From Bdellovibrio bacteriovorus W (GTDB lineage: Bacteria; Bdellovibrionota; Bdellovibrionia; Bdellovibrionales; Bdellovibrionaceae), in the NCBI GenBank assembly GCA_000525675.1, contig CP002190.1, positions 1,922,001 through 1,986,000 on the forward strand: a DNA stretch of 64,000 nucleotides, read 5' to 3'. Of this stretch, positions 1-64,000 are shown one piece after another; within the stretch, counting starts at the first letter, position 1, and every line of letters starts with the position of its first letter. The position numbers and the translations under genes are program-made. A model generated the notes under the pieces. The model saw only the letters and a program-made list of their open reading frames with translations, was not told where the DNA came from and did no database searches.

Positions 1-1
1 C

Positions 2-679
2 GTTCTATGTCCTGGCTCTCAACCCTTGGCGGACTATCGTTTTCTTCACGAACAAATTTTTCGATGTTGGGAACTTGTATGGAAGGAGACCTACCAAGAA
101 CTCAATATTGACAAAAAACTCACTTCCGATGTTTTCACTCGGCAGGACTATATCGGAGCGCTATTTTACGAAAACAAATGTGTCGGTATGGCTTTTTTTA
201 GGTGGTCCTATGCCTATGGCCCTGAGTTTTCCGAAGACAGCTATTTTTCCAATTGGGAAAAAAACCACATCAACGAACTTTGCTCACGAGGTCCCGAGAT
301 TATCGTCTGCAGCAACTATACAATTCACCCCTCAGCGCGTGGCAACCAACTCCCTTTGCCTATGCGAGATCTTCTCTTAGGTATGATCATCGAAACTTTT
401 CTAAACTCCAATGCTGATGCGATGACAGCGGCCACTCGACTCGATCGGAAGGTCAATGAAGTCTGCACTCGCTGGGGAGCTCACCCGATCGCCCGCGACC
501 TACCTTCAGGTTTTGGAGAAGCTCGCGTCGATCTTTTAGGTTTTTTCAAAGACATTATTCTCTCGCAAAAAGCTCCACCTTTAAAGGAACACACGGAATT
601 CCTCTGGGCCAATCGCTTAGAGATTCCCCGCGAGAATCATCATGTCTTCCCTTCAATACCAATTTTAAAAGTAGCTTAG
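2..679 (+). CDS. GNAT-like acyltransferase, 5'-truncated by window edge
   Basis: The reading frame is open to the left edge, so the true start lies outside the window; the first internal candidate is a TTG at 26. About 225 codons are visible. The middle (a hydrophobic GALFYENKCVGMAFFRW-type strand, then a helix-rich half) resembles the GNAT fold of N-acyl amino acid synthases of the FeeM/autoinducer-synthase type. No catalytic residue can be assigned with certainty. The stop is followed after 8 bases by the next gene, so the two are probably co-transcribed and may act in one small-molecule pathway. Family assignment is inferred from fold-like pattern only. Confidence 0.6.
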   Translation, partial: VLCPGSQPLADYRFLHEQIFRCWELVWKETYQELNIDKKLTSDVFTRQDYIGALFYENKCVGMAFFRWSYAYGPEFSEDSYFSNWEKNHINELCSRGPEIIVCSNYTIHPSARGNQLPLPMRDLLLGMIIETFLNSNADAMTAATRLDRKVNEVCTRWGAHPIARDLPSGFGEARVDLLGFFKDIILSQKAPPLKEHTEFLWANRLEIPRENHHVFPSIPILKVA

Positions 680-687
680 GAGAATAT

Positions 688-1338
688 ATGTATTCAAATA
701 TTGAAAAAATTAAATCGGCCATTCAAGACGAGATCAATACCCTAGGAAACAAGATGGTGGATGCCCCTTGGCACGATCCAGAGTTTTACAAAATGTGGCT
801 CGCACAGACACACTATCTCATTCGCCACACGACAAAACTGCTGGCCCTCGCAGCGGCTTATGTAAAAGTTGAGAACCGAGATCATCACTATGTGATGCTT
901 GAACATATCAAAGGGGAACTTCATCACGATCTGATGCCCTTAAAAGATCTCAAGGACTTCGGTGCCCATATTTCAGAGTTTCCTGAACTTCCTGAAACAG
1001 AAATGATTCATCAGCTTCAATACTATTGGATCGCTCATGAGAATCCACTTTCACTCTGTGGATATGCATTTCTATTAGAAGGAGCCGCTAAGTTCTTCGG
1101 TCCGCAATTACTTAAAAACCTTCAAGAGAAATATGGCACCAAGGGTTCTTTGTTTTTAAAAGTCCATGTGACCGTAGATCAAGATCACTATGAAGAGGGC
1201 TCTCAGTTTCTCAACACTTTAAACCTTGAAGAATGCCGATACATACTGCGCAATATGCAACAATCCAACATTCTCTATAGTCGTATGATTGATAGAATAA
1301 AGGACGAATACTTATTGCAGAAAAAATATGCCGCCTAG
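688..1338 (+). CDS. Heme-oxygenase-fold iron-dependent redox enzyme (HDO-like)
   Basis: A 216-residue, all-helical, soluble protein without signal peptide. It carries acidic and His residues in the arrangement of heme-oxygenase-like diiron oxidases: E72/H73 with H79-H80-D81, E131, and a late H160-x3-D164-x2-H167 motif. Such enzymes bind two irons and oxidise fatty acids, amino acids or amines with O2. The start ATG follows an AGGAG-like site, 8 bases after the upstream acyltransferase-like gene, which suggests a two-gene operon. The substrate cannot be read from the sequence. A TenA-like or coenzyme PQQ synthesis-like relative is the main alternative. Confidence 0.72.
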   Translation: MYSNIEKIKSAIQDEINTLGNKMVDAPWHDPEFYKMWLAQTHYLIRHTTKLLALAAAYVKVENRDHHYVMLEHIKGELHHDLMPLKDLKDFGAHISEFPELPETEMIHQLQYYWIAHENPLSLCGYAFLLEGAAKFFGPQLLKNLQEKYGTKGSLFLKVHVTVDQDHYEEGSQFLNTLNLEECRYILRNMQQSNILYSRMIDRIKDEYLLQKKYAA

Positions 1339-1460
1339 GAGGTGAGCTTTTAAGTCGCCTACAGAAAATGATTTCAGGCGATGCCACGAAGACATGGGGC
1401 ATAGAGTGCAGAACCATCGTCGCCCAAGCTTGAAACTCGGCGATGGCAACTGACTCGAAT
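1339..1460. other. Intergenic stretch with repeated GGCGATG segments
   Basis: Between the diiron oxidase stop and the shared terminator lie about 120 bases with local inverted repeats. CGCCT near 1355 can pair with AGGCG near 1377. CCATCG near 1416 can pair with CGATGG near 1440. GGCGATG occurs twice, so the central CATCGTCGCC could pair with either copy. No match to a known riboswitch was recognised. It could be a 3' untranslated structure. Confidence 0.25.
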
Positions 1461-1496
1461 AAAAAAAGGCTTTGAGGTTCACTCAAAGCCTTTTTG
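1461..1496. terminator. Bidirectional intrinsic terminator
   Basis: A 12-bp class stem, AGGCTTTGAG against CTCAAAGCCT with a short loop, is flanked by an A-run on the left and a T-run on the right. It can end transcripts from the oxidase gene and from the convergent thioredoxin gene. Confidence 0.9.
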
Positions 1497-1518
1497 ATTT
1501 TTCTAAGTTTAATAAAAA

Positions 1519-1845
1519 CTAAACGTTCTTATTCAGGAAATCTACGATCGCCTCTTTTGGATGATTTCCAACTAGCTGACCCACTTCGCTGCCACCTTTG
1601 AAAAGCAACATCGCAGGGATGCCACGGATTCCGTATTTACCTGGAGTCGATGGGTTTTCATCAACGTTTACTTTTACGATTTTAACTTTTCCACCAAGTT
1701 CTTGAGCTACTTCTTCAAGCTTTGGAGCAAGAGCACGACAAGGCCCACACCACTCAGCCCAGAAATCTACTAGTACCGGTGTTGAAGAGTTTAAAACCTC
1801 TGTATCAAATGAACTGTCTGTGACAGCAGTTGTAAATGTGCTCAT
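1519..1845 (-). CDS. trxA: Thioredoxin
   Basis: A 108-residue thioredoxin of normal length. The redox-active WCGPC motif lies at residues 32-36 and the cis-proline is in GIP at 75-77. It reduces protein disulfides in the cytoplasm and is itself reduced by thioredoxin reductase. No signal peptide is present. The ATG is preceded by GGAGGG with good spacing. A TATAAT hexamer lies about 50 bases upstream. The gene stands alone between a strong terminator and its own promoter. Confidence 0.97.
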
Positions 1846-1889
1846 TATCGCCCTCCATTGGGATCAAAACCCAAAGTCATCTAAATCAA

Positions 1890-1925
1890 TAAGTATTATA
1901 GCCCGAAAAGGGATAACCCCAAAGC
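1890..1925 (-). promoter_or_regulatory. Candidate sigma70-type promoter of trxA
   Basis: On the minus strand a perfect TATAAT lies at 1895-1900, about 50 bases upstream of the thioredoxin ATG. The hexamer 17 bases further upstream (TTTGGG) is a weak match to a -35 box, so the call rests mainly on the -10 element. Confidence 0.4.
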
Positions 1926-1938
1926 ACTATGCGTGCAA

Positions 1939-2997
1939 TCACTTTTTGAAGAGGGCTTTTGTGAATTGACGGCGCAAACTATCAAGATCTTTCAGGTTTT
2001 CAGCACTCTGCTCCCCCTGAAGCTCCCTGAATCGACGACGCGCTTCTACACGAGTGATGGTACTTTTTGCAGGAATTTGAACTGCACTCGCAAACTGAGC
2101 GTATTTTTCGCGCTTTTCAACAAGTTTAGCCTCAGCCTCAAAGAGTTCCTGCTGAGCTCTCAAAGCAATCTCAGCTAACTCTTCCTCGGAAACAGTACTA
2201 CTTACAACCGCCTCTGAAGAAGGCACCTCAGGCTCGCTTTGAATTTTAAGTTTTTCACTCTCTTGGAGAGACTCAGCTGGCACTGCCTTCGCCGGAGGAG
2301 TTCCGAACAACTCTTGCTCAAGGCTTGCTAAATCCACACTCTCAAACTCAACCTCGGGAGAAGCCTCTCCCCCAGAAACTACCTCAGACTCGTAAGCCTG
2401 CATACGATCACCGAAACGAAAGCCGCGTGGAGAACTTTCTTCATCTTCAGAAGAACCGTCACCACTAAGAATGCCTATATTTTCATCAGGCCCATCTTCA
2501 CCTTTTCCGCCTTGAATAAAAATAGACTCCGAAGGTGTCTGGTTTTTATTTCCAGAAATTGAGGAAATGTTCCCTGCGGAAGGCGCTCCCTCGAGGTGCA
2601 TGGCCTTATTCAGGCGCTCTAATAACAAAGACTCATCCAGATCCAAGAGTTTTCCAATAACTTGAACGAGACGTAAAGGCGGAACCGGGCTTTCAAGCAA
2701 CATATCCACGCGAATGCGCATAAGGTCTTCGGCACTCGGCTTTGCTGATTGCGAGAAAATAAGAATGGACTTACCAGCCCAACGCGACATTTCTTTAAGG
2801 CGTTTCCCCACCCCCAAAGAAGTGACTTTGCCTGAGTTCCCCGAGCCCACAACAAGATCTGGATTGAATGCTAAAATCTGCTCCGTGATCGAGTACTCAC
2901 TCGTTAGTCCTATGACGTCAAATCCCACCTTTTTTAAAGTGGACTCTATAGCCATTAGATCGGCATAATCTTCATAGACGAGCAAAATCTTGTTCAT
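1939..2997 (-). CDS. Degenerate receiver-domain protein with long acidic linker
   Basis: I place the start at the ATG at 2997 (MNKILLVYEDY); an upstream in-frame extension to 3081 looks unlike protein. Residues 1-115 have the beta-alpha pattern of a response-regulator receiver. The phospho-acceptor position is Ser52 instead of Asp, and the usual conserved Lys near residue 103 is Ser. The domain is therefore probably not phosphorylated in the normal way. Residues 130-270 are acidic and low-complexity; 270-350 form a charged coiled coil rich in Glu, Lys and Ala. No DNA-binding output domain is visible. It may be a scaffold or regulatory adaptor. Confidence 0.7.
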   Translation of the reverse strand: MNKILLVYEDYADLMAIESTLKKVGFDVIGLTSEYSITEQILAFNPDLVVGSGNSGKVTSLGVGKRLKEMSRWAGKSILIFSQSAKPSAEDLMRIRVDMLLESPVPPLRLVQVIGKLLDLDESLLLERLNKAMHLEGAPSAGNISSISGNKNQTPSESIFIQGGKGEDGPDENIGILSGDGSSEDEESSPRGFRFGDRMQAYESEVVSGGEASPEVEFESVDLASLEQELFGTPPAKAVPAESLQESEKLKIQSEPEVPSSEAVVSSTVSEEELAEIALRAQQELFEAEAKLVEKREKYAQFASAVQIPAKSTITRVEARRRFRELQGEQSAENLKDLDSLRRQFTKALFKK

Positions 2998-3177
2998 GGA
3001 TTTATTGTCAGTGAAGGATGGTTTCTGGTCAATACAAGGTCTTTGAGTTTCTCTCCGACTTTGGACTAAAATCTGCCACAAGCCTCACCTTTACAGTATA
3101 GACTTCATGTAAAACTTGAGATCTTCGTCATTTGAGTTCTCAGGATGAGAATGCTTTTGAAAGGTAAAAAAGACTTC

Positions 3178-4275
3178 ATGTTCTACGGAAAGAAAGCCAT
3201 CCAGTACATCTTCTTTGAAATGCTTCCAAGTTTTATCCTGGGTCTTTTCGTTTTTATCTCCATCATCCTCATGTTCCAAGTTTTGCGTTTAACCGAGTTT
3301 GCACTTGTTCATGGAGTGGCTTTAAAAACCATCGCTGAAATTATCGCCTATGTTGTCATCTCTCTTTTGCCGATTCTTTTTCCGATGGCCCTGCTCTTTG
3401 CGGTCCTCTTAACCTACGGTCGCCTCAGCCAAGATTCCGAAATCGTGGCGATGAAAGCTTCGGGGCTTCCGATGTCGACATTGCTTGCGCCGGCTCTGCT
3501 TTTAGCGATCATCGTCGGAGTCTTCTCGGCTCAGATGTCCTTTAACATCGCCCCTTGGGGGAATCGCCAGTTTGAAGTTTTGTTTTCAAGATTAGCCGAC
3601 ACGAAAGCCAGCGCAGTTATTAAAGAAAGCACTTTCTCTGAAGGCTTTTTCGATATGGTGGTTTACGCAAATCGCGTTGACTCGAATAAAGGAAAGCTCA
3701 CTGATGTCTTTATCTATGACGAAAAGTCTGGAGATCTTCCTTTAACTATCGTCGCTAAAGAGGGTGAAATTATGCCTGATCCGGATCTTCCAGGGCATGA
3801 GGTGAAACTACGCCTTCAAGATGGAGAGATTCATCGCCAAGGCGCTACGCACACAAAAATTAGCTTCGACACCTATGACGTGCGCTTTTCTTCTCCGCTG
3901 AATATTATTGAAAAAGCCAAAACTCCACCTTCACTCACTTTGACGGAAGTACAAACTCGCCTCCAAGAACCGAACCTAGATTCCGACACTCGCCGCACTT
4001 TACTGACCGAGTTCCATAAGCGTTTGGCTATCACTGTCCTTTGCATTGTCTTTGCTATGATCGGAGTGGGCTTAGGAACCAATACCAATAAAAGAGCCGC
4101 GAAAGCCGGAGGCATGATCCTCTGTATCGGCATCATTATTCTTTATTGGGTTCTATACGTCGCCGCAGAAGGCATGGCGCGAAGTGGATCTGCACCGGCC
4201 GCCCTTGCGATCTGGGCACCGAATATTATTTTCGGAGGCCTTGCCATTGAGTCTCTACGAAGAAATTGGAATTAG
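3178..4275 (+). CDS. lptF: LptF/LptG-family lipopolysaccharide export permease
   Basis: The YjgP/YjgQ family supplies the membrane part of the LptBFGC machine that lifts LPS from the inner membrane to the periplasmic bridge. The sequence has two N-terminal membrane segments, a conserved loop with GRLSQDSEIVAMKASG, a third membrane helix, a periplasmic beta domain in the middle and three C-terminal helices. The start is set at ATG 3178 (MFYGKKAIQYIFFEM). In-frame ATGs at 3145 and 3151 are possible alternatives. Only one family member lies here, so its partner and LptB must be elsewhere. LptF rather than LptG is my best guess. Confidence 0.85.
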   Translation: MFYGKKAIQYIFFEMLPSFILGLFVFISIILMFQVLRLTEFALVHGVALKTIAEIIAYVVISLLPILFPMALLFAVLLTYGRLSQDSEIVAMKASGLPMSTLLAPALLLAIIVGVFSAQMSFNIAPWGNRQFEVLFSRLADTKASAVIKESTFSEGFFDMVVYANRVDSNKGKLTDVFIYDEKSGDLPLTIVAKEGEIMPDPDLPGHEVKLRLQDGEIHRQGATHTKISFDTYDVRFSSPLNIIEKAKTPPSLTLTEVQTRLQEPNLDSDTRRTLLTEFHKRLAITVLCIVFAMIGVGLGTNTNKRAAKAGGMILCIGIIILYWVLYVAAEGMARSGSAPAALAIWAPNIIFGGLAIESLRRNWN

Positions 4276-4284
4276 GAAAAGCAT

Positions 4285-4316
4285 GAGGACTTCGTCACTT
4301 TAATGAAGTTCTCAAG
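4285..4316 (+). terminator. Weak hairpin after lptF
   Basis: GAGGACTTC and GAAGTTCTC can form a 9-bp stem with one G-T pair and an 11-base loop, just after the lptF stop. No clear T-run follows, so termination is uncertain. Confidence 0.35.
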
Positions 4317-4369
4317 AATCTCTCTGATCGATTTAGATTTTATAATTTAAAGTGAGATCTTTTTAGATG

Positions 4370-4434
4370 GGGAAAGAAAAATAAGAGCGATGTAGCGGCA
4401 TCCTTACCACTGCGGTCATCCTTGACCACATCGC
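4370..4434 (-). ncRNA. Compact three-way-junction RNA with two AGGA-loop hairpins
   Basis: Read on the minus strand, 4434 to 4387 folds almost completely. A 7-bp closing stem (GCGAUGU with ACAUCGC) encloses a 5-bp hairpin GGUCA-AGGA-UGACC, a two-base linker, and a 7-bp hairpin AGUGGUA-AGGA-UGCCGCU. Only the two AGGA loops and the linker stay unpaired. The second hairpin needs two G-U pairs that become C-A mismatches on the plus strand, so the minus strand is the functional one. A U-rich tail (UCUUAUUUUUCUUU) follows the closing stem, as at a terminator. It lies about 110 bases downstream of dprA on the same strand. GGA in hairpin loops is the binding signature of CsrA/RsmA, so a CsrA-binding RNA is one reading; this function is inferred. 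Confidence 0.5.
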
Positions 4435-4544
4435 CCCTCCCTAGATCAAATGTTAGGTTCAATTGCCAGAGTGAGCAAATGGATTTTTACACTTCATTTC
4501 TTTTTTTTGAGAGAGTGTCCTCAGTTGCTTTATAACCACTATAC

Positions 4545-5480
4545 CTAGTGGGAGCCTCGACTTTTGTCGTCTAGAAATACTAAAGGAAAGTCGAGGTCCC
4601 TTCGCTCTGCACGGAGGAAGATTTTCAAGTCTTCAGCATCGCGAACCAGCTGAGCCCCCTCACTGAGCAAATCCAAACTCCCTAAAAAGTGCGGATCTAA
4701 CGGATGCCCAGGCACAACCCAAACGGGCCTCCCTAACTGAACAGCATGCCGAGCTGTAATCAAGGTCCCACTTCTTCTACGAGCTTCCACCAAAAGAGTC
4801 CCATCCCCTAAGGCAGCAATCAGTCGGTTGCGATGATGAAACAGATGTTTATGCATTCTTTGATTCAGCGAGTATTCACTCACCAGGCAACCTCCAGAAC
4901 TCACCACACTCTCGACCCAGGACTCAAGAGTGCTTGGATAGATCTGTCCCAACCCCGAGGGAAGCACAATGATAGTCGGAAGAAAATTCCGCAAAGCCAA
5001 AGCGTGGGCTTTTTGATCAACTCCGCGAGCTCCCCCACTGACAATCACGGGACGCTCGGATGAACAAAGACTCAGTAACTCTTTTTCCATCCACTGAGTA
5101 GACTCTGAAGAGGGCTCACGACTCCCCACTACGGCCAAGGATGGCAGACGCCAACAAGGAGTTCCAATATATGACAAAACCCAGGGCGGGTCTTCCATAG
5201 CGTAACAATTTTCTGGATAGAGTTCATGACCATAAAAAGTCATGTGAATATTCCGCGCAAAAGCACTTTGAATTTCTTCAAAAGCAGTGCGATAGGAGTT
5301 CGTACTCATTTTTACAGCTAGAGAAATATCCGGAAACTCGTCAGCAAGACTTTGCAAAAAACAAGAAAGGGGCTCTTTGCTTTGCATAGAGTTTTTCAGA
5401 AGTTTAAGAACATCATCATTATATATTTTTATGGCCGGTAGATTTTTTACCACCATACAAAGAGCGATCAAATCAATCAT
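4545..5480 (-). CDS. dprA: DNA-processing protein DprA (natural transformation)
   Basis: DprA binds incoming single-stranded DNA during natural transformation and loads RecA. The 311-residue protein has a short helical N-terminus and a Rossmann-like core with VVGSREPS at 118-125, SGGARGVDQKAH at 148-159, then HRNRLIAALGD and EARRRSGTL further on. It lacks a C-terminal winged-helix extension, as some family members do. The gene follows the LysM gene on the same strand but is separated from it by a strong terminator, so it probably has its own promoter. The split comEC genes nearby support a competence or DNA-recycling role. Confidence 0.93.
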   Translation of the reverse strand: MIDLIALCMVVKNLPAIKIYNDDVLKLLKNSMQSKEPLSCFLQSLADEFPDISLAVKMSTNSYRTAFEEIQSAFARNIHMTFYGHELYPENCYAMEDPPWVLSYIGTPCWRLPSLAVVGSREPSSESTQWMEKELLSLCSSERPVIVSGGARGVDQKAHALALRNFLPTIIVLPSGLGQIYPSTLESWVESVVSSGGCLVSEYSLNQRMHKHLFHHRNRLIAALGDGTLLVEARRRSGTLITARHAVQLGRPVWVVPGHPLDPHFLGSLDLLSEGAQLVRDAEDLKIFLRAERRDLDFPLVFLDDKSRGSH

Positions 5481-5511
5481 AAAAAAAAGGACTGCATTCC
5501 GCAGTCCTTTT
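5481..5511 (-). terminator. Intrinsic terminator of the LysM gene
   Basis: On the minus strand, AAAAGGACTGC pairs with GCAGTCCTTTT around a five-base loop, followed by a run of eight T. It sits directly after the LysM gene stop and before dprA. Confidence 0.9.
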
Positions 5512-5520
5512 CAATATGTC

Positions 5521-7107
5521 TTAAAAATCTAAATCAGAATCATCAAATCCGGAATCCGAAGCCGGCGGAGATGAAGACGAACTCGGAGTATCTAAGTTCT
5601 CAAAGTCACTTTCAAAGTCTTCCGAGAAATCTTGATTCGAAGCAGGAACCGGCAGACGAGCCTGCGTTTTCGCAGAACCAAGATAATCACCTAATAAAAT
5701 ATTATCCGTAGCAGTCACAACGTATGCCGTCGCAAAGTTAGGAGATGTCCTAACAATCTTTGCCGTACCGATAACGCGGTCATTAATCACAGCATCTGTT
5801 TTCTTATTACGAACTTTTTCGTCGGCATAAATTCTAAGAGTTTGCCCTTCTTGCAATCCCTGATTTGCCCCCGCATCCAAGAAGACTAAAGAATTAGAGC
5901 CAAACAAAGTCCTTGTGCGATCAAACTGACCACCCATGATCTTAGCGCCCACTCCGTCCACCACTGATCCCGCGATAGGATCAATCATCGGCATTCTGCC
6001 CGGAACTAAGACGCTCCCCACTTCAATGGGGGAAATCGTCTTACGAACGATGGCGCGATAGACGTTCTTCTGGTCACTCACACGCTCTAAAACTTCGATT
6101 TCACCTTGAATCTCCACCATCTGACCTTTACGATCTTTCACCAATGGATCAGAGACCTCTGTTAAATTCTTCTGAGCAACAAAAAACTTTTCCGAACTTC
6201 CGTTAAGCTCGACATAGATGTACTGATAATCACCAGCCGTCTTCATGTTCATTTCAGTGCCAGTCACTTTACCGGATCCAATCACTGCACGATCAGAAAT
6301 AAAAAACTCAAGATGCTCTAGGGCTCTTGGAAATCTCATTGGAGTTAAATCGATGTCGATGCGAGTTTTTTCAATATGGCCCATTTTATATTTTGGCAAG
6401 CTTGGCGGCAGCCCTTTTAAAACGGGGGCAGCGGCTTTTGCTTTTGGCAGGCCAATCACTGGAGAACTCCCAGGGACCTTTTCTTTGCCGGTTTCGACTT
6501 CTTCGCCAGCAGCAGCCAATGAAAGAGTCGGAGCCTCATCCATTGTTCCAGGATAGAATTTTATATTCATTCCCGGTTCGATTTCATGGGGATTTAAAAT
6601 TTGTGGATTATTCAAAGACCAAAGCTTTGGCCAATAACCAAAATCGCCAAAAAATGTCGATGAGATTCCAGAGAGTGTATCCCCTTTTTGCACCTGATAC
6701 ACTTCGGACTCTCTCGCGCCAACCACCTTCTCCCAGTTTTCTGTCGAAGTGGGTTGTTCATTAAAGTTTTTATAAATGCGATGAAACTCTGCTTCTTGAG
6801 AATAGTCAGGCCCACCATCGGTTCCTCCACCTGAATAAGCAGGTGTCGATGGAGCTGGTGTTAATGGCGGCATATCCATGGTAGGAGTGTCTGAGTGAGG
6901 CACTTCCTCAAAGGGACTCGCCAATCCACCAGAGTCATCAATATCCTGAAACTCTGGAACTTGAGGCTGAGTCTTTTTCTCGTCATTTTGCATTTCCAAA
7001 ACGTCCAAAGGATCAGATTCCCACTGATCAGAATAATCCTGAGCTTTAGCAGCTAAGGCCGCAAAAATTAGAAATACGACTAATGACTTTTTATTCATTC
7101 CCAGCAT
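5521..7107 (-). CDS. Exported LysM-domain protein
   Basis: A 528-residue protein with an N-terminal signal peptide ending near AKAQ. A Pro/Ser-rich segment follows to about residue 125. One LysM domain (YQVQKGDTLSGISS to GMNIKFYPG) spans roughly residues 136-185 and should bind peptidoglycan. The remaining 300 residues are beta-rich and resemble a repeated outer-surface module; the C-terminus is Ser/Asp-rich and disordered. The ATG at 7107 has GAGG upstream; ATG 7098 is an alternative. It follows the YbgF-like gene by 17 bases, so the two are likely one envelope operon. The precise function is unknown. Confidence 0.85.
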   Translation of the reverse strand: MLGMNKKSLVVFLIFAALAAKAQDYSDQWESDPLDVLEMQNDEKKTQPQVPEFQDIDDSGGLASPFEEVPHSDTPTMDMPPLTPAPSTPAYSGGGTDGGPDYSQEAEFHRIYKNFNEQPTSTENWEKVVGARESEVYQVQKGDTLSGISSTFFGDFGYWPKLWSLNNPQILNPHEIEPGMNIKFYPGTMDEAPTLSLAAAGEEVETGKEKVPGSSPVIGLPKAKAAAPVLKGLPPSLPKYKMGHIEKTRIDIDLTPMRFPRALEHLEFFISDRAVIGSGKVTGTEMNMKTAGDYQYIYVELNGSSEKFFVAQKNLTEVSDPLVKDRKGQMVEIQGEIEVLERVSDQKNVYRAIVRKTISPIEVGSVLVPGRMPMIDPIAGSVVDGVGAKIMGGQFDRTRTLFGSNSLVFLDAGANQGLQEGQTLRIYADEKVRNKKTDAVINDRVIGTAKIVRTSPNFATAYVVTATDNILLGDYLGSAKTQARLPVPASNQDFSEDFESDFENLDTPSSSSSPPASDSGFDDSDLDF

Positions 7108-7124
7108 CCTTGCCTCAAATGTAA

Positions 7125-7652
7125 TTAGCGAATGGCTTTCAACTCAGCATTTGCACGGAAAGATTCCGGACTGCCTGGATATTTCGAGCGCACTTCTTTA
7201 AGACCTTTTTCAGCGAAGTCAGGAAGATTCATTCGCTTATATGTCATCGCCTTGGCAAATTTTGCTGCGGCTAACTTATTACTGCGCGGATATTCTTTTT
7301 CGATTTTTGAAAAGTACTTAATGCCTTGAGCAAAGTTTCCATGCTCCACAGCCATACGCCCTGCTAAATAAAGAGCGTTGTCTGCATAGGGACTTTTTGG
7401 AAATCTTGTAAGCATCGACTGCAAGCGACTCTTAAATCCAATTTCATCATTGGCGTGAAAAGCGCTTACCATTTCAGCATAAAGATCAATGTCACTTTCT
7501 TTCGAAATATCTTTTCCCGTCAATTCAACGAGCAAAGCTTCTGATGATAGGTCTCGTTTTTTTGCAACAGGATTTGCAGCAAAAACATTCGTCGAAAAAA
7601 CTCCGACGCTTAAAAGTACCAATGCTGTTTTGTAAACTTGATGCTTCTTCAA
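7125..7652 (-). CDS. YbgF/BamD-like periplasmic TPR protein
   Basis: A 175-residue protein with a signal peptide ending near VFAAN. The rest consists of paired helices in the TPR pattern (FPKSPYADNALYLAGRMAVEHGNFAQGIKYFSKI, then YPRSNKLAAAKFAKAMTY), as in the C-terminal domain of CpoB/YbgF or in BamD. There is no lipobox cysteine, which argues against BamD itself. Such proteins coordinate peptidoglycan synthesis with outer-membrane constriction. The stop is 17 bases before the LysM gene, which supports a shared envelope role. Confidence 0.78.
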   Translation of the reverse strand: MKKHQVYKTALVLLSVGVFSTNVFAANPVAKKRDLSSEALLVELTGKDISKESDIDLYAEMVSAFHANDEIGFKSRLQSMLTRFPKSPYADNALYLAGRMAVEHGNFAQGIKYFSKIEKEYPRSNKLAAAKFAKAMTYKRMNLPDFAEKGLKEVRSKYPGSPESFRANAELKAIR

Positions 7653-7952
7653 TGGTCACCTCGTGCTATTTCTGTATTATGACACGCAATGAGAAGTGCA
7701 AACAAGCAGGACTTATCCACATCAAATGTTGAGTTACCCTTTTGCTAGACCTTGGACCTGTTGAATATCAAGGGTTTCAGCGTTTTGCTAAAACTTTAGG
7801 CACGACGTAACTACATGATATTAGTCAGCTTAACTCAGAAAATGCCCTCATTTTCTGCAAGACAATTTCAGATCTTAAAATCCGACTAAGAGAGACGCAC
7901 GGACCCAAAGACAGAATATGTTAGTTCTTACATCGGCTCCGCATTTTGCTAA
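7653..7952. other. 300-base divergent intergenic region
   Basis: This stretch lies between the divergent YbgF-like and comEC genes. It holds a 9-bp hairpin at 7836-7857 (CAGAAAATG with CATTTTCTG, loop CCCT) without a T-run on either strand. No coding potential, tRNA or recognisable regulator box was seen. The promoters of both flanking genes should be here. Confidence 0.5.
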
Positions 7953-8870
7953 GTGATTGATTATATGATCATTCTTATCGCTGCTGCTTTTTTTGCGTGC
8001 ATCTCACCGACACCTGCTTTGCTTAAGAAGGCATCAACATTTGCACACATCCAACAATCGAAATGTGATGAATTTCTGTCATGGAAAATGGAGCACCAAG
8101 ATTCCTTGACAGCGCTTCTCTGTGGCACTGATTTAAGCAATAAAAATCACAAAGAACTTCTGAAGAAAAGTTCACTCATTCACATCTTTGTTGTGTCTGG
8201 CGCACACTTACTTTTTCTTGATCAATTCTTAAGCATGCTGCGCATTCCACTCTTTGTAAGATTTCCGACTTGGCTCCTGTATTCTGTCCTCGCCGGTTGG
8301 CAAGCGCCGATTGTTCGTGCGTTTATGCAACTTTCATTGCGCGCAGGATTGCGAATTCGCGGTCTGTATTTTCCAGCAGATCTTGCTGTTCTTCTTGCCG
8401 GTGTTTTGGGAATTGCTCTTTTTCCTGAATGGGTCCATTCGCTTTCCTACCAAATGAGTTGGTGCGCTAGCTTGGCTCTGAGTTATGGAGCTTTCTTTCG
8501 CCATCACTCCTCTTTTAGAAAAGCCGTTTTTACGCAACTAGGAATTTACCTTTGCATGGCTCCGCTACTCTATGGCTTGGGCAACCTACATCCGCTGAGC
8601 GTGCTCTTTAATCTGACCCTAGGAAACTTCGTGGCTTTATTCATTCTTCCTTTAGCTCTTCTCGCGAGTACGTTTCCCGCCTTGCGCCCTAGCTTTGATT
8701 TTCTCTTAGAGAGTTTCTTCTTTCTAGTGTCACACCTCACCGCTCCAATCCAACAAGAGAGCGCCCCCCTGCTCTCAACGGAAATCTTGTGGGCATGGAT
8801 TACTCTGCTGCATCTACTGTGTTTTTTATTTCGCAAAAAGTTTTTTCAAGGAAGGGACTATTCGTCATGA
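7953..8870 (+). CDS. comEC: ComEC/Rec2 competence membrane domain, stand-alone
   Basis: ComEC forms the inner-membrane channel for single-stranded DNA in transformation. This 305-residue protein carries only the channel part: LLCGTDL, then SLIHIFVVSGAHL at 74-86 (the family HxxxxSGxH signature), then at least six membrane helices. The beta-lactamase-like domain that normally follows in the same chain is encoded by the next gene, which overlaps this stop as ATGA. The N-terminal OB domain of long ComEC proteins is absent or very short. GTG 7953 or ATG 7965 may start the protein; neither has a strong ribosome site. Confidence 0.8.
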   Translation: MIDYMIILIAAAFFACISPTPALLKKASTFAHIQQSKCDEFLSWKMEHQDSLTALLCGTDLSNKNHKELLKKSSLIHIFVVSGAHLLFLDQFLSMLRIPLFVRFPTWLLYSVLAGWQAPIVRAFMQLSLRAGLRIRGLYFPADLAVLLAGVLGIALFPEWVHSLSYQMSWCASLALSYGAFFRHHSSFRKAVFTQLGIYLCMAPLLYGLGNLHPLSVLFNLTLGNFVALFILPLALLASTFPALRPSFDFLLESFFFLVSHLTAPIQQESAPLLSTEILWAWITLLHLLCFLFRKKFFQGRDYSS

Positions 8871-9571
8871 AAACTATCTTGTTTTTGATCCTTCTTAGTG
8901 CAACTCCGACAGCTCACTTCCCCTCACTAACGGGTCAGGTCGTTTGGAATGTCGGTCAAGGTCAGTGGTTTACTGCGATCACAGAAGGTCACTGTTATCA
9001 CTTTGATGCCGGTGGTGAGAAGGTACCTTGGCGCAAAATTCATTATCACTGTGCCTTGAGGCGCAACATTGTCTTTCTGAGCCATTGGGACTGGGATCAC
9101 ATTTCGTTTTTAAAGCGCCTACGAACATTCAAAAACGTATGTCTTGCTCAAAGCCCTTTAGGAAAAAGCTCAAAATATAAATTGCGACTGATAGCCTCTA
9201 TCAAACCTTGCACCGATAGTCATGCCCCACTGACTTGGAGCCCTTCGCGATATCGCAACCCCAACGAAGCTAGTCATGTTTTTCTATTTCAAAACTGGCT
9301 TCTTCCGGGTGATTCGCCGAAGAAACAAGAAAACATCTGGTCGCAAAAACTTCCACTATCGAGAGTGCGTTTTTTACTCTTGGGGCACCACGGAAGTCGC
9401 ACCAGCACCTCTGAAAACCTTCTACAAAAGCTTCCCTCTCTGAGTGTGGCGATCGCTTCGGCAAGACATCAAAGACATGGACATCCCCATGTGCAAGTCC
9501 GAGGACGCCTCAGAATTCAACAAATATCACTTCTTAGAACCGAAGACTGGGGGAATATTTGGCATCTGTAA
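8867..9571 (+). CDS. ComEC-type metallo-beta-lactamase domain protein
   Basis: The ATG at 8867 overlaps the stop of the channel gene and has AAGGAAGGGA upstream. A hydrophobic signal or anchor (residues 1-17) is followed by VVWNVGQGQW at 25-34, the ComEC-type opening. SHWDWDH at 72-78 gives the HxxxDH-like metal motif, and GHHGSRTSTSENLL comes later. The chain ends with LLRTEDWG, as ComEC proteins do. The family is proposed to degrade the non-transported DNA strand or to assist uptake. At 234 residues it is complete for this domain. It probably works with the preceding gene product across the membrane. Confidence 0.82.
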   Translation: MKTILFLILLSATPTAHFPSLTGQVVWNVGQGQWFTAITEGHCYHFDAGGEKVPWRKIHYHCALRRNIVFLSHWDWDHISFLKRLRTFKNVCLAQSPLGKSSKYKLRLIASIKPCTDSHAPLTWSPSRYRNPNEASHVFLFQNWLLPGDSPKKQENIWSQKLPLSRVRFLLLGHHGSRTSTSENLLQKLPSLSVAIASARHQRHGHPHVQVRGRLRIQQISLLRTEDWGNIWHL

Positions 9572-9721
9572 TACTCTCAAAAAGTGCCACTTTTGGGCCC
9601 TAGGCAAAACCCTAGGCAGACATTTTCAAAATTACCACTGCCATCGCGTACTTATTAAAGATGGTCTTGGCTATTGGATTGCACATAGGGACTCTGAATA
9701 ATTATCTTTCGGGAGTGAAAT

Positions 9722-11386
9722 ATGAAATTTAAGAATCTCTTAGCTTTAACATTTTTTATGACGGTCTCATCTCAAGCTCTTGCCAACTCCAATCAGTGGC
9801 AAATTACTCAGCCCAAATGGCTCCCGCAACATGAAGCTGAATTTGGAAATTTCGTAACAAAACTGGGCGAGGCTGTTGAACAACGCCGTTGTAATAGCGT
9901 TGATACGTGCTTACAAAGCTCTGCCAATATTTATAATGGCACTGATCCTTCTGGTTTGAAATACTACGCGGACTGCGCTGATTTGCCTTATTATTTACGT
10001 GGCTATTTTGCATGGAAAAATGGTTTGCCATTTTCTTTTGTCAGCCAAGTAAGCCCCAACCCCACACTTGAAGAGACACCGACGGCTGCAGCGAAAGACC
10101 CTCGCTATACACCGCAAGGAAATTTCGTCAGCAAAAGATATGATATCGTTGCAAAAGATGGGATGATTAAAAACACTTATCCCAACGCTGTTCAATTACT
10201 CAACACTACAATTATTAATCTCACTTACTCTGCAACCTTCCGCATTCAGGGAGATCGCGATTCCGATCGTCTTTTTTCTGACTTCTATCCTGCGATCATC
10301 AATCGCAACGGCATTCGTCCTGGAACCATTATCTATGATCCTAACGGTCACGTAGCCGTGATCTATCGTGTTTCTGATGATGGCAGAATATTCTATATCG
10401 ACGCACATCCCGACAATTCTTTGACGATGGGGATGTTCACACCAAAGTTTGTGCGCAGTAAACCCGCACAAGGCGCTGGATTTAAAAACTTCCGCCCTCT
10501 TGAAATCGTTGACGCAAAAGTCACGGCTCGCGGAATCTATGCAGGTGGTAGAATTGTCGGCACACCGAATTCTCAGCTTACAAGCTATGGAATTGAACAA
10601 TTCTATGGAACACATCCAGATCCTGCGGGAACTTGGAATAAAGGGAAGTTCCTCTATGCCAATCAACCTGTCAGCTTCTACGAATACGTTCGCCTTCGCT
10701 TGATGCAAGGGGAAGTTCATATTGATCCATTAAAAGATATGGCCCAAGTAACAGATGATATCTGCGTGAGCCTTCAGGACCGCGTAGATGCCGTGGAAGC
10801 CGCACGCACAGCGCAAGTTTACTTAAAGCCGCACCCAGAAAGATTGCCATATAATATTTTTGGAACAGATGGAGAATGGGAAAACTACGCAACTCCTTCA
10901 AGAGATGCGCGCCTCAAAGTGGCGTTTATGGACCTACTCTCTCAAACACAAAATCATATTGAACGCCACAAGCGCCAAGATAGAGCTATTAAATACTCTG
11001 GTGGAAACTTGGCTCGTGATCTCTATGCGGTTTACGCAGAAAGAGCGCAAGCTTGTCAGTTCTCTTACACAACGACCAATGGTAAGACCGTGCGCATGAA
11101 CCTTGAGGCTGCTCGCCAAAGACTGTTTAATATGAGCTTTGACCCTTACCACTGTATTGAGCTGCGTTGGGGCGCTCGCATCCCTGAAGAGCTTGCAAGC
11201 TGCACGGACGATATGAACAAACGCCAATGGTATGAGCGCCAACAATGGCTGCGCAATCAGCACGAAAGAACTTACGATGCGCGCATGGATTACAGTCTGT
11301 CAGAGTTGACGGGCCCACTTCCAGGAGTTGGCATCGCGAACCCACCCAACATCGACATTATCAATTACTTGAAATCTCAATTCTAA
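9722..11386 (+). CDS. Secreted protein with possible papain/NlpC-like Cys-His-Asp site
   Basis: A 554-residue protein with a clear signal peptide (cleavage near SSQALA, residue 21). Cys85 in YADCADLPYYLRGYF begins a helix. His210 follows in DPNGHVAVIYRV and Asp228 in FYIDAHPD. This order and spacing match papain-fold or NlpC/CHAP peptidases, but no named family was recognised. The C-terminal 250 residues are helical, with three further cysteines. The gene has its own ribosome site (GGGAGTG) and ends at a strong terminator. A role in cell-wall or prey-wall modification would fit but is inferred only. Confidence 0.6.
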   Translation: MKFKNLLALTFFMTVSSQALANSNQWQITQPKWLPQHEAEFGNFVTKLGEAVEQRRCNSVDTCLQSSANIYNGTDPSGLKYYADCADLPYYLRGYFAWKNGLPFSFVSQVSPNPTLEETPTAAAKDPRYTPQGNFVSKRYDIVAKDGMIKNTYPNAVQLLNTTIINLTYSATFRIQGDRDSDRLFSDFYPAIINRNGIRPGTIIYDPNGHVAVIYRVSDDGRIFYIDAHPDNSLTMGMFTPKFVRSKPAQGAGFKNFRPLEIVDAKVTARGIYAGGRIVGTPNSQLTSYGIEQFYGTHPDPAGTWNKGKFLYANQPVSFYEYVRLRLMQGEVHIDPLKDMAQVTDDICVSLQDRVDAVEAARTAQVYLKPHPERLPYNIFGTDGEWENYATPSRDARLKVAFMDLLSQTQNHIERHKRQDRAIKYSGGNLARDLYAVYAERAQACQFSYTTTNGKTVRMNLEAARQRLFNMSFDPYHCIELRWGARIPEELASCTDDMNKRQWYERQQWLRNQHERTYDARMDYSLSELTGPLPGVGIANPPNIDIINYLKSQF

Positions 11387-11390
11387 ATAA

Positions 11391-11453
11391 AAAAAGCCCC
11401 TCACTCGATCTGTCCACTTTTTGGGGTACAGATCAACTCGAGGGGCTTTTTCA
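11391..11453. terminator. Large bidirectional terminator
   Basis: AAAAGCCCCTC pairs with GAGGGGCTTTT, and inside it GATCTGT pairs with ACAGATC. T-rich tracts flank both sides. It separates the convergent secreted-protein gene and lpxC. Confidence 0.9.
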
Positions 11454-11540
11454 TTTTATACATTTCTTGCGTCGCTTTAAATCCAAACTCATCTGAACCC
11501 AGAAAGGTTCTCAAACAAGATCTGAAGGTGCGCGTTCTCT

Positions 11541-12455
11541 TCAAGAACCGGCAGGCAGACTCCATCCCGCATAGCGCTCCGTCTCTTGCGAAATATCGGC
11601 GCCCAGCTCTACGTGACGGAAGCTTTGTGGAGACTCCCACACCTTACGCACAAGCTTATTCATCACGTCGTGGCCAGCCTTATAAAGCACCACGTGCCCC
11701 ATCAGTGGCATCTCCAAAGTGACTAAGTCTCCGAGGGCATCTAAAGCTTTGTGACGAACGAATTCATCCTTCCAACGAAGACCATCAGGGTTGATCACAC
11801 CGTTTTGATCCAAAACGATGCAGTTATCTAAACTTCCACCTTTGGCAAGTCCACGGGCCTGCAGGGCCTCCACATCTTTCAGAAAACCAAAAGTTCTGGC
11901 AGAAGCGACATCTCTTCCAAAAGATTGTTCGTTGATATCTAAATCAAAAACTTGCTTGCCGATTTCAGAATGAGGGAAATCAATCGTCACCGTTAAGCGA
12001 AGCCCATGGTAAGGCACCACATAGGCGTGCTTTTCACCTTCGCTGAAATAAATCGGTTCTGTGATATAGCAATACTTACGCGGTTGATCTTGTTCAACCA
12101 TGCCGACTTCAAGAAGTGCCGTTAAGAAATCTTTTGCACTGCCATCGCCGATTGGAATTTCGGGTCCGTCTAATTCAATAAATAAATTATCAATACGCAA
12201 AGCTGAAAGAGCCGAAAGACAATGCTCAATCGTTGCTACGGAAAAAGCAGGCCCACCAATGGTTGTTTGGTGAGAGGTTGCTTGAACATTTTTAGCCGTG
12301 ACTTTAAGAGACGGGCTTCCCGGAAGATCCGTGCGAATAAAATAAACACCCGTATCCGCCGGAGCGGGTCTGAACGTTAACGTGCAAGGATCACCAGAAT
12401 GAATTCCGATGCCTTTAACCTGTGTTTTTTTACGAATCGTTTTCTGTAGAAACAT
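11541..12455 (-). CDS. lpxC: UDP-3-O-acyl-N-acetylglucosamine deacetylase
   Basis: LpxC carries out the committed step of lipid A synthesis, removing the acetyl group from UDP-3-O-acyl-GlcNAc with a zinc ion. The 304-residue length is normal. Zinc ligands are H78 (in TIEHCLSAL), H235 and D239 (in RHKALDALGD); the general-acid region includes H262 (in AGHDVMNKL). It is the last gene of the ruvC-ruvA-ruvB-asparaginase-lpxC run, 18 bases after the asparaginase stop. Confidence 0.97.
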   Translation of the reverse strand: MFLQKTIRKKTQVKGIGIHSGDPCTLTFRPAPADTGVYFIRTDLPGSPSLKVTAKNVQATSHQTTIGGPAFSVATIEHCLSALSALRIDNLFIELDGPEIPIGDGSAKDFLTALLEVGMVEQDQPRKYCYITEPIYFSEGEKHAYVVPYHGLRLTVTIDFPHSEIGKQVFDLDINEQSFGRDVASARTFGFLKDVEALQARGLAKGGSLDNCIVLDQNGVINPDGLRWKDEFVRHKALDALGDLVTLEMPLMGHVVLYKAGHDVMNKLVRKVWESPQSFRHVELGADISQETERYAGWSLPAGS

Positions 12456-12473
12456 GCTTGCAGATTACTGCAC

Positions 12474-13481
12474 TTAGCTAGGCTTCGCAATCCGCAATTG
12501 CCCGACCACATCACCTTTCCAGTTTTTGATCACTGGGTTTAAGTGTGACTTTAAAAACGCAGACTCCTCTGCTGAAAGCCCTGCGAATTGCGCGATCAAT
12601 GTGGCCGCCACCAGACGAGCCGCACGAGCGTTCCCATCAATACATTTCACCGCGAATGTGATTTTTTTATCAACGAGAATCCCCGTAAAAACGCCTTCAG
12701 CGCCACCTTTGACGATGACTCTCCCCTGTGTCTTTGAGACCACATCCACTGTAAAAGTATCATTGCTTCCCGACACATACTCAGGATATGAGCGCACTGC
12801 GCGTAGAATGCGCTCCGCAGTTTCTTTTCTTTTCGGGGCTAATTTCGAATTCACAAAAGTCGACATTCCCGTCGCTATGGACTGCAAAGGAACTGCATAG
12901 GTCGGAATCCCACAGCCATCGACACCGTGAGCCGCTTTGCTATGATCCACCTTCATGGTTTCCGTAAGAATATCGCGAAGGCGCTTTTGCGCCGGATGAG
13001 AGTAGTCCTGATAGTTAGCCAGATCATAACCAAAATGCTGACACGTGGTCAGGATGCCTGAGTGTTTACCAGAACAGTTATTGCAGAATGGAGTGGGCTC
13101 TTGCCCTCTACGCACCATCAAGCGTGCGCTATCTTCGTTGTAAGGCCAATGAGGTCCACAGATCAGCTGACTTTCTTTAAAGCCCACCTTTTCTGCCCAC
13201 TGTTGAAGGGATTGAAGATGAAATTCTTCACCACTGTGACTTGCGCAGGCCAAAGCAATCATCTTGTCGTCGAGCTCAAACTTTTGAGCTGCGCCTGATT
13301 CTACCAATGGAATTGCCTGAAGCATTTTGATACAGCTACGCGGGAAAGTAAGATACTGCGGATGCCCCCAATAATGAGTCACCGCCCCTACCTCGTTTGC
13401 TACCACTGCTAAAACTTGGTGGACGCTTTCAACAACAGGTCCTCGTAAAACTTCAACCATTACTGGCTGTTTAGATGCCAT
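12474..13481 (-). CDS. Asparaginase II family protein
   Basis: A 335-residue member of the thermolabile asparaginase / L-asparaginase II family (Pfam Asparaginase_II). Signatures seen are LRGPVVESVHQV, PRSCIKMLQAIPLVESGAA, ACASHSGEEFH, NNCSGKHSGIL and the late GGAEGVF segment. It likely hydrolyses L-asparagine to aspartate and ammonia in the cytoplasm. It starts 2 bases after ruvB and shares its transcript. The link with DNA repair and lipid A genes is probably only operonic. Confidence 0.9.
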   Translation of the reverse strand: MASKQPVMVEVLRGPVVESVHQVLAVVANEVGAVTHYWGHPQYLTFPRSCIKMLQAIPLVESGAAQKFELDDKMIALACASHSGEEFHLQSLQQWAEKVGFKESQLICGPHWPYNEDSARLMVRRGQEPTPFCNNCSGKHSGILTTCQHFGYDLANYQDYSHPAQKRLRDILTETMKVDHSKAAHGVDGCGIPTYAVPLQSIATGMSTFVNSKLAPKRKETAERILRAVRSYPEYVSGSNDTFTVDVVSKTQGRVIVKGGAEGVFTGILVDKKITFAVKCIDGNARAARLVAATLIAQFAGLSAEESAFLKSHLNPVIKNWKGDVVGQLRIAKPS

Positions 13482-13483
13482 GC

Positions 13484-14476
13484 CTACTTCTCCGGAGCTA
13501 AAACAGTCGTCTTTGCAAACTCCGTGATGACACGTCCCCGAGGTGTTTTTTGAATAAATCCTTCTTGTATTAAGAAAGGCTCGTACATCTCTTCAAGGGT
13601 ATCACGTTCTTCACTAAGAGCCGCTGCCATTGTATCAATACCAACAGGCCCACCGTTATACTTTTCTTGAATGAGACTCAAAATACGACGATCCATAAGA
13701 TCTAGCCCATATTGATCCACTCCGAGCTGATCTAAAGCATAAATCGCAATTTCTTTTGTGATGGTTCCATCACCTTTTACTTGAGCATAGTCACGAACAC
13801 GTTTCAAAAGTCGATTCGCAACTCGAGGAGTTCCACGCGAGCGTCGAGCGACTTCAGCCGCACCCTCTTCGTTCATCTCTACTTTTAAAATTTCTCCAGA
13901 GCGCATCAAAATTTGTTTCAATGCATCTTTATCATAGAACTGAAGTCTTTCGACAATCCCGAAACGGTCGCGAAACGGAGGGTTTAAAAGTCCTGCACGT
14001 GTCGTTGCTCCAACCAAAGTGAAGGGCGCTAGCTGAAACTTCATCGAGCGCGCTCCAAGCCCATCACCAGTCACAATATCGATATAATAATCTTCCATTG
14101 CTGTGTAGAGATACTCTTCCACATGGCGGCTGAGTCTGTGAATCTCATCAATAAATAAAACTGAGTGCGGCTTCAAAGAAGTTAGAATTGCTGCGAGATC
14201 ACCTTTTTTATCAATCGCTGGGCCCGAAGTCATTTTGATTTCAGCACCCATATCGTTCGCAATAATTTTTGAAAGCGTCGTCTTACCCAACCCAGGAGGG
14301 CCACACAACAAAACGTGATCTAAAGATTCTCCACGGTGTTTAGCCGCTGCAACGAAAACTTTTAATTTTTCTTTAACGTTACCCTGTCCTGGGAACTCTT
14401 CAAACCTCTGAGGTCGTAGCTCATTTTCCCAGCTTTTTTCTCCTTCGAAAAGATCTCCCTCAAGAATTCGACTCAT
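13484..14476 (-). CDS. ruvB: Holliday junction branch-migration motor RuvB
   Basis: RuvB is the hexameric AAA+ motor that drives Holliday junction migration with RuvA. Walker A is GPPGLGKTT at 59-67 and Walker B is LFIDEIHRL at 107-115. A sensor segment ([16 protein letters not shown]) follows, and a winged-helix C-terminus ends in GRVITEFA. At 330 residues it is full length. It overlaps the ruvA stop by four bases. Confidence 0.98.
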
Positions 14477-15054
14477 GAAAGACCTCCAGAAAGCTGACGA
14501 AGCGCTAGACGAACTCCATCTTCCAGGGTCGTGTTCGGATCCAACCCATTGACGAACTGATCCACAAGCTGTGACTTGTAGCCCAAGTTCAATAAAGCCG
14601 ATGTGATCTGCGTATGAGATTCAGATTTTCCTTTAACACCCTCATCAATGCTGACTAATTTCCCTTTAAGAGTGAGAATAATTTGTTCCGCCGTTTTTTT
14701 ACCTACACGAGGTAAAGTCGACAATTTTTTGGCATCGCCTGATTCAATAAAATTCTGAATATCTGAAGGACGGCCACCAGAAAGAATTCCTAAAGCCATC
14801 TTCGGTCCAACACCATTTACTTTAAGCAGTGATAAGAAAAGTGCTTTTTCTTCTTTTGAGTGAAAACCAAAAAGTGAAAGCGCATCCTCGCGCACATGGG
14901 TATGAACCCATACGATGATGTCTTTGCCTAAAAGCTGCAAAAGATCCTGAGAGGTGTTTGAAGAAACATTGATTTCGTAACCAACGCCTTGAACATCGAT
15001 TAAGGCTGTATCTGTGAAAACCTCAATAATTTTCCCACGAAGATATCCGATCAT
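14473..15054 (-). CDS. ruvA: Holliday junction DNA-binding protein RuvA
   Basis: RuvA grips the four-way junction and loads RuvB. The 193-residue protein has the N-terminal OB fold (MIGYLRGKI to [12 protein letters not shown]), tandem helix-hairpin-helix motifs ([10 protein letters not shown] and [12 protein letters not shown]), a linker, and the C-terminal RuvB-binding domain. It overlaps ruvC and ruvB by four bases each, so translation is probably coupled. Confidence 0.97.
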
Positions 15055-15557
15055 ATTGAAACGGCCCTTTCCATAATTGCTCTTTTGCGTTCCTCATAGA
15101 TATGATGACAGGCCATCGCCAAAGCATCCGAAGCATCGATTCGAGTGATAGTTTTTAAATTTAAAAGAGTTTGCAAAACCATCTGCACCTCTTCTTTGCT
15201 GGCACCACCATTTCCAGTGACACCTTTCTTAACAGAGCGAGTGGCGTACTCATAAACATCAGCGCCAGCCATCCCCGCTTCAGCCATGATAACCCCGCGA
15301 GCGTGACCAAGTTTAAAAGCACTGTCGGCGTTTTTACCTAAGAAGATTTTTTCAATCACGACGTGTTGAGGCTGATATTTTTCAAGAACTTCACGAAAAG
15401 ACAAACCTAATTCTTTCATACGCACAGGAATGCTGGATTTTTCATCCATCACAATCACACCATGATTGATGTGTTCGATTCGCCCTTGATCTAAGCGAAT
15501 AATTCCAAAACCTGTGATTCGCGTACCCGGATCGACTCCGAGAATAACTGCCGCCAT
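15051..15557 (-). CDS. ruvC: Holliday junction resolvase RuvC
   Basis: RuvC cuts Holliday junctions symmetrically and needs magnesium. The four acidic residues are in place: D9 (GVDPGTRITG), E69 (VVIEK) and a pair of Asp in RIDASDALAMACHH near 142-145. Length 168 is normal. As first gene of the minus-strand operon its promoter should lie in the short gap before the divergent TPR gene. Confidence 0.97.
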   Translation of the reverse strand: MAAVILGVDPGTRITGFGIIRLDQGRIEHINHGVIVMDEKSSIPVRMKELGLSFREVLEKYQPQHVVIEKIFLGKNADSAFKLGHARGVIMAEAGMAGADVYEYATRSVKKGVTGNGGASKEEVQMVLQTLLNLKTITRIDASDALAMACHHIYEERKRAIMERAVSI

Positions 15558-15718
15558 TTTATTACCCTTGTTTTTCGTTCCTTATTTGATGCTGAACAGG
15601 GCTCTTAGTCAATAAACCAAGTATTTTGAGTCTGACCCTTGAAGCTATTGGCGCATTCTTTAAAAAAATTGTGACTTTCATATTGTATTCCCAAGAGCAC
15701 ATCCCTTATCATTCAATT

Positions 15719-16543
15719 ATGCGCAAAATTGAAGCAAGCACAGTTGAAAAGTATCAAAACATTCTCGAGAAAGACCCGAATTCTCAGGTGTTTGCCCCTT
15801 TGGCGGAAGCCTATCGGGAAATGGGTATGCTTCAAGAAGCTGACAAAATCGCTTCCCTTGGCATTCAGCGCCACCCCCAATTTGTAGGTGGTTTGGTCAC
15901 GTTCGCCCGCATCAAACGTGAACTTGGGGATCTTAAGAAAGCTTTAGATGCCTTGCAAAAAGCGACAAGCCTTTCTCCAGAAAATATTTTAGCACATCAA
16001 ATTTTGGCAGAAGTGCAACTTGCTAGTAAGAACCCGAAGGACGCTTTAAAATCCTTCAAAATGGTTTTATTCCTAAATCCTCAGTCAAAATCGGCTCAAA
16101 AAGCGGTTCAAAAACTTGAATCCGTGACGGCTGACGAGTACGACGACGACGTTTTCTCGATGACTAAACTTCCCGACGTGCAACTCAACGCAGGTGCTCC
16201 GAAAGAGGACCTCATCCCTCTAATAGACCTTGCTCCGAGTGCGGCATCAGCGAACACTAGCCGCGCCCTTGAGAGAATGCTCTCATTGATTGATGCTTTT
16301 ATCGTGCGCAACGACCTTGAAAAAGCTCAGACACTTTTAAAAGATACTCAAGCTGAGTTCGGTCAACACCCTGAAATTGAGAGACGCTTAAAATCCTTGC
16401 AAATGCGCTCCAATGAAGGCGATGAGGCCACTCCCCTACGTCCGTTACAGTCTCGCCAGCACCTAATTCGCGAGAAGAAGCTTGCGACGCTTGAAATGAT
16501 GCTTCGCAAAATTGAAGATTATCGCGCCGGGGTTGACGCCTAA
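15719..16543 (+). CDS. Tetratricopeptide-repeat protein
   Basis: I set the start at ATG 15719 (MRKIEASTVEKYQ). The longer frame from 15626 runs through probable promoter DNA. About 274 residues with three to four TPR units in the first half (VFAPLAEAYREMGMLQEAD, FARIKRELGDLKKALDALQKA, QILAEVQLASKNPKDALKSF). A linker rich in Asp and Pro leads to a second helical region. There is no signal peptide, so it should be a cytoplasmic scaffold. Its partner is unknown. It lies just upstream of efp, separated by 55 bases. Confidence 0.75.
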   Translation: MRKIEASTVEKYQNILEKDPNSQVFAPLAEAYREMGMLQEADKIASLGIQRHPQFVGGLVTFARIKRELGDLKKALDALQKATSLSPENILAHQILAEVQLASKNPKDALKSFKMVLFLNPQSKSAQKAVQKLESVTADEYDDDVFSMTKLPDVQLNAGAPKEDLIPLIDLAPSAASANTSRALERMLSLIDAFIVRNDLEKAQTLLKDTQAEFGQHPEIERRLKSLQMRSNEGDEATPLRPLQSRQHLIREKKLATLEMMLRKIEDYRAGVDA

Positions 16544-16598
16544 GCTGTCCCTAAGCGAGAATATCCGCCGATAATCTACATCATAAAAGGACAATACA

Positions 16599-17165
16599 AT
16601 GTACGAAACGTCGGATTTTAGAAAAGGCCTCAAAGTCATGGTTGAGGGCAAACCTTATGTTGTTGTTGATTTCCAACACGTTAAACCAGGTAAAGGTAAC
16701 CAATTCACTCGCTCTAAATTAAGAAACCTTCTAACAGGTCAAAACCTTGAAGTGACTTTCAAATCAGGTGAGAAGTTTGAAGTTCCTAACGTTGAAAATA
16801 AAGAGATGACTTTCCTTTATAAAGACGACACTGGCTATAACTTCATGTCTCAAGAAAGCTTTGAACAAATCGCTATGTCTGATGAAGACTTAGGCGAATC
16901 TAAGTACTATCTGACTGAAAACCTGACTGTTATGATCCTTTTCTACAATGAAAAAGCTGTAGCATGTGAAGTTCCTAAAGCTGTGAACTTGACGGTGGCT
17001 CAGACTGATCCAGGGATCAAAGGTGACCGCGTAACTGGCGCTACTAAGCCAGCAACTATGGAGAGTGGATTAACTGTAAACGTTCCTCTTCATATCAACG
17101 AAGGTGACGTTCTTCGCATTGACACTTCGTCTGGCGAATACGTAGAGCGCGTTTCTCAAAAGTAA
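16599..17165 (+). CDS. efp: Translation elongation factor P
   Basis: EF-P binds between the P and E sites of the ribosome and relieves stalling at polyproline stretches. The 188-residue, three-domain protein has the KOW-like N-domain with a tip loop PGKGNQF; Lys32 is the residue modified in many bacteria. The OB-like domains end with the family signature INEGDVLRIDTSSGEYVERV. The start ATG has AAAGGA upstream. No EpmA/EpmB modification gene is visible in the window, although a lipoate ligase homologue is present. Confidence 0.98.
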   Translation: MYETSDFRKGLKVMVEGKPYVVVDFQHVKPGKGNQFTRSKLRNLLTGQNLEVTFKSGEKFEVPNVENKEMTFLYKDDTGYNFMSQESFEQIAMSDEDLGESKYYLTENLTVMILFYNEKAVACEVPKAVNLTVAQTDPGIKGDRVTGATKPATMESGLTVNVPLHINEGDVLRIDTSSGEYVERVSQK

Positions 17166-17250
17166 CTAACGCTCAGTATTAAGTCTCCGCAACTGCTCTG
17201 TTTTCCGGCCATAATTGTGCTAAGGTTAATGAGCTTGCGGAGGCTTCTTT

Positions 17251-18300
17251 TTGTCCAACTATATTGAGTTAGAAATTCAAAGTATTCTCAACGAAATCGA
17301 CGATCTCGATTATGCCTCCGACCGACTTATCCATAACTTAGAGTCTTCTGACTCCATGGATGCGGAAAACATTACAGCACTTGCAAAGTTTCTCTACAAC
17401 GCCAAAGCACATTCAAAACTCATACACTTTTGCGCGAAGCTTTTTCAAAATGATAAACCTTTTATTCCGTGGCCCTATCTCTTTGAAGCCATGGAGCAAT
17501 TAACTCTTGAAGGCGACACTCGCTTTGTCGATGCGTTGATTGAGGGGCTTGAAGAAACTCACTCTCAGTTGGAGGCGGCTCGCTCCAAAGTAGCGGCTCG
17601 ATATATTCCAGAAGCTGCCCAGTGGGCTATCGAAAGACGTTATCAGCAGCAAAAATCTCATGAAGCCAATAAAAAAGTTTATCTTGAGCAACTCGTGATG
17701 TTGAGAACTCAACAACTTTACGAGCAAGAGAAAATACTTTTGGGAACTATGCAGAAGATGTTCCCAGGTGATCCTGATGTAAACAAGGAGGTTCGCGAAC
17801 ATAAGCAGCGCTACGCTCTTGAGATTTTACAAAAGCGCTCTCCTAAAAAAACACGCATCAAGACAGAAGATTTAACGCTTAAAGATCCTGAAGTTGAAAC
17901 AGCTCTGAGTTCTTTAATGGCCAGCATTTTAGAAAAAGCCAACGAGTATCCAGAAGTTGCCTTTGATCTTGCGATCGCGGCATTTATGTTTGAACGCTTT
18001 GAGGAGTGTCTCGAAATTCTCAATCTTTCTAGTGAAGAAGGTTCAAGCGTTATCTGGTTGCGCTTAGAGGCGCTTCTACATGCAAGGCATTTCATCGAGC
18101 TACTTAACGATCTTGCAAAAGTAGAAGTCTTACTTGCGCACGAACCAGAAACTTTTTTTGCCACCGCGTATTTACGCGCCCAAGCTCTTTGGGGCCTTGG
18201 ACAAAAACACACAGCCATTGAAGTCATGGAAGGCTTACTAGCTTCTCGACCTCACTACCGCGCAGCTTCAGCTCTATTGAGTATTTGGAGCCAGCAGTGA
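17251..18300 (+). CDS. Cytoplasmic TPR-like helical protein
   Basis: A 349-residue protein starting at TTG 17251, supported by GCGGAGG seven bases upstream. It is almost wholly helical, with repeat units such as LIHFCAKLFQND and LWGLGQKHTAIEVMEGLLASRP near the end. No signal peptide or known catalytic motif is present. Its stop overlaps the GTG start of tamB as GTGA, so it belongs to the tamB-tamA transcript. It may support assembly of that system, but this is inference from position. Confidence 0.7.
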   Translation: MSNYIELEIQSILNEIDDLDYASDRLIHNLESSDSMDAENITALAKFLYNAKAHSKLIHFCAKLFQNDKPFIPWPYLFEAMEQLTLEGDTRFVDALIEGLEETHSQLEAARSKVAARYIPEAAQWAIERRYQQQKSHEANKKVYLEQLVMLRTQQLYEQEKILLGTMQKMFPGDPDVNKEVREHKQRYALEILQKRSPKKTRIKTEDLTLKDPEVETALSSLMASILEKANEYPEVAFDLAIAAFMFERFEECLEILNLSSEEGSSVIWLRLEALLHARHFIELLNDLAKVEVLLAHEPETFFATAYLRAQALWGLGQKHTAIEVMEGLLASRPHYRAASALLSIWSQQ

Positions 18301-21300
18301 AGCGTGTGTTCTGGATTCTGATCACTCCCACAATAGTGATCGCTCTCTTATGGTTTGCTACGGATTTATGGATTCAGCCACAGGTTGAAAAATGGGTCCT
18401 TAACAAAATCGAGACTCTGTCTGAATCCAAATCACCGGTTCGAGTTCGCGCTGAAGGATTTAGTTTTAAAATATTTAAGCCTTCCGTCACTCTTTCAAAA
18501 ATCGAATTACAGGGTCAAGGCGAACTCAAAGCAATTATCGAAAAAATCGAAGTCGAGCGAGTCCGTGTTTTTATCGACTACTTTGATCTTATTGCCGGAA
18601 GATTGAATATCTCAGCGATTGCTATCACCTCCCCTGTCGTACATCTCAATTTAGACCCTGTTCTTAAGGATACGAAAGCTCCGCAGAAGCTGCCGATTGA
18701 TGCGCTTTTCGATCATCTCGAAGGTCTCCCCCTTGATAGAGTTTTCCTAAGAGACATTCAGCTTTCTCTTAAAGCCCCGTCGCAAAACTGGAGCGTGATT
18801 GTTGACGGTGGCGAGCTTGCTCTTACCAATAAAGAAAAGAATATCAATGCCAAGGCTAATCTTCCTGAGATTGTCGCCAATCTTGGAAAGATCGGCTCTT
18901 TCGCCGCAGCTATTGATTCCCATCTGTTTTTAAATCGTAAGTCCCTAAAGATTGTTCAGTTCAGTGTACAGCATGGCGAGTCTGAAGTTTCTGTTCGCGG
19001 AGAAATCACTCCTATCGCCAACGTGACCGTAAAACCTGCCGGCTTGATTGCCGTCACCACGCGTCTGAATTTAGAAGATGCTAACACGGAACTTGCGAAA
19101 ATCTTCCCAGACAAAAAGTTACCATCGGTATCTGGAGCTTTACGCGCCGAAGTTGAAGCTCGCCTCAATGGCATGGATCGAGTCACTGCCAAAGCTAGCA
19201 TTCAGTCCAACAACTTCATCTTTGACAAATTCGAGTTAGGTGACGCGCGCATCGAGGGAGAATTTAAAGAGAATACAATTTCTTTTTCTGAATTCCAGGT
19301 GTCCCACCCTTCTGGGGATGCCACGATTAAGAAATCCAAACTTTTCTTAAGCAATGATCTGGCATTCAGTGCCGAAGTCGCTACAGACAACCTGGATCTT
19401 TATAAACTTTTTAAAAGTTTAAACCTTGGCAACATTCCAGTGGGAGTCGATATTTCGGCACGCCTTCCCTGCTCTGGAAAAATTCGCCCCTCTTTTGAGT
19501 TGAGCTGTTCGCAAGGCGAGATTCACGGGAAAAATCTCTGGGTTCACACGGGGTTTGGACCTCAAGAAACGTCCATTTTAGATTTAGAAAGCCTCTCGGC
19601 CCGCGGAAGTGTTCACGTGACGATGGATTCTGTGTCTTACACAGCAGCTCTCCAAGTTGGAGACAGCGTTGGGCAATCGGAAGGTGTTATCGACTATCAC
19701 AAAGGTTTTAAAATTAACTTTGCGACAAAAAGTTTAGATTTTAAAAACGTTAAAAATCTGGCTCATCTTCATTTTTCTGGTCAGGCCGGAATTGAGGGGC
19801 AAACCTCTGGCAACGCTTCCACGGCGCAGTTTTCTATGAAGGTCAATGCTCGGAACTTTGTCTTTGAACGTTTTCATCTTGGCAATTTAATCTCTGACCT
19901 TTCATTCAAAAAAAGTGTTCTGTATTTTCAAAACCTCGCGGGCTCCATTGGTAAAAGCCAATATCTTGGCGATTTAGATGTAGACCTTCATAACATGACT
20001 CTCGATGGAGAGTTTAGCGCTCCTTCCACAGATCTTAACGACATCGCTTTTGTTTTCGATAATATCTATCGCTTTCCATTTACCGTGCGCGGCTCTGGCG
20101 CAGTAAAGGCCCGCGTCTCAGGTCCGTTGAGTTTATGGAAAATGAACTACAAATTGGATTCAGCTTTTCAAAACGTGAGCATCGGCTCTGAGAACTTCAA
20201 TAGCCTTGATGTCAATTTTACGGGCCTTGATGGAAATCTTCAGATTGAAAAGGCTTTACTCAAAAAAAATCAATCCACTCTACAATTGCGCGGAGGCATC
20301 TCTTCTCGTCAGATTTTTGATATTCAAGCCGATGCAAAGAATTGGAAACTCGAAGAGTCTGACATCATCAGCTCGATCAATTCCAATATCGTGGGCACCC
20401 TTAATTTCGCTGCCCAATTTCAAGACTCTGTCTATGCGCCAGTGATTAAGTTAAATGGCAGCATCACTGACACGTATTTTGAAGAGCATGAAATTCCGAA
20501 TTCTAATTTTGCCATTTCCCTCAATACTCAATCTCTTAACACTCAGCTCAGTCTTTTTGGCAATAGAGTCACTGCACTTATCAACTATCCTTTTTCGAAA
20601 AATACAACGCCTCTCGTTTTAAAAGTAAATACTTCTGAATGGAACTACTCGAATCTTTTAGGACTTATTGGCGGAGCTAGCCTTGCTAACGACTACGACT
20701 CTAAGCTCACTGCCAAGATCGACCTGACATCGCCGTCCGGAGAGCTCTTTAAAGCCTCTGGCTCCGTGAACATTGAACATTTCGCGCTACAAAGAGGAGA
20801 TCTGGCTTTTGCCAACAAAGAACCGATTGAGATCCTTGCCGATAACGGCCGCGTTAGCTTTAAGAACTTCCACCTCGAAGGCCCCGGTAATTATCTGCAA
20901 ATTAAAGGCGATAACTTCACAGCCGAGAATCTGAATGTGAATCTGAACTCTCGCGCCAACCTTCACCTCTTGCATATTTTCTTACCTTTCTTAGAAGATC
21001 TTGGTGGACAGGTTCAATTTTCAACGACAGTTTCAGGCTCTGTTGCTAAACCGCAAATACTTGGAAACTTAACTTCACGAAATGCCTTTATCAAAATCAA
21101 AGGCTTACCGCACCCTATTGAGAGATTGTCGTTGGATGCGGCTTTCTCTCAAAGCAAAGTTTTAATTAACGGTATTCAAGGTCAAATCGCTGGCGGCACT
21201 GTTACAGGCGAAGGTGGCATCCTTATCAACGGCATTAGGGATCTTCCCACTTCAATTCGTTTGGGCCTTGAAAACGTCACCATGAACGTACCGGATCGAG

Positions 21301-22265
21301 TGCGTAGCACTGGAAATGCAGATCTTCTATTTTCCGGAAACTGGTTCCCGTTCACTTTGTCTGGAACTTATCGCATTCAAAACGCCTTTATTGATAAAGA
21401 ATTCACTGAAGATGCAGGTGGCGTCACTGGCGTCCGTCAATCCTACTATCTTCCTAAGGGAATCAAAGAAGGCAACTTTCAACCTCTCTTCCTAGACATT
21501 CAACTTGTCATGGAGAGAAATATTATCGTTAAAAATTCTCTGATCGACGGCTCTGTCAACGGTCAGCTTCAAGTAAAAGGTACTCCTGACAGTCCGATTC
21601 TCTTGGGCCGTATCAACCTTGATCGAAAATCAAAATTAATTTTTAAAGATAAAATTTTTGAAATTCAAAACGGACTGATCGAGTTCAATGACCCGAATGA
21701 AATCAATCCGAATCTTTATATCAATGCTTTATCTAGAATCAATGACTACGACATCACTCTATTAACTCAAGGGTCGGCAAAGAACCTGATCATTCGCCTC
21801 ACGAGTGTTCCCCCATTGCCCGAGCAAGACATTATCTCTCTTATTGCACTGGGTGTAACCTCTTCGGCCATGGACCAAAACGTTCAGTCACGCCAACAAG
21901 CAGAACAATTAGGCGTGGAAATCGGCGGAGCAGTTTTAGCAAAACCGATTAGTAAACAACTTGAAAATACAATTGGCTTTAACTTTCAAGTGACCTCTGA
22001 GTATGACTCCATTCGCAATATCACTGTCCCTAAAGTCACACTCAGTAGATATCTTTCAGACAAAGTAAAAGTCTCTGGTGGGCGCCCTGTGCGCGAATCC
22101 CAATCCTATGACATCAAACTTGAGTATCTCTTTAACAATAACATGACTGCGATTGGTTCGTTTGAGAATCGCGGAATTGAAGAAGAACCCAGCTTGCAGG
22201 GGTCCCAACAGGAAGCCCAAAGTATTTTTGGCTTGGACCTTGAGTTTAAGTGGGAGTTTAAATAA
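18297..22265 (+). CDS. tamB: TamB-family inner-membrane translocation protein
   Basis: TamB-like proteins span the periplasm as a long beta groove and act with TamA in outer-membrane assembly or lipid transport. The start is GTG 18297, overlapping the upstream stop; GGAG lies six bases before it. An N-terminal membrane anchor (FWILITPTIVIALLW) is followed by over 1200 residues of repeating beta strands. The C-terminal TamB (DUF490) region contains GRINLDRKSKLIFKDKIFEI and PPLPEQDIISLIALG. About 1322 residues is usual for the family. The tamA gene starts one base before this stop ends. Confidence 0.93.
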   Translation: MKRVFWILITPTIVIALLWFATDLWIQPQVEKWVLNKIETLSESKSPVRVRAEGFSFKIFKPSVTLSKIELQGQGELKAIIEKIEVERVRVFIDYFDLIAGRLNISAIAITSPVVHLNLDPVLKDTKAPQKLPIDALFDHLEGLPLDRVFLRDIQLSLKAPSQNWSVIVDGGELALTNKEKNINAKANLPEIVANLGKIGSFAAAIDSHLFLNRKSLKIVQFSVQHGESEVSVRGEITPIANVTVKPAGLIAVTTRLNLEDANTELAKIFPDKKLPSVSGALRAEVEARLNGMDRVTAKASIQSNNFIFDKFELGDARIEGEFKENTISFSEFQVSHPSGDATIKKSKLFLSNDLAFSAEVATDNLDLYKLFKSLNLGNIPVGVDISARLPCSGKIRPSFELSCSQGEIHGKNLWVHTGFGPQETSILDLESLSARGSVHVTMDSVSYTAALQVGDSVGQSEGVIDYHKGFKINFATKSLDFKNVKNLAHLHFSGQAGIEGQTSGNASTAQFSMKVNARNFVFERFHLGNLISDLSFKKSVLYFQNLAGSIGKSQYLGDLDVDLHNMTLDGEFSAPSTDLNDIAFVFDNIYRFPFTVRGSGAVKARVSGPLSLWKMNYKLDSAFQNVSIGSENFNSLDVNFTGLDGNLQIEKALLKKNQSTLQLRGGISSRQIFDIQADAKNWKLEESDIISSINSNIVGTLNFAAQFQDSVYAPVIKLNGSITDTYFEEHEIPNSNFAISLNTQSLNTQLSLFGNRVTALINYPFSKNTTPLVLKVNTSEWNYSNLLGLIGGASLANDYDSKLTAKIDLTSPSGELFKASGSVNIEHFALQRGDLAFANKEPIEILADNGRVSFKNFHLEGPGNYLQIKGDNFTAENLNVNLNSRANLHLLHIFLPFLEDLGGQVQFSTTVSGSVAKPQILGNLTSRNAFIKIKGLPHPIERLSLDAAFSQSKVLINGIQGQIAGGTVTGEGGILINGIRDLPTSIRLGLENVTMNVPDRVRSTGNADLLFSGNWFPFTLSGTYRIQNAFIDKEFTEDAGGVTGVRQSYYLPKGIKEGNFQPLFLDIQLVMERNIIVKNSLIDGSVNGQLQVKGTPDSPILLGRINLDRKSKLIFKDKIFEIQNGLIEFNDPNEINPNLYINALSRINDYDITLLTQGSAKNLIIRLTSVPPLPEQDIISLIALGVTSSAMDQNVQSRQQAEQLGVEIGGAVLAKPISKQLENTIGFNFQVTSEYDSIRNITVPKVTLSRYLSDKVKVSGGRPVRESQSYDIKLEYLFNNNMTAIGSFENRGIEEEPSLQGSQQEAQSIFGLDLEFKWEFK

Positions 22266-25042
22266 TGCTGTTCGCCCGCTCCTTGATTTTTCTTTCGCTG
22301 ATTCTTTGCATGGAAACCGCCTTTGCCAAAAAGGCTTTGGATTACTCATCCCTTCCTGAATCCGTGCGCGAAGACTTAGTGAGACGTTTACCCTATGTTC
22401 AGAACGAAAAAATCGGCCTTTCTCAGGTTGATGAGGTGATTCGTTTCTTACAACAAAAGTCCCAGTTCAATAACATCCAAGTTATTGATGAAGGCGGGAA
22501 CAGTCCTTATCAAATCCTCTTTGAGAGAAGTAAACGGATTACCGACGTTCGATTTACAGGAAACAAAAATCTTTCAACTTCGGAAGTTGAAAGTCTACTG
22601 AGCGTTAAGGCTGGAGACAGTTTTGACCAACAGTCTTTAATCGAAGGCGGAGAACGCATCCGTCGCGCCTATGAAGACAAAGGCTTCATGAACGCAATTA
22701 TTGATATCGAAATGCCACCGGAAGACGAAGACAAAGTTGGTATTTTAATTCGCGTCAATGAGAATAGACGAAGTCTTATTCACAATGTTCTAGTTCAGAG
22801 TGCCAACGACGAATTAAACGACCAGATCGTCAAAGAGTTGTCGCGCTACCTCAACAAACCGTACACAGACGAAATTTTGAGTCAAATTTCTGATCGCGCT
22901 GAACAGTACTTCAGAAAAAAAAGATATATCCGCGCGGAGCTCATGGGGCCTCGAGTTGAGTTTAATAAAGACGAGTCACAAGCGACCTTGCGCTATCGCA
23001 TCGACAAACCAGAGTCCTATACTTTGGACTATGGCAAAGTCAGCCCGCTTAAGATTCGTGAGGTTGAAAAAATTCTAGATCTTGATAGCTATTCTTCAGC
23101 AAGTCCCGCCTTAGCGTCGGAGCTTGCACAAAAAATTCGCGCCTCTTATCTTGAAAAAGGCTATGCGCGCGCCGAGGTTAAGTCCCACGAAACTGCGACC
23201 AACAATCGCTTTAATAAGAAGATCTCCTTCGATATCGAAGAAGGCCCACGGATCAAAATTGAAAAGATTCACATCAACGGCCGTTATAGCCGTAATGAGA
23301 AGTACTATATCAACACAATCAAAGAACACAGTTCAAAACTGATTGCTAACGGTTATTACAACAAAGAGGAATTTGAAGTTGGCCTCAAAAACCTCGGTCT
23401 TGAAATGCAAAACAACGGCTACCTTCAAGCCAAGGTTCTTTCAAGTCGTACTCAATATAACAAAGCCAAAGATGGTGTTTCAATTTTTGTAAATTTGGAT
23501 GAGGGGCCCCTAACCAATATTCAGCGCATCGAATTTATTGGAAACAATAGCTATAGCGAACAGGAACTCTTAAAAGTTATTGGACTCAGTCAAGGCGCTT
23601 TGAAACTTTACCAGATCGAGCAATCCATTGATAAGTTGAAGTCTTTTTATCAAGACAATGGCTATATCGAAATGTCACTTCTTAACGAGCGTGAAGACTT
23701 AGTTACCTACGAGGACAATAACACTCAAGCTTATTTGAAGTTTCAAATCCTAGAAGGTCCTCGTGTTCGAGCGTCTTCTATTATTATTGAAGGCAATAGT
23801 TTTACAAGAAGCTCCATTATTGAGCGTGAACTTGAGTTCTCTAAGGATGAGCTTTTAACTCCTTATAAAATTGAAGAGTCCATTGCTCGCCTGCAACGCA
23901 CTGGTTTCTTCTCTTCGGTCGAAATTGCAACTCTTGAAGAGAAAACAGCCGTAGCGGATCGTACGGTTGTCGTAAAAGTCACCGAAAGAGATCCCGGCCT
24001 CATCAACTTAGGGTTTGGTGCGACAAATGAGCGCAATCTGACGTTGCGGGGATATGTCGGTGCCTCTTATAGGAATCTTCTAGGAACAGGGCGCGGTATA
24101 TCTCTACGCCTTGAAGGAAATTATAACGTCGCGGATATCAAGTATCTTGAAAGTCGCATTGTTTTTGGTTACCTCGAACCTTATCTCTTCAATACCCGTG
24201 TTCGTGGTCGTTTGAATATTTCCCGTTCAAGCACTGTGACAGACTATGATTTGAAAAAAGTTTCAGAGGTCAACTCAACGACCTACTCTTTGGAAAAAGA
24301 TTTCACTTCGCATATCTTAGGCATTTGGGACCTTTGGTCTCTGGCGACTATTCGCGACTATAGCTTGGAAGATAAATTCCCGTCTTTAACTCAAGATATT
24401 GCCTCTATGGGACCAACTATTGATTTAGACTTCCGCGACAACCCCTTTAATCCTACGCGAGGGACGTTCACTCGTTGGGCGGCAGAATACGCATCTCCAG
24501 ATTTTGGAAGCTCAAAGACGATCGAGTATTGGAGAACAACTCTTAGCTTCACTCAATACAACAGTATCGGCACTCTGCAAAAACAACCGGTTGTGTGGGC
24601 CAATCAAGTGCGTGGTGGCTACTTAAAAAACATGGACCCGGAAGGGGGAGTTCCTTGGGACAAGAAAGGTTTTACACTTGGAGGCCAAGCCACTATTCGT
24701 GGTTATGAGGCCGGGACCCAAGAAGTCTTTCCAAATCGAGCCGACTTAGGATTAGGCCCTAACGATTCCACTTACTTCCTTTCCACGCAGGCCACGATGT
24801 TTATTATCAAGTCTGAAGTACGCTTCCCTGTTTGGGAAAGCTTAGGGGGAGCTCTTTTTTATGATGGTGGCTCCGTAAAAATTGATGGCCTCAATCTGCC
24901 AGATAACTATCGTGACTCTGCAGGCTTTGGAATTCGCTATAACACCCCTGTTGGCCCTTTAAGCTTGGATTGGGCCTGGAAGCTAGACGCTCGCCCTAAT
25001 GAAGAACCATGGCGTTTCCATCTATCTATCGGAACGTTCTAG
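22265..25042 (+). CDS. tamA: Omp85-family outer-membrane assembly protein (TamA-like), many POTRA domains
   Basis: A 925-residue protein with a signal peptide (residues 1-20, ending TAFAKK). I count about seven POTRA-like units up to residue 575, for example ITDVRFTGNKNLS, RIKIEKIHINGRYSR, LTNIQRIEFIGNNSYS and RVRASSIIIEGNSFTR. A 16-strand barrel follows to the terminal aromatic GTF. The conserved barrel motifs FTLGGQATIRGYEAG and FYDGGSVK are present. TamA normally has three POTRA domains and BamA five, so this is an enlarged form. Direct coupling to tamB by TAATG supports TamA rather than BamA. Confidence 0.9.
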   Translation: MLFARSLIFLSLILCMETAFAKKALDYSSLPESVREDLVRRLPYVQNEKIGLSQVDEVIRFLQQKSQFNNIQVIDEGGNSPYQILFERSKRITDVRFTGNKNLSTSEVESLLSVKAGDSFDQQSLIEGGERIRRAYEDKGFMNAIIDIEMPPEDEDKVGILIRVNENRRSLIHNVLVQSANDELNDQIVKELSRYLNKPYTDEILSQISDRAEQYFRKKRYIRAELMGPRVEFNKDESQATLRYRIDKPESYTLDYGKVSPLKIREVEKILDLDSYSSASPALASELAQKIRASYLEKGYARAEVKSHETATNNRFNKKISFDIEEGPRIKIEKIHINGRYSRNEKYYINTIKEHSSKLIANGYYNKEEFEVGLKNLGLEMQNNGYLQAKVLSSRTQYNKAKDGVSIFVNLDEGPLTNIQRIEFIGNNSYSEQELLKVIGLSQGALKLYQIEQSIDKLKSFYQDNGYIEMSLLNEREDLVTYEDNNTQAYLKFQILEGPRVRASSIIIEGNSFTRSSIIERELEFSKDELLTPYKIEESIARLQRTGFFSSVEIATLEEKTAVADRTVVVKVTERDPGLINLGFGATNERNLTLRGYVGASYRNLLGTGRGISLRLEGNYNVADIKYLESRIVFGYLEPYLFNTRVRGRLNISRSSTVTDYDLKKVSEVNSTTYSLEKDFTSHILGIWDLWSLATIRDYSLEDKFPSLTQDIASMGPTIDLDFRDNPFNPTRGTFTRWAAEYASPDFGSSKTIEYWRTTLSFTQYNSIGTLQKQPVVWANQVRGGYLKNMDPEGGVPWDKKGFTLGGQATIRGYEAGTQEVFPNRADLGLGPNDSTYFLSTQATMFIIKSEVRFPVWESLGGALFYDGGSVKIDGLNLPDNYRDSAGFGIRYNTPVGPLSLDWAWKLDARPNEEPWRFHLSIGTF

Positions 25043-25083
25043 TTTTACTTTTTATGTGTTTATTTTAAATTCATGACAGTCAA

Positions 25084-25114
25084 ATAGCTTTCTCGTAGAG
25101 AGAAAGCTTTTTTT
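25084..25114. terminator. Bidirectional intrinsic terminator
   Basis: AGCTTTCTC at 25086-25094 pairs with GAGAAAGCT at 25100-25108, followed by seven T. It ends tamA and may also end the convergent minus-strand gene. Confidence 0.85.
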
Positions 25115-25757
25115 ATCCGATCAAATGACTGCGCGAAGCAGAGAACAGCCCCGCAGGCTTACCATCTTTAAAGAGCAAAGAGATTGCTAAAACCTTCACG
25201 CGACTTTTTACTTTTAAGAGCGACGCTTTTTCAGAAAGAATATGCTCGTCGACTTGGGGTTCAATAGTTTGCAACTTTCCTTCGACGAATAGCTGTTCAG
25301 CAGCCCCGAAAAGCTGCTGCGTCACCTGCCCTTCACGATCATAGAGGTGCAACCATTGCCTGCTATAAAAATCTTCTATGGTGTAAGTGGCCTGTTCAAA
25401 GAAAAGAATGCCTCGAAAAACTTGGGTATGCTTCGCATTATACACTTCTGCCAAAACATCATCTGCAATGTATTTAAAAATCTGGGGATCGGCTTCGTAG
25501 CCAAAGTGCTTTAGGGCTTTTTCCAAAAAGAAAGCCGTATCCTTGAGAGAATACCGCTCTTCAACAACGGATTTTGCGATTATAAGGTAGTCTTCAAGAT
25601 TGTGAATGGCTTCATTTTGTTCATCGGAAGTTAAGCGCTGGAAGTAAGGCAAGGAAGGCTGATCGTAGGGCCTGACTGCCAAGCCCTCTCCTTCGATCAA
25701 TGCACACAACTCTTCACTTAATGCTTTAAATTTTTTAAGATGATCACCTGTAGTCAT
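25113..25757 (-). CDS. Conserved hypothetical protein beside XRE regulator
   Basis: A 214-residue soluble protein that I do not recognise. The first two thirds are helical (LEDYLIIAKSVVEERYSL and similar), the last third is beta-rich with a basic stretch. There is no signal peptide, metal motif or membrane segment. It lies 40 bases downstream of a small XRE-type regulator on the same strand, so the two are likely co-transcribed. The pair could be a regulator and its partner or effector. Nothing supports a toxin-antitoxin call beyond the arrangement. Confidence 0.6.
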   Translation of the reverse strand: MTTGDHLKKFKALSEELCALIEGEGLAVRPYDQPSLPYFQRLTSDEQNEAIHNLEDYLIIAKSVVEERYSLKDTAFFLEKALKHFGYEADPQIFKYIADDVLAEVYNAKHTQVFRGILFFEQATYTIEDFYSRQWLHLYDREGQVTQQLFGAAEQLFVEGKLQTIEPQVDEHILSEKASLLKVKSRVKVLAISLLFKDGKPAGLFSASRSHLIG

Positions 25758-25797
25758 CCACGTTCCAATGAAAAGTTATTTATACTTTTATTGTGTC

Positions 25798-26073
25798 TTA
25801 CTTTCGGCTGCTTGCAAACTTTCTTTTCAAATCTTGAGTCACTTCTTGGATAGTCGCCTTTAACGTCACATCAAAAAGGTCATCGGCGGGCACCTTGTAA
25901 AGATCCCCTAGCTTCTTTAAGGCCGTAATTGGAGGGTGAGAAACACCTCTTTCCCAATTTGAGATAAATTGAGGAGTTGAGTATCCAAGCTTGTCAGCTA
26001 CATCTCTTTGAGACAGTCCGGCAGCGATTCGTTTAGTTTTAAGAAAATCAGCTAAACCATTTTTATTTTTCAT
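25798..26073 (-). CDS. XRE-family HTH transcriptional regulator
   Basis: A 91-residue protein with one Cro/C1-type helix-turn-helix at residues 9-66 (LKTKRIAAGLSQRDVADKLGYS, then ISNWERGVSHPPITALKKL). A short basic tail follows that could serve dimerisation. It probably binds an operator in the AT-rich region 26074-26252, between itself and the divergent DOMON-like gene, and may repress its own transcript. Confidence 0.88.
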   Translation of the reverse strand: MKNKNGLADFLKTKRIAAGLSQRDVADKLGYSTPQFISNWERGVSHPPITALKKLGDLYKVPADDLFDVTLKATIQEVTQDLKRKFASSRK

Positions 26074-26252
26074 ACTGTTCCATCCTTGAGCTCATTGCCC
26101 GTTCCATTTTCGTATTCGAATAATACCAAACCTAAACAAGACAATTATATATGGGATCTTTGTAAATTGCTTCCTGTTTCTTTGCACCACAGCGATTTTT
26201 TTGGAAGAGAAATTTGAATGTTTTTTTACATCCGTCATGAAATAGTCATGAA

Positions 26253-26786
26253 ATGATTAAACTTCATCCATATACCCAATATCCTCTTTCATCTTCTCTT
26301 CGCGTCTCATCGAGTGTTTCCAGCCGAAGTGATGAGAACTCTGTTTTCGTAAGATTTGAAATCCGAGGAGATATTCAAAATATTTTATGGCCCAGCTCTC
26401 CTGCGTCGGGACGACACCATGAGTTATGGAAGCAGACGTGTTTTGAACTTTTTGGTTCAGATTCTTTGGCGCCTGACTCCCCCTATTTTGAAGTGAATGT
26501 TTCGCCAACGGGTGCTTGGAATATTTATGATTTTTCATCCTATCGCCAAGGAATGACGGACTCTCTGAACCAATCCGTTGCTGACATCACTTTTGATCTT
26601 GCTGATGACCGTGCCCTGATCGAGTTTCGCCTTTCCCTAGAAGTTGCCCTGCCAAAGTTCTTGGGACTCACCTGTGTCATCCAGAGCAAAAATGGGGACA
26701 CGCAGTACTGGGCTCTGCAGCATTCTAGCCCGAAGGCCGACTTCCACGATAAAAAGACCTGGTCTGCTTCAAGCGCATTGCGGTAA
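26253..26786 (+). CDS. DOMON-like domain protein
   Basis: A 177-residue beta-sandwich protein of the DOMON-like group related to family 9 carbohydrate-binding modules. Seen are VRFEIRGDIQNILWP, ELWKQTCFELF, YFEVNVSPTGAWNIYDFSSYR and a terminal WALQHSSPKADFHDKKTW. No signal peptide is found. These domains may bind sugars or heme, and the ligand here is unknown. It is divergent from the XRE gene and 87 bases before prpD. Confidence 0.75.
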   Translation: MIKLHPYTQYPLSSSLRVSSSVSSRSDENSVFVRFEIRGDIQNILWPSSPASGRHHELWKQTCFELFGSDSLAPDSPYFEVNVSPTGAWNIYDFSSYRQGMTDSLNQSVADITFDLADDRALIEFRLSLEVALPKFLGLTCVIQSKNGDTQYWALQHSSPKADFHDKKTWSASSALR

Positions 26787-26873
26787 CGAAGTCCTGCGGC
26801 CATCGAGCGCCTTGACCGTTAGGCCCCCCTCAGATTAGTTTGTTGGGGTTTCTATTAACAGAAAGGGCCTTTC

Positions 26874-28382
26874 ATGAAGAAACACCTCGTTCGCGTTTAT
26901 CCTTCGAAAGAACACTTAGACCGCAAAGACCAGTTGGCGTGGAAAATTGCAGAAATCGCTTCTGACAATGCTCCTATCAAAGCTGACGTAACTGATATGG
27001 TTATCAACCGCATCATCGACAATGCCTCTGTAGCAATCGCTGCGGCAAACCGCCGTCCAGTGGCTTCTGCTAGATCAATGGCTTTGGCGCATCCGCGCAC
27101 AGGTGGCGCGACTGTTTTCGGTATGCCTAACGATCAAAAATTTGATTGTGAATGGGCGACTTGGGCCAACGGAACAGCTGTTCGTGAACTTGACTATCAC
27201 GACACATTCCTTGCTGCTGACTACTCTCACCCTGCTGACAATATTCCAGCGCTTATCGCCGTTGCTCAACAAATGGGCAAAAATGGTAAAGACCTTCTTC
27301 GCGGTATCGTAACTGCTTACGAAGTTCACGTTGATCTAGTGAAAGCAATTTGCCTTCATGAGCATAAAAAAGATCATATCGCTCACTTAGGCCCTGCTGC
27401 GGCTGCGGGTATCGGTACAATGTTAAATCTTCCAACCGAAACAATTTACCAAGCGGTTCAACAAGCGGTTCACGTTTGCTTTACAACTCGCCAATCCCGT
27501 AAAGGTGAGATCTCTTCTTGGAAAGCATACGCCCCAGCACACGCTACTAAACTAGCAATCGAAGCTGTTGACCGTGTTATGCGTGGCGAAGGTGCTCCAT
27601 CTCCGATTTACGAAGGTGAAGACTCTGTTATCGCATGGATGCTTTCAGGCAAAAATGCACAATACGAAGTTCCACTTCCAGAAGTTGGCGAAGAAAAACG
27701 CGCTATCCTTGAGACTTACACAAAAGAACACTCTGCTGAGTACCAATCTCAAGCATTGATCGACTTAGCTCGTAAGATGAAGCCAATGGTTAAGAATTTT
27801 GACGATATCGAAAAAATCGTTATCCACACTTCTCACCATACTCACTACGTTATCGGTACTGGCGCTAACGATCCGCAAAAAATGGATCCAAAAGCTTCTC
27901 GCGAAACTCTTGATCACTCGATCATGTACATTTTCGCAGTGGCTCTTCAAGATGGCTCTTGGCACCACGTTGACTCGTACACTCCAGAGCGTGCAAATCG
28001 CCCTGACACTGTGGCTCTTTGGAACAAAGTTTCCACTGTTGAAGATCCACAATGGACAGAGTGGTACCACGACAGAGATCCAAACAAAAAACGTTTCGGT
28101 GGCCGCGTAGAAATCATCATGAAAGATGGCTCTAAGATTGTTGATGAACTTGGTGTTGCTGACGCTCACCCTGCTGGAGCACGTCCATTCAAACGCGCTG
28201 ACTACGTTCGCAAGTTTGATATCATCACTGAAGGTCTTATCTCTAAAGAAGAGCGCAACCGCTTCATCGATCTTGTTGGAAGACTTGAAACTTTGACGGC
28301 TGAAGAAGTTCAACAACTGAACGTTCAGATGCCAATCGATAAGTTGATCAACAACAAGCGTGACACAAAAGGTATCTTCTAA
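26874..28382 (+). CDS. prpD: 2-methylcitrate dehydratase (MmgE/PrpD family)
   Basis: PrpD dehydrates 2-methylcitrate to 2-methyl-cis-aconitate in propionate breakdown. The 502-residue cytoplasmic protein contains [29 protein letters not shown], an [14 protein letters not shown]-like stretch, and the C-terminal [14 protein letters not shown], all typical of the family. Codon choice is strongly biased, suggesting high expression. It is followed by a terminator, then prpB in the same direction. An inverted repeat AGGCCC/GGGCCT brackets the leader just before its start and could affect its translation. Confidence 0.92.
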
Positions 28383-28411
28383 GATCTTTTTGCAATAGCT
28401 TAAAAGCATCT

Positions 28412-28448
28412 AAAGGCTCTTCTCATTTTCCGGGAAGAGCCTTTTTAG
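28412..28448 (+). terminator. Intrinsic terminator after prpD
   Basis: AAAGGCTCTTC pairs with GAAGAGCCTTT around an 11-base loop, followed by a T-run. It means prpB probably also has its own promoter in 28450-28616. Confidence 0.85.
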
Positions 28449-28616
28449 TTTTAAGATGGAGCAATTTTTAAAAGCTAATTTAATTTTTTTGTTTTATAAT
28501 GCAGAAACTATGATCTCTTTCAAAAAATGTCGCCAAAATGACTTTTTCCTGAAAGACTTAGTTTTTATTTTTGCTTTAAACGTAAACTGACTTACTGAAA
28601 AAACACTGGAGGAATC

Positions 28617-29519
28617 ATGTTGTTTCCAGAAATCACACCCGCTCAAAAACGTAAAAACTTCAGAGAAGCTCTAGCCTCTGGAAAGCTTCTACAAATGCCA
28701 GGAGCATGGTCTCCGTTAGCAGCTATGGCCATCCAGCGCGAAGGCTTCGGCGGTGTTTACATTTCAGGCTCAGTTCTTTCAAATGAATTGGGTTACCCAG
28801 ACATCGGACTTACGACATTAACAGAAGTGGCTCAACGTGGTCGCCAAATTGCTCGGGCAACCAGCCTTCCAACTATCATCGACATCGACACAGGCTTCGG
28901 CGAGCCAATGAGTGCGACTCGCACAGTGCAAGAGATGATCGAAATGGGCCTTGCTGGTGCGCACATTGAAGACCAGATCAATCCAAAACGTTGCGGTCAC
29001 TTAGATGGCAAAGCCCTAGTAAGTCGCGAAGATGCTACTCGCAAAGTCGCAGCAGCAGCTCGCGGTAAGAAGCTAGATGAGAACTTCCTTTTGATCGCTA
29101 GAACAGATGCTCGCGCGGTAGAGGGGCTTGATAAAGCCATCGACAGAGCAAAAGCTTATATCGATGCTGGTGCTGATTGTATTTTTACAGAAGCTCTAGA
29201 AGACGAAAAAGAATTCGAAACTTTCCGTAAGGCTGTTTCAGTTCCGTTGCTTGCTAACATGACTGAGTTTGGGAAAGGCCGTCTCTTCACTTATGAAGAG
29301 CTTTCTAATCTTGGGTACAATATCGTGATTTACCCAGTGACGACGTTCCGCTTAGCAATGGGCGCAACGATTAAAGGCCTTCAAGAAATCAAAAAGACTG
29401 GCACTCAAGAAGGTGTACTGGACATCATGCAAACGCGTAAAGATCTATATGCCTTAACTCGTTATGATGAATACAACAGCTTTGACTCAAGTATTTTCAA
29501 TTTCCAAGTTAAAGGTTAA
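28617..29519 (+). CDS. prpB: 2-methylisocitrate lyase
   Basis: PrpB splits 2-methylisocitrate into pyruvate and succinate, the last step of the methylcitrate cycle. The 300-residue TIM-barrel protein has the isocitrate-lyase superfamily signature KRCGH at 124-128 with catalytic Cys126. Metal-binding acids lie in IDIDTGFGEP and HIEDQ. The ATG has GGAGG seven bases upstream. It partners prpD upstream and the citrate/methylcitrate synthase 2.6 kb downstream. Confidence 0.96.
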   Translation: MLFPEITPAQKRKNFREALASGKLLQMPGAWSPLAAMAIQREGFGGVYISGSVLSNELGYPDIGLTTLTEVAQRGRQIARATSLPTIIDIDTGFGEPMSATRTVQEMIEMGLAGAHIEDQINPKRCGHLDGKALVSREDATRKVAAAARGKKLDENFLLIARTDARAVEGLDKAIDRAKAYIDAGADCIFTEALEDEKEFETFRKAVSVPLLANMTEFGKGRLFTYEELSNLGYNIVIYPVTTFRLAMGATIKGLQEIKKTGTQEGVLDIMQTRKDLYALTRYDEYNSFDSSIFNFQVKG

Positions 29520-29548
29520 ATAACGAACTCTTCATTAAACTTTACACA

Positions 29549-29660
29549 GACGATGGTGCAAATTATAAGTTTGCACCATCGTCACTTCACTTAAGCATCA
29601 AGCTCCTTTTTAAATTCTTGGACACGGTGTACGCTAAACACCATCGTCCCAATTATTTTT
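29549..29660 (+). promoter_or_regulatory. Possible attenuator leader / terminator before LOG-family gene
   Basis: Four segments can pair in two ways. Segment 1 (GACGATGGTGCAA, 29549-29561) pairs perfectly over 13 bp with segment 2 (29571-29583). Segment 3 (GGACACGGTGT, 29620-29630) pairs with segment 4 (ACACCATCGTCC, 29638-29649), followed by AATTATTTTTTTATTT, which makes a terminator. Segment 4 repeats CACCATCGTC of segment 2, so segment 1 could pair with 4 instead and block termination. It may be an attenuator, or simply the prpB terminator. Confidence 0.45.
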
Positions 29661-29682
29661 TTATTTACGATAAGGTCATTTA

Positions 29683-30264
29683 ATGAAAAGTATCTGCGTT
29701 TACTGCGGTTCAAGCCCTGGAAATAATCCTCTTTATCTCGAGATTGCAAAAGCTTTGGGAACTCGCCTGGCCCTTGAGGGAATCACTGTCGTTTATGGCG
29801 GTGCTAGCGTTGGACTTATGGGCGCCGTCGCAGATGCCTGCTTAGATGCTGGCGGTAAAGTCATTGGCGTTTTACCCGAAGTCTTGATGAAGCGCGAGCT
29901 CCAACACAAGTCACTTACTGAAATGTACATCGTAGATTCCATGCATACACGTAAAGCAAAAATGGCGGAACTCTCCGATGCATTTATTGCTCTGCCTGGT
30001 GGCTTTGGAACTTTTGAAGAGCTTTGCGAAGTCGCTACTTGGTCACAAATTGGTCTGCACAAAAAACCAATCGGCGCCCTGAATGTGAACGGTTATTACG
30101 ACCCTTTGGAAAAATTGATTCTCACTGGGATTAAAGAAGGCTTTATGAGCGAAAACTATAAAGACCTCATTGTGTTTAAAAACTCGGTTGATGAACTCTT
30201 AACGGCTTTAAAAAACTATGTGCCACTACCGGCACCGAAGTGGGCCACAGCCGAAGAAGTATAA
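29683..30264 (+). CDS. LOG-family nucleotide hydrolase (TIGR00730)
   Basis: A 193-residue Rossmann-type protein of the LOG family, which cleaves the N-glycosidic bond of nucleoside 5'-monophosphates; plant and some bacterial members make free cytokinins. The family motif PGGFGTFEE is at 105-113, with R90-K91 in MHTRKAKM and the nucleotide loop YGGASVGLMG at 38-47. The in vivo substrate in this bacterium is unknown. The gene lies behind a leader that could terminate transcription (29549-29660) and ends at a strong shared terminator. Confidence 0.92.
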   Translation: MKSICVYCGSSPGNNPLYLEIAKALGTRLALEGITVVYGGASVGLMGAVADACLDAGGKVIGVLPEVLMKRELQHKSLTEMYIVDSMHTRKAKMAELSDAFIALPGGFGTFEELCEVATWSQIGLHKKPIGALNVNGYYDPLEKLILTGIKEGFMSENYKDLIVFKNSVDELLTALKNYVPLPAPKWATAEEV

Positions 30265-30283
30265 TTTTCAAAACTGTCTTTCA

Positions 30284-30324
30284 AATAAAAAAAGCGAGAT
30301 GAATGTTCTTCATCTCGCTTTTGC
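30284..30324. terminator. Bidirectional intrinsic terminator
   Basis: AAAAGCGAGATGAA pairs with TTCATCTCGCTTTT around a five-base loop; A- and T-runs flank it. It separates the convergent LOG and SMR genes. Confidence 0.93.
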
Positions 30325-30341
30325 TTTAGAGCTTAAAAACT

Positions 30342-30671
30342 TTAGCTGGCTGAAAACTTAAGTCCAATGATGGACGTCAGTAATAAGAGTAAAAAGAAAA
30401 TCCTCATAGGCGTTACAGCCTCTTTAAAAAGAAAGATTCCCAAGATTGCGGCGCCTAAGGCCCCAATCCCTACCCACACTCCGTAGGCAGTTCCGATAGG
30501 CAGAACAGTTGCGGCCCTTGCTAATAAAATCATACTTGCCGCTAAGGAAACTAAAGTAAACACACTTGGCCAAAGCTTCGTAAAGCCCTCTGTGTACTTA
30601 AGACCGATGGCCCAACCGACTTCTAAAAGTCCCGCCACCAAAAGAATCAACCATGCACCCGTTGCCGACAT
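30342..30671 (-). CDS. gdx: SMR-family guanidinium exporter (Gdx/SugE type)
   Basis: A four-helix small multidrug resistance protein of 109 residues. The essential membrane glutamate is E17 in AGLLEVGWAIGLKYTEGF, the sequence style of SugE/Gdx rather than EmrE. The segment LPIGTAYGVWVGIGALGAAI is also Gdx-like. The start is ATG 30671 with AAAGGAG upstream. A guanidine-III riboswitch directly upstream indicates that it exports guanidinium ion in exchange for protons. It acts as a dual-topology dimer in the inner membrane. Confidence 0.94.
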   Translation of the reverse strand: MSATGAWLILLVAGLLEVGWAIGLKYTEGFTKLWPSVFTLVSLAASMILLARAATVLPIGTAYGVWVGIGALGAAILGIFLFKEAVTPMRIFFLLLLLTSIIGLKFSAS

Positions 30672-30699
30672 AACCACTCCTTTTTTATTGGTTAAAAAA

Positions 30700-30740
30700 G
30701 CGTCGTCTTGTCTTCACCGGGTACGTCGCACATCGTCCGG
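30700..30740 (-). promoter_or_regulatory. Guanidine-III (ykkC-III) riboswitch
   Basis: The minus strand reads CCGGACGATGTGCGACG, then TACCCGGTGAAGACAAGACGACGC, nearly identical to the consensus of the guanidine-III class (CCGGACGAGGUGCGCCGUACCCGG followed by AGGACAAGACGGCGC). CCGG pairs with CCGG, and the GGCGC-type end forms the pseudoknot around guanidinium. It lies about 30 bases upstream of the start codon, followed by TTTTTT and the ribosome site. Ligand binding probably exposes the ribosome site or blocks termination and so turns on the exporter. Confidence 0.9.
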
Positions 30741-30767
30741 ACACTCAGAATTTGAGTGCTGATTTAT

Positions 30768-30803
30768 ACTTATTCTACCACGGTTTTTTATTGTCAATAA
30801 ACT
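30768..30803 (-). promoter_or_regulatory. Candidate promoter for riboswitch-exporter unit
   Basis: On the minus strand a perfect TTGACA is followed after 17 bases by AATAAG; a TATAAAT lies six bases further. The -35 box is convincing, the -10 box weak. Transcription from here would start just before the riboswitch. Confidence 0.4.
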
Positions 30804-30847
30804 TTGAAACCTTGACCAATTTTGATAGCCCCATTAGGTTCTGCCCT

Positions 30848-31867
30848 ATGACAAAGTTAAAAGTTTTTCTCTCTGACAGCCTGAATCCTTATTTGAACCT
30901 CGCCACAGAAGAGTGGATTTTTCATAATTTGGACCCGTCTCAGCAAGTCCTCTTTCTGTGGAGAAACGAAGAAACCGTTGTCATCGGCAGAAACCAAAAC
31001 CCGTGGTCGGAGTGTAACCTCGCACAGATGAAGGCAGACAAGGTTCACCTTGCACGTCGAACCACTGGCGGCGGCGCGGTCTTTCACGACCTCGGCAATA
31101 CAAACTTTACTTTCTTATCTCCGAAAGACGCCTATAAAAGAGAAAACAACGTCAGCATTATTTTAAATGCCCTGAAAACATTTGGTATCCAAGGGGAAGC
31201 CTCTGGCCGAAATGACTTGCTCGTGCCTTTTGAAGATGGCCCTCGTAAATTTTCTGGCAGCGCCTATAGAGAAAAAAAGGACCGCGCCTTTCATCATGGC
31301 ACTCTCCTGTTCCATGCAGACCTTATGCGCTTAGGGAACTACCTAACTCCGAACCCTAAAAAACTTCAATCCAAGGGCAAGGAATCCGTCCGCGCACGCG
31401 TGACAAACCTCAATGCTATTCATCCTGAAATCAACCACGACAAAATAGTTCCTGCGATGATTCAGGCTTTTGAAGAGTTCTATGGTGGAAAAGCAGAAAT
31501 TGAAGAACTGAGCCTAGAGAGCTTACCTAAAATTCCAAGCCTTAAAGAGCAATTTGATCTTTTAAGTTCTTGGGACTGGCTCTACGGTTCAACTTTAGAA
31601 TTCACGCACAAGATGGATGACTACCTGACTCTTGGCTTCTTTGACTTTCACTTTCAAGTAGATGACGCCAAAATTGTAGATCTTAAAATCTATACAGATT
31701 GCCTCTATCCACAGGTCACCGAAGAAATTACTGAGCATCTAAAAGGCAAAAGCTACGAGAGCTTGACCATTCAAAAGGCCTTTGCAGAGCTTAAAAACAA
31801 GTACTCGGATTTAGAGGCTGGCCTTGCTGAGTTGGAAACTTGGCTGATTAAGAATATTGAAATCTAA
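30848..31867 (+). CDS. lplA: Lipoate-protein ligase A
   Basis: LplA attaches lipoate to the lipoyl domains of 2-oxoacid dehydrogenases and the glycine cleavage H protein. The start is ATG 30848 (MTKLKVFLSDSLNPYLNLATEEW). The catalytic core contains RRTTGGGAVFHD at 70-81 and KFSGSAYR with the family lysine near 136. The C-terminal accessory domain is present, so at 339 residues the protein is full length. The gene lies between the guanidine exporter and the citrate/methylcitrate synthase and may support central carbon metabolism. Confidence 0.94.
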   Translation: MTKLKVFLSDSLNPYLNLATEEWIFHNLDPSQQVLFLWRNEETVVIGRNQNPWSECNLAQMKADKVHLARRTTGGGAVFHDLGNTNFTFLSPKDAYKRENNVSIILNALKTFGIQGEASGRNDLLVPFEDGPRKFSGSAYREKKDRAFHHGTLLFHADLMRLGNYLTPNPKKLQSKGKESVRARVTNLNAIHPEINHDKIVPAMIQAFEEFYGGKAEIEELSLESLPKIPSLKEQFDLLSSWDWLYGSTLEFTHKMDDYLTLGFFDFHFQVDDAKIVDLKIYTDCLYPQVTEEITEHLKGKSYESLTIQKAFAELKNKYSDLEAGLAELETWLIKNIEI

Positions 31868-31930
31868 ATACCTATCCTTCCTAAGAGTCTTAAACACTGG
31901 GGGGACGCGGCGCCCCTATTGGATTCACAT

Positions 31931-31963
31931 AAAAGGCGGCTTTCACAAAAGTTGCCTTTTTCT
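31931..31963 (+). terminator. Intrinsic terminator after lplA
   Basis: AAAAGGC and GCCTTTTT form the base of a stem continued by CTTT and AAAG, with a T-run. A second GC-rich inverted repeat (GGGG...CCCC) lies just upstream near 31903-31917. Confidence 0.7.
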
Positions 31964-32130
31964 ATTCTTAGAGAGCCTATTCTTCATTTACGCAGCGCAA
32001 ATCATAAATACCCTTCTTTTCCGACGTTGACCGAGGGCTTTCTGCGAAGTTAGGTTAAGGCGTTCATTGAATAATAAACTTATGCACCGCAGCCTTATTG
32101 TAGGGCCGGCGCACCCGCTACGGAGGAAAA

Positions 32131-33297
32131 ATGGCTGAGTATATCAATCCGGATTATGTTCCAGAACCAGATAAGATGAACGTAAAAAAAGGTCTTGAAG
32201 GCGTGGTTATGGATACTTCTTCAGTATCTAAAGTAAACCCACACACAAACTCTTTGATCTATCGTGGTTACCCAGTTCAAGATTTAGCTGAGAACTGCTC
32301 ATTCGAAGAAGTTGCATACCTAATGTACAACAGTGAGCTTCCAAACGCAGCTCAACTTGCTGACTTCACAAAAAAAGAGCGCAGCAATCGCGAGATCTCT
32401 ACAACTCTTTTGAACGTGATCAAAGCTCTTCCACAAAAATGCCACCCAATGGATTCTATCCGTACAGGTGTTTCATTCTTAGGTGCTGAAGATGCGCGTA
32501 TTTGGGATGCGTCTCCTGAAACAAACATGGATAAAGCTATCCAATTGTTAGCAAAAATTCCAACAATGGTTGCTGCTGACTACCGCTTCAAAAAAGGTTT
32601 GGATTTCATTCCACCTAAAGCAGATCTTTCATTCTCTGAGAACTTCTTCCACATGTGTTTTGGAAAAGTTCCTCAAGCTGAAGTTGTAAAGGCGTTTGAC
32701 GTTTCTTTGATCCTCTACGCTGAGCACAGCTTCAACGCTTCTACTTTTACAGCTCGTGTTGTGACTTCAACAACTTCTGATATCTATTCAGCGACTGTTG
32801 CAGGTATTGGCGCTCTTAAAGGGCCTCTTCACGGTGGTGCGAACGAAATGGTTATGCACATGATGAAAGAGATCGCTGACCCAGCTAAAGCTGAACAGTG
32901 GATGCTAGATGCTCTTGCTCAAAAGAAAAAAGTAATGGGCTTCGGTCACCGCGTTTACCGTTCTGGTGACTCTCGCGTTCCGACAATGAAGAAGTACGCA
33001 CAAGTAATGGCTGACGTTACTGGCGAACAAAAATGGATGCAAATGTACAACTCACTTGAAAAAGTAATGGTTGAGAAAAAACGCATCTACCCTAACCTAG
33101 ATTTCCCTGCAGGTCCTGCTTACTACATGATGGGTTTTGAGATTGATTTCTTTACTCCGATCTTCGTAATGGCAAGAACAACTGGTTGGTCTGCACACAT
33201 CATGGAGCAAGCGGCTGATAACAGAATCATCCGTCCTCTATCTGAGTACGTTGGCCACGATGAAAGAAAAGTACTGCCTATCTCTGAAAGAAGATAG
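32131..33297 (+). CDS. prpC: Citrate / 2-methylcitrate synthase
   Basis: A 388-residue type II citrate synthase family enzyme. Active-site regions are LHGGANE near 230-236, GFGHRVY near 270-276 and the late FTPIFVMARTTGWSAHIMEQ. Short length (under 400) and sequence style fit the dimeric citrate/2-methylcitrate synthase group. Together with prpD and prpB in the same direction nearby, it completes the methylcitrate route from propionyl-CoA. It may also be the cell's citrate synthase; the window cannot decide. The ATG has GGAGG upstream, and codon choice suggests high expression. Confidence 0.92.
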   Translation: MAEYINPDYVPEPDKMNVKKGLEGVVMDTSSVSKVNPHTNSLIYRGYPVQDLAENCSFEEVAYLMYNSELPNAAQLADFTKKERSNREISTTLLNVIKALPQKCHPMDSIRTGVSFLGAEDARIWDASPETNMDKAIQLLAKIPTMVAADYRFKKGLDFIPPKADLSFSENFFHMCFGKVPQAEVVKAFDVSLILYAEHSFNASTFTARVVTSTTSDIYSATVAGIGALKGPLHGGANEMVMHMMKEIADPAKAEQWMLDALAQKKKVMGFGHRVYRSGDSRVPTMKKYAQVMADVTGEQKWMQMYNSLEKVMVEKKRIYPNLDFPAGPAYYMMGFEIDFFTPIFVMARTTGWSAHIMEQAADNRIIRPLSEYVGHDERKVLPISERR

Positions 33298-33320
33298 GCA
33301 GTAAGCTTTCTTTAAAAAGT

Positions 33321-33353
33321 AAAAAGCCTTCGAGCAATCGAAGGCTTTTTTAT
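33321..33353. terminator. Bidirectional intrinsic terminator
   Basis: AAAAGCCTTCG pairs with CGAAGGCTTTT around a six-base loop, with A- and T-runs. It separates the synthase gene and the convergent 33381-33989 gene. Confidence 0.93.
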
Positions 33354-33380
33354 TTTTTGAATATCAAATTCCAAGAAAAA

Positions 33381-33989
33381 CTAAATTTCTAAATAACTCT
33401 GATCAAACATCAGGCGCTCTTGATTATAAAGAGATAAAGTCTCTCTAAACTTAGACCCCATCATTTTATCTTTTGAAAGATCTTTCAGCGATTTGCGAGT
33501 CATCTCTAATGAAAGAAGATAGTCACTCTTTCTGAGCATATTGTAGAAATCAAATTCTCGAAGTTTTTTAAATCCGCCGAGTTCACGTCTTGTGCGCATA
33601 ACATCCGCCATAGTTCGTAAGTGCTCGATAGCATCGCGCGAAAGCTGTTTTTCCATATAACTTAAAGAAGAACCCTGTATCCAGCGCTGCAAAGGGCCCA
33701 CCGAAGAAGCTTGTAGTATTTCAAATGTTTGCGCATCCATTCGATCTGCCCAGTTTTTCGCTGCTGACATCTTATCTTGAATAAGATTCGTAGGAATCTT
33801 GCGAAGCTTCTTTTTCGATGCTTGAACTGCTTGCGGCGACAATTCCTGCGCTGAAGCGACATTCATTGTCTGTCTCGCTTTGAGATGCATCTTGTGAAAG
33901 CCAAAATAACTCATTGCTGGAGCTAAAAAGCACACAAAATAAAAAGAAAGACCTAGTGTTCTAATATAAATCCGCATTTTATTCGTCAT
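33381..33989 (-). CDS. Exported or membrane-anchored helical protein, unknown
   Basis: A 202-residue protein with an N-terminal hydrophobic segment (LGLSFYFVCFLAPAMSYFGF), either a signal peptide or an anchor. The rest is helical, basic and charged, for example QLSRDAIEHLRTMADVMRTRRELGGF. No known domain was recognised. ATG 33977 is an alternative start. It is divergent from the PhoD-like gene. Confidence 0.55.
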   Translation of the reverse strand: MTNKMRIYIRTLGLSFYFVCFLAPAMSYFGFHKMHLKARQTMNVASAQELSPQAVQASKKKLRKIPTNLIQDKMSAAKNWADRMDAQTFEILQASSVGPLQRWIQGSSLSYMEKQLSRDAIEHLRTMADVMRTRRELGGFKKLREFDFYNMLRKSDYLLSLEMTRKSLKDLSKDKMMGSKFRETLSLYNQERLMFDQSYLEI

Positions 33990-34067
33990 ACGAAATGATA
34001 ACTACAATACTTGTGCCTTAGCTCATTTTGAGACAGACTTAATTTCTCAACAAAGAAGGAGCACCAC

Positions 34068-35153
34068 ATGAAAAAACTCTTGGCCTCTAGCCTCATCTTT
34101 GGACTGTTGCTGATCGGTTGCAGCACCCCTCCAGCAACTCAAGAAAATACTCAGACGCAATCTCTTTCTGATCGTTACGTCTCCACGATTCCCTCACGCG
34201 GAATTGACTATGGGAAAGCTTTAAACACGGTGGCTTTTGGCTCTTGCGCTCATCAAGGACAACCTCAACCAATCTGGTCAACGGTTGCTCAAAACTCTCC
34301 AGAACTCTTTTTAGCCATGGGAGATAATATTTACGCAAGCCTTCCCCATGAAAAACCCATCTCCTCTCAATATCGAATTTTAGATCAGATTGCAGAATAT
34401 AGAAAAATTCGCAGCGAAGTCCCGTTCTTAGCCACTTGGGATGATCATGATTTTGGTGAGCGTGACGGCGGAGCGGACTTTATCGGCAAACAATCTTCGC
34501 AAATTGATTTCATGAACTATTGGACTTATATGAAGAACTCTATCCCTCTGGAGCAGGCAGGGATTTATCATTCAAAAGTCATCGGACCTAAGAAGCAAGC
34601 GGTTCAAGTGATTATGCTTGATACACGCTTTCATCGCACGCCTCTTTTAGAAAAAGAAGGCAATGAAGGTAAAGCCTATGATTACCTCCCTTCAGAAGGA
34701 ACTCTTTTAGGCGAAACTCAGTGGCAATGGCTTGAAGAACAATTTAAAAGGCCCGCCGATCTCAGACTGATTGTTTCCAGTATTCAACTTATTGCCGATG
34801 ATCCCAAGTTTGAAAAATGGGGAAACTTCCCAAAAGAGCGCGAGAGATTCTTTGCTCTTTTAAAAAAATATAAAATCCGCAATGCCATCATTCTGAGTGG
34901 TGATCGTCATATCGCTAGTATCGCAAAAATGGACATCAAGGGTCTTGGTCCTCTTTATGAGGTGACAGCAAGCTCTTTAAATCGCCCTTCAAAGTACACC
35001 GATGCAGACTCTCATTATATCGGCAAAACTTATAGCCAAGAAAACTTTGGACTTGCGCACATTGATTGGAAAAAGCGCAAGGTAAAGCTTGAGGTGCGCA
35101 ATATGCAAAATGAAGTCGTGAATCAAAGCGAAGTCACTCTGCCTAAGAAGTAA
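34068..35153 (+). CDS. phoD: PhoD-like phosphoesterase lipoprotein
   Basis: PhoD family enzymes cleave phosphomono- and diesters, often with calcium and iron. Residues 1-17 are a lipoprotein signal ending LLIGC, so Cys18 is probably lipidated. Metal-binding motifs follow: FGSCAHQGQPQP, MGDNIYAS, TWDDHDFGERDGG and LSGDRHIASI. At 361 residues it is of normal size for the compact PhoD group. It opens a run of envelope hydrolase genes ending at 40849. An alkaline phosphatase or teichoic/lipid phosphodiesterase role is possible. Confidence 0.88.
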   Translation: MKKLLASSLIFGLLLIGCSTPPATQENTQTQSLSDRYVSTIPSRGIDYGKALNTVAFGSCAHQGQPQPIWSTVAQNSPELFLAMGDNIYASLPHEKPISSQYRILDQIAEYRKIRSEVPFLATWDDHDFGERDGGADFIGKQSSQIDFMNYWTYMKNSIPLEQAGIYHSKVIGPKKQAVQVIMLDTRFHRTPLLEKEGNEGKAYDYLPSEGTLLGETQWQWLEEQFKRPADLRLIVSSIQLIADDPKFEKWGNFPKERERFFALLKKYKIRNAIILSGDRHIASIAKMDIKGLGPLYEVTASSLNRPSKYTDADSHYIGKTYSQENFGLAHIDWKKRKVKLEVRNMQNEVVNQSEVTLPKK

Positions 35154-35239
35154 CTCATTGCCGCCAAGACTTTGACATTCTTGTGGCAGTAAATTCTTGC
35201 CAAGGATTAACATAGATTCTGGCTCTTTCGTTGACCCCA

Positions 35240-35273
35240 CCTCCACCTTCCTCTAAATTTTAAAGGGTGGAGG
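35240..35273 (+). promoter_or_regulatory. Hairpin covering the ribosome site of the alpha/beta hydrolase gene
   Basis: CCTCCACC (35240-35247) can pair with GGTGGAGG (35266-35273) around an 18-base loop. The right arm is the GGAGG ribosome site for the ATG at 35284. The hairpin could hide it, or, with the following ATTTTT, act as a terminator. Confidence 0.45.
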
Positions 35274-35283
35274 AATTTTTAGA

Positions 35284-36048
35284 ATGTCGCGCCAGTGGGT
35301 TTTAATTCGCGGAATAATGAGTGAAGCATATCACTGGTGGGAGTTCCTTCCCCAGCTTCAGGCTCAATTCCCTAAAGATGAATTCCACACCGCAGACATC
35401 CTCGGCAACGGACGCCTCCATGCCTCTCGCACACCACTAAGTATTAAAAAGAACGTCGAAGCCCTTCGCAACCAAGCTCCTGACAGTGGGAAAAAGATTC
35501 TTGTTGGTTTTTCCTTAGGGGGCATGCTTGCTCTGGAGTGGGCAAAGCTTTATCGCGAAGAAGTTGAAGCTGTGGTGCTGATTAACGCGAGCTTAAACAA
35601 CTCACCTTTTTATAAACGTATTACTCCCTATTCGATTTCTTGCATCGTTAAATCGGCGCTTCAAAAGGATCATCGAAAGCGCGAAGAAAATATTATTCGT
35701 ATGACGACGTCTAATATTTCTGACGAGACACGAATTGAGGTTGCCAAACTTTGGGGTGCACGCAGTTTGCAATACCCCGTAAATCCTTTCAATTTTTTTT
35801 GGCAAATAGGTCTTGCGTCACAGATCAAGCAGCCAGCTCAGCCACCAACAGCGACCCTTATTCTGTCTTCATCCAAAGACAGAGTGGTTCATCCAGATTG
35901 CTCGCGCCTCATTGCAAATCGCTGGAATCTTCCCTTAGAAAGTCACCCCGATGCCGGTCATGACCTCACACTGGAAGATCCACAATGGGTCTTAGAAAAA
36001 GTTCGCCATTTTTTAAATTCAGGAATCCTTAATGACGATAGCAATTAA
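35284..36048 (+). CDS. Alpha/beta hydrolase
   Basis: A 254-residue soluble alpha/beta-hydrolase. The nucleophile elbow is VGFSLGGML near residues 74-82. The acid lies in SSKDRVVHPDC and the His in DAGHDLTLEDP, completing a Ser-Asp-His triad. No signal peptide is seen, although the short N-terminus (RQWVLIRGIMSEAYHWWEF) is the first strand with an oxyanion loop. The last 17 bases overlap the PAP2-like gene, so translation is coupled and the two enzymes may act on the same lipid. Confidence 0.85.
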   Translation: MSRQWVLIRGIMSEAYHWWEFLPQLQAQFPKDEFHTADILGNGRLHASRTPLSIKKNVEALRNQAPDSGKKILVGFSLGGMLALEWAKLYREEVEAVVLINASLNNSPFYKRITPYSISCIVKSALQKDHRKREENIIRMTTSNISDETRIEVAKLWGARSLQYPVNPFNFFWQIGLASQIKQPAQPPTATLILSSSKDRVVHPDCSRLIANRWNLPLESHPDAGHDLTLEDPQWVLEKVRHFLNSGILNDDSN

Positions 36049-36673
36049 AATCTTACTCTCTCTTTCCGCAATCGGTTTCTGGCTCTTCACGCAAAAGCTT
36101 TTAGGAAAAAGAAAGGCTCCGCCCCACAATGGAATTGGCGATGCTTTTCACAGCCTCACGGCCTCGAGTAATCGCTATTTAAATGACTCCCCGAAGGCGG
36201 CCAATACATTGCTTATTTCAAGCTCTGCGGTCATTGATGCACTGGGTGTTTTTCTGATCGCACAGACTCTTTTAGGGGATACTATTCGTCCTCTTTTAGG
36301 GTTGATGATTTTGTTTTCTTTAAGACAAATCAATCAGGCCATTTCATCACTGCCAACGCCAGAAGGAATGATCTGGCGCGACCCAGGGGTCCCTTCGATT
36401 TTTGTGACCTATGGTGTTTCCAATGATCTATTCTTTTCAGGCCATACCGCTCTTGCAGTTCTTGGAGCCCTTGAACTGATGCAACTCGGTAGTCCGCTAT
36501 TTTCTTTTCTTGGTGCCTTTGTCATCGCCTTCCAAGTGATCACTGTCCTCTTACTCAGAGCCCATTGGACCATGGACGTATTCACAGGAGCGATTGCTGC
36601 TCTTTGGACCCATCAAGTCGTTCTGAAACTTGCTCCTAGTGTGGATCAGTGGATCACCTCAATTACAGGCTAA
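36032..36673 (+). CDS. PAP2_C / sphingomyelin-synthase-like membrane phosphotransferase
   Basis: A 213-residue integral membrane protein with about six helices. The C-terminal PAP2-like site is FFSGHTA with H138, then RAHWTMDVFTG with H178 and D182. This HHD triad matches sphingomyelin synthases and related lipid phosphotransferases rather than classic PAP2 phosphatases. It may move or remove a phospho-headgroup on membrane lipids. It overlaps the alpha/beta hydrolase gene. Bdellovibrio-type bacteria contain unusual phospho- and sphingolipids, so a lipid role is plausible. Confidence 0.8.
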   Translation: MTIAIKILLSLSAIGFWLFTQKLLGKRKAPPHNGIGDAFHSLTASSNRYLNDSPKAANTLLISSSAVIDALGVFLIAQTLLGDTIRPLLGLMILFSLRQINQAISSLPTPEGMIWRDPGVPSIFVTYGVSNDLFFSGHTALAVLGALELMQLGSPLFSFLGAFVIAFQVITVLLLRAHWTMDVFTGAIAALWTHQVVLKLAPSVDQWITSITG

Positions 36674-36847
36674 TCCTAAAGACCACCCCCTAAACTTTAG
36701 CCAGCAGTTATCCAAAAATGTCACGGTCTCAATTTGAAACAGACTGTGACACGCGAAAGGCTCTAGCTTAGATCTGAATCCCATAGCCTCCCAAAGTTTT
36801 GGCACTCCCCTTGCCTCTTATAACTTTGAGACAATCTCGGAGGCTTT

Positions 36848-39800
36848 ATGAAATATTCAATTTGCCAACGCTTTTTAAATGCAACACTGACAAGTGCTTT
36901 GCTTGTCATGCTGTCTTCACCAGCGCACGCCTTACAGCTTCCGGGATTCAAGAGGGCCTCTGCAGCTCCAAAGAATGCTTCTGAAACTCAGACTATTATA
37001 CTTGCGGTGGATGGCTTTAGTTACTTTGCCTTTTTAGAAGCACAAAGACAGGGAATGTTTAAAGATTTTAAAAATGTAGGAGCTCACGTTTCTCCATTTC
37101 CTTCGATGACAGATCTTTCTTGGGCTACAGTCACTCAAACATCAGATGTCTTTGGTGCAGCCGGCAGAATTAAGTCTGTAGAAGCTACCTACTTTGATGA
37201 ATCATCACAATCTATCCAAGGCGACCCAAGAGACTACTACCGCCGCCTCGCTTTTCCAAAATACTATATGGGAGCCTTTGACACCTTCTTCAATCCTTAC
37301 GTAGAAGCTTTAATGTACTTCCCAACAGAAGAAGTCCCAAAGCTTGAAGTGAAAACTGTCGTTGATGATCTTCTTGCAGCAAAACCAAAGAAGTTTTTAA
37401 CAGGTTACATTGGTGCTGTGGATTCTACAGCTCATACACAACTAAATCGTCTATATCCAATCTTGCGTACTTTAGATACTGAAGTTCAGCGTTTGATTAA
37501 ATCATTAAAGGAAAAAGGACAGGATACAGAAATCATTATTGTCTCTGACCATGGAAACATCGGTCGCTTTCAGGAAGGTAAACCAGAGCAAGAACTTCTT
37601 AGCGTAGATATTCATAAAGTCGTCCAAAGAGCTGGCTTAAACTCTGTTCAACAATTGCAAAACAAAAAAGACGTAGCCATCCCTCTGATGGCTCTCGGAT
37701 CGTGGGCACCCATCTATCTTCAAGATAGATCGAATATGAAAAATCTCATCCAAGAATTCCGCAAAGAATCTTGGTTCGATATGGCCGTCTATGTAAACCG
37801 CAATAACTCTTCAGAAACTTTAATGACGGTTATTACAAGCTTTGGTGAGGCGCAAGTTAAGTTCGATAAGTCGAAAGACCTTTATTACTACTTACCTCTT
37901 CAAGGCAACCCTCTGCAAATTCCTAAGGCTTTGCACTCTACAGAAAGTGCCCCGAAAGCCATTACTTCGAAAGAAGCGATGAAAGCTTCAGAGGGTACTC
38001 CGTATCCAGATGCTCTTTATAGAGTGATTGAATCCGCTTCCGAAAGAAATTTTGATTTCCCTGACTTTATTCTTACGATTAAAGATGGTTACTTTATTCA
38101 AAACTCTTTGGGTGCATTCACAAAAATGTATAGAACCCATGGATCTTTAACAGCTTCTTCTTCTTATGGTTTGATTGCTTCAAATAAAAGAGCTGTTCCA
38201 GGACAAATTCGCTCTAAGGATATTCTTCCGTTCATTGGTGTTGAGGCAAAAACTCTTTTTGCGGATATTTCAGAGAAACATCAAACATCAGGCAAAGCCT
38301 CTTTAGATAAAGTGATGGCAAACTATCAAAAAGGTATCCAAACAGATGCAAAGGATCTAAGCCAAGCCCGCATCTTTAGACATCTTACTAAGTTTGTTAG
38401 CGACACTCGCCCTTACTTCTTAGTGTCGGAGATGTCCACATTCATGGAAGCCTTTAAGTTTGACCCGTTCCAAAACCCCGCTGGCAAAGGTCTTTCTCCT
38501 TTGAACTTTGATATCTCTAAATTTGATATCATGACCATGATTTCTCCAGAAGACATTGGTGCTGTGACCGATGCCGTTCTGACTTCGGGTTCAGTTGAGA
38601 ATCTAATGAATGACCCGCGTATCCACCAAGTTAAAGAAAAAGTGGGCCTTTTAAAGGACCAGAAGACAATGAATCTGGATTCTCAATCCATGGAAATCGC
38701 AGGCGATGAAGATGGTATTTTTAACTCTATCAAGAAATTCATTCTGCCAGCAAAACGCGCAGTGATGAAACTCTATCAAATGCCTTTCTTGTTAGAGAAC
38801 TCAATCGTCATTCAGGAAAAAGCCTTCTTGCCTGAAACACGTGATGTACAGTTTGCCAGATCATGGTTAGCCAATAAGAAAAAGGCCACTCAATCATTTA
38901 AGGCTCTAACAAATACGAATGTAAAAGGACAAACTTCATTCGCCCAGACTCTATTAAAAGAAACTATCAAAGAGGCAGATCTTGAGGGCCGTATTTACCC
39001 AACGCCGTTAACAAAGATCTACAATCAAAAGTTAGAGGATCTGACAATTGTTTATGTCCCAGGTATCTATAACAGCATCTTCGATAAAGAGATTTTCAGC
39101 CTCGGCTTAAACGCCCTCAGAGACGATCTTGGTCTGCGTGTGATTCAACCTCCCGTTGAAAGCACTTGCAGCAGCGAAATCAATGCTGACATCATCTTGG
39201 ATTACTTACGCCAAGACTTTAAAGCGCGTACTCAGCGCGGTCATGCGGCACCAAGGTACTTGTTTATTAGCTACTCTAAAGGTGCTGTTGACACTCTCCA
39301 CGCCTTTTTAAAGAGCCCTAACTTTATCTCTGGATACGTGAAAGGCATGGTTGCCGTTGCTGCTCCTTTGCATGGTTCAAGTATTCTAAATACAACGGAT
39401 GTCCCGTTTGCGTTGGTTTCGGCTCTCTCGGAAAATCAAGGTCCTGAAATCTGTAAGAGTGAAAAAACGGCTTCAAAGTCTATCACACCAACAACGATGG
39501 ATGCTTTCTGGAGAAAAAATGCGCGCACTTTAACAGGTATGACTCGATACTTCTCTGTTACTTTCCAAAGTGATCCAGAGGATTCACATATCTTTATGAA
39601 GGCAACAAAGCTTATCGGTCAATTTGATGAAGATAACGATGGTGTAGTTACCGTATCCTCTTCGAAATTCCCATCAAGCTTGATGGCAGTAGATCTAGGC
39701 ACAGTTAAGGGAGATCACTTAGCAGGAATTCTTTCGTCACGCTTTAATCAGAAAGCATTTATGAAAGGTCTTGTAAACGCTCTTTCAGAGCTCAACATCA

Positions 39801-40849
39801 ATAATGACAAGAACAATTTCCAATGGAATTCAGAAGTCATTCTTGCCAATGCCAATGCGACGGCAATGAAAGAGAAACGATTCTTCCGTATGAAGGCCCC
39901 GGGAGTCGTTGAGCAGATCGGCATGGGACAAGAGCATTTGGTAGAGTTTATCCCTTACGGCACGACCTATGAACTTGCTCGTCAGGTGCTGCCAGCTCTG
40001 AACGACCCTGCAGATAGTTACGAAGTAAAAACTAAACTTCCTGCCTCGGGCCTTAGATTTGACCCTTATCAAGTCATTGATGTGGCAAAGCTTCCTGACA
40101 TCATGGCAGGTGTGCGAGTAACTCCAAGCACTCGTCAAAACATGTCTGAAGGTATCCAAATTAATTACGATCACACTAATATGGTTCACTTCAGAATGGA
40201 TCATCAGTTCAACTATGAATCGCGATCTCCAGGAGGATTGGACGACAATAAGAACTTTGGTTATATCACTGCGGATTTTGAAGGTGAAAAATGGGCGCAA
40301 ATGAAAAGTGTGAACAACTCTATCCGCATGACTACACTGGCATACCGTTTTGCCCCGACAGAGTTCTCGAAAATGAATTTACGCCTTGCTGTTACCAAAG
40401 ACGTCGTAGGCGCTGATCCGGTCAAAGGTAAAACAGGAAAAGACGATTCAGCCTTCCAACTTTGGTTCACAGTGAGAGATGGCAAAGCCAATGGCGATAG
40501 ATCTGTAGTAGATCCTAAAAACGACAAGGTTTTCCTTTTTGGATACTACTGGGGCGGAGAAGTTCCAGGTGAGAATCGTAAAGCCGGAGATATTTTCGTT
40601 AACTGGTACTCTGATAAGAACATTGTCATTGCAACCCTACCCACTGCAAAACAACTGCTCTTAAACAATCAGAATATGCTGGGTAAAGCTCAAAACTTTG
40701 AGCGCAACCTTGCACTGGATTTACAGAAGGCCTTCCCTGATCGCAATGTGAATGATCTGGAGATTGTCGCCATCACTCTGCAACACGACTCGAATGATAC
40801 CGGTACTCAATCAGAGGCTTACTTTAAATCTCTTCAGTTCCGTCCTTAA
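36848..40849 (+). CDS. Secreted phosphodiesterase-lipase fusion protein (1333 aa)
   Basis: A signal peptide ends near PAHA (residue 28). Residues 48-450 are an alkaline-phosphatase-superfamily domain of the nucleotide pyrophosphatase/phosphodiesterase type: D55 in AVDGF, T88 in the FPSMTDLSW nucleophile region, D192 and H196 in DSTAH, D234-H235 in SDHGN. Residues 730-1000 resemble an alpha/beta lipase with YVPGIYNS and the elbow SYSKG, Ser810. The last 220 residues are beta-rich, perhaps a DUF3047-like binding domain (weak). One chain could thus cleave both headgroup and acyl ester of a phospholipid. It is the largest protein in the window. Confidence 0.72.
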   Translation: MKYSICQRFLNATLTSALLVMLSSPAHALQLPGFKRASAAPKNASETQTIILAVDGFSYFAFLEAQRQGMFKDFKNVGAHVSPFPSMTDLSWATVTQTSDVFGAAGRIKSVEATYFDESSQSIQGDPRDYYRRLAFPKYYMGAFDTFFNPYVEALMYFPTEEVPKLEVKTVVDDLLAAKPKKFLTGYIGAVDSTAHTQLNRLYPILRTLDTEVQRLIKSLKEKGQDTEIIIVSDHGNIGRFQEGKPEQELLSVDIHKVVQRAGLNSVQQLQNKKDVAIPLMALGSWAPIYLQDRSNMKNLIQEFRKESWFDMAVYVNRNNSSETLMTVITSFGEAQVKFDKSKDLYYYLPLQGNPLQIPKALHSTESAPKAITSKEAMKASEGTPYPDALYRVIESASERNFDFPDFILTIKDGYFIQNSLGAFTKMYRTHGSLTASSSYGLIASNKRAVPGQIRSKDILPFIGVEAKTLFADISEKHQTSGKASLDKVMANYQKGIQTDAKDLSQARIFRHLTKFVSDTRPYFLVSEMSTFMEAFKFDPFQNPAGKGLSPLNFDISKFDIMTMISPEDIGAVTDAVLTSGSVENLMNDPRIHQVKEKVGLLKDQKTMNLDSQSMEIAGDEDGIFNSIKKFILPAKRAVMKLYQMPFLLENSIVIQEKAFLPETRDVQFARSWLANKKKATQSFKALTNTNVKGQTSFAQTLLKETIKEADLEGRIYPTPLTKIYNQKLEDLTIVYVPGIYNSIFDKEIFSLGLNALRDDLGLRVIQPPVESTCSSEINADIILDYLRQDFKARTQRGHAAPRYLFISYSKGAVDTLHAFLKSPNFISGYVKGMVAVAAPLHGSSILNTTDVPFALVSALSENQGPEICKSEKTASKSITPTTMDAFWRKNARTLTGMTRYFSVTFQSDPEDSHIFMKATKLIGQFDEDNDGVVTVSSSKFPSSLMAVDLGTVKGDHLAGILSSRFNQKAFMKGLVNALSELNINNDKNNFQWNSEVILANANATAMKEKRFFRMKAPGVVEQIGMGQEHLVEFIPYGTTYELARQVLPALNDPADSYEVKTKLPASGLRFDPYQVIDVAKLPDIMAGVRVTPSTRQNMSEGIQINYDHTNMVHFRMDHQFNYESRSPGGLDDNKNFGYITADFEGEKWAQMKSVNNSIRMTTLAYRFAPTEFSKMNLRLAVTKDVVGADPVKGKTGKDDSAFQLWFTVRDGKANGDRSVVDPKNDKVFLFGYYWGGEVPGENRKAGDIFVNWYSDKNIVIATLPTAKQLLLNNQNMLGKAQNFERNLALDLQKAFPDRNVNDLEIVAITLQHDSNDTGTQSEAYFKSLQFRP

Positions 40850-41016
40850 GATGGAGAAAGAGATAGACAGAGAGGACAGATAGAAAAGTTTTAATACGCA
40901 CTAGGCGCCAAGCCTTGTCACTTAGTTAAACTTTAGACATCTGAAATCGAATAAAAGCAGGAAGCCCCAAGGAACACTTCCTGCACATTGAACAAGGTGA
41001 AAAAAAAGGAGACTTT

Positions 41017-41460
41017 ATGTTTAAGAAAATTCTAGCCCTTACGGTTCCCATGGCACTGAGCCTTCAAGCCAATGCCTCTGCCTTTGACTCCTTAGAGACT
41101 CAAGAAATGCAGAACAAGGCCGTTGTCCTTCTGCGCGAAAAAGCCAATGCTGGTGAAATCACTATGCGTGGCGATGTTCACTCCTATGAAAAACTATCCG
41201 ATATTTTAAAAGCTTTAGATGTTTACGAAAATGAACTTTTAGAGGCTCTGTCGACAGGTGCTGACATCGAAGCTCTGAATGGCCCTGTGAAAAGCGTTGA
41301 AACAAAGTGTGCGGTTCGCTCTCAGACATTGGCAACTTGTGGAATCATGATCACTTATCGCCCACTTGGCGAAACCTATATCGAATTCTCTGCAATCCTT
41401 GACGCCAATAAAACAGTCGTCGATGTTGGCTCCGTTGCAGAAATCTCTCGCGGTGACTAA
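41017..41460 (+). CDS. Small secreted protein, unknown
   Basis: A 147-residue protein with signal peptide (cleavage near ANASA, residue 22). The mature part is a helical half followed by strands with two cysteines (KCAVRSQTLATC) that could form a disulfide. No family was recognised. It has GGAG before its ATG, lies 167 bases after the fusion hydrolase, and ends at its own terminator. Confidence 0.65.
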   Translation: MFKKILALTVPMALSLQANASAFDSLETQEMQNKAVVLLREKANAGEITMRGDVHSYEKLSDILKALDVYENELLEALSTGADIEALNGPVKSVETKCAVRSQTLATCGIMITYRPLGETYIEFSAILDANKTVVDVGSVAEISRGD

Positions 41461-41478
41461 ATTCTAAAAATCTAATTC

Positions 41479-41514
41479 TTAGAGAGGGGGCGAAAATGCC
41501 CCCTCTCTTGTTCT
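41479..41514 (+). terminator. Intrinsic terminator
   Basis: AGAGAGGGGGC pairs with GCCCCCTCTCT around a six-base loop, followed by TTGTTCTT. Confidence 0.88.
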
Positions 41515-41670
41515 TGAGACTCCCCACTCCGCCTTCTTGCTTCTCAGTTCATTTTTCCGGCCGCGGTTTTTCTTAAACTCGGGCCCCACTCTTTTTGAGT
41601 AATACTCTTTAAAAAAGTGCCTTAAAAAGCCTCAAATCCTTTATATTTCTCCTGAGTACTTAAAATACTA

Positions 41671-41701
41671 TTGACTCATTCTAGATTTAGAACTATTCTA
41701 A
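41671..41701 (+). promoter_or_regulatory. Promoter with PerR/Fur-type box
   Basis: TTGACT at 41671-41676 and TATTCT at 41694-41699 are spaced by 17 bases. Overlapping them, TTAGAACTATTCTAA at 41687-41701 is a 7-1-7 inverted repeat with one mismatch, like the PerR box. Binding would cover the -10 element and repress the regulator-ahpC unit until peroxide appears. Confidence 0.65.
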
Positions 41702-41853
41702 TTTTAGAGTTAGTTCATCGCGCAGCATAAACCCTGTACGGACACTGATTTCAAAGAAACAATTGGCAAAGAACAAGAGCCCTCAAAAAGTTTTTAGAAC
41801 TGAAGACTTATCGAAGACACTTTTGAAGGTTTCAGTGAAAAGGAACGAGTCCA

Positions 41854-42267
41854 ATGACTAAGACATGCTTTTCGAATCAAGAAATTGAAAAGCGCCTGCA
41901 AGATGCGGGTGTTCAACCGACGCTACAACGTTTGGCTATATGTCGTTATGTTCTGAATGAGGCCGACCACCCGACTGCAGATGATGTGAAAATTTGGGCC
42001 GATGAAAATCTTGGAAAAATCAGCCAAGCGACCGTTTACAACACATTAAATACTCTTGTCGGAGCTGGTATTTTAAAAGAATTCCGTTTTAATCACTCAG
42101 AGAAAGTCGTCTATGACTGCAACACTCACGACCACTTTCACTTTGTCGATGAGAGCACGGGGAAGATTTACGACATCCATCCCGAAGATGTGAAGATCGA
42201 AATTTCTTTGCCGAAAAAGTTTAAAGTAAAAGATATTAAGTTAATTTTAAAAGGTGACATTAAATAA
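41854..42267 (+). CDS. Fur-family peroxide/iron regulator (PerR- or Irr-like)
   Basis: A 137-residue Fur-family repressor. The winged helix spans residues 10-85, with QATVYNTLNTLVGAGIL as recognition region. The regulatory metal site includes H92, D93, H94 and H96 (THDHFHF). The CxxC pairs that hold structural zinc in most Fur and PerR proteins are missing, as in Irr-type members. It stands 32 bases before ahpC with one ribosome site between, so it controls and shares the transcript of peroxide genes. I favour a PerR-like function; the sensing chemistry is open. Confidence 0.88.
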   Translation: MTKTCFSNQEIEKRLQDAGVQPTLQRLAICRYVLNEADHPTADDVKIWADENLGKISQATVYNTLNTLVGAGILKEFRFNHSEKVVYDCNTHDHFHFVDESTGKIYDIHPEDVKIEISLPKKFKVKDIKLILKGDIK

Positions 42268-42299
42268 CCAATTACCATCAACAATAAGGAGACATTAAT

Positions 42300-42830
42300 A
42301 TGTTAACGATCGGTGATAAATTCCCAGAGTTCAAACTTCAAGCTTGTGTATCTAGAGAGAAAGGTAAAGAGTTTGCTGAAATTTCTTCTGACCAAGTAAA
42401 AGGCAGCTGGGCTGTTTACTTCTTCTGGCCATTGGATTTCACATTCGTATGCCCTACTGAAATCGCTGAGTTCGGTAAAGAGTATAAAAACTTCCAAGCT
42501 CGTGATGCGAAACTTTTCGGTCTTTCTGCAGACTCTCATTTCGTTCACTTAGCATGGAGAAATGACCATCCAGATCTTAAGGATCTTCCATTCCCAATGA
42601 TCGCTGACTACAAAAAAGAGTTAGCTGGTCAACTTGGTGTTCTTCATAAGCAAGACCAAGTTCCTCTTCGTGCAACTTTCATCGTTGATCCAGATGGAAT
42701 CATCCGTTGGGCTTCTGTGAACGATCTTTCTGTTGGCCGTAACGTTAAAGAAGTTCTTAGAACTCTTGACGCTCTTCAAACAGATGAGCTTTGCCCATGT
42801 AACTGGGAAAAAGGCCAAGCAACTCTTTAA
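42300..42830 (+). CDS. ahpC: Alkyl hydroperoxide reductase subunit C (peroxiredoxin)
   Basis: A 176-residue 2-Cys peroxiredoxin. The peroxidatic Cys51 is in FTFVCPTE. Resolving cysteines are C165 and C167 in the tail CPCNW, the three-Cys layout of mycobacterial AhpC that works with AhpD instead of AhpF. It reduces H2O2, alkyl peroxides and perhaps peroxynitrite in the cytoplasm. The ahpD gene follows, which matches this type. Codon bias suggests very high expression. Confidence 0.96.
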   Translation: MLTIGDKFPEFKLQACVSREKGKEFAEISSDQVKGSWAVYFFWPLDFTFVCPTEIAEFGKEYKNFQARDAKLFGLSADSHFVHLAWRNDHPDLKDLPFPMIADYKKELAGQLGVLHKQDQVPLRATFIVDPDGIIRWASVNDLSVGRNVKEVLRTLDALQTDELCPCNWEKGQATL

Positions 42831-42882
42831 TAGAGTCTTGCCTTTGAAGAGTAGAGATCCCCTTCTCTTTCTTCTAAACCAA

Positions 42883-42910
42883 AGGGGGCACTTTCGGGTG
42901 CCCTCTTATA
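42883..42910 (+). terminator. Hairpin between ahpC and ahpD
   Basis: AGGGGGCAC pairs with GTGCCCTCT (one G-T) around a six-base loop, followed by a weak TATATAA tract. It may reduce read-through from ahpC into ahpD. Confidence 0.5.
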
Positions 42911-42949
42911 TAAATAAAAATCTTTTGAGATATTTTTCTATAATACACG

Positions 42950-42986
42950 CGACTGCGTGCTCAAAAGATTCTATTGATCGCAGTCG
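42950..42986 (+). repeat. Inverted repeat in ahpD leader
   Basis: CGACTGCG at 42950-42957 is repeated in inverse as CGCAGTCG at 42979-42986. A TATAAT lies just upstream at 42939-42944, so the hairpin may be at the 5' end of an ahpD transcript and stabilise it. The ribosome site follows right after. Confidence 0.4.
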
Positions 42987-43002
42987 AGAAAAAGGATGAA
43001 TT

Positions 43003-43560
43003 ATGTCTATCGCTGATAAAGTAGATGCGTTCTTAGAAACAGAATACCCAAATGCAACTTCCGCTGTGTATCGTGACCTTTCTTTAAACTTTAAAAAAGT
43101 TTTAGAAGACAGCCCTCTTGAGCCTCAAGAAAGATTCATGAATCTTCTTTCAATCGCAGTTGCTCTTCACAACAAAGAGATGATCGCTCTTGCAAAAGGT
43201 CTTTTGGCTGACACTGAAGCCACTGCCGAAATGATCCAAGAAGCCGCAGAAATCGCTGGCATCATGGGCATGAACAACACGTATTATAAATTTAAGTCTT
43301 TCCTTCCAGCAGAAGTTGCTGGAGATTACCCACGCGCAGGTCTTCGCATGAATTCATTAGCAAAACATGTGAATTCTAAAAAAGATTTCGAGATGATGGC
43401 GCTTTCTGTTTCTATCATCAATGCTTGCCCAGTATGCGTAGCAAGCCACGAAAAAACAGTGCGTTCTCAAGAAGTTTCTGCTGACAAGGTTCATGACCTT
43501 GCAAGACTAGCAGCAACAGCAAAAGGCCTGAGTTCTCTAAAAGTAGCTATCAACCTTTAA
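43003..43560 (+). CDS. ahpD: AhpD-type alkyl hydroperoxidase / carboxymuconolactone decarboxylase family
   Basis: AhpD reduces AhpC using a lipoylated partner, linking peroxide defence to 2-oxoacid dehydrogenases. The 185-residue helical protein has the CxxC-xxxH site: C142, C145 and H149 in CPVCVASHEKTV. It follows ahpC by 172 bases with a hairpin and a possible own promoter between. The lipoate ligase at 30848 could supply the needed lipoyl groups. Confidence 0.93.
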   Translation: MSIADKVDAFLETEYPNATSAVYRDLSLNFKKVLEDSPLEPQERFMNLLSIAVALHNKEMIALAKGLLADTEATAEMIQEAAEIAGIMGMNNTYYKFKSFLPAEVAGDYPRAGLRMNSLAKHVNSKKDFEMMALSVSIINACPVCVASHEKTVRSQEVSADKVHDLARLAATAKGLSSLKVAINL

Positions 43561-43587
43561 TAAAAGACGAATCCCCATAAAAACAAA

Positions 43588-43622
43588 AACGGCGAGCCCC
43601 AAAAGCCCGCCGTTTTTTTTTA
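43588..43622 (+). terminator. Intrinsic terminator after ahpD
   Basis: AACGGCG pairs with CGCCGTT and is followed by a run of eight or more T. Confidence 0.85.
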
Positions 43623-43640
43623 TTTTAATTCTTCATACCC

Positions 43641-43734
43641 TCACAAAAAAGAACGGCTTTAAAAGCGACAGACTCAAGATACGCCCTGTACGCCGACGAG
43701 GAGCAACGCCGCAGCTGGCGCTTTTAAACCGTTC
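43641..43734 (-). repeat. Large imperfect palindrome, possible terminator or mobile repeat
   Basis: Outer arms 43651-43667 and 43719-43734 pair over 16 bp with one bulged C (GAACGG, TTTAAAAGCG with CGCTTTTAAA, CCGTTC). The 50-base interior is GC-rich and carries GTACGCC, GAGGAGCAACGCC and GCAGCTGG. On the minus strand the hairpin is followed by TTTTTT and lies right after the VOC gene stop, so it can serve as its terminator. Its size and interior are unlike the plain terminators elsewhere in the window and resemble a dispersed palindromic repeat. Confidence 0.6.
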
Positions 43735-43739
43735 CCCCC

Positions 43740-44108
43740 TTAAAGAACCTCAATCAAATCAATGGAGTGTCCGTCGGGATCTAGAACAATAGCTCGCTTC
43801 CCATCCGGCAGTTCAGTAGGGTCTAGGATGCAATGCACACCTGGAATTTGAATCATTTTAGCTACGACACTGTCCAAGTCCGAAACCTTAAACCCCAGTT
43901 GCAAACTGGGTGTTTGACTCTTGGCAACCTGCTGACTTGCGTAAAGAGAAAACTCCAAAGACTCTTGATGAGCTCGGAATAGTTCACTCCCCTTGTCGAC
44001 CTTTTGCGCTACAAAATCAAAGCCGATAATTTGATAAAAAGCCAGCATGTCCTGTAGCTGCGACGTCATAATTGTGATAGAAGTGATTACCAAACTCATA
44101 GTTTTCAT
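43740..44108 (-). CDS. Glyoxalase/VOC-superfamily protein
   Basis: A 122-residue single-domain protein with paired beta-alpha-beta-beta-beta modules of the vicinal oxygen chelate fold. MLAFYQIIGFDF opens module one, and LDPDGHSIDLIEV ends module two with the usual C-terminal Glu. I use ATG 44108 as start because the longer frame overlaps the divergent pepN start. The role could be glyoxalase, dioxygenase or resistance; the ligand set is incomplete, so a binding function is possible. Confidence 0.78.
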   Translation of the reverse strand: MKTMSLVITSITIMTSQLQDMLAFYQIIGFDFVAQKVDKGSELFRAHQESLEFSLYASQQVAKSQTPSLQLGFKVSDLDSVVAKMIQIPGVHCILDPTELPDGKRAIVLDPDGHSIDLIEVL

Positions 44109-44126
44109 TATGTGAATCGAGGGCTC

Positions 44127-46739
44127 ATGAAACAAGAAAAAATTTATCTTAAAGACTATTTACCGCCTACTTTCTCTGTGGAGTCTCTACAACTCGACTT
44201 CAACCTGAATGAAGACTTTTGTCGAGTCATCGCCACTTCCCGCCTCAACCGCCAAAACGATGGAGCTTTGTTTCTTGATGGTGAAGAGATGAAGCTTGTA
44301 CGCGTTGAAATTGACGGGAAAGCTTTAAATACGAGTGAATACTCATTGAGTGATAAGGGCTTGGAAATCTTAAATCCTCCACCAGCCTTCACTCTTTTAA
44401 TTGAGACAGAATTAGAGCCGCAAAAGAACACATCTTTAGAGGGTTTGTATAAATCCAATGGTATCTTCTGTACCCAATGTGAAGCTCAGGGCTTTAGAAA
44501 AATCACTTACTTCTTTGATCGCCCTGACGTGATGACTGCTTATCAAGTGACAATTGAAGCTGATGAAAAAAAATATCCAGTTCTTCTGTCTAATGGAGAT
44601 CGTTTGGCCGTTACAAGCTTAGGAAATGGTCGCCATAAGGCTTCTTGGAAAGATCCACATAAAAAACCAAGCTATCTATTTGCATTGGTTGCAGGAGATC
44701 TGGGTGTTATTCGTGACAACTTCACGACAGTGTCTGGTCGCAAGGTGAATCTTGAGGTTTATGCCATCCATGGTAAGCAAGATAAGTGCTGGCATGCGAT
44801 GGAGTCGTTAAAGCGCTCTATGAAATGGGACGAAGATACTTTTGGCCTAGAGTATGACCTCAATGATTACATGATCGTGGCTATTGATGATTTCAATGGT
44901 GGCGCCATGGAAAACAAAGGCTTAAATGTTTTCAACTCTCGCCTTGTTCTAGCGGACTCTCAGTCAGCGACAGATTTAGATTTTCATAATATCGAATCAG
45001 TCATCGCCCATGAGTACTTCCACAACTGGACTGGAAACCGTGTAACTCTCAGAGATTGGTTTCAACTTTCATTGAAAGAAGGACTCACTGTTTTTAGAGA
45101 TCAAGAATACTCTTCAGATATGACGGATCGTGGAGTTCAAAGGATCAATGATGTCGACGCTCTTCGCGTGGGACAGTTCCCTGAAGACGCAGGGCCGAAC
45201 TCTCATCCGGTGCGCCCAGAGTCCTGCATGGCCGTTGATAACTTCTTCACGATGACGATCTACGAAAAAGGTGCGGAAGTTATTCGCATGATGCAAACTA
45301 TTGTTGGACGTAAGGGCTTTAGAAAAGGCATGGATGAATACTTCCGTCGCCATGATGGTCAAGCTGTGACCACCGATGACTTTGCAGCAGCGATTTCTGA
45401 GCCAAACGGCAAGGACTTCACACAGTTTAAACGTTGGTACACTCAAGCGGGCACTCCAAGTGTTCACGTTCTTGAAAAGTATGATGCTGATAAAAAAGAA
45501 TTCTCTTTAACATTAAAACAAACTTGCCCAGCGACTCCGGGGCAAAACCAAAAAGAACCTTTTCACATTCCTTTGATGATGGGACTATTGAACTCTAAAG
45601 GTGAAGAGATGACTCTTCATTGTGCCGACGTGACAATAAATACAGATGGCAAACATCTGATTGAACTCAAGGATGCAGAAAAAACTTTCGTTTTCTCTGA
45701 AGTTAACGAAAAGCCTGTTTTGTCAATCTTGCGCGAGTTCTCGGCTCCTGTGCACTTGAAGTGGGAAGCGTCAGATGACGATGTTTACTTCTTAATTGCT
45801 AATGATAAAGACTCTTTTAATCGCCGCGAGATGACGCAAAAAATGGCGACAAAAGTTCTATCCCAAATGATTGCAGAGGCGAAAAAAGGAACAACACCTA
45901 AAGCGCCAGCAAAGTTTGTTGAAGCAATGACTCTGGTGATCTTAGACACGTCTATGGACCCGGCGTTCAAAGCAAAGATGATGCAACTTCCAAGCTATTC
46001 TATCCTAGCCCAACAAGAAGACGTGCTAGATGCAAAAGCTTTTGAAACTGCAATGAGTGAGCTAAAGAAGGCCATTGCTCTTGCTAATCAAAAAGCTTTG
46101 ATCGACATCTATAATAAATGTGAAGCTGCAGATCCAAAAGCCATTGACCCAAAAACAATGGGACTTCGTACTTTAAAAAATACGGCTCTCCACTATTTGG
46201 CATTTCTTGGTGAAGACTCCGCTGAACTTTTAAAGAACCAATACTGGTCTGCCAAAAACATGACAGATAAAATGGCGGCGCTGACTTTGTTGGCAGATAG
46301 CCAAAGTTCTGAGCGCCAAAAAGCCATGGATGATTTCTATGCGAATTGGAAAAATGACGGTGTTGTCTTGAACAAGTGGTTCACAGTACAAGCTCAATCA
46401 CAACGAGTTGGAACATTGGATGACGTTCGTAATTTAACGAAACACCCTTCGTTCAATATGACGAACCCAAATAACGTCTATTCTTTATTGAGATCGTTTG
46501 GCGCGAATATCGTTCGCTTCCACGATCCTGCTGTGAAAGCTTATGAATTCTACGCTGACATGATTTTGGCGGTAGACGCTAAAAATCCTCAAGTCGCTGC
46601 CCGTCTTTGTGCGGCCTTTAACTTTGTTGCAAAGTTAAACCCAGAAATGCAGGCCCGCGCTAAGGAGCAGATTCAAAGGGTTCTGAATAATCCACAGCTC
46701 TCTAAAAATACTCGAGAGCTTCTGCAATCAAATGCTTAA
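44127..46739 (+). CDS. pepN: Aminopeptidase N
   Basis: An M1-family zinc aminopeptidase of 870 residues. The exopeptidase motif GGAMENK lies near 258-264 and the zinc site HEYFHNWTGNR near 295-305, with the third ligand Glu in LKEGLTVFRDQE. It removes N-terminal residues from peptides in the cytoplasm and would help use peptides from digested protein. The start is ATG 44127; a GTG at 44112 is in frame but has no better ribosome site. It is divergent from the VOC gene. Confidence 0.96.
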   Translation: MKQEKIYLKDYLPPTFSVESLQLDFNLNEDFCRVIATSRLNRQNDGALFLDGEEMKLVRVEIDGKALNTSEYSLSDKGLEILNPPPAFTLLIETELEPQKNTSLEGLYKSNGIFCTQCEAQGFRKITYFFDRPDVMTAYQVTIEADEKKYPVLLSNGDRLAVTSLGNGRHKASWKDPHKKPSYLFALVAGDLGVIRDNFTTVSGRKVNLEVYAIHGKQDKCWHAMESLKRSMKWDEDTFGLEYDLNDYMIVAIDDFNGGAMENKGLNVFNSRLVLADSQSATDLDFHNIESVIAHEYFHNWTGNRVTLRDWFQLSLKEGLTVFRDQEYSSDMTDRGVQRINDVDALRVGQFPEDAGPNSHPVRPESCMAVDNFFTMTIYEKGAEVIRMMQTIVGRKGFRKGMDEYFRRHDGQAVTTDDFAAAISEPNGKDFTQFKRWYTQAGTPSVHVLEKYDADKKEFSLTLKQTCPATPGQNQKEPFHIPLMMGLLNSKGEEMTLHCADVTINTDGKHLIELKDAEKTFVFSEVNEKPVLSILREFSAPVHLKWEASDDDVYFLIANDKDSFNRREMTQKMATKVLSQMIAEAKKGTTPKAPAKFVEAMTLVILDTSMDPAFKAKMMQLPSYSILAQQEDVLDAKAFETAMSELKKAIALANQKALIDIYNKCEAADPKAIDPKTMGLRTLKNTALHYLAFLGEDSAELLKNQYWSAKNMTDKMAALTLLADSQSSERQKAMDDFYANWKNDGVVLNKWFTVQAQSQRVGTLDDVRNLTKHPSFNMTNPNNVYSLLRSFGANIVRFHDPAVKAYEFYADMILAVDAKNPQVAARLCAAFNFVAKLNPEMQARAKEQIQRVLNNPQLSKNTRELLQSNA

Positions 46740-46741
46740 AT

Positions 46742-46773
46742 AAAAAAAGGGACTTCTTAGAAGTCCCTTTTTA
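46742..46773. terminator. Bidirectional intrinsic terminator
   Basis: AAAAGGGACTTC pairs with GAAGTCCCTTTT around three bases, with A- and T-runs; shared by pepN and folE. Confidence 0.93.
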
Positions 46774-46794
46774 ATTTGTATTTTAAAAACGAAT

Positions 46795-47583
46795 TTAGAT
46801 TCTTACACGGCAGTGCTGCAGGAACTCTTCACGAGTCGACTGAAGCTCTTTAAAGTCGCCACGTAGGTCCGCTGTCGAAGTCGTACTGTGAGCGTCCTCA
46901 ATCCCTCTCATCATCACGCAATAGTGTTTGGCATTGATATGAACTGCCACATGCTCTGTTCCTAAAACATATTGCAAGCAGTCCACGATTTGCTTAGTAA
47001 GGCGCTCCTGCACCTGAGGGCGACGTGAAAAGTATTGCACGATGCGATTAATCTTTGAAAGACCAATGACCTTCTTATTCGGGATGTAGGCAACCGTAGC
47101 ATACCCATCAATTGGTAAGAAGTGATGTTCACAAAATGAAAGACAGTTAATGTTTTGTACCACGATCATTTGATCGTAGTGCATTTTATTATCAATCACT
47201 GTCATTTTAGGAAACTTTGCTGGATCTAATCCTTCAAAGACTTCGTTGACATACATTTTAGCAATACGAAGCGGCGTATTCACTAAAGAGTCGTCCGTTA
47301 AATCCATACCTAGAATTTCAAGAATGTCCTGAAATTTCGCAGCGATTTTTTCAATTTTTTCATCACTGCTAAGACCATTATTGATCGTCGGAGTGGGACG
47401 AACATTCTTCAAAATATCTTTTGCAGAAACAGTGCCCTCTGTAGAAGACATCACCGTTGCCATATTGATAGTCGCTTTTTGCGTGGCATTCTGGGAAGTC
47501 TTCTTGCTGCCGCGGATGACCGTTTTTTTCTTCGCAACGACTGTAGTAGTTTTTTTCAGAGTTTTTTTAGTAATTTTCGCCAT
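46795..47583 (-). CDS. folE: GTP cyclohydrolase I with basic N-terminal extension
   Basis: FolE makes dihydroneopterin triphosphate from GTP, the first step of folate synthesis. Residues 80-262 are the full catalytic domain, with zinc ligands in FCEHHFLPI and a late Cys (HYCVMMRG) and the GLSKINRIVQYFSRRPQVQERLT signature. The first 70 residues are an unusual Lys/Thr-rich extension (KKTLKKTTTVVAKKK), low in complexity and resembling a histone-like tail. ATG 47583 is followed by no better start until the core, so the tail seems real. Confidence 0.93.
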   Translation of the reverse strand: MAKITKKTLKKTTTVVAKKKTVIRGSKKTSQNATQKATINMATVMSSTEGTVSAKDILKNVRPTPTINNGLSSDEKIEKIAAKFQDILEILGMDLTDDSLVNTPLRIAKMYVNEVFEGLDPAKFPKMTVIDNKMHYDQMIVVQNINCLSFCEHHFLPIDGYATVAYIPNKKVIGLSKINRIVQYFSRRPQVQERLTKQIVDCLQYVLGTEHVAVHINAKHYCVMMRGIEDAHSTTSTADLRGDFKELQSTREEFLQHCRVRI

Positions 47584-47674
47584 GATGTTGCCCTCATATA
47601 GAGGGCCCTTTATGCACTATAAAGAGCCGTTTGGGAAAGCTTTAAAGGCTAATTTAATGATTTTCCGCCGGAGA

Positions 47675-48346
47675 TTAGACTTTTTTCGCATCCTGTTGAT
47701 TCAACCAGTTGCGCAGGCTTTCTTTTTCAGAGGAAGATAGCCCCTCAAAATGCACCCTCACCTGCTTGCCTTGCAGATAGAGAATCTTAGCACTGCAAGT
47801 AAGCCCTGAGAGGGCCTCAAAGCGCAGGGAAAGCTTGTCCCCCTCTTTCCTGTTCAGTTCTTCATCTAAATGAAGCTTTGCCCCCGTATAGGACAAGTCT
47901 TGAGTTAAACCAGAAATCCCATCTAAGACCACTGCCGTTTCAACGGCAAAACGTTCTCCAGTGGGAGCAAACCAATTCTGACGACGATCCAAATAGGGAT
48001 AGCGAAAGAAATAAGAAACTGTAGCGACAATAAATAAAACCAAAAGACAGTCTAAGAATCTAGCTGTGTTCACGATCGCATCTGCTGATTCAAGATCTCG
48101 CAACATCTCAACGGCAGTGATTCCCACGAACGTCACACATAATAGAATTCCAACCATCCAAGAAAGTTTGTGACGGACCAAAAGACTTAATCCAGCAAAG
48201 ACGACTAAGGCCCAACTGACGTAGCCAAAAATCTGAACTCCTGATTGATGTGCCATCGCAAGATCTAAAAAAGGAACCGCAATTAAAACAGCGGCTGCAA
48301 ATTGTACTGCCCGAGGTCTTTCAAGTGTTGTTGCTTTTGCTTCCAT
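47675..48346 (-). CDS. Membrane protein with C-terminal PilZ domain
   Basis: A 223-residue protein with four predicted membrane helices in residues 13-115 and a cytoplasmic PilZ domain from about 125. The c-di-GMP motifs are an Arg-rich start (YLDRRQNW) and DLSYTG, a canonical DxSxxG. It may sense c-di-GMP at the inner membrane. It lies 91 bases upstream of folE on the same strand. The partner is unknown. Confidence 0.8.
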   Translation of the reverse strand: MEAKATTLERPRAVQFAAAVLIAVPFLDLAMAHQSGVQIFGYVSWALVVFAGLSLLVRHKLSWMVGILLCVTFVGITAVEMLRDLESADAIVNTARFLDCLLVLFIVATVSYFFRYPYLDRRQNWFAPTGERFAVETAVVLDGISGLTQDLSYTGAKLHLDEELNRKEGDKLSLRFEALSGLTCSAKILYLQGKQVRVHFEGLSSSEKESLRNWLNQQDAKKV

Positions 48347-48480
48347 TGGGAATTTATCGGCATTTATGCTGAAGACGTGAATATTATTATCACCTTAGAT
48401 ATCAAAATCAGCGAACTGTTTCATTGTGAGAATCTTCATCCTCATAAATAACTTCTTATGTTCTGTTAGGTGTGTATTCA

Positions 48481-48520
48481 TAAAAAAAGTCTTCCAAGAT
48501 TCGATATCTGTGGAAGACTT
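48481..48520 (-). terminator. Intrinsic terminator of yceI-like gene
   Basis: On the minus strand AAGTCTTCCA pairs with TGGAAGACTT around a 14-base loop and is followed by seven or more T. Confidence 0.88.
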
Positions 48521-48560
48521 TAAAGTTTTTTACTTGATAATAAAGAACTCTGCTGAGAGC

Positions 48561-49040
48561 TTACCCTTGAACTGGCACAAGTACTTGAAGAGTTACTTCG
48601 TCCTCAACTCCGACGCCCATATAATTAACATCATTAATACCAAAATCACTTAGCTTAAGTTTGAACTTTGCTTTTAGTTTTTTTCCGTCCACTTTATAGA
48701 CTCCAGCAACTTCCTTCTCAACACCACGAATCTTAATAACGCCCTTGCCTTTACCGCCTTTACCTGTCGCGCTGACCAGGACAGCTTCTGGATATTTATC
48801 TACCTCCAGATATTTTAGAGTGTGTTTGTCGCGAAGTTCGATTCCAGTTTTAAGGCCTTTCAAAGGTACGACTATATTCTCGGCTGTCACTTCATCGCCC
48901 TTAACAACAGCGTGGCCTTTTACCTCTCCAGTTTTGGCTTTAAAATCCCCCATAGGATTTAAAACAACATCTACCTGAACTTGTGCATTTGCGAATGAGG
49001 TCAAAAGTATAAGGGCTGTTGTTGTGATAAGTAATTTCAT
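48561..49040 (-). CDS. YceI-family periplasmic protein
   Basis: YceI proteins are small lipocalin-like barrels that bind isoprenoid-type lipids in the periplasm. The start is ATG 49040 with AGGAG upstream; the longer frame to 49124 is not needed. Signal peptide ends near SFANA (residue 20). The 160-residue total and the strands LKGLKTGIELRDKHTLKYLEV and KLKLSDFGIN fit the family. Stress or base-induced expression is known for relatives. Confidence 0.88.
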   Translation of the reverse strand: MKLLITTTALILLTSFANAQVQVDVVLNPMGDFKAKTGEVKGHAVVKGDEVTAENIVVPLKGLKTGIELRDKHTLKYLEVDKYPEAVLVSATGKGGKGKGVIKIRGVEKEVAGVYKVDGKKLKAKFKLKLSDFGINDVNYMGVGVEDEVTLQVLVPVQG

Positions 49041-49183
49041 GGTGTTCTCCTGATGCTTTTTTATCGGAAGGCTCTGTGATTTCTTAACTTTTTTCCTAGC
49101 CCTTAGACTAAGCTTCTCTCGCATTTCGTGAATTCCTATTTTGAGATCTTCAGTTCCTTTTCATTCTGGTCGATAAGCGAATT

Positions 49184-50011
49184 ATGAGAATTTTATTTGC
49201 AACCTTGATGAGCATCTTTGTTTCTTCGACTTCATATGCGATTTCTATAATCAATATGAAAAACGATCGAGTCCTGTTAGATCTACAGGGAGAACCCTTA
49301 GTCGTAGGCGATCGCTTAGGCGCAAGAGACAACTCTGGTAAAGCCCGTGCCCTTCTTGAAATCAAACAAGTCAAAGGCAATCGCGCTATCGCTGTTGTTA
49401 CACGCGGACGCATGGATATGGGATACGCTGTCAGCCCACTGAACACAGGTGGTGGCAGGTCAGCAGGTCGTTCACAGTCCCCTGCAAAAGCCTCTGGCAA
49501 AAACAAATGGGGTCTTTTAGCCGGATACGCCATGAGTAATATGAATGTGAAGATGCCTACTTCTGGTTCTTCCGCATCTCTTTCAGGATCAAGCTTTAAC
49601 TTTGGTGGTCTTTATCAAATGCATTTAGATGGTAATATCAGTGCCCGCATCGTGGGTGGATTTGAAACTCTAAATGTTAAAGGCGACACAAGCACTGGTA
49701 GTCACAAGGTTGATATCTCCTACCTCGGAGGCGAGGCTCTGGTGCAATACACTTTCATGCGTCGTGAATCAATGGATGTATGGGCAGGTGCTGGCTTAGG
49801 TTTTCTATTTGCGATGAGCAAAAGTTCTGACATCTTAGATGAGAGTAAAATCACAACCAATCAAACAATTGTGGGTTCCTTAGGGATAGACTATAAATTG
49901 AAAGGTCGCGCCTTTATTCCGATCCAATTTGATTACGCGATCTTCCCCGACAACTCCTCAACATCAGCCAACCAGATGATTCTCAGATTTGGTTATGGAT
50001 GGACGTTCTAA
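49184..50011 (+). CDS. Outer-membrane beta-barrel protein
   Basis: A 275-residue protein with signal peptide (ending TSYA). Residues 20-85 are a small beta domain with DRLGARDNSGKARALLEIKQV. A Gly/Ser-rich linker follows, then an eight-strand barrel from about 105 (WGLLAGYAMSNMNV, VWAGAGLGFLF) to the terminal YGWTF, the OmpX/OmpA-like C-terminal signature. It probably sits in the outer membrane with an N-terminal periplasmic head. No function can be named. Confidence 0.8.
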   Translation: MRILFATLMSIFVSSTSYAISIINMKNDRVLLDLQGEPLVVGDRLGARDNSGKARALLEIKQVKGNRAIAVVTRGRMDMGYAVSPLNTGGGRSAGRSQSPAKASGKNKWGLLAGYAMSNMNVKMPTSGSSASLSGSSFNFGGLYQMHLDGNISARIVGGFETLNVKGDTSTGSHKVDISYLGGEALVQYTFMRRESMDVWAGAGLGFLFAMSKSSDILDESKITTNQTIVGSLGIDYKLKGRAFIPIQFDYAIFPDNSSTSANQMILRFGYGWTF

Positions 50012-50031
50012 CTTTAAAATTAGTTATTAAA

Positions 50032-50079
50032 AGAAAAAGCCCCAAGCTCGATGAACTTGGGGCTTTTTTTATTTTTAAT
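50032..50079. terminator. Bidirectional intrinsic terminator
   Basis: AAAAGCCCCAAG pairs with CTTGGGGCTTTT around a nine-base loop, followed by a T-run. Confidence 0.93.
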
Positions 50080-50093
50080 CTCTAATCTCTGAA

Positions 50094-50906
50094 CTACTTG
50101 ATAGACATCAAAACTTCAGAAGTTCTCTTAATCCAATCAAGATGAGAGTCTACGCGTGAAAACACAGAAAGAATAAAGCAATCTGGAGTCAAACGAGTTG
50201 GAAGAGAGTCACCACGGCTAGCAACACCTGCTAAATGAAGTTGACCATTTACTTCAACATACATTGGACCACCAGAGTCACCACTGCAAATACCTCTGCG
50301 TAGTGATTGGTCTAACATGATTTCAGTTTTTCCATAGAGAGGACGGCTAACTTTTAATTGAGTTGTTCTCAATGTGCCAGCACCTGTTTTTACACCCCAT
50401 GACCAGTTCAAACCATAACCAGCTACAGTTACGTTTGAATTCTTAGTAACATTTTTGAAGTTTGTTAAGAGAGGAGCTACGGCAAAGCCCGCAGGAAGAG
50501 ACCCTTCGAATCTTACAAGAGCAACGTCATAAGTATCTTCAGTTGCTTTTGGATTGTAATCTTTGTGCTGAATCGCTTTGATAGTTTTTCTTGCTACGTT
50601 TTTATTTTTTTTGATTTGATCAAAATCTTGAGCAAAGACAACTACAAGTTGATCCGACTTTTCATCCACACAGTGTGCAGCAGTAAGAATCAATTGCGGC
50701 GCAATGATTGTACCAGAGCAAAGAGACGAACTTTTTGCGTCATAAAGACCCACAGTCGTTTTTGCAATGCGATCGCTAGAACTAACTTTCGTTCCACCAA
50801 TCACACCCGTTTGCTGATCGTTTAACTGAACTTGATTGTTCGGATTTTCTGAACACGCAGAAACGATCAATGAAGAAAGAGCCAGAAGAGATAATTTTTT
50901 AATCAT
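50094..50906 (-). CDS. Trypsin-like serine protease lipoprotein
   Basis: A 270-residue S1-family protease. The signal ends with a lipobox VSAC (Cys18), so it is probably lipid-anchored. VIGG at 35-38 is the activation site after a short propeptide. Catalytic residues are H78 (TAAHC), D127 (YDVALVRF) and S211 (GDSGGP). Secreted trypsin-like proteases are abundant in predatory bacteria and digest prey proteins; here that is inference from family and context. Confidence 0.94.
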   Translation of the reverse strand: MIKKLSLLALSSLIVSACSENPNNQVQLNDQQTGVIGGTKVSSSDRIAKTTVGLYDAKSSSLCSGTIIAPQLILTAAHCVDEKSDQLVVVFAQDFDQIKKNKNVARKTIKAIQHKDYNPKATEDTYDVALVRFEGSLPAGFAVAPLLTNFKNVTKNSNVTVAGYGLNWSWGVKTGAGTLRTTQLKVSRPLYGKTEIMLDQSLRRGICSGDSGGPMYVEVNGQLHLAGVASRGDSLPTRLTPDCFILSVFSRVDSHLDWIKRTSEVLMSIK

Positions 50907-51189
50907 TGCTATGATTCTCCTTATTAATGAGGAGGTCTTATAATACTTCTTCCGAAAAAGGGGGAATAAATTCTGAACCTATAATTCTTTTAGGATAGTG
51001 TCATAGGCAAATCCCGCCAGAGCTCAAGCTCTAGTGACCTGCCGTTTTCAGGCTCTGTTTGAACTTTTGACACCTGAATAAGCCTCAAATATCCCTAAAT
51101 TCGGTCCCATTACAAATCCGCTAGGACTTCTAATTGCATAAGTCCTCTTTCTGGTAAGGAAGACGAACCTTCAACTCAAAGGATCTTAA

Positions 51190-52890
51190 ATGGCTCGCCG
51201 GCACAGTATTGCAGTCTCGCTCGTCCCCATTCTAATGTCCCTCCAGCCTCTGGGAGCATGGGCTTCGGATTTAAGCCCGCAGCTTGAAAAGAAGAACATG
51301 CTAGAAAAGGCTGTTCATCTTCAGGTCACTCCCCGTGGCATGAAGTACTTCGATGCGAAACTAAGTGATATCTTGGGTAATTTGGGCGTGAAGCTGGATG
51401 AAGGCTACTTCCCTGCTATGCAATACACCTTTGATAAGGATATTAAAATTTCTGACTATGCGGCCACCAATCCTGAAGCCGTGCAGATCTACAATCAGGT
51501 CCGCGACCTTCTTACTCAATGGCTTGTTGGTTTTTCGCTGAAAGACCACCGCCCTGCGATTGAAATCGGAGAGTCTGGTTACATTGCAGAGTTCTCGCGC
51601 TTTGGTTTGGTTACAGACGAAAAAATTATGCAGGCCCTCAATAAACGAGATGGTGCTGTCTTAGCTATTGAATTAGAAATTAAGAAACTCACCCTTTCTA
51701 CAAACTCAGTCCTTGCATGGGATGTGAATAATCAGTTTCTAGGAAAAGCTGGATTTGAAAAGGTCAGCCTCTCTGCGGGCTCAAAACAAACCCCTTTAAA
51801 GATTCGTCTGCCATTTTATATTCGTGCTAATAACATCGGTGGACTTGAATTCGAGGCCCTCGATATTGAGAGCAATATCGATCGCATTGAGATGAGTCTT
51901 CAGTATAAAAAGCTACTAGTTCCTACCTTTGCTGTGGAGATAAATGGTCAGAAGTTTTACTTAAACAATGCTGAGCTCGAAAAAACCTTCTCTGCTCAAG
52001 CTCCAGCAATTCTTGCCATGATTCGCGATAACATCGGTACTTTAGCTAAAACTCAGTTGCCAGCAATGCTCAATGAAAAGGCCAAAGAGTTTCTGGGTGG
52101 ATCTTTAGAACAAGTTCAAGACGTGATTCCACCAGGGCAAGAGGACGGTGATCGCCGCCCGCCATTTAAATGGGGACTTATCCTGCGTGATATAAATTTA
52201 AAAAATTCTTTAAATATAGATCTTAACGCCTATGTGGAAGATCCGATAAACACACGCAGTACACCGCTAAGAACCAATGGCTCTAAAGGTATCGTCTCGT
52301 TTAATCAATTAGACCCTTCTAAGTACGATATTGGACTTAGCTTAGATCGCAGTTTGATCAATCGAATTTTACAGCTCAGCTATGAGCGAAAGAACTTTGA
52401 AAAGATCGAACAATCAAATGGTTCCGTTTTGAAACTGATGGCTGCACCCACCATGGACTATGTAAAATCTCCAGCAGGTGAAGTCATTAAAGCTCAAGAA
52501 ACCTTTATGAAGTTAAGAGTTTCCGTCGAAAATAAGCCAAAATCGATGTTTCTAAAAAATACTATCGTGGTGGACTTCGACATTATTGCAAAAGTTCGTC
52601 AACTAAGCGATAAGACCGGCATGCAACTCGTCTTACACTCGATCGACGTCGATAGCATGTACTTGGATGACAAGTATATCTCGTTGGCTGGCGCTCTCTT
52701 CAAAGGCAAGGTCCGCGAAGGGGTTAAAGATGAGCTGCGTGCCCAAAGTGCTGGCTGGAAAAAAACGGAAGAAGTGATCCCTGGAAGTCTTCCGCTCCCA
52801 CCAGAAATTCTTGGTTTGAAGCTGGATATTAATAAAGTGACTTTTGATCCGAATGGACACTTGGTCATGTACTTGGATTACGCGAAATAA
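51190..52890 (+). CDS. Large secreted protein, unknown, possibly tubular lipid-binding
   Basis: A 566-residue protein with a signal peptide (cleavage near AWAS). It alternates long amphipathic strands with helices. Segments such as AILAMIRDNIGTLAKTQLPAMLNEKAKEFL and the ending LDINKVTFDPNGHLVMYLDY recall the two-domain tubular lipid-binding (BPI-like) fold, but no sequence family was recognised. No catalytic motif is visible. It lies 15 bases upstream of the next gene with a ribosome site between, so the two form an operon. Confidence 0.6.
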   Translation: MARRHSIAVSLVPILMSLQPLGAWASDLSPQLEKKNMLEKAVHLQVTPRGMKYFDAKLSDILGNLGVKLDEGYFPAMQYTFDKDIKISDYAATNPEAVQIYNQVRDLLTQWLVGFSLKDHRPAIEIGESGYIAEFSRFGLVTDEKIMQALNKRDGAVLAIELEIKKLTLSTNSVLAWDVNNQFLGKAGFEKVSLSAGSKQTPLKIRLPFYIRANNIGGLEFEALDIESNIDRIEMSLQYKKLLVPTFAVEINGQKFYLNNAELEKTFSAQAPAILAMIRDNIGTLAKTQLPAMLNEKAKEFLGGSLEQVQDVIPPGQEDGDRRPPFKWGLILRDINLKNSLNIDLNAYVEDPINTRSTPLRTNGSKGIVSFNQLDPSKYDIGLSLDRSLINRILQLSYERKNFEKIEQSNGSVLKLMAAPTMDYVKSPAGEVIKAQETFMKLRVSVENKPKSMFLKNTIVVDFDIIAKVRQLSDKTGMQLVLHSIDVDSMYLDDKYISLAGALFKGKVREGVKDELRAQSAGWKKTEEVIPGSLPLPPEILGLKLDINKVTFDPNGHLVMYLDYAK

Positions 52891-52904
52891 GGAGCGAACG
52901 AGAT

Positions 52905-53420
52905 ATGAAATCTCTAAAGTTTTTCATCATCAATGCCCTCACTCTCATCGTTGGCTTAGGTATTATGAGTGGTTCGCTTCAGCAAACAAGCGCCAGTGCT
53001 TCGCGCTTTGAAGAGTTGCCGCCACTTCAAGTTCATCAATTAGGAAATATGAATGGCCAATACTTAACGGCGATTTATGCTGTCGCAACACGTCCTTTGA
53101 TTTCAACGGACTCTTCTCAGCTCAATGTAGTTAAAGTAAAAGAGATGCGCACGGTTTATATCAACGGTGACTCCGTGGAATTGCCAGCGGCTAAAATCGA
53201 AAAAGAAGCTTTCCGCCCTGCTTACAACACGGTGATCTTTGTTGTTTCCCCTCAGCAAAACTATAGCTGGGTCAATGCTGATGGCAGCGTTCCTCAAGGG
53301 ATGACTGCGACGGCCAATCGCCAAGCAACACTGATCAATGCTATTAACAAAAAAGATATCGACGCGTTCGTAGAAGCAAATGGAACGACTCAAGCCTTGA
53401 AAGTAAATATCCTACAGTAG
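52905..53420 (+). CDS. Exported or membrane-anchored small protein, unknown
   Basis: A 171-residue protein with an N-terminal hydrophobic segment (FFIINALTLIVGLGIMSG) that may be a signal peptide or anchor. The rest is beta-rich with Gln and Asn. No family recognised. It is co-transcribed with the 566-residue secreted protein and probably acts with it in the periplasm. Confidence 0.6.
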   Translation: MKSLKFFIINALTLIVGLGIMSGSLQQTSASASRFEELPPLQVHQLGNMNGQYLTAIYAVATRPLISTDSSQLNVVKVKEMRTVYINGDSVELPAAKIEKEAFRPAYNTVIFVVSPQQNYSWVNADGSVPQGMTATANRQATLINAINKKDIDAFVEANGTTQALKVNILQ

Positions 53421-53496
53421 TCTTCGACTGCACAAAAAATCGATCCCCTCAATCGCGCAGGGGATCGTCTAAACTTACTCTTAATTTTTTTCTCTT

Positions 53497-54990
53497 TTAT
53501 ACTTTTACTTGCCGAGCGGCTCTTAAACCTGAGCTGATAGCACCTTCTAGGGTACCTGCATACCGCAAGCTTGTGTGTTCTCCGGCGAACTGTAAATACC
53601 CATCGTACTCAGTCTCGGCCGCAATACCCTTAAGCTTCATGTACTGAGAAGGCTTATAATAGGCCATCGAGCCCTTCGCCCACTTGCGTGTCGACCAATT
53701 GATAAATTGTGCGTTCTCGTAGGAGGCCAATGGGAGATAGAAAAGCTTCAAATCATTCAGTGCTTCTTGAGGCGCATTAGCTCCAGCTAACAACCCAGAT
53801 TGCCCTGAACGCAAAAAGCTCATCAAACCAACTTCAGAACTTTGCTGACGTCCCGACTCCCAGAACTTTTGAGAGAGGAAGTCTCCGGTAAAATTCCCTA
53901 AATTCGCGGGAATGTTTTTGCGCTCTAACCAGAACTTATTCTTAAACGACAAGGCACCTTTAGTTTGAGGAGCATAAGCAAGACTGCGAATACACTGCTT
54001 CTTCGTTGCAGAAATTTCTAAGTCATCCCATCCCTTTACTTCACGCAGTTTTGAAAATGGCAAAGTGCAGATGATGTTCTTAGCTTTATAAACCTCATTG
54101 CGTCCCGCTGTTTGGAACTTCAAATAAAAAACTCCGCGATCTTCGCGAATTTCTATAAGAGGAGAGTTTGTTTTTAGAATGCGATCAGGGATCACTCCCT
54201 CAACGCGAGCTGCGAGAGTTTGCGTCAGCTCCGAAAGACCCGAGTTCATGCGATAGATGGGGCGCCCTGAAAGTAGGCTCGTACCCTCAGCATCAATTGT
54301 AGAAAGAAACTGCAATGCCGACTGCTCTTTTGCATCAACACCAAAGCGTGACATGGCTTGAGATTCCAAAACATTCAGAACTAGAGGATGAACTTCTTGG
54401 TTCCACGAAAGCAAAAGATCTTTTAAAGACAGGGAGTCATAGTAGACGGAGCGTTCGTACTGATTCGCATTTTGCACACTCAGCATCACATCTTGATTGC
54501 GAAATAAGTCGGCACGCACTCTCTGCAACGGAGCCTGAAGAGTTTTAAGGTGAGCTGCTAAGTCTTTAATAAAATAATTTCGGCCCCCGTAATTAAACAC
54601 CTGAGGCTCTAGTCTCGCCCCTGCTTTTACCTCAACCAAAGAGAGATTAAGCTCTTTAGCCAAATTAAAAACATTCACATGATCGCGCTCAATAAACTCT
54701 GCCCCTAACTCTGCCGTTAGGCTTCCATCGGATGCAAAATTCACCGTTTGCACGCGGCCGCCTATGCGCGACGAGGCCTCAAAGATGCGAAAAGGAATCT
54801 TCCTCTTTTTGAGCTCAAAAGCAGCTGCTAGCCCCGCAGCCCCCGCTCCTAGAATTACCACCTCTTGCGTTAAATCATGACTGTCCCCCATAAAGAGGCC
54901 ATCAAGAGTTGTACAACTTGATAGAGCCATAGCTCCAGCTCCGAGAACTGATGATTGCAGAAATTGGCGACGCGAGATGTGTTTCTGAGA
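53497..54990 (-). CDS. Tat-exported flavin amine oxidase-like protein
   Basis: I use ATG 54990 with AAGGA upstream. The twin-arginine signal SRRQFLQSS at 7-15 is followed by a hydrophobic stretch and LSSC (a possible lipobox). The dinucleotide fold GAGAAGLAAAFEL at 49-61 and the GRVQTVNF segment are of the monoamine oxidase / FAD-dependent type; the C-terminal FAD-site motif FAGEHTSLRYAGTLEGAISSG is present. It should oxidise amines or related compounds in the periplasm, with FAD inserted before export. The substrate is unknown. Confidence 0.88.
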   Translation of the reverse strand, partial: SQKHISRRQFLQSSVLGAGAMALSSCTTLDGLFMGDSHDLTQEVVILGAGAAGLAAAFELKKRKIPFRIFEASSRIGGRVQTVNFASDGSLTAELGAEFIERDHVNVFNLAKELNLSLVEVKAGARLEPQVFNYGGRNYFIKDLAAHLKTLQAPLQRVRADLFRNQDVMLSVQNANQYERSVYYDSLSLKDLLLSWNQEVHPLVLNVLESQAMSRFGVDAKEQSALQFLSTIDAEGTSLLSGRPIYRMNSGLSELTQTLAARVEGVIPDRILKTNSPLIEIREDRGVFYLKFQTAGRNEVYKAKNIICTLPFSKLREVKGWDDLEISATKKQCIRSLAYAPQTKGALSFKNKFWLERKNIPANLGNFTGDFLSQKFWESGRQQSSEVGLMSFLRSGQSGLLAGANAPQEALNDLKLFYLPLASYENAQFINWSTRKWAKGSMAYYKPSQYMKLKGIAAETEYDGYLQFAGEHTSLRYAGTLEGAISSGLRAARQVKV

Positions 54991-55008
54991 CATGAATATC
55001 CTTTTCAA

Positions 55009-55407
55009 CCCCTAGCGTCTCAACACTTTAACTGAGAATCAACTCAAAGAATGTGTATGTGACGGCGTACTAGCCAGTGGAAATCGCATTTTTTTGATTT
55101 TTTGAACTTCTAAAATGAAAGTCCCTAGTGGAGGTTGCAACGCAGCTAGCTTTCAATGTGCAGCGTACTAGAATGTCAAAAATCTTGAACTTCTCATTGA
55201 TACATTTCACCAGTGAAGTATGATGGGACGATTTTTCACTTCAGAATTTTGGTAATCCTTCATTGCAGACTGATTAAGTAGCTGCAAGTAATTTGAAGAC
55301 TGAACTCGCAGTCGTCGAACTCGGTAAAACTCTAAGTCCGCGTTCGACAAGCAATTCAGGTATAAGTAAGGCAAATAGGCCAGCCAAGATCGTTAGGACA
55401 ATGCATT
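55009..55407. other. 400-base intergenic region with inverted repeat related to 43651-43734
   Basis: Between divergent genes. TGAAAG at 55116-55121 and CTTTCA at 55150-55155 bracket GAGGTTGCAACGCAGCTAGC, which resembles GAGGAGCAACGCCGCAGCTGGC in the 43651-43734 palindrome. GCGTACTAG occurs at 55065-55073 and 55163-55171. No ORF with coding character was seen. The ABC exporter promoter should be in the right part. Confidence 0.4.
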
Positions 55408-57195
55408 ATGAAGCCACTGTTTTCGGAAGTTGTGTTCACTCGCTTCCATGCACGATTGTTAATTTTATTTTCCTCATTTTTAGCGGCAGCCCTAGGTCTT
55501 CTTGGCCCCTTTTTTCAAAAGGAATTTGTCGATCATCTGACAGGCACTCCCTCCCAGTTTGAGTTTATCAAGACAGACACTCCGCTTATTTTTGTTCTCG
55601 GTGCTTTTTTAACAATTTTGCTTTCTCAAGCCTTCGGTCAACTGACAACCTACTTGGCCGTTCGCGAAGCTCTCTATATGCAAAAAGTCTTTGCTAAAAG
55701 ACTTTACGAAAAAACACTTCATCTAAAAGTAGATACAATGAGTGGTCGCCCCATCGGAGAGATTGTCGCCCTTTACGCGACGGACGTTCAAGGCGCTACG
55801 GTCTTCTTAGATCAAACGCTGCCAGCCGGTGCTTCGACACTCTTTCCTTTAATCCTAGCTCCCTTTGCCATTTCTGCTCTTTTTGACATTCCGCTTTGGC
55901 CCACAATCACAGTGATGTTTGTGATTATTTTTATCAACTCTGGAATGGCCTTCCGTCAGTCCCGCTTCTTCTTCCGCTTTAAGCAACTCGCAGCAGAACG
56001 TGTGGGGTTGGTGAATGAGTGGATTCAAAATATTCGCACAATTCGTATTTTAGGATGGATTCGTCACTTTGAAAAAAATATTTTCAGAACTCGCGTCGTC
56101 GAAACTCAAAACCGTGTTTCGATGGTGACGAATGGTCAGATCATGAATGCCGTTGCCTCATCCATCACTTTCATTTTAAACGTTGTCGCTCTTAGCACTT
56201 TGGTTTTCTATTCTAACCAACCTATTACCAGTGGCGGTCTCTTAGCACTTCTTTGGATTGTCGGAGTTTTCCTAACTCGTCCTTTCCGTCAAATGCCGTG
56301 GTTCTTTACTTTTGCTTTCGACTCATGGACTTCACTGAAACGCTTGGAAAACTTCTTACGTACCGAGAACAATCAAACCCATGAGCAAGAAATACCCGAA
56401 AGCCTTAAGAACCCTCTTCCGATGGAAGAGATGGCCCTATCGGTTAGAAATCTCAATCTCACCGTCTCTAAACGTCGCATTCTCAGCAATATCAGTTTTG
56501 ATATTCAGCGGGGTGAGTTCTTAGCCGTGGTCGGAGAAGTGGGCTCTGGCAAGTCCATGCTCTTGCTTTCACTTTTGCGTGAAACAGGGGCGCAGTTTGA
56601 TCAGTACTATATCGGTGCTAAGAATGCTCTAGACAGCAATCTAGATGAGGTGCGCGCACAGTTTGCCTATGTGCCTCAAGAGGGGTTTATCATGAGTGCC
56701 TCTTTGCGTGAAAACGTGGCCTTTCTTTATGATATCGATCCAGAAAGAGATCCGGTCATTTCTGAATCTCTCAAGCTTGCCCAATTTGATCTTAGCACAG
56801 AACGTGTTGAAAACGGTTTGAACACGGAAATTGGTGAACGCGGTGTGAACCTCTCCGGAGGGCAACGACAACGCGTGGGACTTGCACGAGTTCACTTCCA
56901 CAATGCCCCGATCATGCTTCTTGATGATTGCCTGAGCGCTGTGGACGTCGATACAGAGCAAAAGCTTTTTGAACAACTTCTGATGGGAGCATGGAAAGAA
57001 CGTACACGGGTCCTCGTCACTCACCGACTCAGTGTTCTTCACCGTGTCGATCGCATTCTCTTTATGGAAGAAGGACAAATCGTTGACACTGGAACCTATG
57101 AAGAACTCTTAGGTCGTAATGCCAAGTTCCGCGAATACACGACAAGTGTTGCAAAAGAAGCGACTGAAAAACAAAAAGAGGTCAGCCATGAGTAA
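55408..57195 (+). CDS. ABC transporter half with degenerate catalytic site (ABCC/MRP NBD1-like)
   Basis: A fused permease-ATPase of 595 residues. Six helices in residues 15-310 are followed by an ATPase: Walker A GEVGSGKS at 375-382, signature LSGGQRQR near 482-489, Walker B IMLLDD near 505-510, and H-loop THRLS near 538. The residue after Walker B Asp is Asp instead of the catalytic Glu, as in the first half of eukaryotic MRP proteins (LDDxLSAVD). The next gene overlaps by eight bases and encodes the second half, so the pair forms a heterodimer. Substrate unknown. Confidence 0.92.
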   Translation: MKPLFSEVVFTRFHARLLILFSSFLAAALGLLGPFFQKEFVDHLTGTPSQFEFIKTDTPLIFVLGAFLTILLSQAFGQLTTYLAVREALYMQKVFAKRLYEKTLHLKVDTMSGRPIGEIVALYATDVQGATVFLDQTLPAGASTLFPLILAPFAISALFDIPLWPTITVMFVIIFINSGMAFRQSRFFFRFKQLAAERVGLVNEWIQNIRTIRILGWIRHFEKNIFRTRVVETQNRVSMVTNGQIMNAVASSITFILNVVALSTLVFYSNQPITSGGLLALLWIVGVFLTRPFRQMPWFFTFAFDSWTSLKRLENFLRTENNQTHEQEIPESLKNPLPMEEMALSVRNLNLTVSKRRILSNISFDIQRGEFLAVVGEVGSGKSMLLLSLLRETGAQFDQYYIGAKNALDSNLDEVRAQFAYVPQEGFIMSASLRENVAFLYDIDPERDPVISESLKLAQFDLSTERVENGLNTEIGERGVNLSGGQRQRVGLARVHFHNAPIMLLDDCLSAVDVDTEQKLFEQLLMGAWKERTRVLVTHRLSVLHRVDRILFMEEGQIVDTGTYEELLGRNAKFREYTTSVAKEATEKQKEVSHE

Positions 57196-59068
57196 GGCTT
57201 CATCTAATAATAATTCTAAGATCTCTCAAGGGCTTCTCTCAGACGGGGAAACGAAAACAACCGGTGATTTTGGCTCTAGTACTTTTGAGACTCTGACCTT
57301 TATCTTTAAACCTGTGCTAGGAAAAATTATCTTTTGCTTGGCCCTAGGGTTATTGGGACGCGGTTTACTTCTCGCCAACACGAATGTCATTGGCCTGTGG
57401 GTCGATCACCTTGTAGGCACAAAGACGCCTTTACAAAATTTCAGCTCTGAACAAATCATCATGTTATTGGCTGGAATGGCAATCATTGGATTTATTTTAA
57501 CACTGACCTATCGTGTTTTATTCTCTCGCCTTTGCGCCAATGCGATATCGCTATTTTATGATGAAGTCACATTGAGAACATCTCGCTTACCAATGGGATT
57601 TTTCGACAGCACGCCAACAGGGCGAATTGTGACTCGCTTTTCAAGTGACTATAGCAACGTGTTTCGCCTATTTGGTGGACCCTTGGCAGAGTTTATCTCT
57701 ATCATGTTTGATATTGCGATGATGGTGATATTGATTTCTGTCGCCAATGCTTACTATTTAATTTTCGTCATCTTTATCGGTATTCTAAATTTCTTAGTTT
57801 ATAAGTTAAACCAACAAAAACTGCGCACTTCTCGTCGTGAGCTTTCAGCAAGCCGCTCTCCAAGTATTGCCCACTTTGCTGAAACAGCCCAAGGCGCAAG
57901 TACTATTCGCACCTTCCGCCGACAACCTTCCTTTGCTGAACGCTTTGAAAGACTGGATCACTATTTCCTTTCACGCAAGATGCGCACGACGAAACACTTG
58001 ATTGGGTTTTCATTTCAAATGAACAGCCTGACAGCTCTTTTACTTTTAATGACTGGTGTTTCTGCTTATTTCATGATTGAGCGCGGTTGGGCCACAGTGG
58101 GATCTGTTGGGGTTGCCTTTAGTTTTATCGCTCTATCTGGAAATACGATTCAAATGTTTTTTGAGTGGTTAAGTCAGTTTGAAGAAGCAATGATCGGAGT
58201 TGAGCGCTTAGATCAATACATGCGCATGGATATCGAGGAAGGCAGCCACCTCCCTTCGTACACTCAATTCGACACAGGTCATGCTGTGTACTCGGAAACC
58301 GTCGAAAAATACCTTCTGCATCGCAAACTCTCAGATGAAAGAAGTGCTTCTGTCGAAGTTCAGGACCTTTGGTTCCGCTACCGCCCCGACCTCCCTTGGG
58401 TTCTAAAAGGAGTGAACTTTGAAGTGCAGCCTGGGGAGCGCCTTGGCATCGTCGGTCGCACTGGCTCTGGAAAATCGAGTCTGATTCAGGCATTGTTCCA
58501 TCTTTACCCGATCGACAAAGGGCTTATCTCGATCAATCAAAATGCACCTAAAATTAAATCAGATAGCTCTGGAATCGACCTCAATCTCTACCGTCAATCC
58601 ATGGCCTTTATTGCGCAAGAGCCTATCTTATTTCAAGGAAGCCTTCGCTTTAATCTAGATATCAGCGATTCTCTCTCTGATGAGACGATCTTGAATGCTC
58701 TGGAACGAGTGGGCCTACGCGAATGGGTACTTGCTCACCCTGAAGGACTAAGAATGCGCATCGAGGAGCGAGGCAAGAACCTTTCTTTAGGGGAAAGACA
58801 GCTTTTATGTATGGCTCGCTGTCTTTTGCAGGAAGCGCCCATTGTCATTATGGACGAGGCAACTTCGTCTGTGGACCCTCAATCCGAGGAGATTATGGTC
58901 AAAGCGACAGAAGAGTTTTTCTCTGATCGCACTCAGATCATCATCGCTCATCGCCTGTCGACGCTTGAAAAGTGCGATCGCATCTTATGGTTACAGAATG
59001 GAGAAATCATCGCCCTCGGAAAAACATCGGAAGTTCTCCCTCGCTTTAGAAAAGCAGAACTGGTCTAA
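57188..59068 (+). CDS. ABC transporter half (ABCC/MRP NBD2-like)
   Basis: Starts at ATG 57188, overlapping the first half by eight bases; 626 residues. A 50-residue polar N-terminus precedes six helices. The ATPase has Walker A GRTGSGKS at 423-430, a changed signature LSLGERQ near 532-538 (instead of LSGGQ), and Walker B IVIMDEATSSVD with the catalytic Glu. This is the style of MRP second halves. With the partner, one ATP site combines Glu and LSGGQ (active) and the other lacks both (degenerate), as in asymmetric exporters. Confidence 0.92.
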   Translation: MSKASSNNNSKISQGLLSDGETKTTGDFGSSTFETLTFIFKPVLGKIIFCLALGLLGRGLLLANTNVIGLWVDHLVGTKTPLQNFSSEQIIMLLAGMAIIGFILTLTYRVLFSRLCANAISLFYDEVTLRTSRLPMGFFDSTPTGRIVTRFSSDYSNVFRLFGGPLAEFISIMFDIAMMVILISVANAYYLIFVIFIGILNFLVYKLNQQKLRTSRRELSASRSPSIAHFAETAQGASTIRTFRRQPSFAERFERLDHYFLSRKMRTTKHLIGFSFQMNSLTALLLLMTGVSAYFMIERGWATVGSVGVAFSFIALSGNTIQMFFEWLSQFEEAMIGVERLDQYMRMDIEEGSHLPSYTQFDTGHAVYSETVEKYLLHRKLSDERSASVEVQDLWFRYRPDLPWVLKGVNFEVQPGERLGIVGRTGSGKSSLIQALFHLYPIDKGLISINQNAPKIKSDSSGIDLNLYRQSMAFIAQEPILFQGSLRFNLDISDSLSDETILNALERVGLREWVLAHPEGLRMRIEERGKNLSLGERQLLCMARCLLQEAPIVIMDEATSSVDPQSEEIMVKATEEFFSDRTQIIIAHRLSTLEKCDRILWLQNGEIIALGKTSEVLPRFRKAELV

Positions 59069-59268
59069 CAAAATTGTTGAGGTTTCCGATATAAAAGGTT
59101 ATCCCCATAAAGGTTGGAGAGCGTTGTTCCAATATTTGCTAAAGGGCACAATCTAGAGCTAGGTCCCAGCATCTAACTTGTAGAATTTCAAGTGTCCTTA
59201 CGTTAGCTGCTAAAGACCTCCTCCCCAATCCGAACTCACGATACTATTTACAACTGGCAGGAGGGGTT

Positions 59269-60612
59269 ATGGACAATAACAACCAAAACCTAGATGAATC
59301 ATCCATCGAAAAAGGTTCACTGCAAGAACTGACCGACGTATGGTCAGCCCTGTCTCCCGATGAACGTCGTGAGAAATTCATGGAGCTTCCACGCACGGAA
59401 GCCGAGGAGCTTTTCCTCAGTCTTCACACCCATGACCAAGCAGAGCTTATCTCTGAGGCCACACCTTTAGAGAAACGCTCGTGGATTCGCCTTCTCGCGC
59501 CCGATGACGTTGCCGATTTGATTCAAGAACTAGGTCATGACTCAAAAGATGACTTATTATCTCTTTTAGACCCCCAGACCAAACGTGAGGTCATTGCCCT
59601 CCTAGCCTATGCTGAAGATGCGGCTGGGGGCTTGATGAGTTCTCGTTTCGTTCGCCTTCGTCCAGATATGAGTGTGGATGAGGCGATCAGTTACCTGCGC
59701 ATTCAAGCCAAGACCCACGTTGAGACCATCTACTACGCTTACGTTTTAGATTCTGATCAGAAGCTTTTAGGTGTGGTTTCCTTCCGAGAACTCTTCTCAG
59801 CGTCTCCTGGAATTAAGATCGATGAGATCATGCATACCGATATCATCAAAGTTCCACCAGAAATGGATCAGGAACACATTGGTCGTATCTTCTCTCAACA
59901 AGAACTCATGGCTGTCCCCGTTGTTGATGAAGACGGAGTCATGAAAGGTATTGTTACGTTCGATGACGTTGCCACAGTTATTCAAGAAGAAGCGACTGAA
60001 GATATTCAAAAAATCGGGGGTGTTGAGAGCCTTGACGCACCTTACTTGAAGATCTCAATGTTTGAGATGCTTAAAAAAAGAGGTGGATGGCTTCTTATTC
60101 TTTTCTTAGGAGAAATGTTCACAGCAACGGCTATGGCTTTCTTTGAAGAAGAGATTGCAAAGGCCGTGGTTCTTTCCATGTTCATCCCTTTGATTATCAG
60201 CTCCGGTGGTAACTCTGGTTCTCAAGCTTCAACACTCATCATCCGCGCAATTGCTCTGCGTGAAGTTCGCTTGCGTGACTGGTGGAGAGTTTTAGGTCGC
60301 GAAATCGTGACTGGTGCAATTCTGGGTTTAGCTCTTGGTATGGTTGGATTCATTCGTATTATCATTTGGCCGAACAAAGAAGCGCTCTATACGACCCACT
60401 ACATGCTCGTTGCGAGCACCGTCATGGTCAGCGTTGTCGGTGTTGTTCTTTGGGGTACGATCTCAGGTTCAATGCTTCCATTCATCCTTAAACGCATCGG
60501 CTTTGACCCCGCATCAGCCTCGGCTCCAGCGGTCGCTACACTGGTGGACGTTACAGGTCTTGTGATCTACTTCACAGTGGCAAGTATGATTCTTACGGGG
60601 GCTCTGCTCTAA
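59269..60612 (+). CDS. mgtE: Magnesium transporter MgtE
   Basis: A 447-residue MgtE channel. The N-domain (residues 15-130, helical repeats with PDERREKFMELPR and LLSLLDP) is followed by two CBS domains (about 135-255) that sense magnesium, a connecting helix, and five membrane helices from 275. The pore signature FIPLIISSGGNSGSQASTLIIRA is present. It imports Mg2+ when cytoplasmic Mg2+ is low. The ATG has AGGAGG upstream. It stands alone. Confidence 0.96.
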   Translation: MDNNNQNLDESSIEKGSLQELTDVWSALSPDERREKFMELPRTEAEELFLSLHTHDQAELISEATPLEKRSWIRLLAPDDVADLIQELGHDSKDDLLSLLDPQTKREVIALLAYAEDAAGGLMSSRFVRLRPDMSVDEAISYLRIQAKTHVETIYYAYVLDSDQKLLGVVSFRELFSASPGIKIDEIMHTDIIKVPPEMDQEHIGRIFSQQELMAVPVVDEDGVMKGIVTFDDVATVIQEEATEDIQKIGGVESLDAPYLKISMFEMLKKRGGWLLILFLGEMFTATAMAFFEEEIAKAVVLSMFIPLIISSGGNSGSQASTLIIRAIALREVRLRDWWRVLGREIVTGAILGLALGMVGFIRIIIWPNKEALYTTHYMLVASTVMVSVVGVVLWGTISGSMLPFILKRIGFDPASASAPAVATLVDVTGLVIYFTVASMILTGALL

Positions 60613-60628
60613 TTCCATATTCAGATAA

Positions 60629-60668
60629 ATAAAAAAGCCTTGTAGGAAACTACAAGGCTTTTTTTTAT
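60629..60668. terminator. Bidirectional intrinsic terminator
   Basis: AAAAGCCTTGTAG pairs with CTACAAGGCTTTT around a four-base loop, followed by a T-run. It separates mgtE and the convergent subtilisin gene. Confidence 0.95.
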
Positions 60669-60686
60669 TTCATCATTTCAGATTGC

Positions 60687-62549
60687 TTAATTCGCTTTTA
60701 CTAAACTTGAAGTCCAATCGCGAATCATCGCTAGAGCTCCGCTGCGAGCATTGTCGAACTGAACACCGTAGGCCTGATTCGCTTCATTCCAAACGACATG
60801 TCCTTGAACTTGGATCACCTCGCTGCCGTCTGGACTTGCGATTTGCATTGTCACGATTCCACCCTTTTCGATGGCTTCATCGACATTGAAAGACAATCCA
60901 CCTTCAGAGATCGTATTCACCGAACCAACGAGTTCGCGACTTCCGATATTAACTTTGATCTCAGACTGCATTTTAAAGCGTTCAAAGCGACGGCGCGTTT
61001 GCGGAGCACGCGATCTCATCACTTGCCATAACACCAGTGGCAACATCAAGAGACCTGCAATAATACCCGCTGGATGCGTTGGTCCCCCTGTGCCTGGGCC
61101 ATTTTGAGTGATGGACTTCACAAGTCCGCATCCCCCAGCTCCCCCATCAGCTGCAGGAGCTCGATACTGAGGAGTGTAACTTGGTTGCTGAGCTGTTGAA
61201 GAGTAAATCATCTCTTGCGATGACTTTACAATATCATAGGGCTCCACACGAGAGCTTGTATTTACGATCCCCTGAAGGTGGTGAGAGACCGTTGCCGTAT
61301 CAATAATCAACTGTCGCACGTGATATCCAGATAGCTGTGGCGACTCTCGCAATGCCAGCGCAGCGACTCCGGCAACAAATGGAGCTGCCATACTTGTTCC
61401 CGACATCTCACCGATAGCATCGTTCCCAGGAATTGTACTAGCAACACGCTCTCCAGGGCTTCCCACTTGCACCGAGTAATAGCCATAATTAGAGAAATAA
61501 GAAAGTTTATCTGATGATCCAACTGAAGCCACAGCTAGGTTGCTCGGCACATCGTAACTTGCCGGATACATAGGCTTCACGTCATTATTAGAAGAGTTAT
61601 TACCTGCTGCGGAGACAACGAAGACGCGATTGTTATAGGCATAGATTAAAGCCTCATGCAAAGAACGACTATAGCCAGCCCCACCCCAAGAATTATTAAT
61701 CACCCGTGCACCTTGGTTCACGGCATAATAGATGGCGCGAATAGCATTAGCCGTCGACCCTCCATCGGGACCGAGGAACTTCAATGGCATTACTTGAATA
61801 CTTGATTCTTGAAGGTTGTCAGAGAAAATATTTTGACCTGTGCCTACAACGATTCCCGCAACGTGAGTTCCGTGATTCCCAGAGTCGGCAAAATTATTAT
61901 TATTGTTTATAAAATTCCAACCATTGATATCGTCGACGAAACCATTGAAGTCGTCGTCAACGCCCAAGCGCCCACGAGCCTCCATTTCATTGACCCAGAG
62001 AGCTCCCGTTCCTCCCTCTGCGGTAGGACGGAAAACGCGATGGTTTTTATCAAGGCCCGAGTCAATGACAGCGACCACAATTTTATTGGCATTAGATGCG
62101 GCTGGCGTCATGACCGACCACGTCTTAGAGACTCCAAAGTCCGTACTCTTCGTCTGCGAATAGACGTAAGGGTTTCTCGAAATATTATTATAATAAACGT
62201 AATCAGATGTAGAGAGCGCTTCAACACTTGAATTCAATTCTTCATCAAAGGCTTTCAAAACGTAGTTCGGCTCGATGTACTCCACGTCGGGATCCTGACG
62301 AAGTTCCTCGACATTCAGGGACTCTTGATCGGGCTTAAATGCTACTTGCATCATACCCATGGCTGGGAATGATGCCTTTAAATGGGCTTTGCCAGCAAGT
62401 TTTCCGTGACCGACGGCCACACCCCCAGCTGAACTTTTGAATTTAATGAGATATTCGCCGGGAACAACGGCAGGAGTTTCTTGAGCATAGGCTGGCGCCT
62501 GAATCATCACAAACGCAAACAAGCTCAATGTAACGGATTTTAACGCCAT
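60687..62549 (-). CDS. Subtilisin-like protease fused to a transmembrane helix and PilZ domain
   Basis: A 620-residue protein. Signal peptide ends near AYAQ (22). A propeptide (residues 30-100) precedes an S8 catalytic domain with D163 (VIDSGLD), H226 (NHGTHVAG), the oxyanion N317 (AAGNN) and S386 (GTSMAAP). A Gly-rich segment with GGCG at 472-475 leads to a membrane helix at 494-511, an Arg cluster, and a C-terminal PilZ domain (515-615) with R520-x3-R524 and ISEGG. The DxSxxG Asp is replaced by Thr. The layout places the protease outside the inner membrane and the PilZ domain in the cytoplasm, so c-di-GMP or a protein partner could control it. Confidence 0.9.
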   Translation of the reverse strand: MALKSVTLSLFAFVMIQAPAYAQETPAVVPGEYLIKFKSSAGGVAVGHGKLAGKAHLKASFPAMGMMQVAFKPDQESLNVEELRQDPDVEYIEPNYVLKAFDEELNSSVEALSTSDYVYYNNISRNPYVYSQTKSTDFGVSKTWSVMTPAASNANKIVVAVIDSGLDKNHRVFRPTAEGGTGALWVNEMEARGRLGVDDDFNGFVDDINGWNFINNNNNFADSGNHGTHVAGIVVGTGQNIFSDNLQESSIQVMPLKFLGPDGGSTANAIRAIYYAVNQGARVINNSWGGAGYSRSLHEALIYAYNNRVFVVSAAGNNSSNNDVKPMYPASYDVPSNLAVASVGSSDKLSYFSNYGYYSVQVGSPGERVASTIPGNDAIGEMSGTSMAAPFVAGVAALALRESPQLSGYHVRQLIIDTATVSHHLQGIVNTSSRVEPYDIVKSSQEMIYSSTAQQPSYTPQYRAPAADGGAGGCGLVKSITQNGPGTGGPTHPAGIIAGLLMLPLVLWQVMRSRAPQTRRRFERFKMQSEIKVNIGSRELVGSVNTISEGGLSFNVDEAIEKGGIVTMQIASPDGSEVIQVQGHVVWNEANQAYGVQFDNARSGALAMIRDWTSSLVKAN

Positions 62550-62723
62550 GGAACGTGCTCCTTTCCGCTGTCTAAATTCTTCGGCACAACCCCGCCAAAA
62601 GTTAAGAGAAGTTTAACTCCTATTTGCTGACCTATTCTGAGACATGCTAAGAGCTTGAAGACATTGAACTAAGCTGATATTTATTTTTACCGATAAGTTT
62701 CTTGAAAAGGGAAGCATCTAGAT

Positions 62724-63332
62724 ATGAAACAACTTCAGAAAATTTTCTTACAAGGTCTTGTGACCTTTCTCCCCATTGCTTTGACTATATATATCATCTA
62801 CGCAGGCGTCGCCATTGTCGATAGCTTCTTAGGCGATAGCTTACGAGTGGTTTTGCCAATTTATATTCCTGGATTTGGTTTCCTACTCACAGTGCTTCTA
62901 ATTTTCCTTTTGGGATTATTGCTAAACAGCCTCATTGCAGGTGGAATCTTTCAAAAGTTTGAACAACGGCTGACTCAAGTTCCTTTTATTAAAGCAATCT
63001 ACAGTCCCCTGCGCGATTTGATGAATCTCTTTTCCAAAGGTGGCGGTCCGGGCGGCCTTCAGAAGGTTGTTCTTGTCGACATGACAGACACAGGCGTTCG
63101 CGCCTTGGGTCTTGTTACACGAGAAAGTTTTAAAGATGTGCCTGCTATTGAAGCCCATGCTGACGATCGTATCTCGGTTTACATTCCGATGAGTTATGGG
63201 CTGGGAGGTTTCACACTGATGGTTCCTCGATCACGCCTAACCCCGATTGATATGCCTATTGAAAAAGCGATGAGCCTTGCTATTACGGGTTGGGTTAAAA
63301 CGGACAAAAACGATGGTGAAAACCGTGAGTAA
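62724..63332 (+). CDS. DUF502-family membrane protein
   Basis: A 202-residue protein with two N-terminal membrane helices (GLVTFLPIALTIYIIYAGVAIV and FGFLLTVLLIFLLGLLLNSLIAGG) and a soluble C-terminal half with QVPFIKAIYSPLRDL and YIPMSYGLGGFTLMVPRSRL, all typical of DUF502. Members are conserved in many bacteria and plants, but their role is not established. It overlaps the next gene by several bases, so they are probably co-transcribed. Confidence 0.9.
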   Translation: MKQLQKIFLQGLVTFLPIALTIYIIYAGVAIVDSFLGDSLRVVLPIYIPGFGFLLTVLLIFLLGLLLNSLIAGGIFQKFEQRLTQVPFIKAIYSPLRDLMNLFSKGGGPGGLQKVVLVDMTDTGVRALGLVTRESFKDVPAIEAHADDRISVYIPMSYGLGGFTLMVPRSRLTPIDMPIEKAMSLAITGWVKTDKNDGENRE

Positions 63333-64000
63333 TCCGCAATCTCCAGACACGACTCTTGGAAAAGCTCTGCGCATTAATAAGGACACAAATCGTTACGGTG
63401 CATTTGCTGAGATCGGCGCTGGTCAAGAAGTCGCCCGTCATTTTTTCCAAGCTGGTAAAGCTTCGCAAACCATTGCAAAAACTATTTCTGCCTATGACAT
63501 GACTGTCAGTGATGACATTTACGGCCGCGAACCCAACGGGCGCTACGTATGTGAACCGCGTTTAGAAAAAATGCTCACCCACGAGTATGACTTAGTTGTG
63601 GATCGCCTCACTTCAGTGCGAGGAAAAGAATCGCGCTTTTTTGCTTTTGCAAATACTGTCGCGACCGCTTCAATCTCTGGAAACAAGCAAACTCAAAAAC
63701 AATCCCATGGCTGGATGGGAGTTCGCTTCCAGACCGAACCCGGTGGTCCTGCCAACGATATTATTCTTCATGTGCGCATGCTTGACCGCGCTCGCCTGCA
63801 ACAACAAGAGGCCTTGGGCGTCCTCGGTGTGAATCTTCTCGACTGCGCGTTTTATCATCTTGATAAAGCCGAAGATTTTATTTCCTACCTTGTTGAAAAC
63901 TTACGTGATGGGCAAATCGTCATCGATGTGATTCGCTTTAAAGGCCCCGCCTTAGCGCACTTTCACCAAGGCTTGATGAATCTAGAGCTAGTGAACCGAG
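63313..64000 (+). CDS. Conserved protein of unknown function, 3'-truncated by window edge
   Basis: The frame is open from ATG 63313 (GTG 63325 is an alternative) to the window end, at least 229 codons. The opening LGKALRINKDTNRYGAFAEIGAGQEVARHFF and the later SAYDMTVSDDIYG are strongly conserved-looking, and relatives are known to me only as conserved cytoplasmic proteins often mislabelled in databases. No catalytic motif is clear. It overlaps the DUF502 stop by up to 20 bases, suggesting translational coupling. Confidence 0.7.
   Translation, partial: MVKTVSNPQSPDTTLGKALRINKDTNRYGAFAEIGAGQEVARHFFQAGKASQTIAKTISAYDMTVSDDIYGREPNGRYVCEPRLEKMLTHEYDLVVDRLTSVRGKESRFFAFANTVATASISGNKQTQKQSHGWMGVRFQTEPGGPANDIILHVRMLDRARLQQQEALGVLGVNLLDCAFYHLDKAEDFISYLVENLRDGQIVIDVIRFKGPALAHFHQGLMNLELVNR

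Follow-up and report, generated by a model that had tools for sequence, protein, structure and literature searches.

In RsmE structures the bound sites are ANGGAN hexaloops, and the SELEX consensus RUACARGGAUGU is presented in loops of mostly six bases (PMC7652899), while CsrA sites have been described as CANGGANG hexaloops (PMC4894983). One CsrA dimer bridges two sites lying 10-63 nt apart, with an optimum near 18 nt (PMC7652899, PMC4894983). Antagonism of CsrA by small RNAs has been described principally in Gammaproteobacteria (PMC13407953), CsrB/C were reported to be anti-correlated with FliW (PMC4894983), and a 2020 review treats sRNA mimicry and FliW as mutually exclusive ways of antagonising CsrA (PMC7366521). 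The flaA leader of Campylobacter jejuni is an mRNA-derived CsrA titrator that probably binds one CsrA dimer (PMC4894983). Here we describe a conserved structured RNA with two CsrA-type loops from Bdellovibrio bacteriovorus W, encoded in a stretch of 64 kb that was analysed as a whole and is referred to as the window.

Position and parts of the RNA locus

A sequence-only reading had proposed a compact minus-strand RNA with two AGGA-capped hairpins at 4370-4434 of the window. The locus proved to be real, whereas the gene is slightly larger, covering approximately 4375-4443 with a predicted promoter reaching up to approximately 4478. The minus strand from 4443 to 4375 reads UAGGGAGGGGCGAUGUGGUCAAGGAUGACCGCAGUGGUAAGGAUGCCGCUACAUCGCUCUUAUUUUUCU, and R1, a covariance model built from 39 distinct sequences, matches 4374-4443 with 89.7 bits on the minus strand compared to 11.7 bits on the plus strand, in agreement with the strand originally assigned. 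The GGGAGGGG stretch directly 5' of the fold and the U-rich tail that had been pointed out are both present in the sequence. The predicted RNA is composed as follows:

4375..4443, minus strand: predicted small RNA gene of about 65 nt, from covariance model R1 and conservation in relatives
about 4443-4441, minus strand: predicted RNA start, at AAGGGAGGGG
4428..4437, minus strand: 5' strand of the closing stem P1, GGGGCGAUGU, pairing with 4384-4393 (helix 1, paired in 97.9% of cells)
4414..4427, minus strand: hairpin 1, GGUC-AAGGAU-GACC, its outer pair being G-C, C-G or A-U among relatives
4418..4423, minus strand: loop 1, AAGGAU, an ANGGAN hexaloop with the CsrA-site consensus CANGGANG
4394..4411, minus strand: hairpin 2, with a covarying stem in which one pair (36-47) is seen as G-U, A-U, U-A, C-G and G-C
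4400..4405, minus strand: loop 2, AAGGAU, an ANGGAN hexaloop, with GGA at a distance of 18 nt from that in loop 1
4384..4393, minus strand: 3' strand of P1, ACAUCGCUCU; whether the variant is CTCT or TCTC, pairing with GGGG is kept by G-U and G-C pairs
4375..4383, minus strand: U-rich tract after P1, with P1 a predicted intrinsic terminator, from the sequence and a T-rich tail 3' of P1 in relatives
about 4375, minus strand: predicted RNA 3' end, inside the U-tract

The small RNA and its terminator are accordingly predicted to be a single object, P1 and the U-tract together forming the terminator.

No match at gathering score was obtained at the locus in Rfam 15, and over 4340-4470 at E up to 10 there were only three chance hits to unrelated families; CsrB, CsrC, RsmX/Y/Z and TwoAYGGAY, where present in Rfam 15, gave none over the same interval and threshold. 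Elsewhere in the window, a guanidine-III riboswitch (RF01763) was found at 30697-30762 on the minus strand (59.3 bits, gathering score 36). A small open reading frame starting from the AUG in GGGGCGAUG was considered and rejected, as single-base indels occur in L044, L046, L053 and L059 and in-frame stops in other families.

Conservation and covariation of the fold

The structure first described, a 7-bp closing stem around AGGA-capped hairpins of 5 and 7 bp, is both the minimum free energy and the centroid fold, but the closing stem reaches 10 bp in relatives, P1 growing through G-U and G-C pairing with GGGG. Both loops read AAGGAUG and hairpin 2 contains two U-G pairs, as had been noted, and the alternation of G-C and G-U between the outer P1 strands, GGGG and CTCT or TCTC, likewise fixes the strand. 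The 68-nt form folds at -28.2 kcal/mol (z = -3.6), and 0 of 200 shuffles were as stable.

Conservation and covariation of the stems had been set beforehand as a point on which the proposal could fail, and both were found. Under a fixed structure consisting of a 10-bp P1, a 4-bp hairpin 1, a 6-bp hairpin 2 and two hexaloops, 98.5% of cells pair, compared to 32-67% in slid controls. Two-sided changes occur at four pairs (17-30, 33-50, 35-48 and 36-47), the observed covariation score was matched by no shuffle, and RNAalifold, unaided, gives the same fold minus the outermost pair. Single ANGGAN hexaloop hairpins with a stem of at least 4 bp are at background level, 13 being present on both window strands where 10 are expected at random; for a pair of such hairpins within 45 nt, one was found in the 64-kb window and 0.075 are expected per Markov-random window. 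Together with the confirmed fold, this indicates that the original observation was correct and is unlikely to have arisen by chance.

The loops follow the CsrA recognition rule

Among the 39 distinct sequences, loop 1 with its closing pair reads C-A-N-G-G-A-N-G and loop 2 with its closing pair U-A-N-G-G-A-N-G, all named letters being invariant. The A and GGA columns have an entropy of 0, whereas both N columns show 0.8-1.6 bits. The N before GGA is C in 5/39 sequences in loop 1 and C or U in 13/39 in loop 2, where it covers all four bases, and the position following GGA holds U, C or A. Hence, the loop columns follow the CsrA/RsmE rule A-N-GGA-N exactly. The A-U pair supposed to close each AGGA tetraloop is not kept, A-C or A-A being found in relatives, and since this pair within the loops is not maintained, the natural unit is the ANGGAN hexaloop. 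Csr/Rsm antagonists are expected to carry at least two A(N)GGA sites in hairpin loops, and here both loops are ANGGAN in 39/39 distinct family sequences, the pattern being weaker in family f10. The GGA of loops 1 and 2 start 18 nt apart, close to the published optimum, and this spacing thus suits one CsrA dimer.

Distribution of the RNA and divergent homologues

By BLAST against 100 related genomes, nearly every member of the same family was found to carry the element, with 79-93% identity. The covariance-model search confirmed that the RNA is conserved across much of the order: R1 matches 95/141 genomes and R2, a broadened model, 100/141, nearly always as a single copy per genome. In the window's own family the RNA is matched in 62/66 sampled genomes; of the four without a match, three are 64-83% complete. 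Among 291 genomes sampled across the phylum, only two matches per model lie outside the order, and the RNA is essentially absent from the phylum outside the Bdellovibrio order. The weak out-of-order matches in G281, G282 and G186 were not counted as homologues, those inspected being without P1 or single hairpins. One of these loci, L136:1517-1592 on the plus strand (G282, from another family), carries three consecutive GGA-hexaloop hairpins and no P1 stem (GGUUC-AGGAAU-GAACC, CUUAAC-AUGGAU-GUUGAG and CUAAGAAAUC-AAGGAU-GAUUUCUUAG) and may represent a separate, independent CsrA sponge from beyond the order. Another, L137:783-826 on the minus strand (G281), consists of one terminator-like hairpin of 16 bp whose loop is AUGGAU, and may combine a CsrA site with a terminator.

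Within the order, the stems differ widely in families f4, f6 and f10. Nevertheless, GGA lies in at least one hairpin loop in 30/35 divergent sequences (6.7 expected) and in two loops in 14/35 (0.1 expected). Both counts are on the optimistic side, since the loops were part of the search model and common ancestry links the sequences. Loop 2 is mostly without GGA in f10, where several sequences keep GUGGAG or UUGGAG at the 5' end. The P1 sequence GGGCGAUG/CAUCG (window 4428-4437 and 4384-4393, minus strand) is nearly invariant across the four families and is conserved beyond what pairing or CsrA binding requires.

The copy in the HD100-like genome G006 lies at 2,374,938-2,375,007 on the minus strand, in a coordinate frame that was checked by the c-di-GMP-I riboswitch of G006, which falls within the published merRNA interval. 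The RNA is not identical to any of the known HD100 attack-phase sRNAs, whose coordinates differ, nor to the hit-locus sRNA (96,436-96,822), which is elsewhere in the genome. The published list of HD100 sRNAs specific to the attack phase, which is restricted to attack-phase-enriched RNAs of at least 98 nt, does not include it.

Predicted promoter and neighbouring genes

The region upstream of the RNA and the adjacent genes contain the following features:

4473..4478, minus strand: -35-like hexamer TTGCTC, part of a conserved pattern upstream of the RNA
4450..4455, minus strand: -10-like hexamer TAACAT, with a 17-nt spacer from TTGCTC
4482..4512 (bounds approximate), minus strand: A-rich, UP-element-like stretches upstream of the -35 hexamer
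4545..5480, minus strand: presumed dprA-like gene, an upstream ORF on the same strand, with a homologue in nearly all f1 loci with enough contig
3145..4275, plus strand: presumed lptF/lptG-like permease gene, a converging ORF, nearly all f1 loci having a homologue downstream and on the opposite strand

The names dprA and lptF/lptG are presumptive, being based on homology and not on a family scan. The pattern TTGnnn-N16-19-TAnnnT is present at the right distance upstream in 68/91 loci (2.6 expected), and in 59 loci the A columns at -65, -58 and -48 to -46 relative to GGAGGGGCGATG are about 95% or more conserved. A generic scan for a sigma-70 consensus and for terminators called neither at this locus, probably owing to weak hexamer matches and a branched terminator, and comparative evidence was used instead. 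No GacA box (TGTAAG-N6-CTTACA) was found upstream of the RNA with up to 3 mismatches; the sole overlap with this pattern, at 4391-4408, is inside the RNA and at background frequency.

In the window's family there is no same-strand gene directly downstream of the RNA. Outside this family, the RNA and its promoter motif are retained next to other genes. In f6 and f10 (L108, L118, L060 and L111) the RNA lies 40-240 nt upstream of a same-strand gene that we take to be a gpmA-like phosphoglycerate mutase gene, and in some f4 genomes (L105, L114) it lies upstream of a presumably rpsN-like gene.

CsrA, FliW and likely targets

Absence of csrA from the genome had been named in advance as incompatible with a CsrA-related role, and csrA is present. 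A single CsrA of 75 aa is encoded (csrA at G000:C1:389183), with intact RNA-binding residues including HREE at 43-46 with R44, and with N55; CsrA proteins regulated by FliW are characterised by N55 together with a C-terminal extension (PMC13407953). The gene sits downstream of a flagellin-like (flgL-like) gene and directly upstream of fliW. CsrA was found in 103/103 good genomes of the order and is nearly universal in the phylum, and 92/95 R1-positive genomes encode it, the other three being 54-84% complete. With csrA in every good genome of the order, its co-occurrence with the RNA is uninformative. FliW was found in 95/103 good genomes of the order, and among RNA-positive genomes a FliW match is missing from G089 (97% complete), G130 (91%) and G119 (85%). 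Since the CsrA-type RNA and the csrA-fliW locus are carried by nearly all the same genomes, RNA and FliW coexist. The proposal of a CsrA-binding RNA is thus supported by order-wide conservation, covarying stems, a csrA gene in the genome and A-N-GGA-N loops, the binding itself being a prediction from sequence.

The flagellin leaders of the same genome carry ANGGA at the Shine-Dalgarno site. In a first type of leader (L176, L184, L185 and L188, upstream of the start at 1489), an extra ANGGA is situated 25 nt upstream of the Shine-Dalgarno site (-39 and -14); this second ANGGA is in a hairpin in the genome analysed here and is kept in G005, G012 and the HD100-like G006. In a second type (L177, L209 and L210), four ANGGA are spaced approximately 17-20 nt apart, at about -69, -49, -32 and -12. 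The flagellin leaders, being conserved between species, are likely CsrA targets in these FliW-bearing bacteria, as judged from circumstantial sequence evidence.

Proposed function and alternative explanations

The computations establish that the RNA is conserved and structured and which strand encodes it; they also show CsrA-type loops at a matching spacing, a promoter-like site, a predicted terminator, and CsrA and FliW in the same genomes. We consider it probable that the locus is a stand-alone small RNA gene acting as a minimal CsrA antagonist, mainly by titration. The RNA would be transcribed at about 65 nt from its own promoter and end in its own terminator, each loop would fill one RNA pocket of the CsrA dimer so that one RNA serves one dimer, and the RNA would in this way take CsrA off mRNAs with ANGGA at their start sites, such as the flagellin leaders. 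Levels of flagellin and of further CsrA targets would then be set by its abundance as well as by FliW. We lean only slightly towards the wider claim that sRNAs of this kind, each sequestering one CsrA dimer, form a family in the Bdellovibrio order that acts jointly with FliW.

For a sponge, two sites are a small number if the RNA is not present in large amounts. The RNA may bind CsrA and yet have a main role other than titration, either because CsrA acts on the RNA, affecting its stability or refolding, or because the stem strands or the conserved G-rich 5' end of the RNA also pair with mRNAs. McaS and GadY do both, base-pairing and also antagonising CsrA (PMC7652899), and the P1 strands are conserved in sequence and not merely in pairing, as would suit such a role; these conserved strands, however, are buried in a stable 10-bp stem and not exposed. 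Taken together, we regard the two variants as unlikely. The very conserved P1 sequence and three-way junction, the lack of an Rfam match and the position upstream of gpmA in f6 and f10 could also fit a metabolite-sensing RNA, or a structured RNA binding another protein, that exposes GGA by chance. Against this, the predicted terminator is part of the RNA, no same-strand gene lies downstream in the window's family, and the free N positions specifically match CsrA recognition, so we find this explanation quite improbable.

The location between converging genes throughout the family, with P1 and a U-tract resembling a terminator, might instead suggest an intrinsic terminator or 3' element common to the dprA and lptF/G genes and no sRNA at all. 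Terminators, however, need neither invariant GGA loops nor a conserved promoter, while here a promoter motif is found immediately upstream in most loci and persists with the RNA in families with other neighbours, leaving very little room for this possibility. A mimic of ribosome-binding sites sequestering the anti-Shine-Dalgarno or the 30S subunit, as had also been put forward on account of AAGGAUG and GGGAGGGG resembling Shine-Dalgarno sequences, is scarcely credible, since the bases on both sides of GGA are free, C and U included before it, so that neither AGGA nor AUG is under selection, and GGGG is paired within P1.

Comparison with known CsrA antagonists

A conserved CsrA-type RNA and the csrA-fliW locus occur together in nearly every genome of a large part of the order. 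If the RNA does sequester CsrA in concert with FliW, an RNA and a protein antagonist of CsrA do not exclude each other, and sponge RNAs have also originated in bacteria other than Gammaproteobacteria. The RNA could then tune flagellin and other CsrA targets over the attack and growth cycle of these predators and, few regulatory RNAs being known in Bdellovibrio, would be a direct tool for studying the flagellated attack phase as opposed to the growth phase. With a length of about 65 nt and sites for one dimer, it would rank as a very small CsrA antagonist and lend itself, as a simple system, to studies of structure and kinetics. In the open-licence literature we found no CsrA-binding sRNA for Bdellovibrio or its phylum, although a report may have escaped detection.

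CsrB/CsrC and RsmX/Y/Z of Gammaproteobacteria are stand-alone RNAs with ANGGA hairpin loops and an intrinsic terminator, as is predicted for the Bdellovibrio RNA, and by analogy the latter is expected likewise to titrate CsrA/RsmA. According to Rfam it is not homologous to them, and it differs in having only two hairpin sites, contained in about 65 nt and joined in a single three-way junction, the closing stem of which doubles as the predicted terminator, in coexisting with FliW, and in lacking a GacA-type palindrome upstream. The TwoAYGGAY motif, said to have been described by Weinberg et al. in 2010, reportedly consists of two hairpins with AYGGAY terminal loops. It is listed for human gut, gamma-Proteobacteria and Clostridiales, whereas in the Bdellovibrio RNA N is any base and both hairpins are within a conserved closing stem. 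McaS and GadY of E. coli have few CsrA sites. They resemble the Bdellovibrio RNA as small RNAs antagonising CsrA, but are themselves base-pairing sRNAs (PMC7652899). The C. jejuni flaA leader has two adjacent ANGGA hexaloops approximately 20 nt apart in a FliW-bearing host (PMC4894983); the Bdellovibrio flagellin leaders resemble it, while it is itself a flagellin mRNA 5' UTR and the Bdellovibrio RNA is predicted to be a non-coding gene apart, ending in a terminator of its own. In conclusion, Csr/Rsm sponges are a known kind of RNA, of which the Bdellovibrio RNA is a separate family by the lack of an Rfam match, its architecture, its phylum and its coexistence with FliW.
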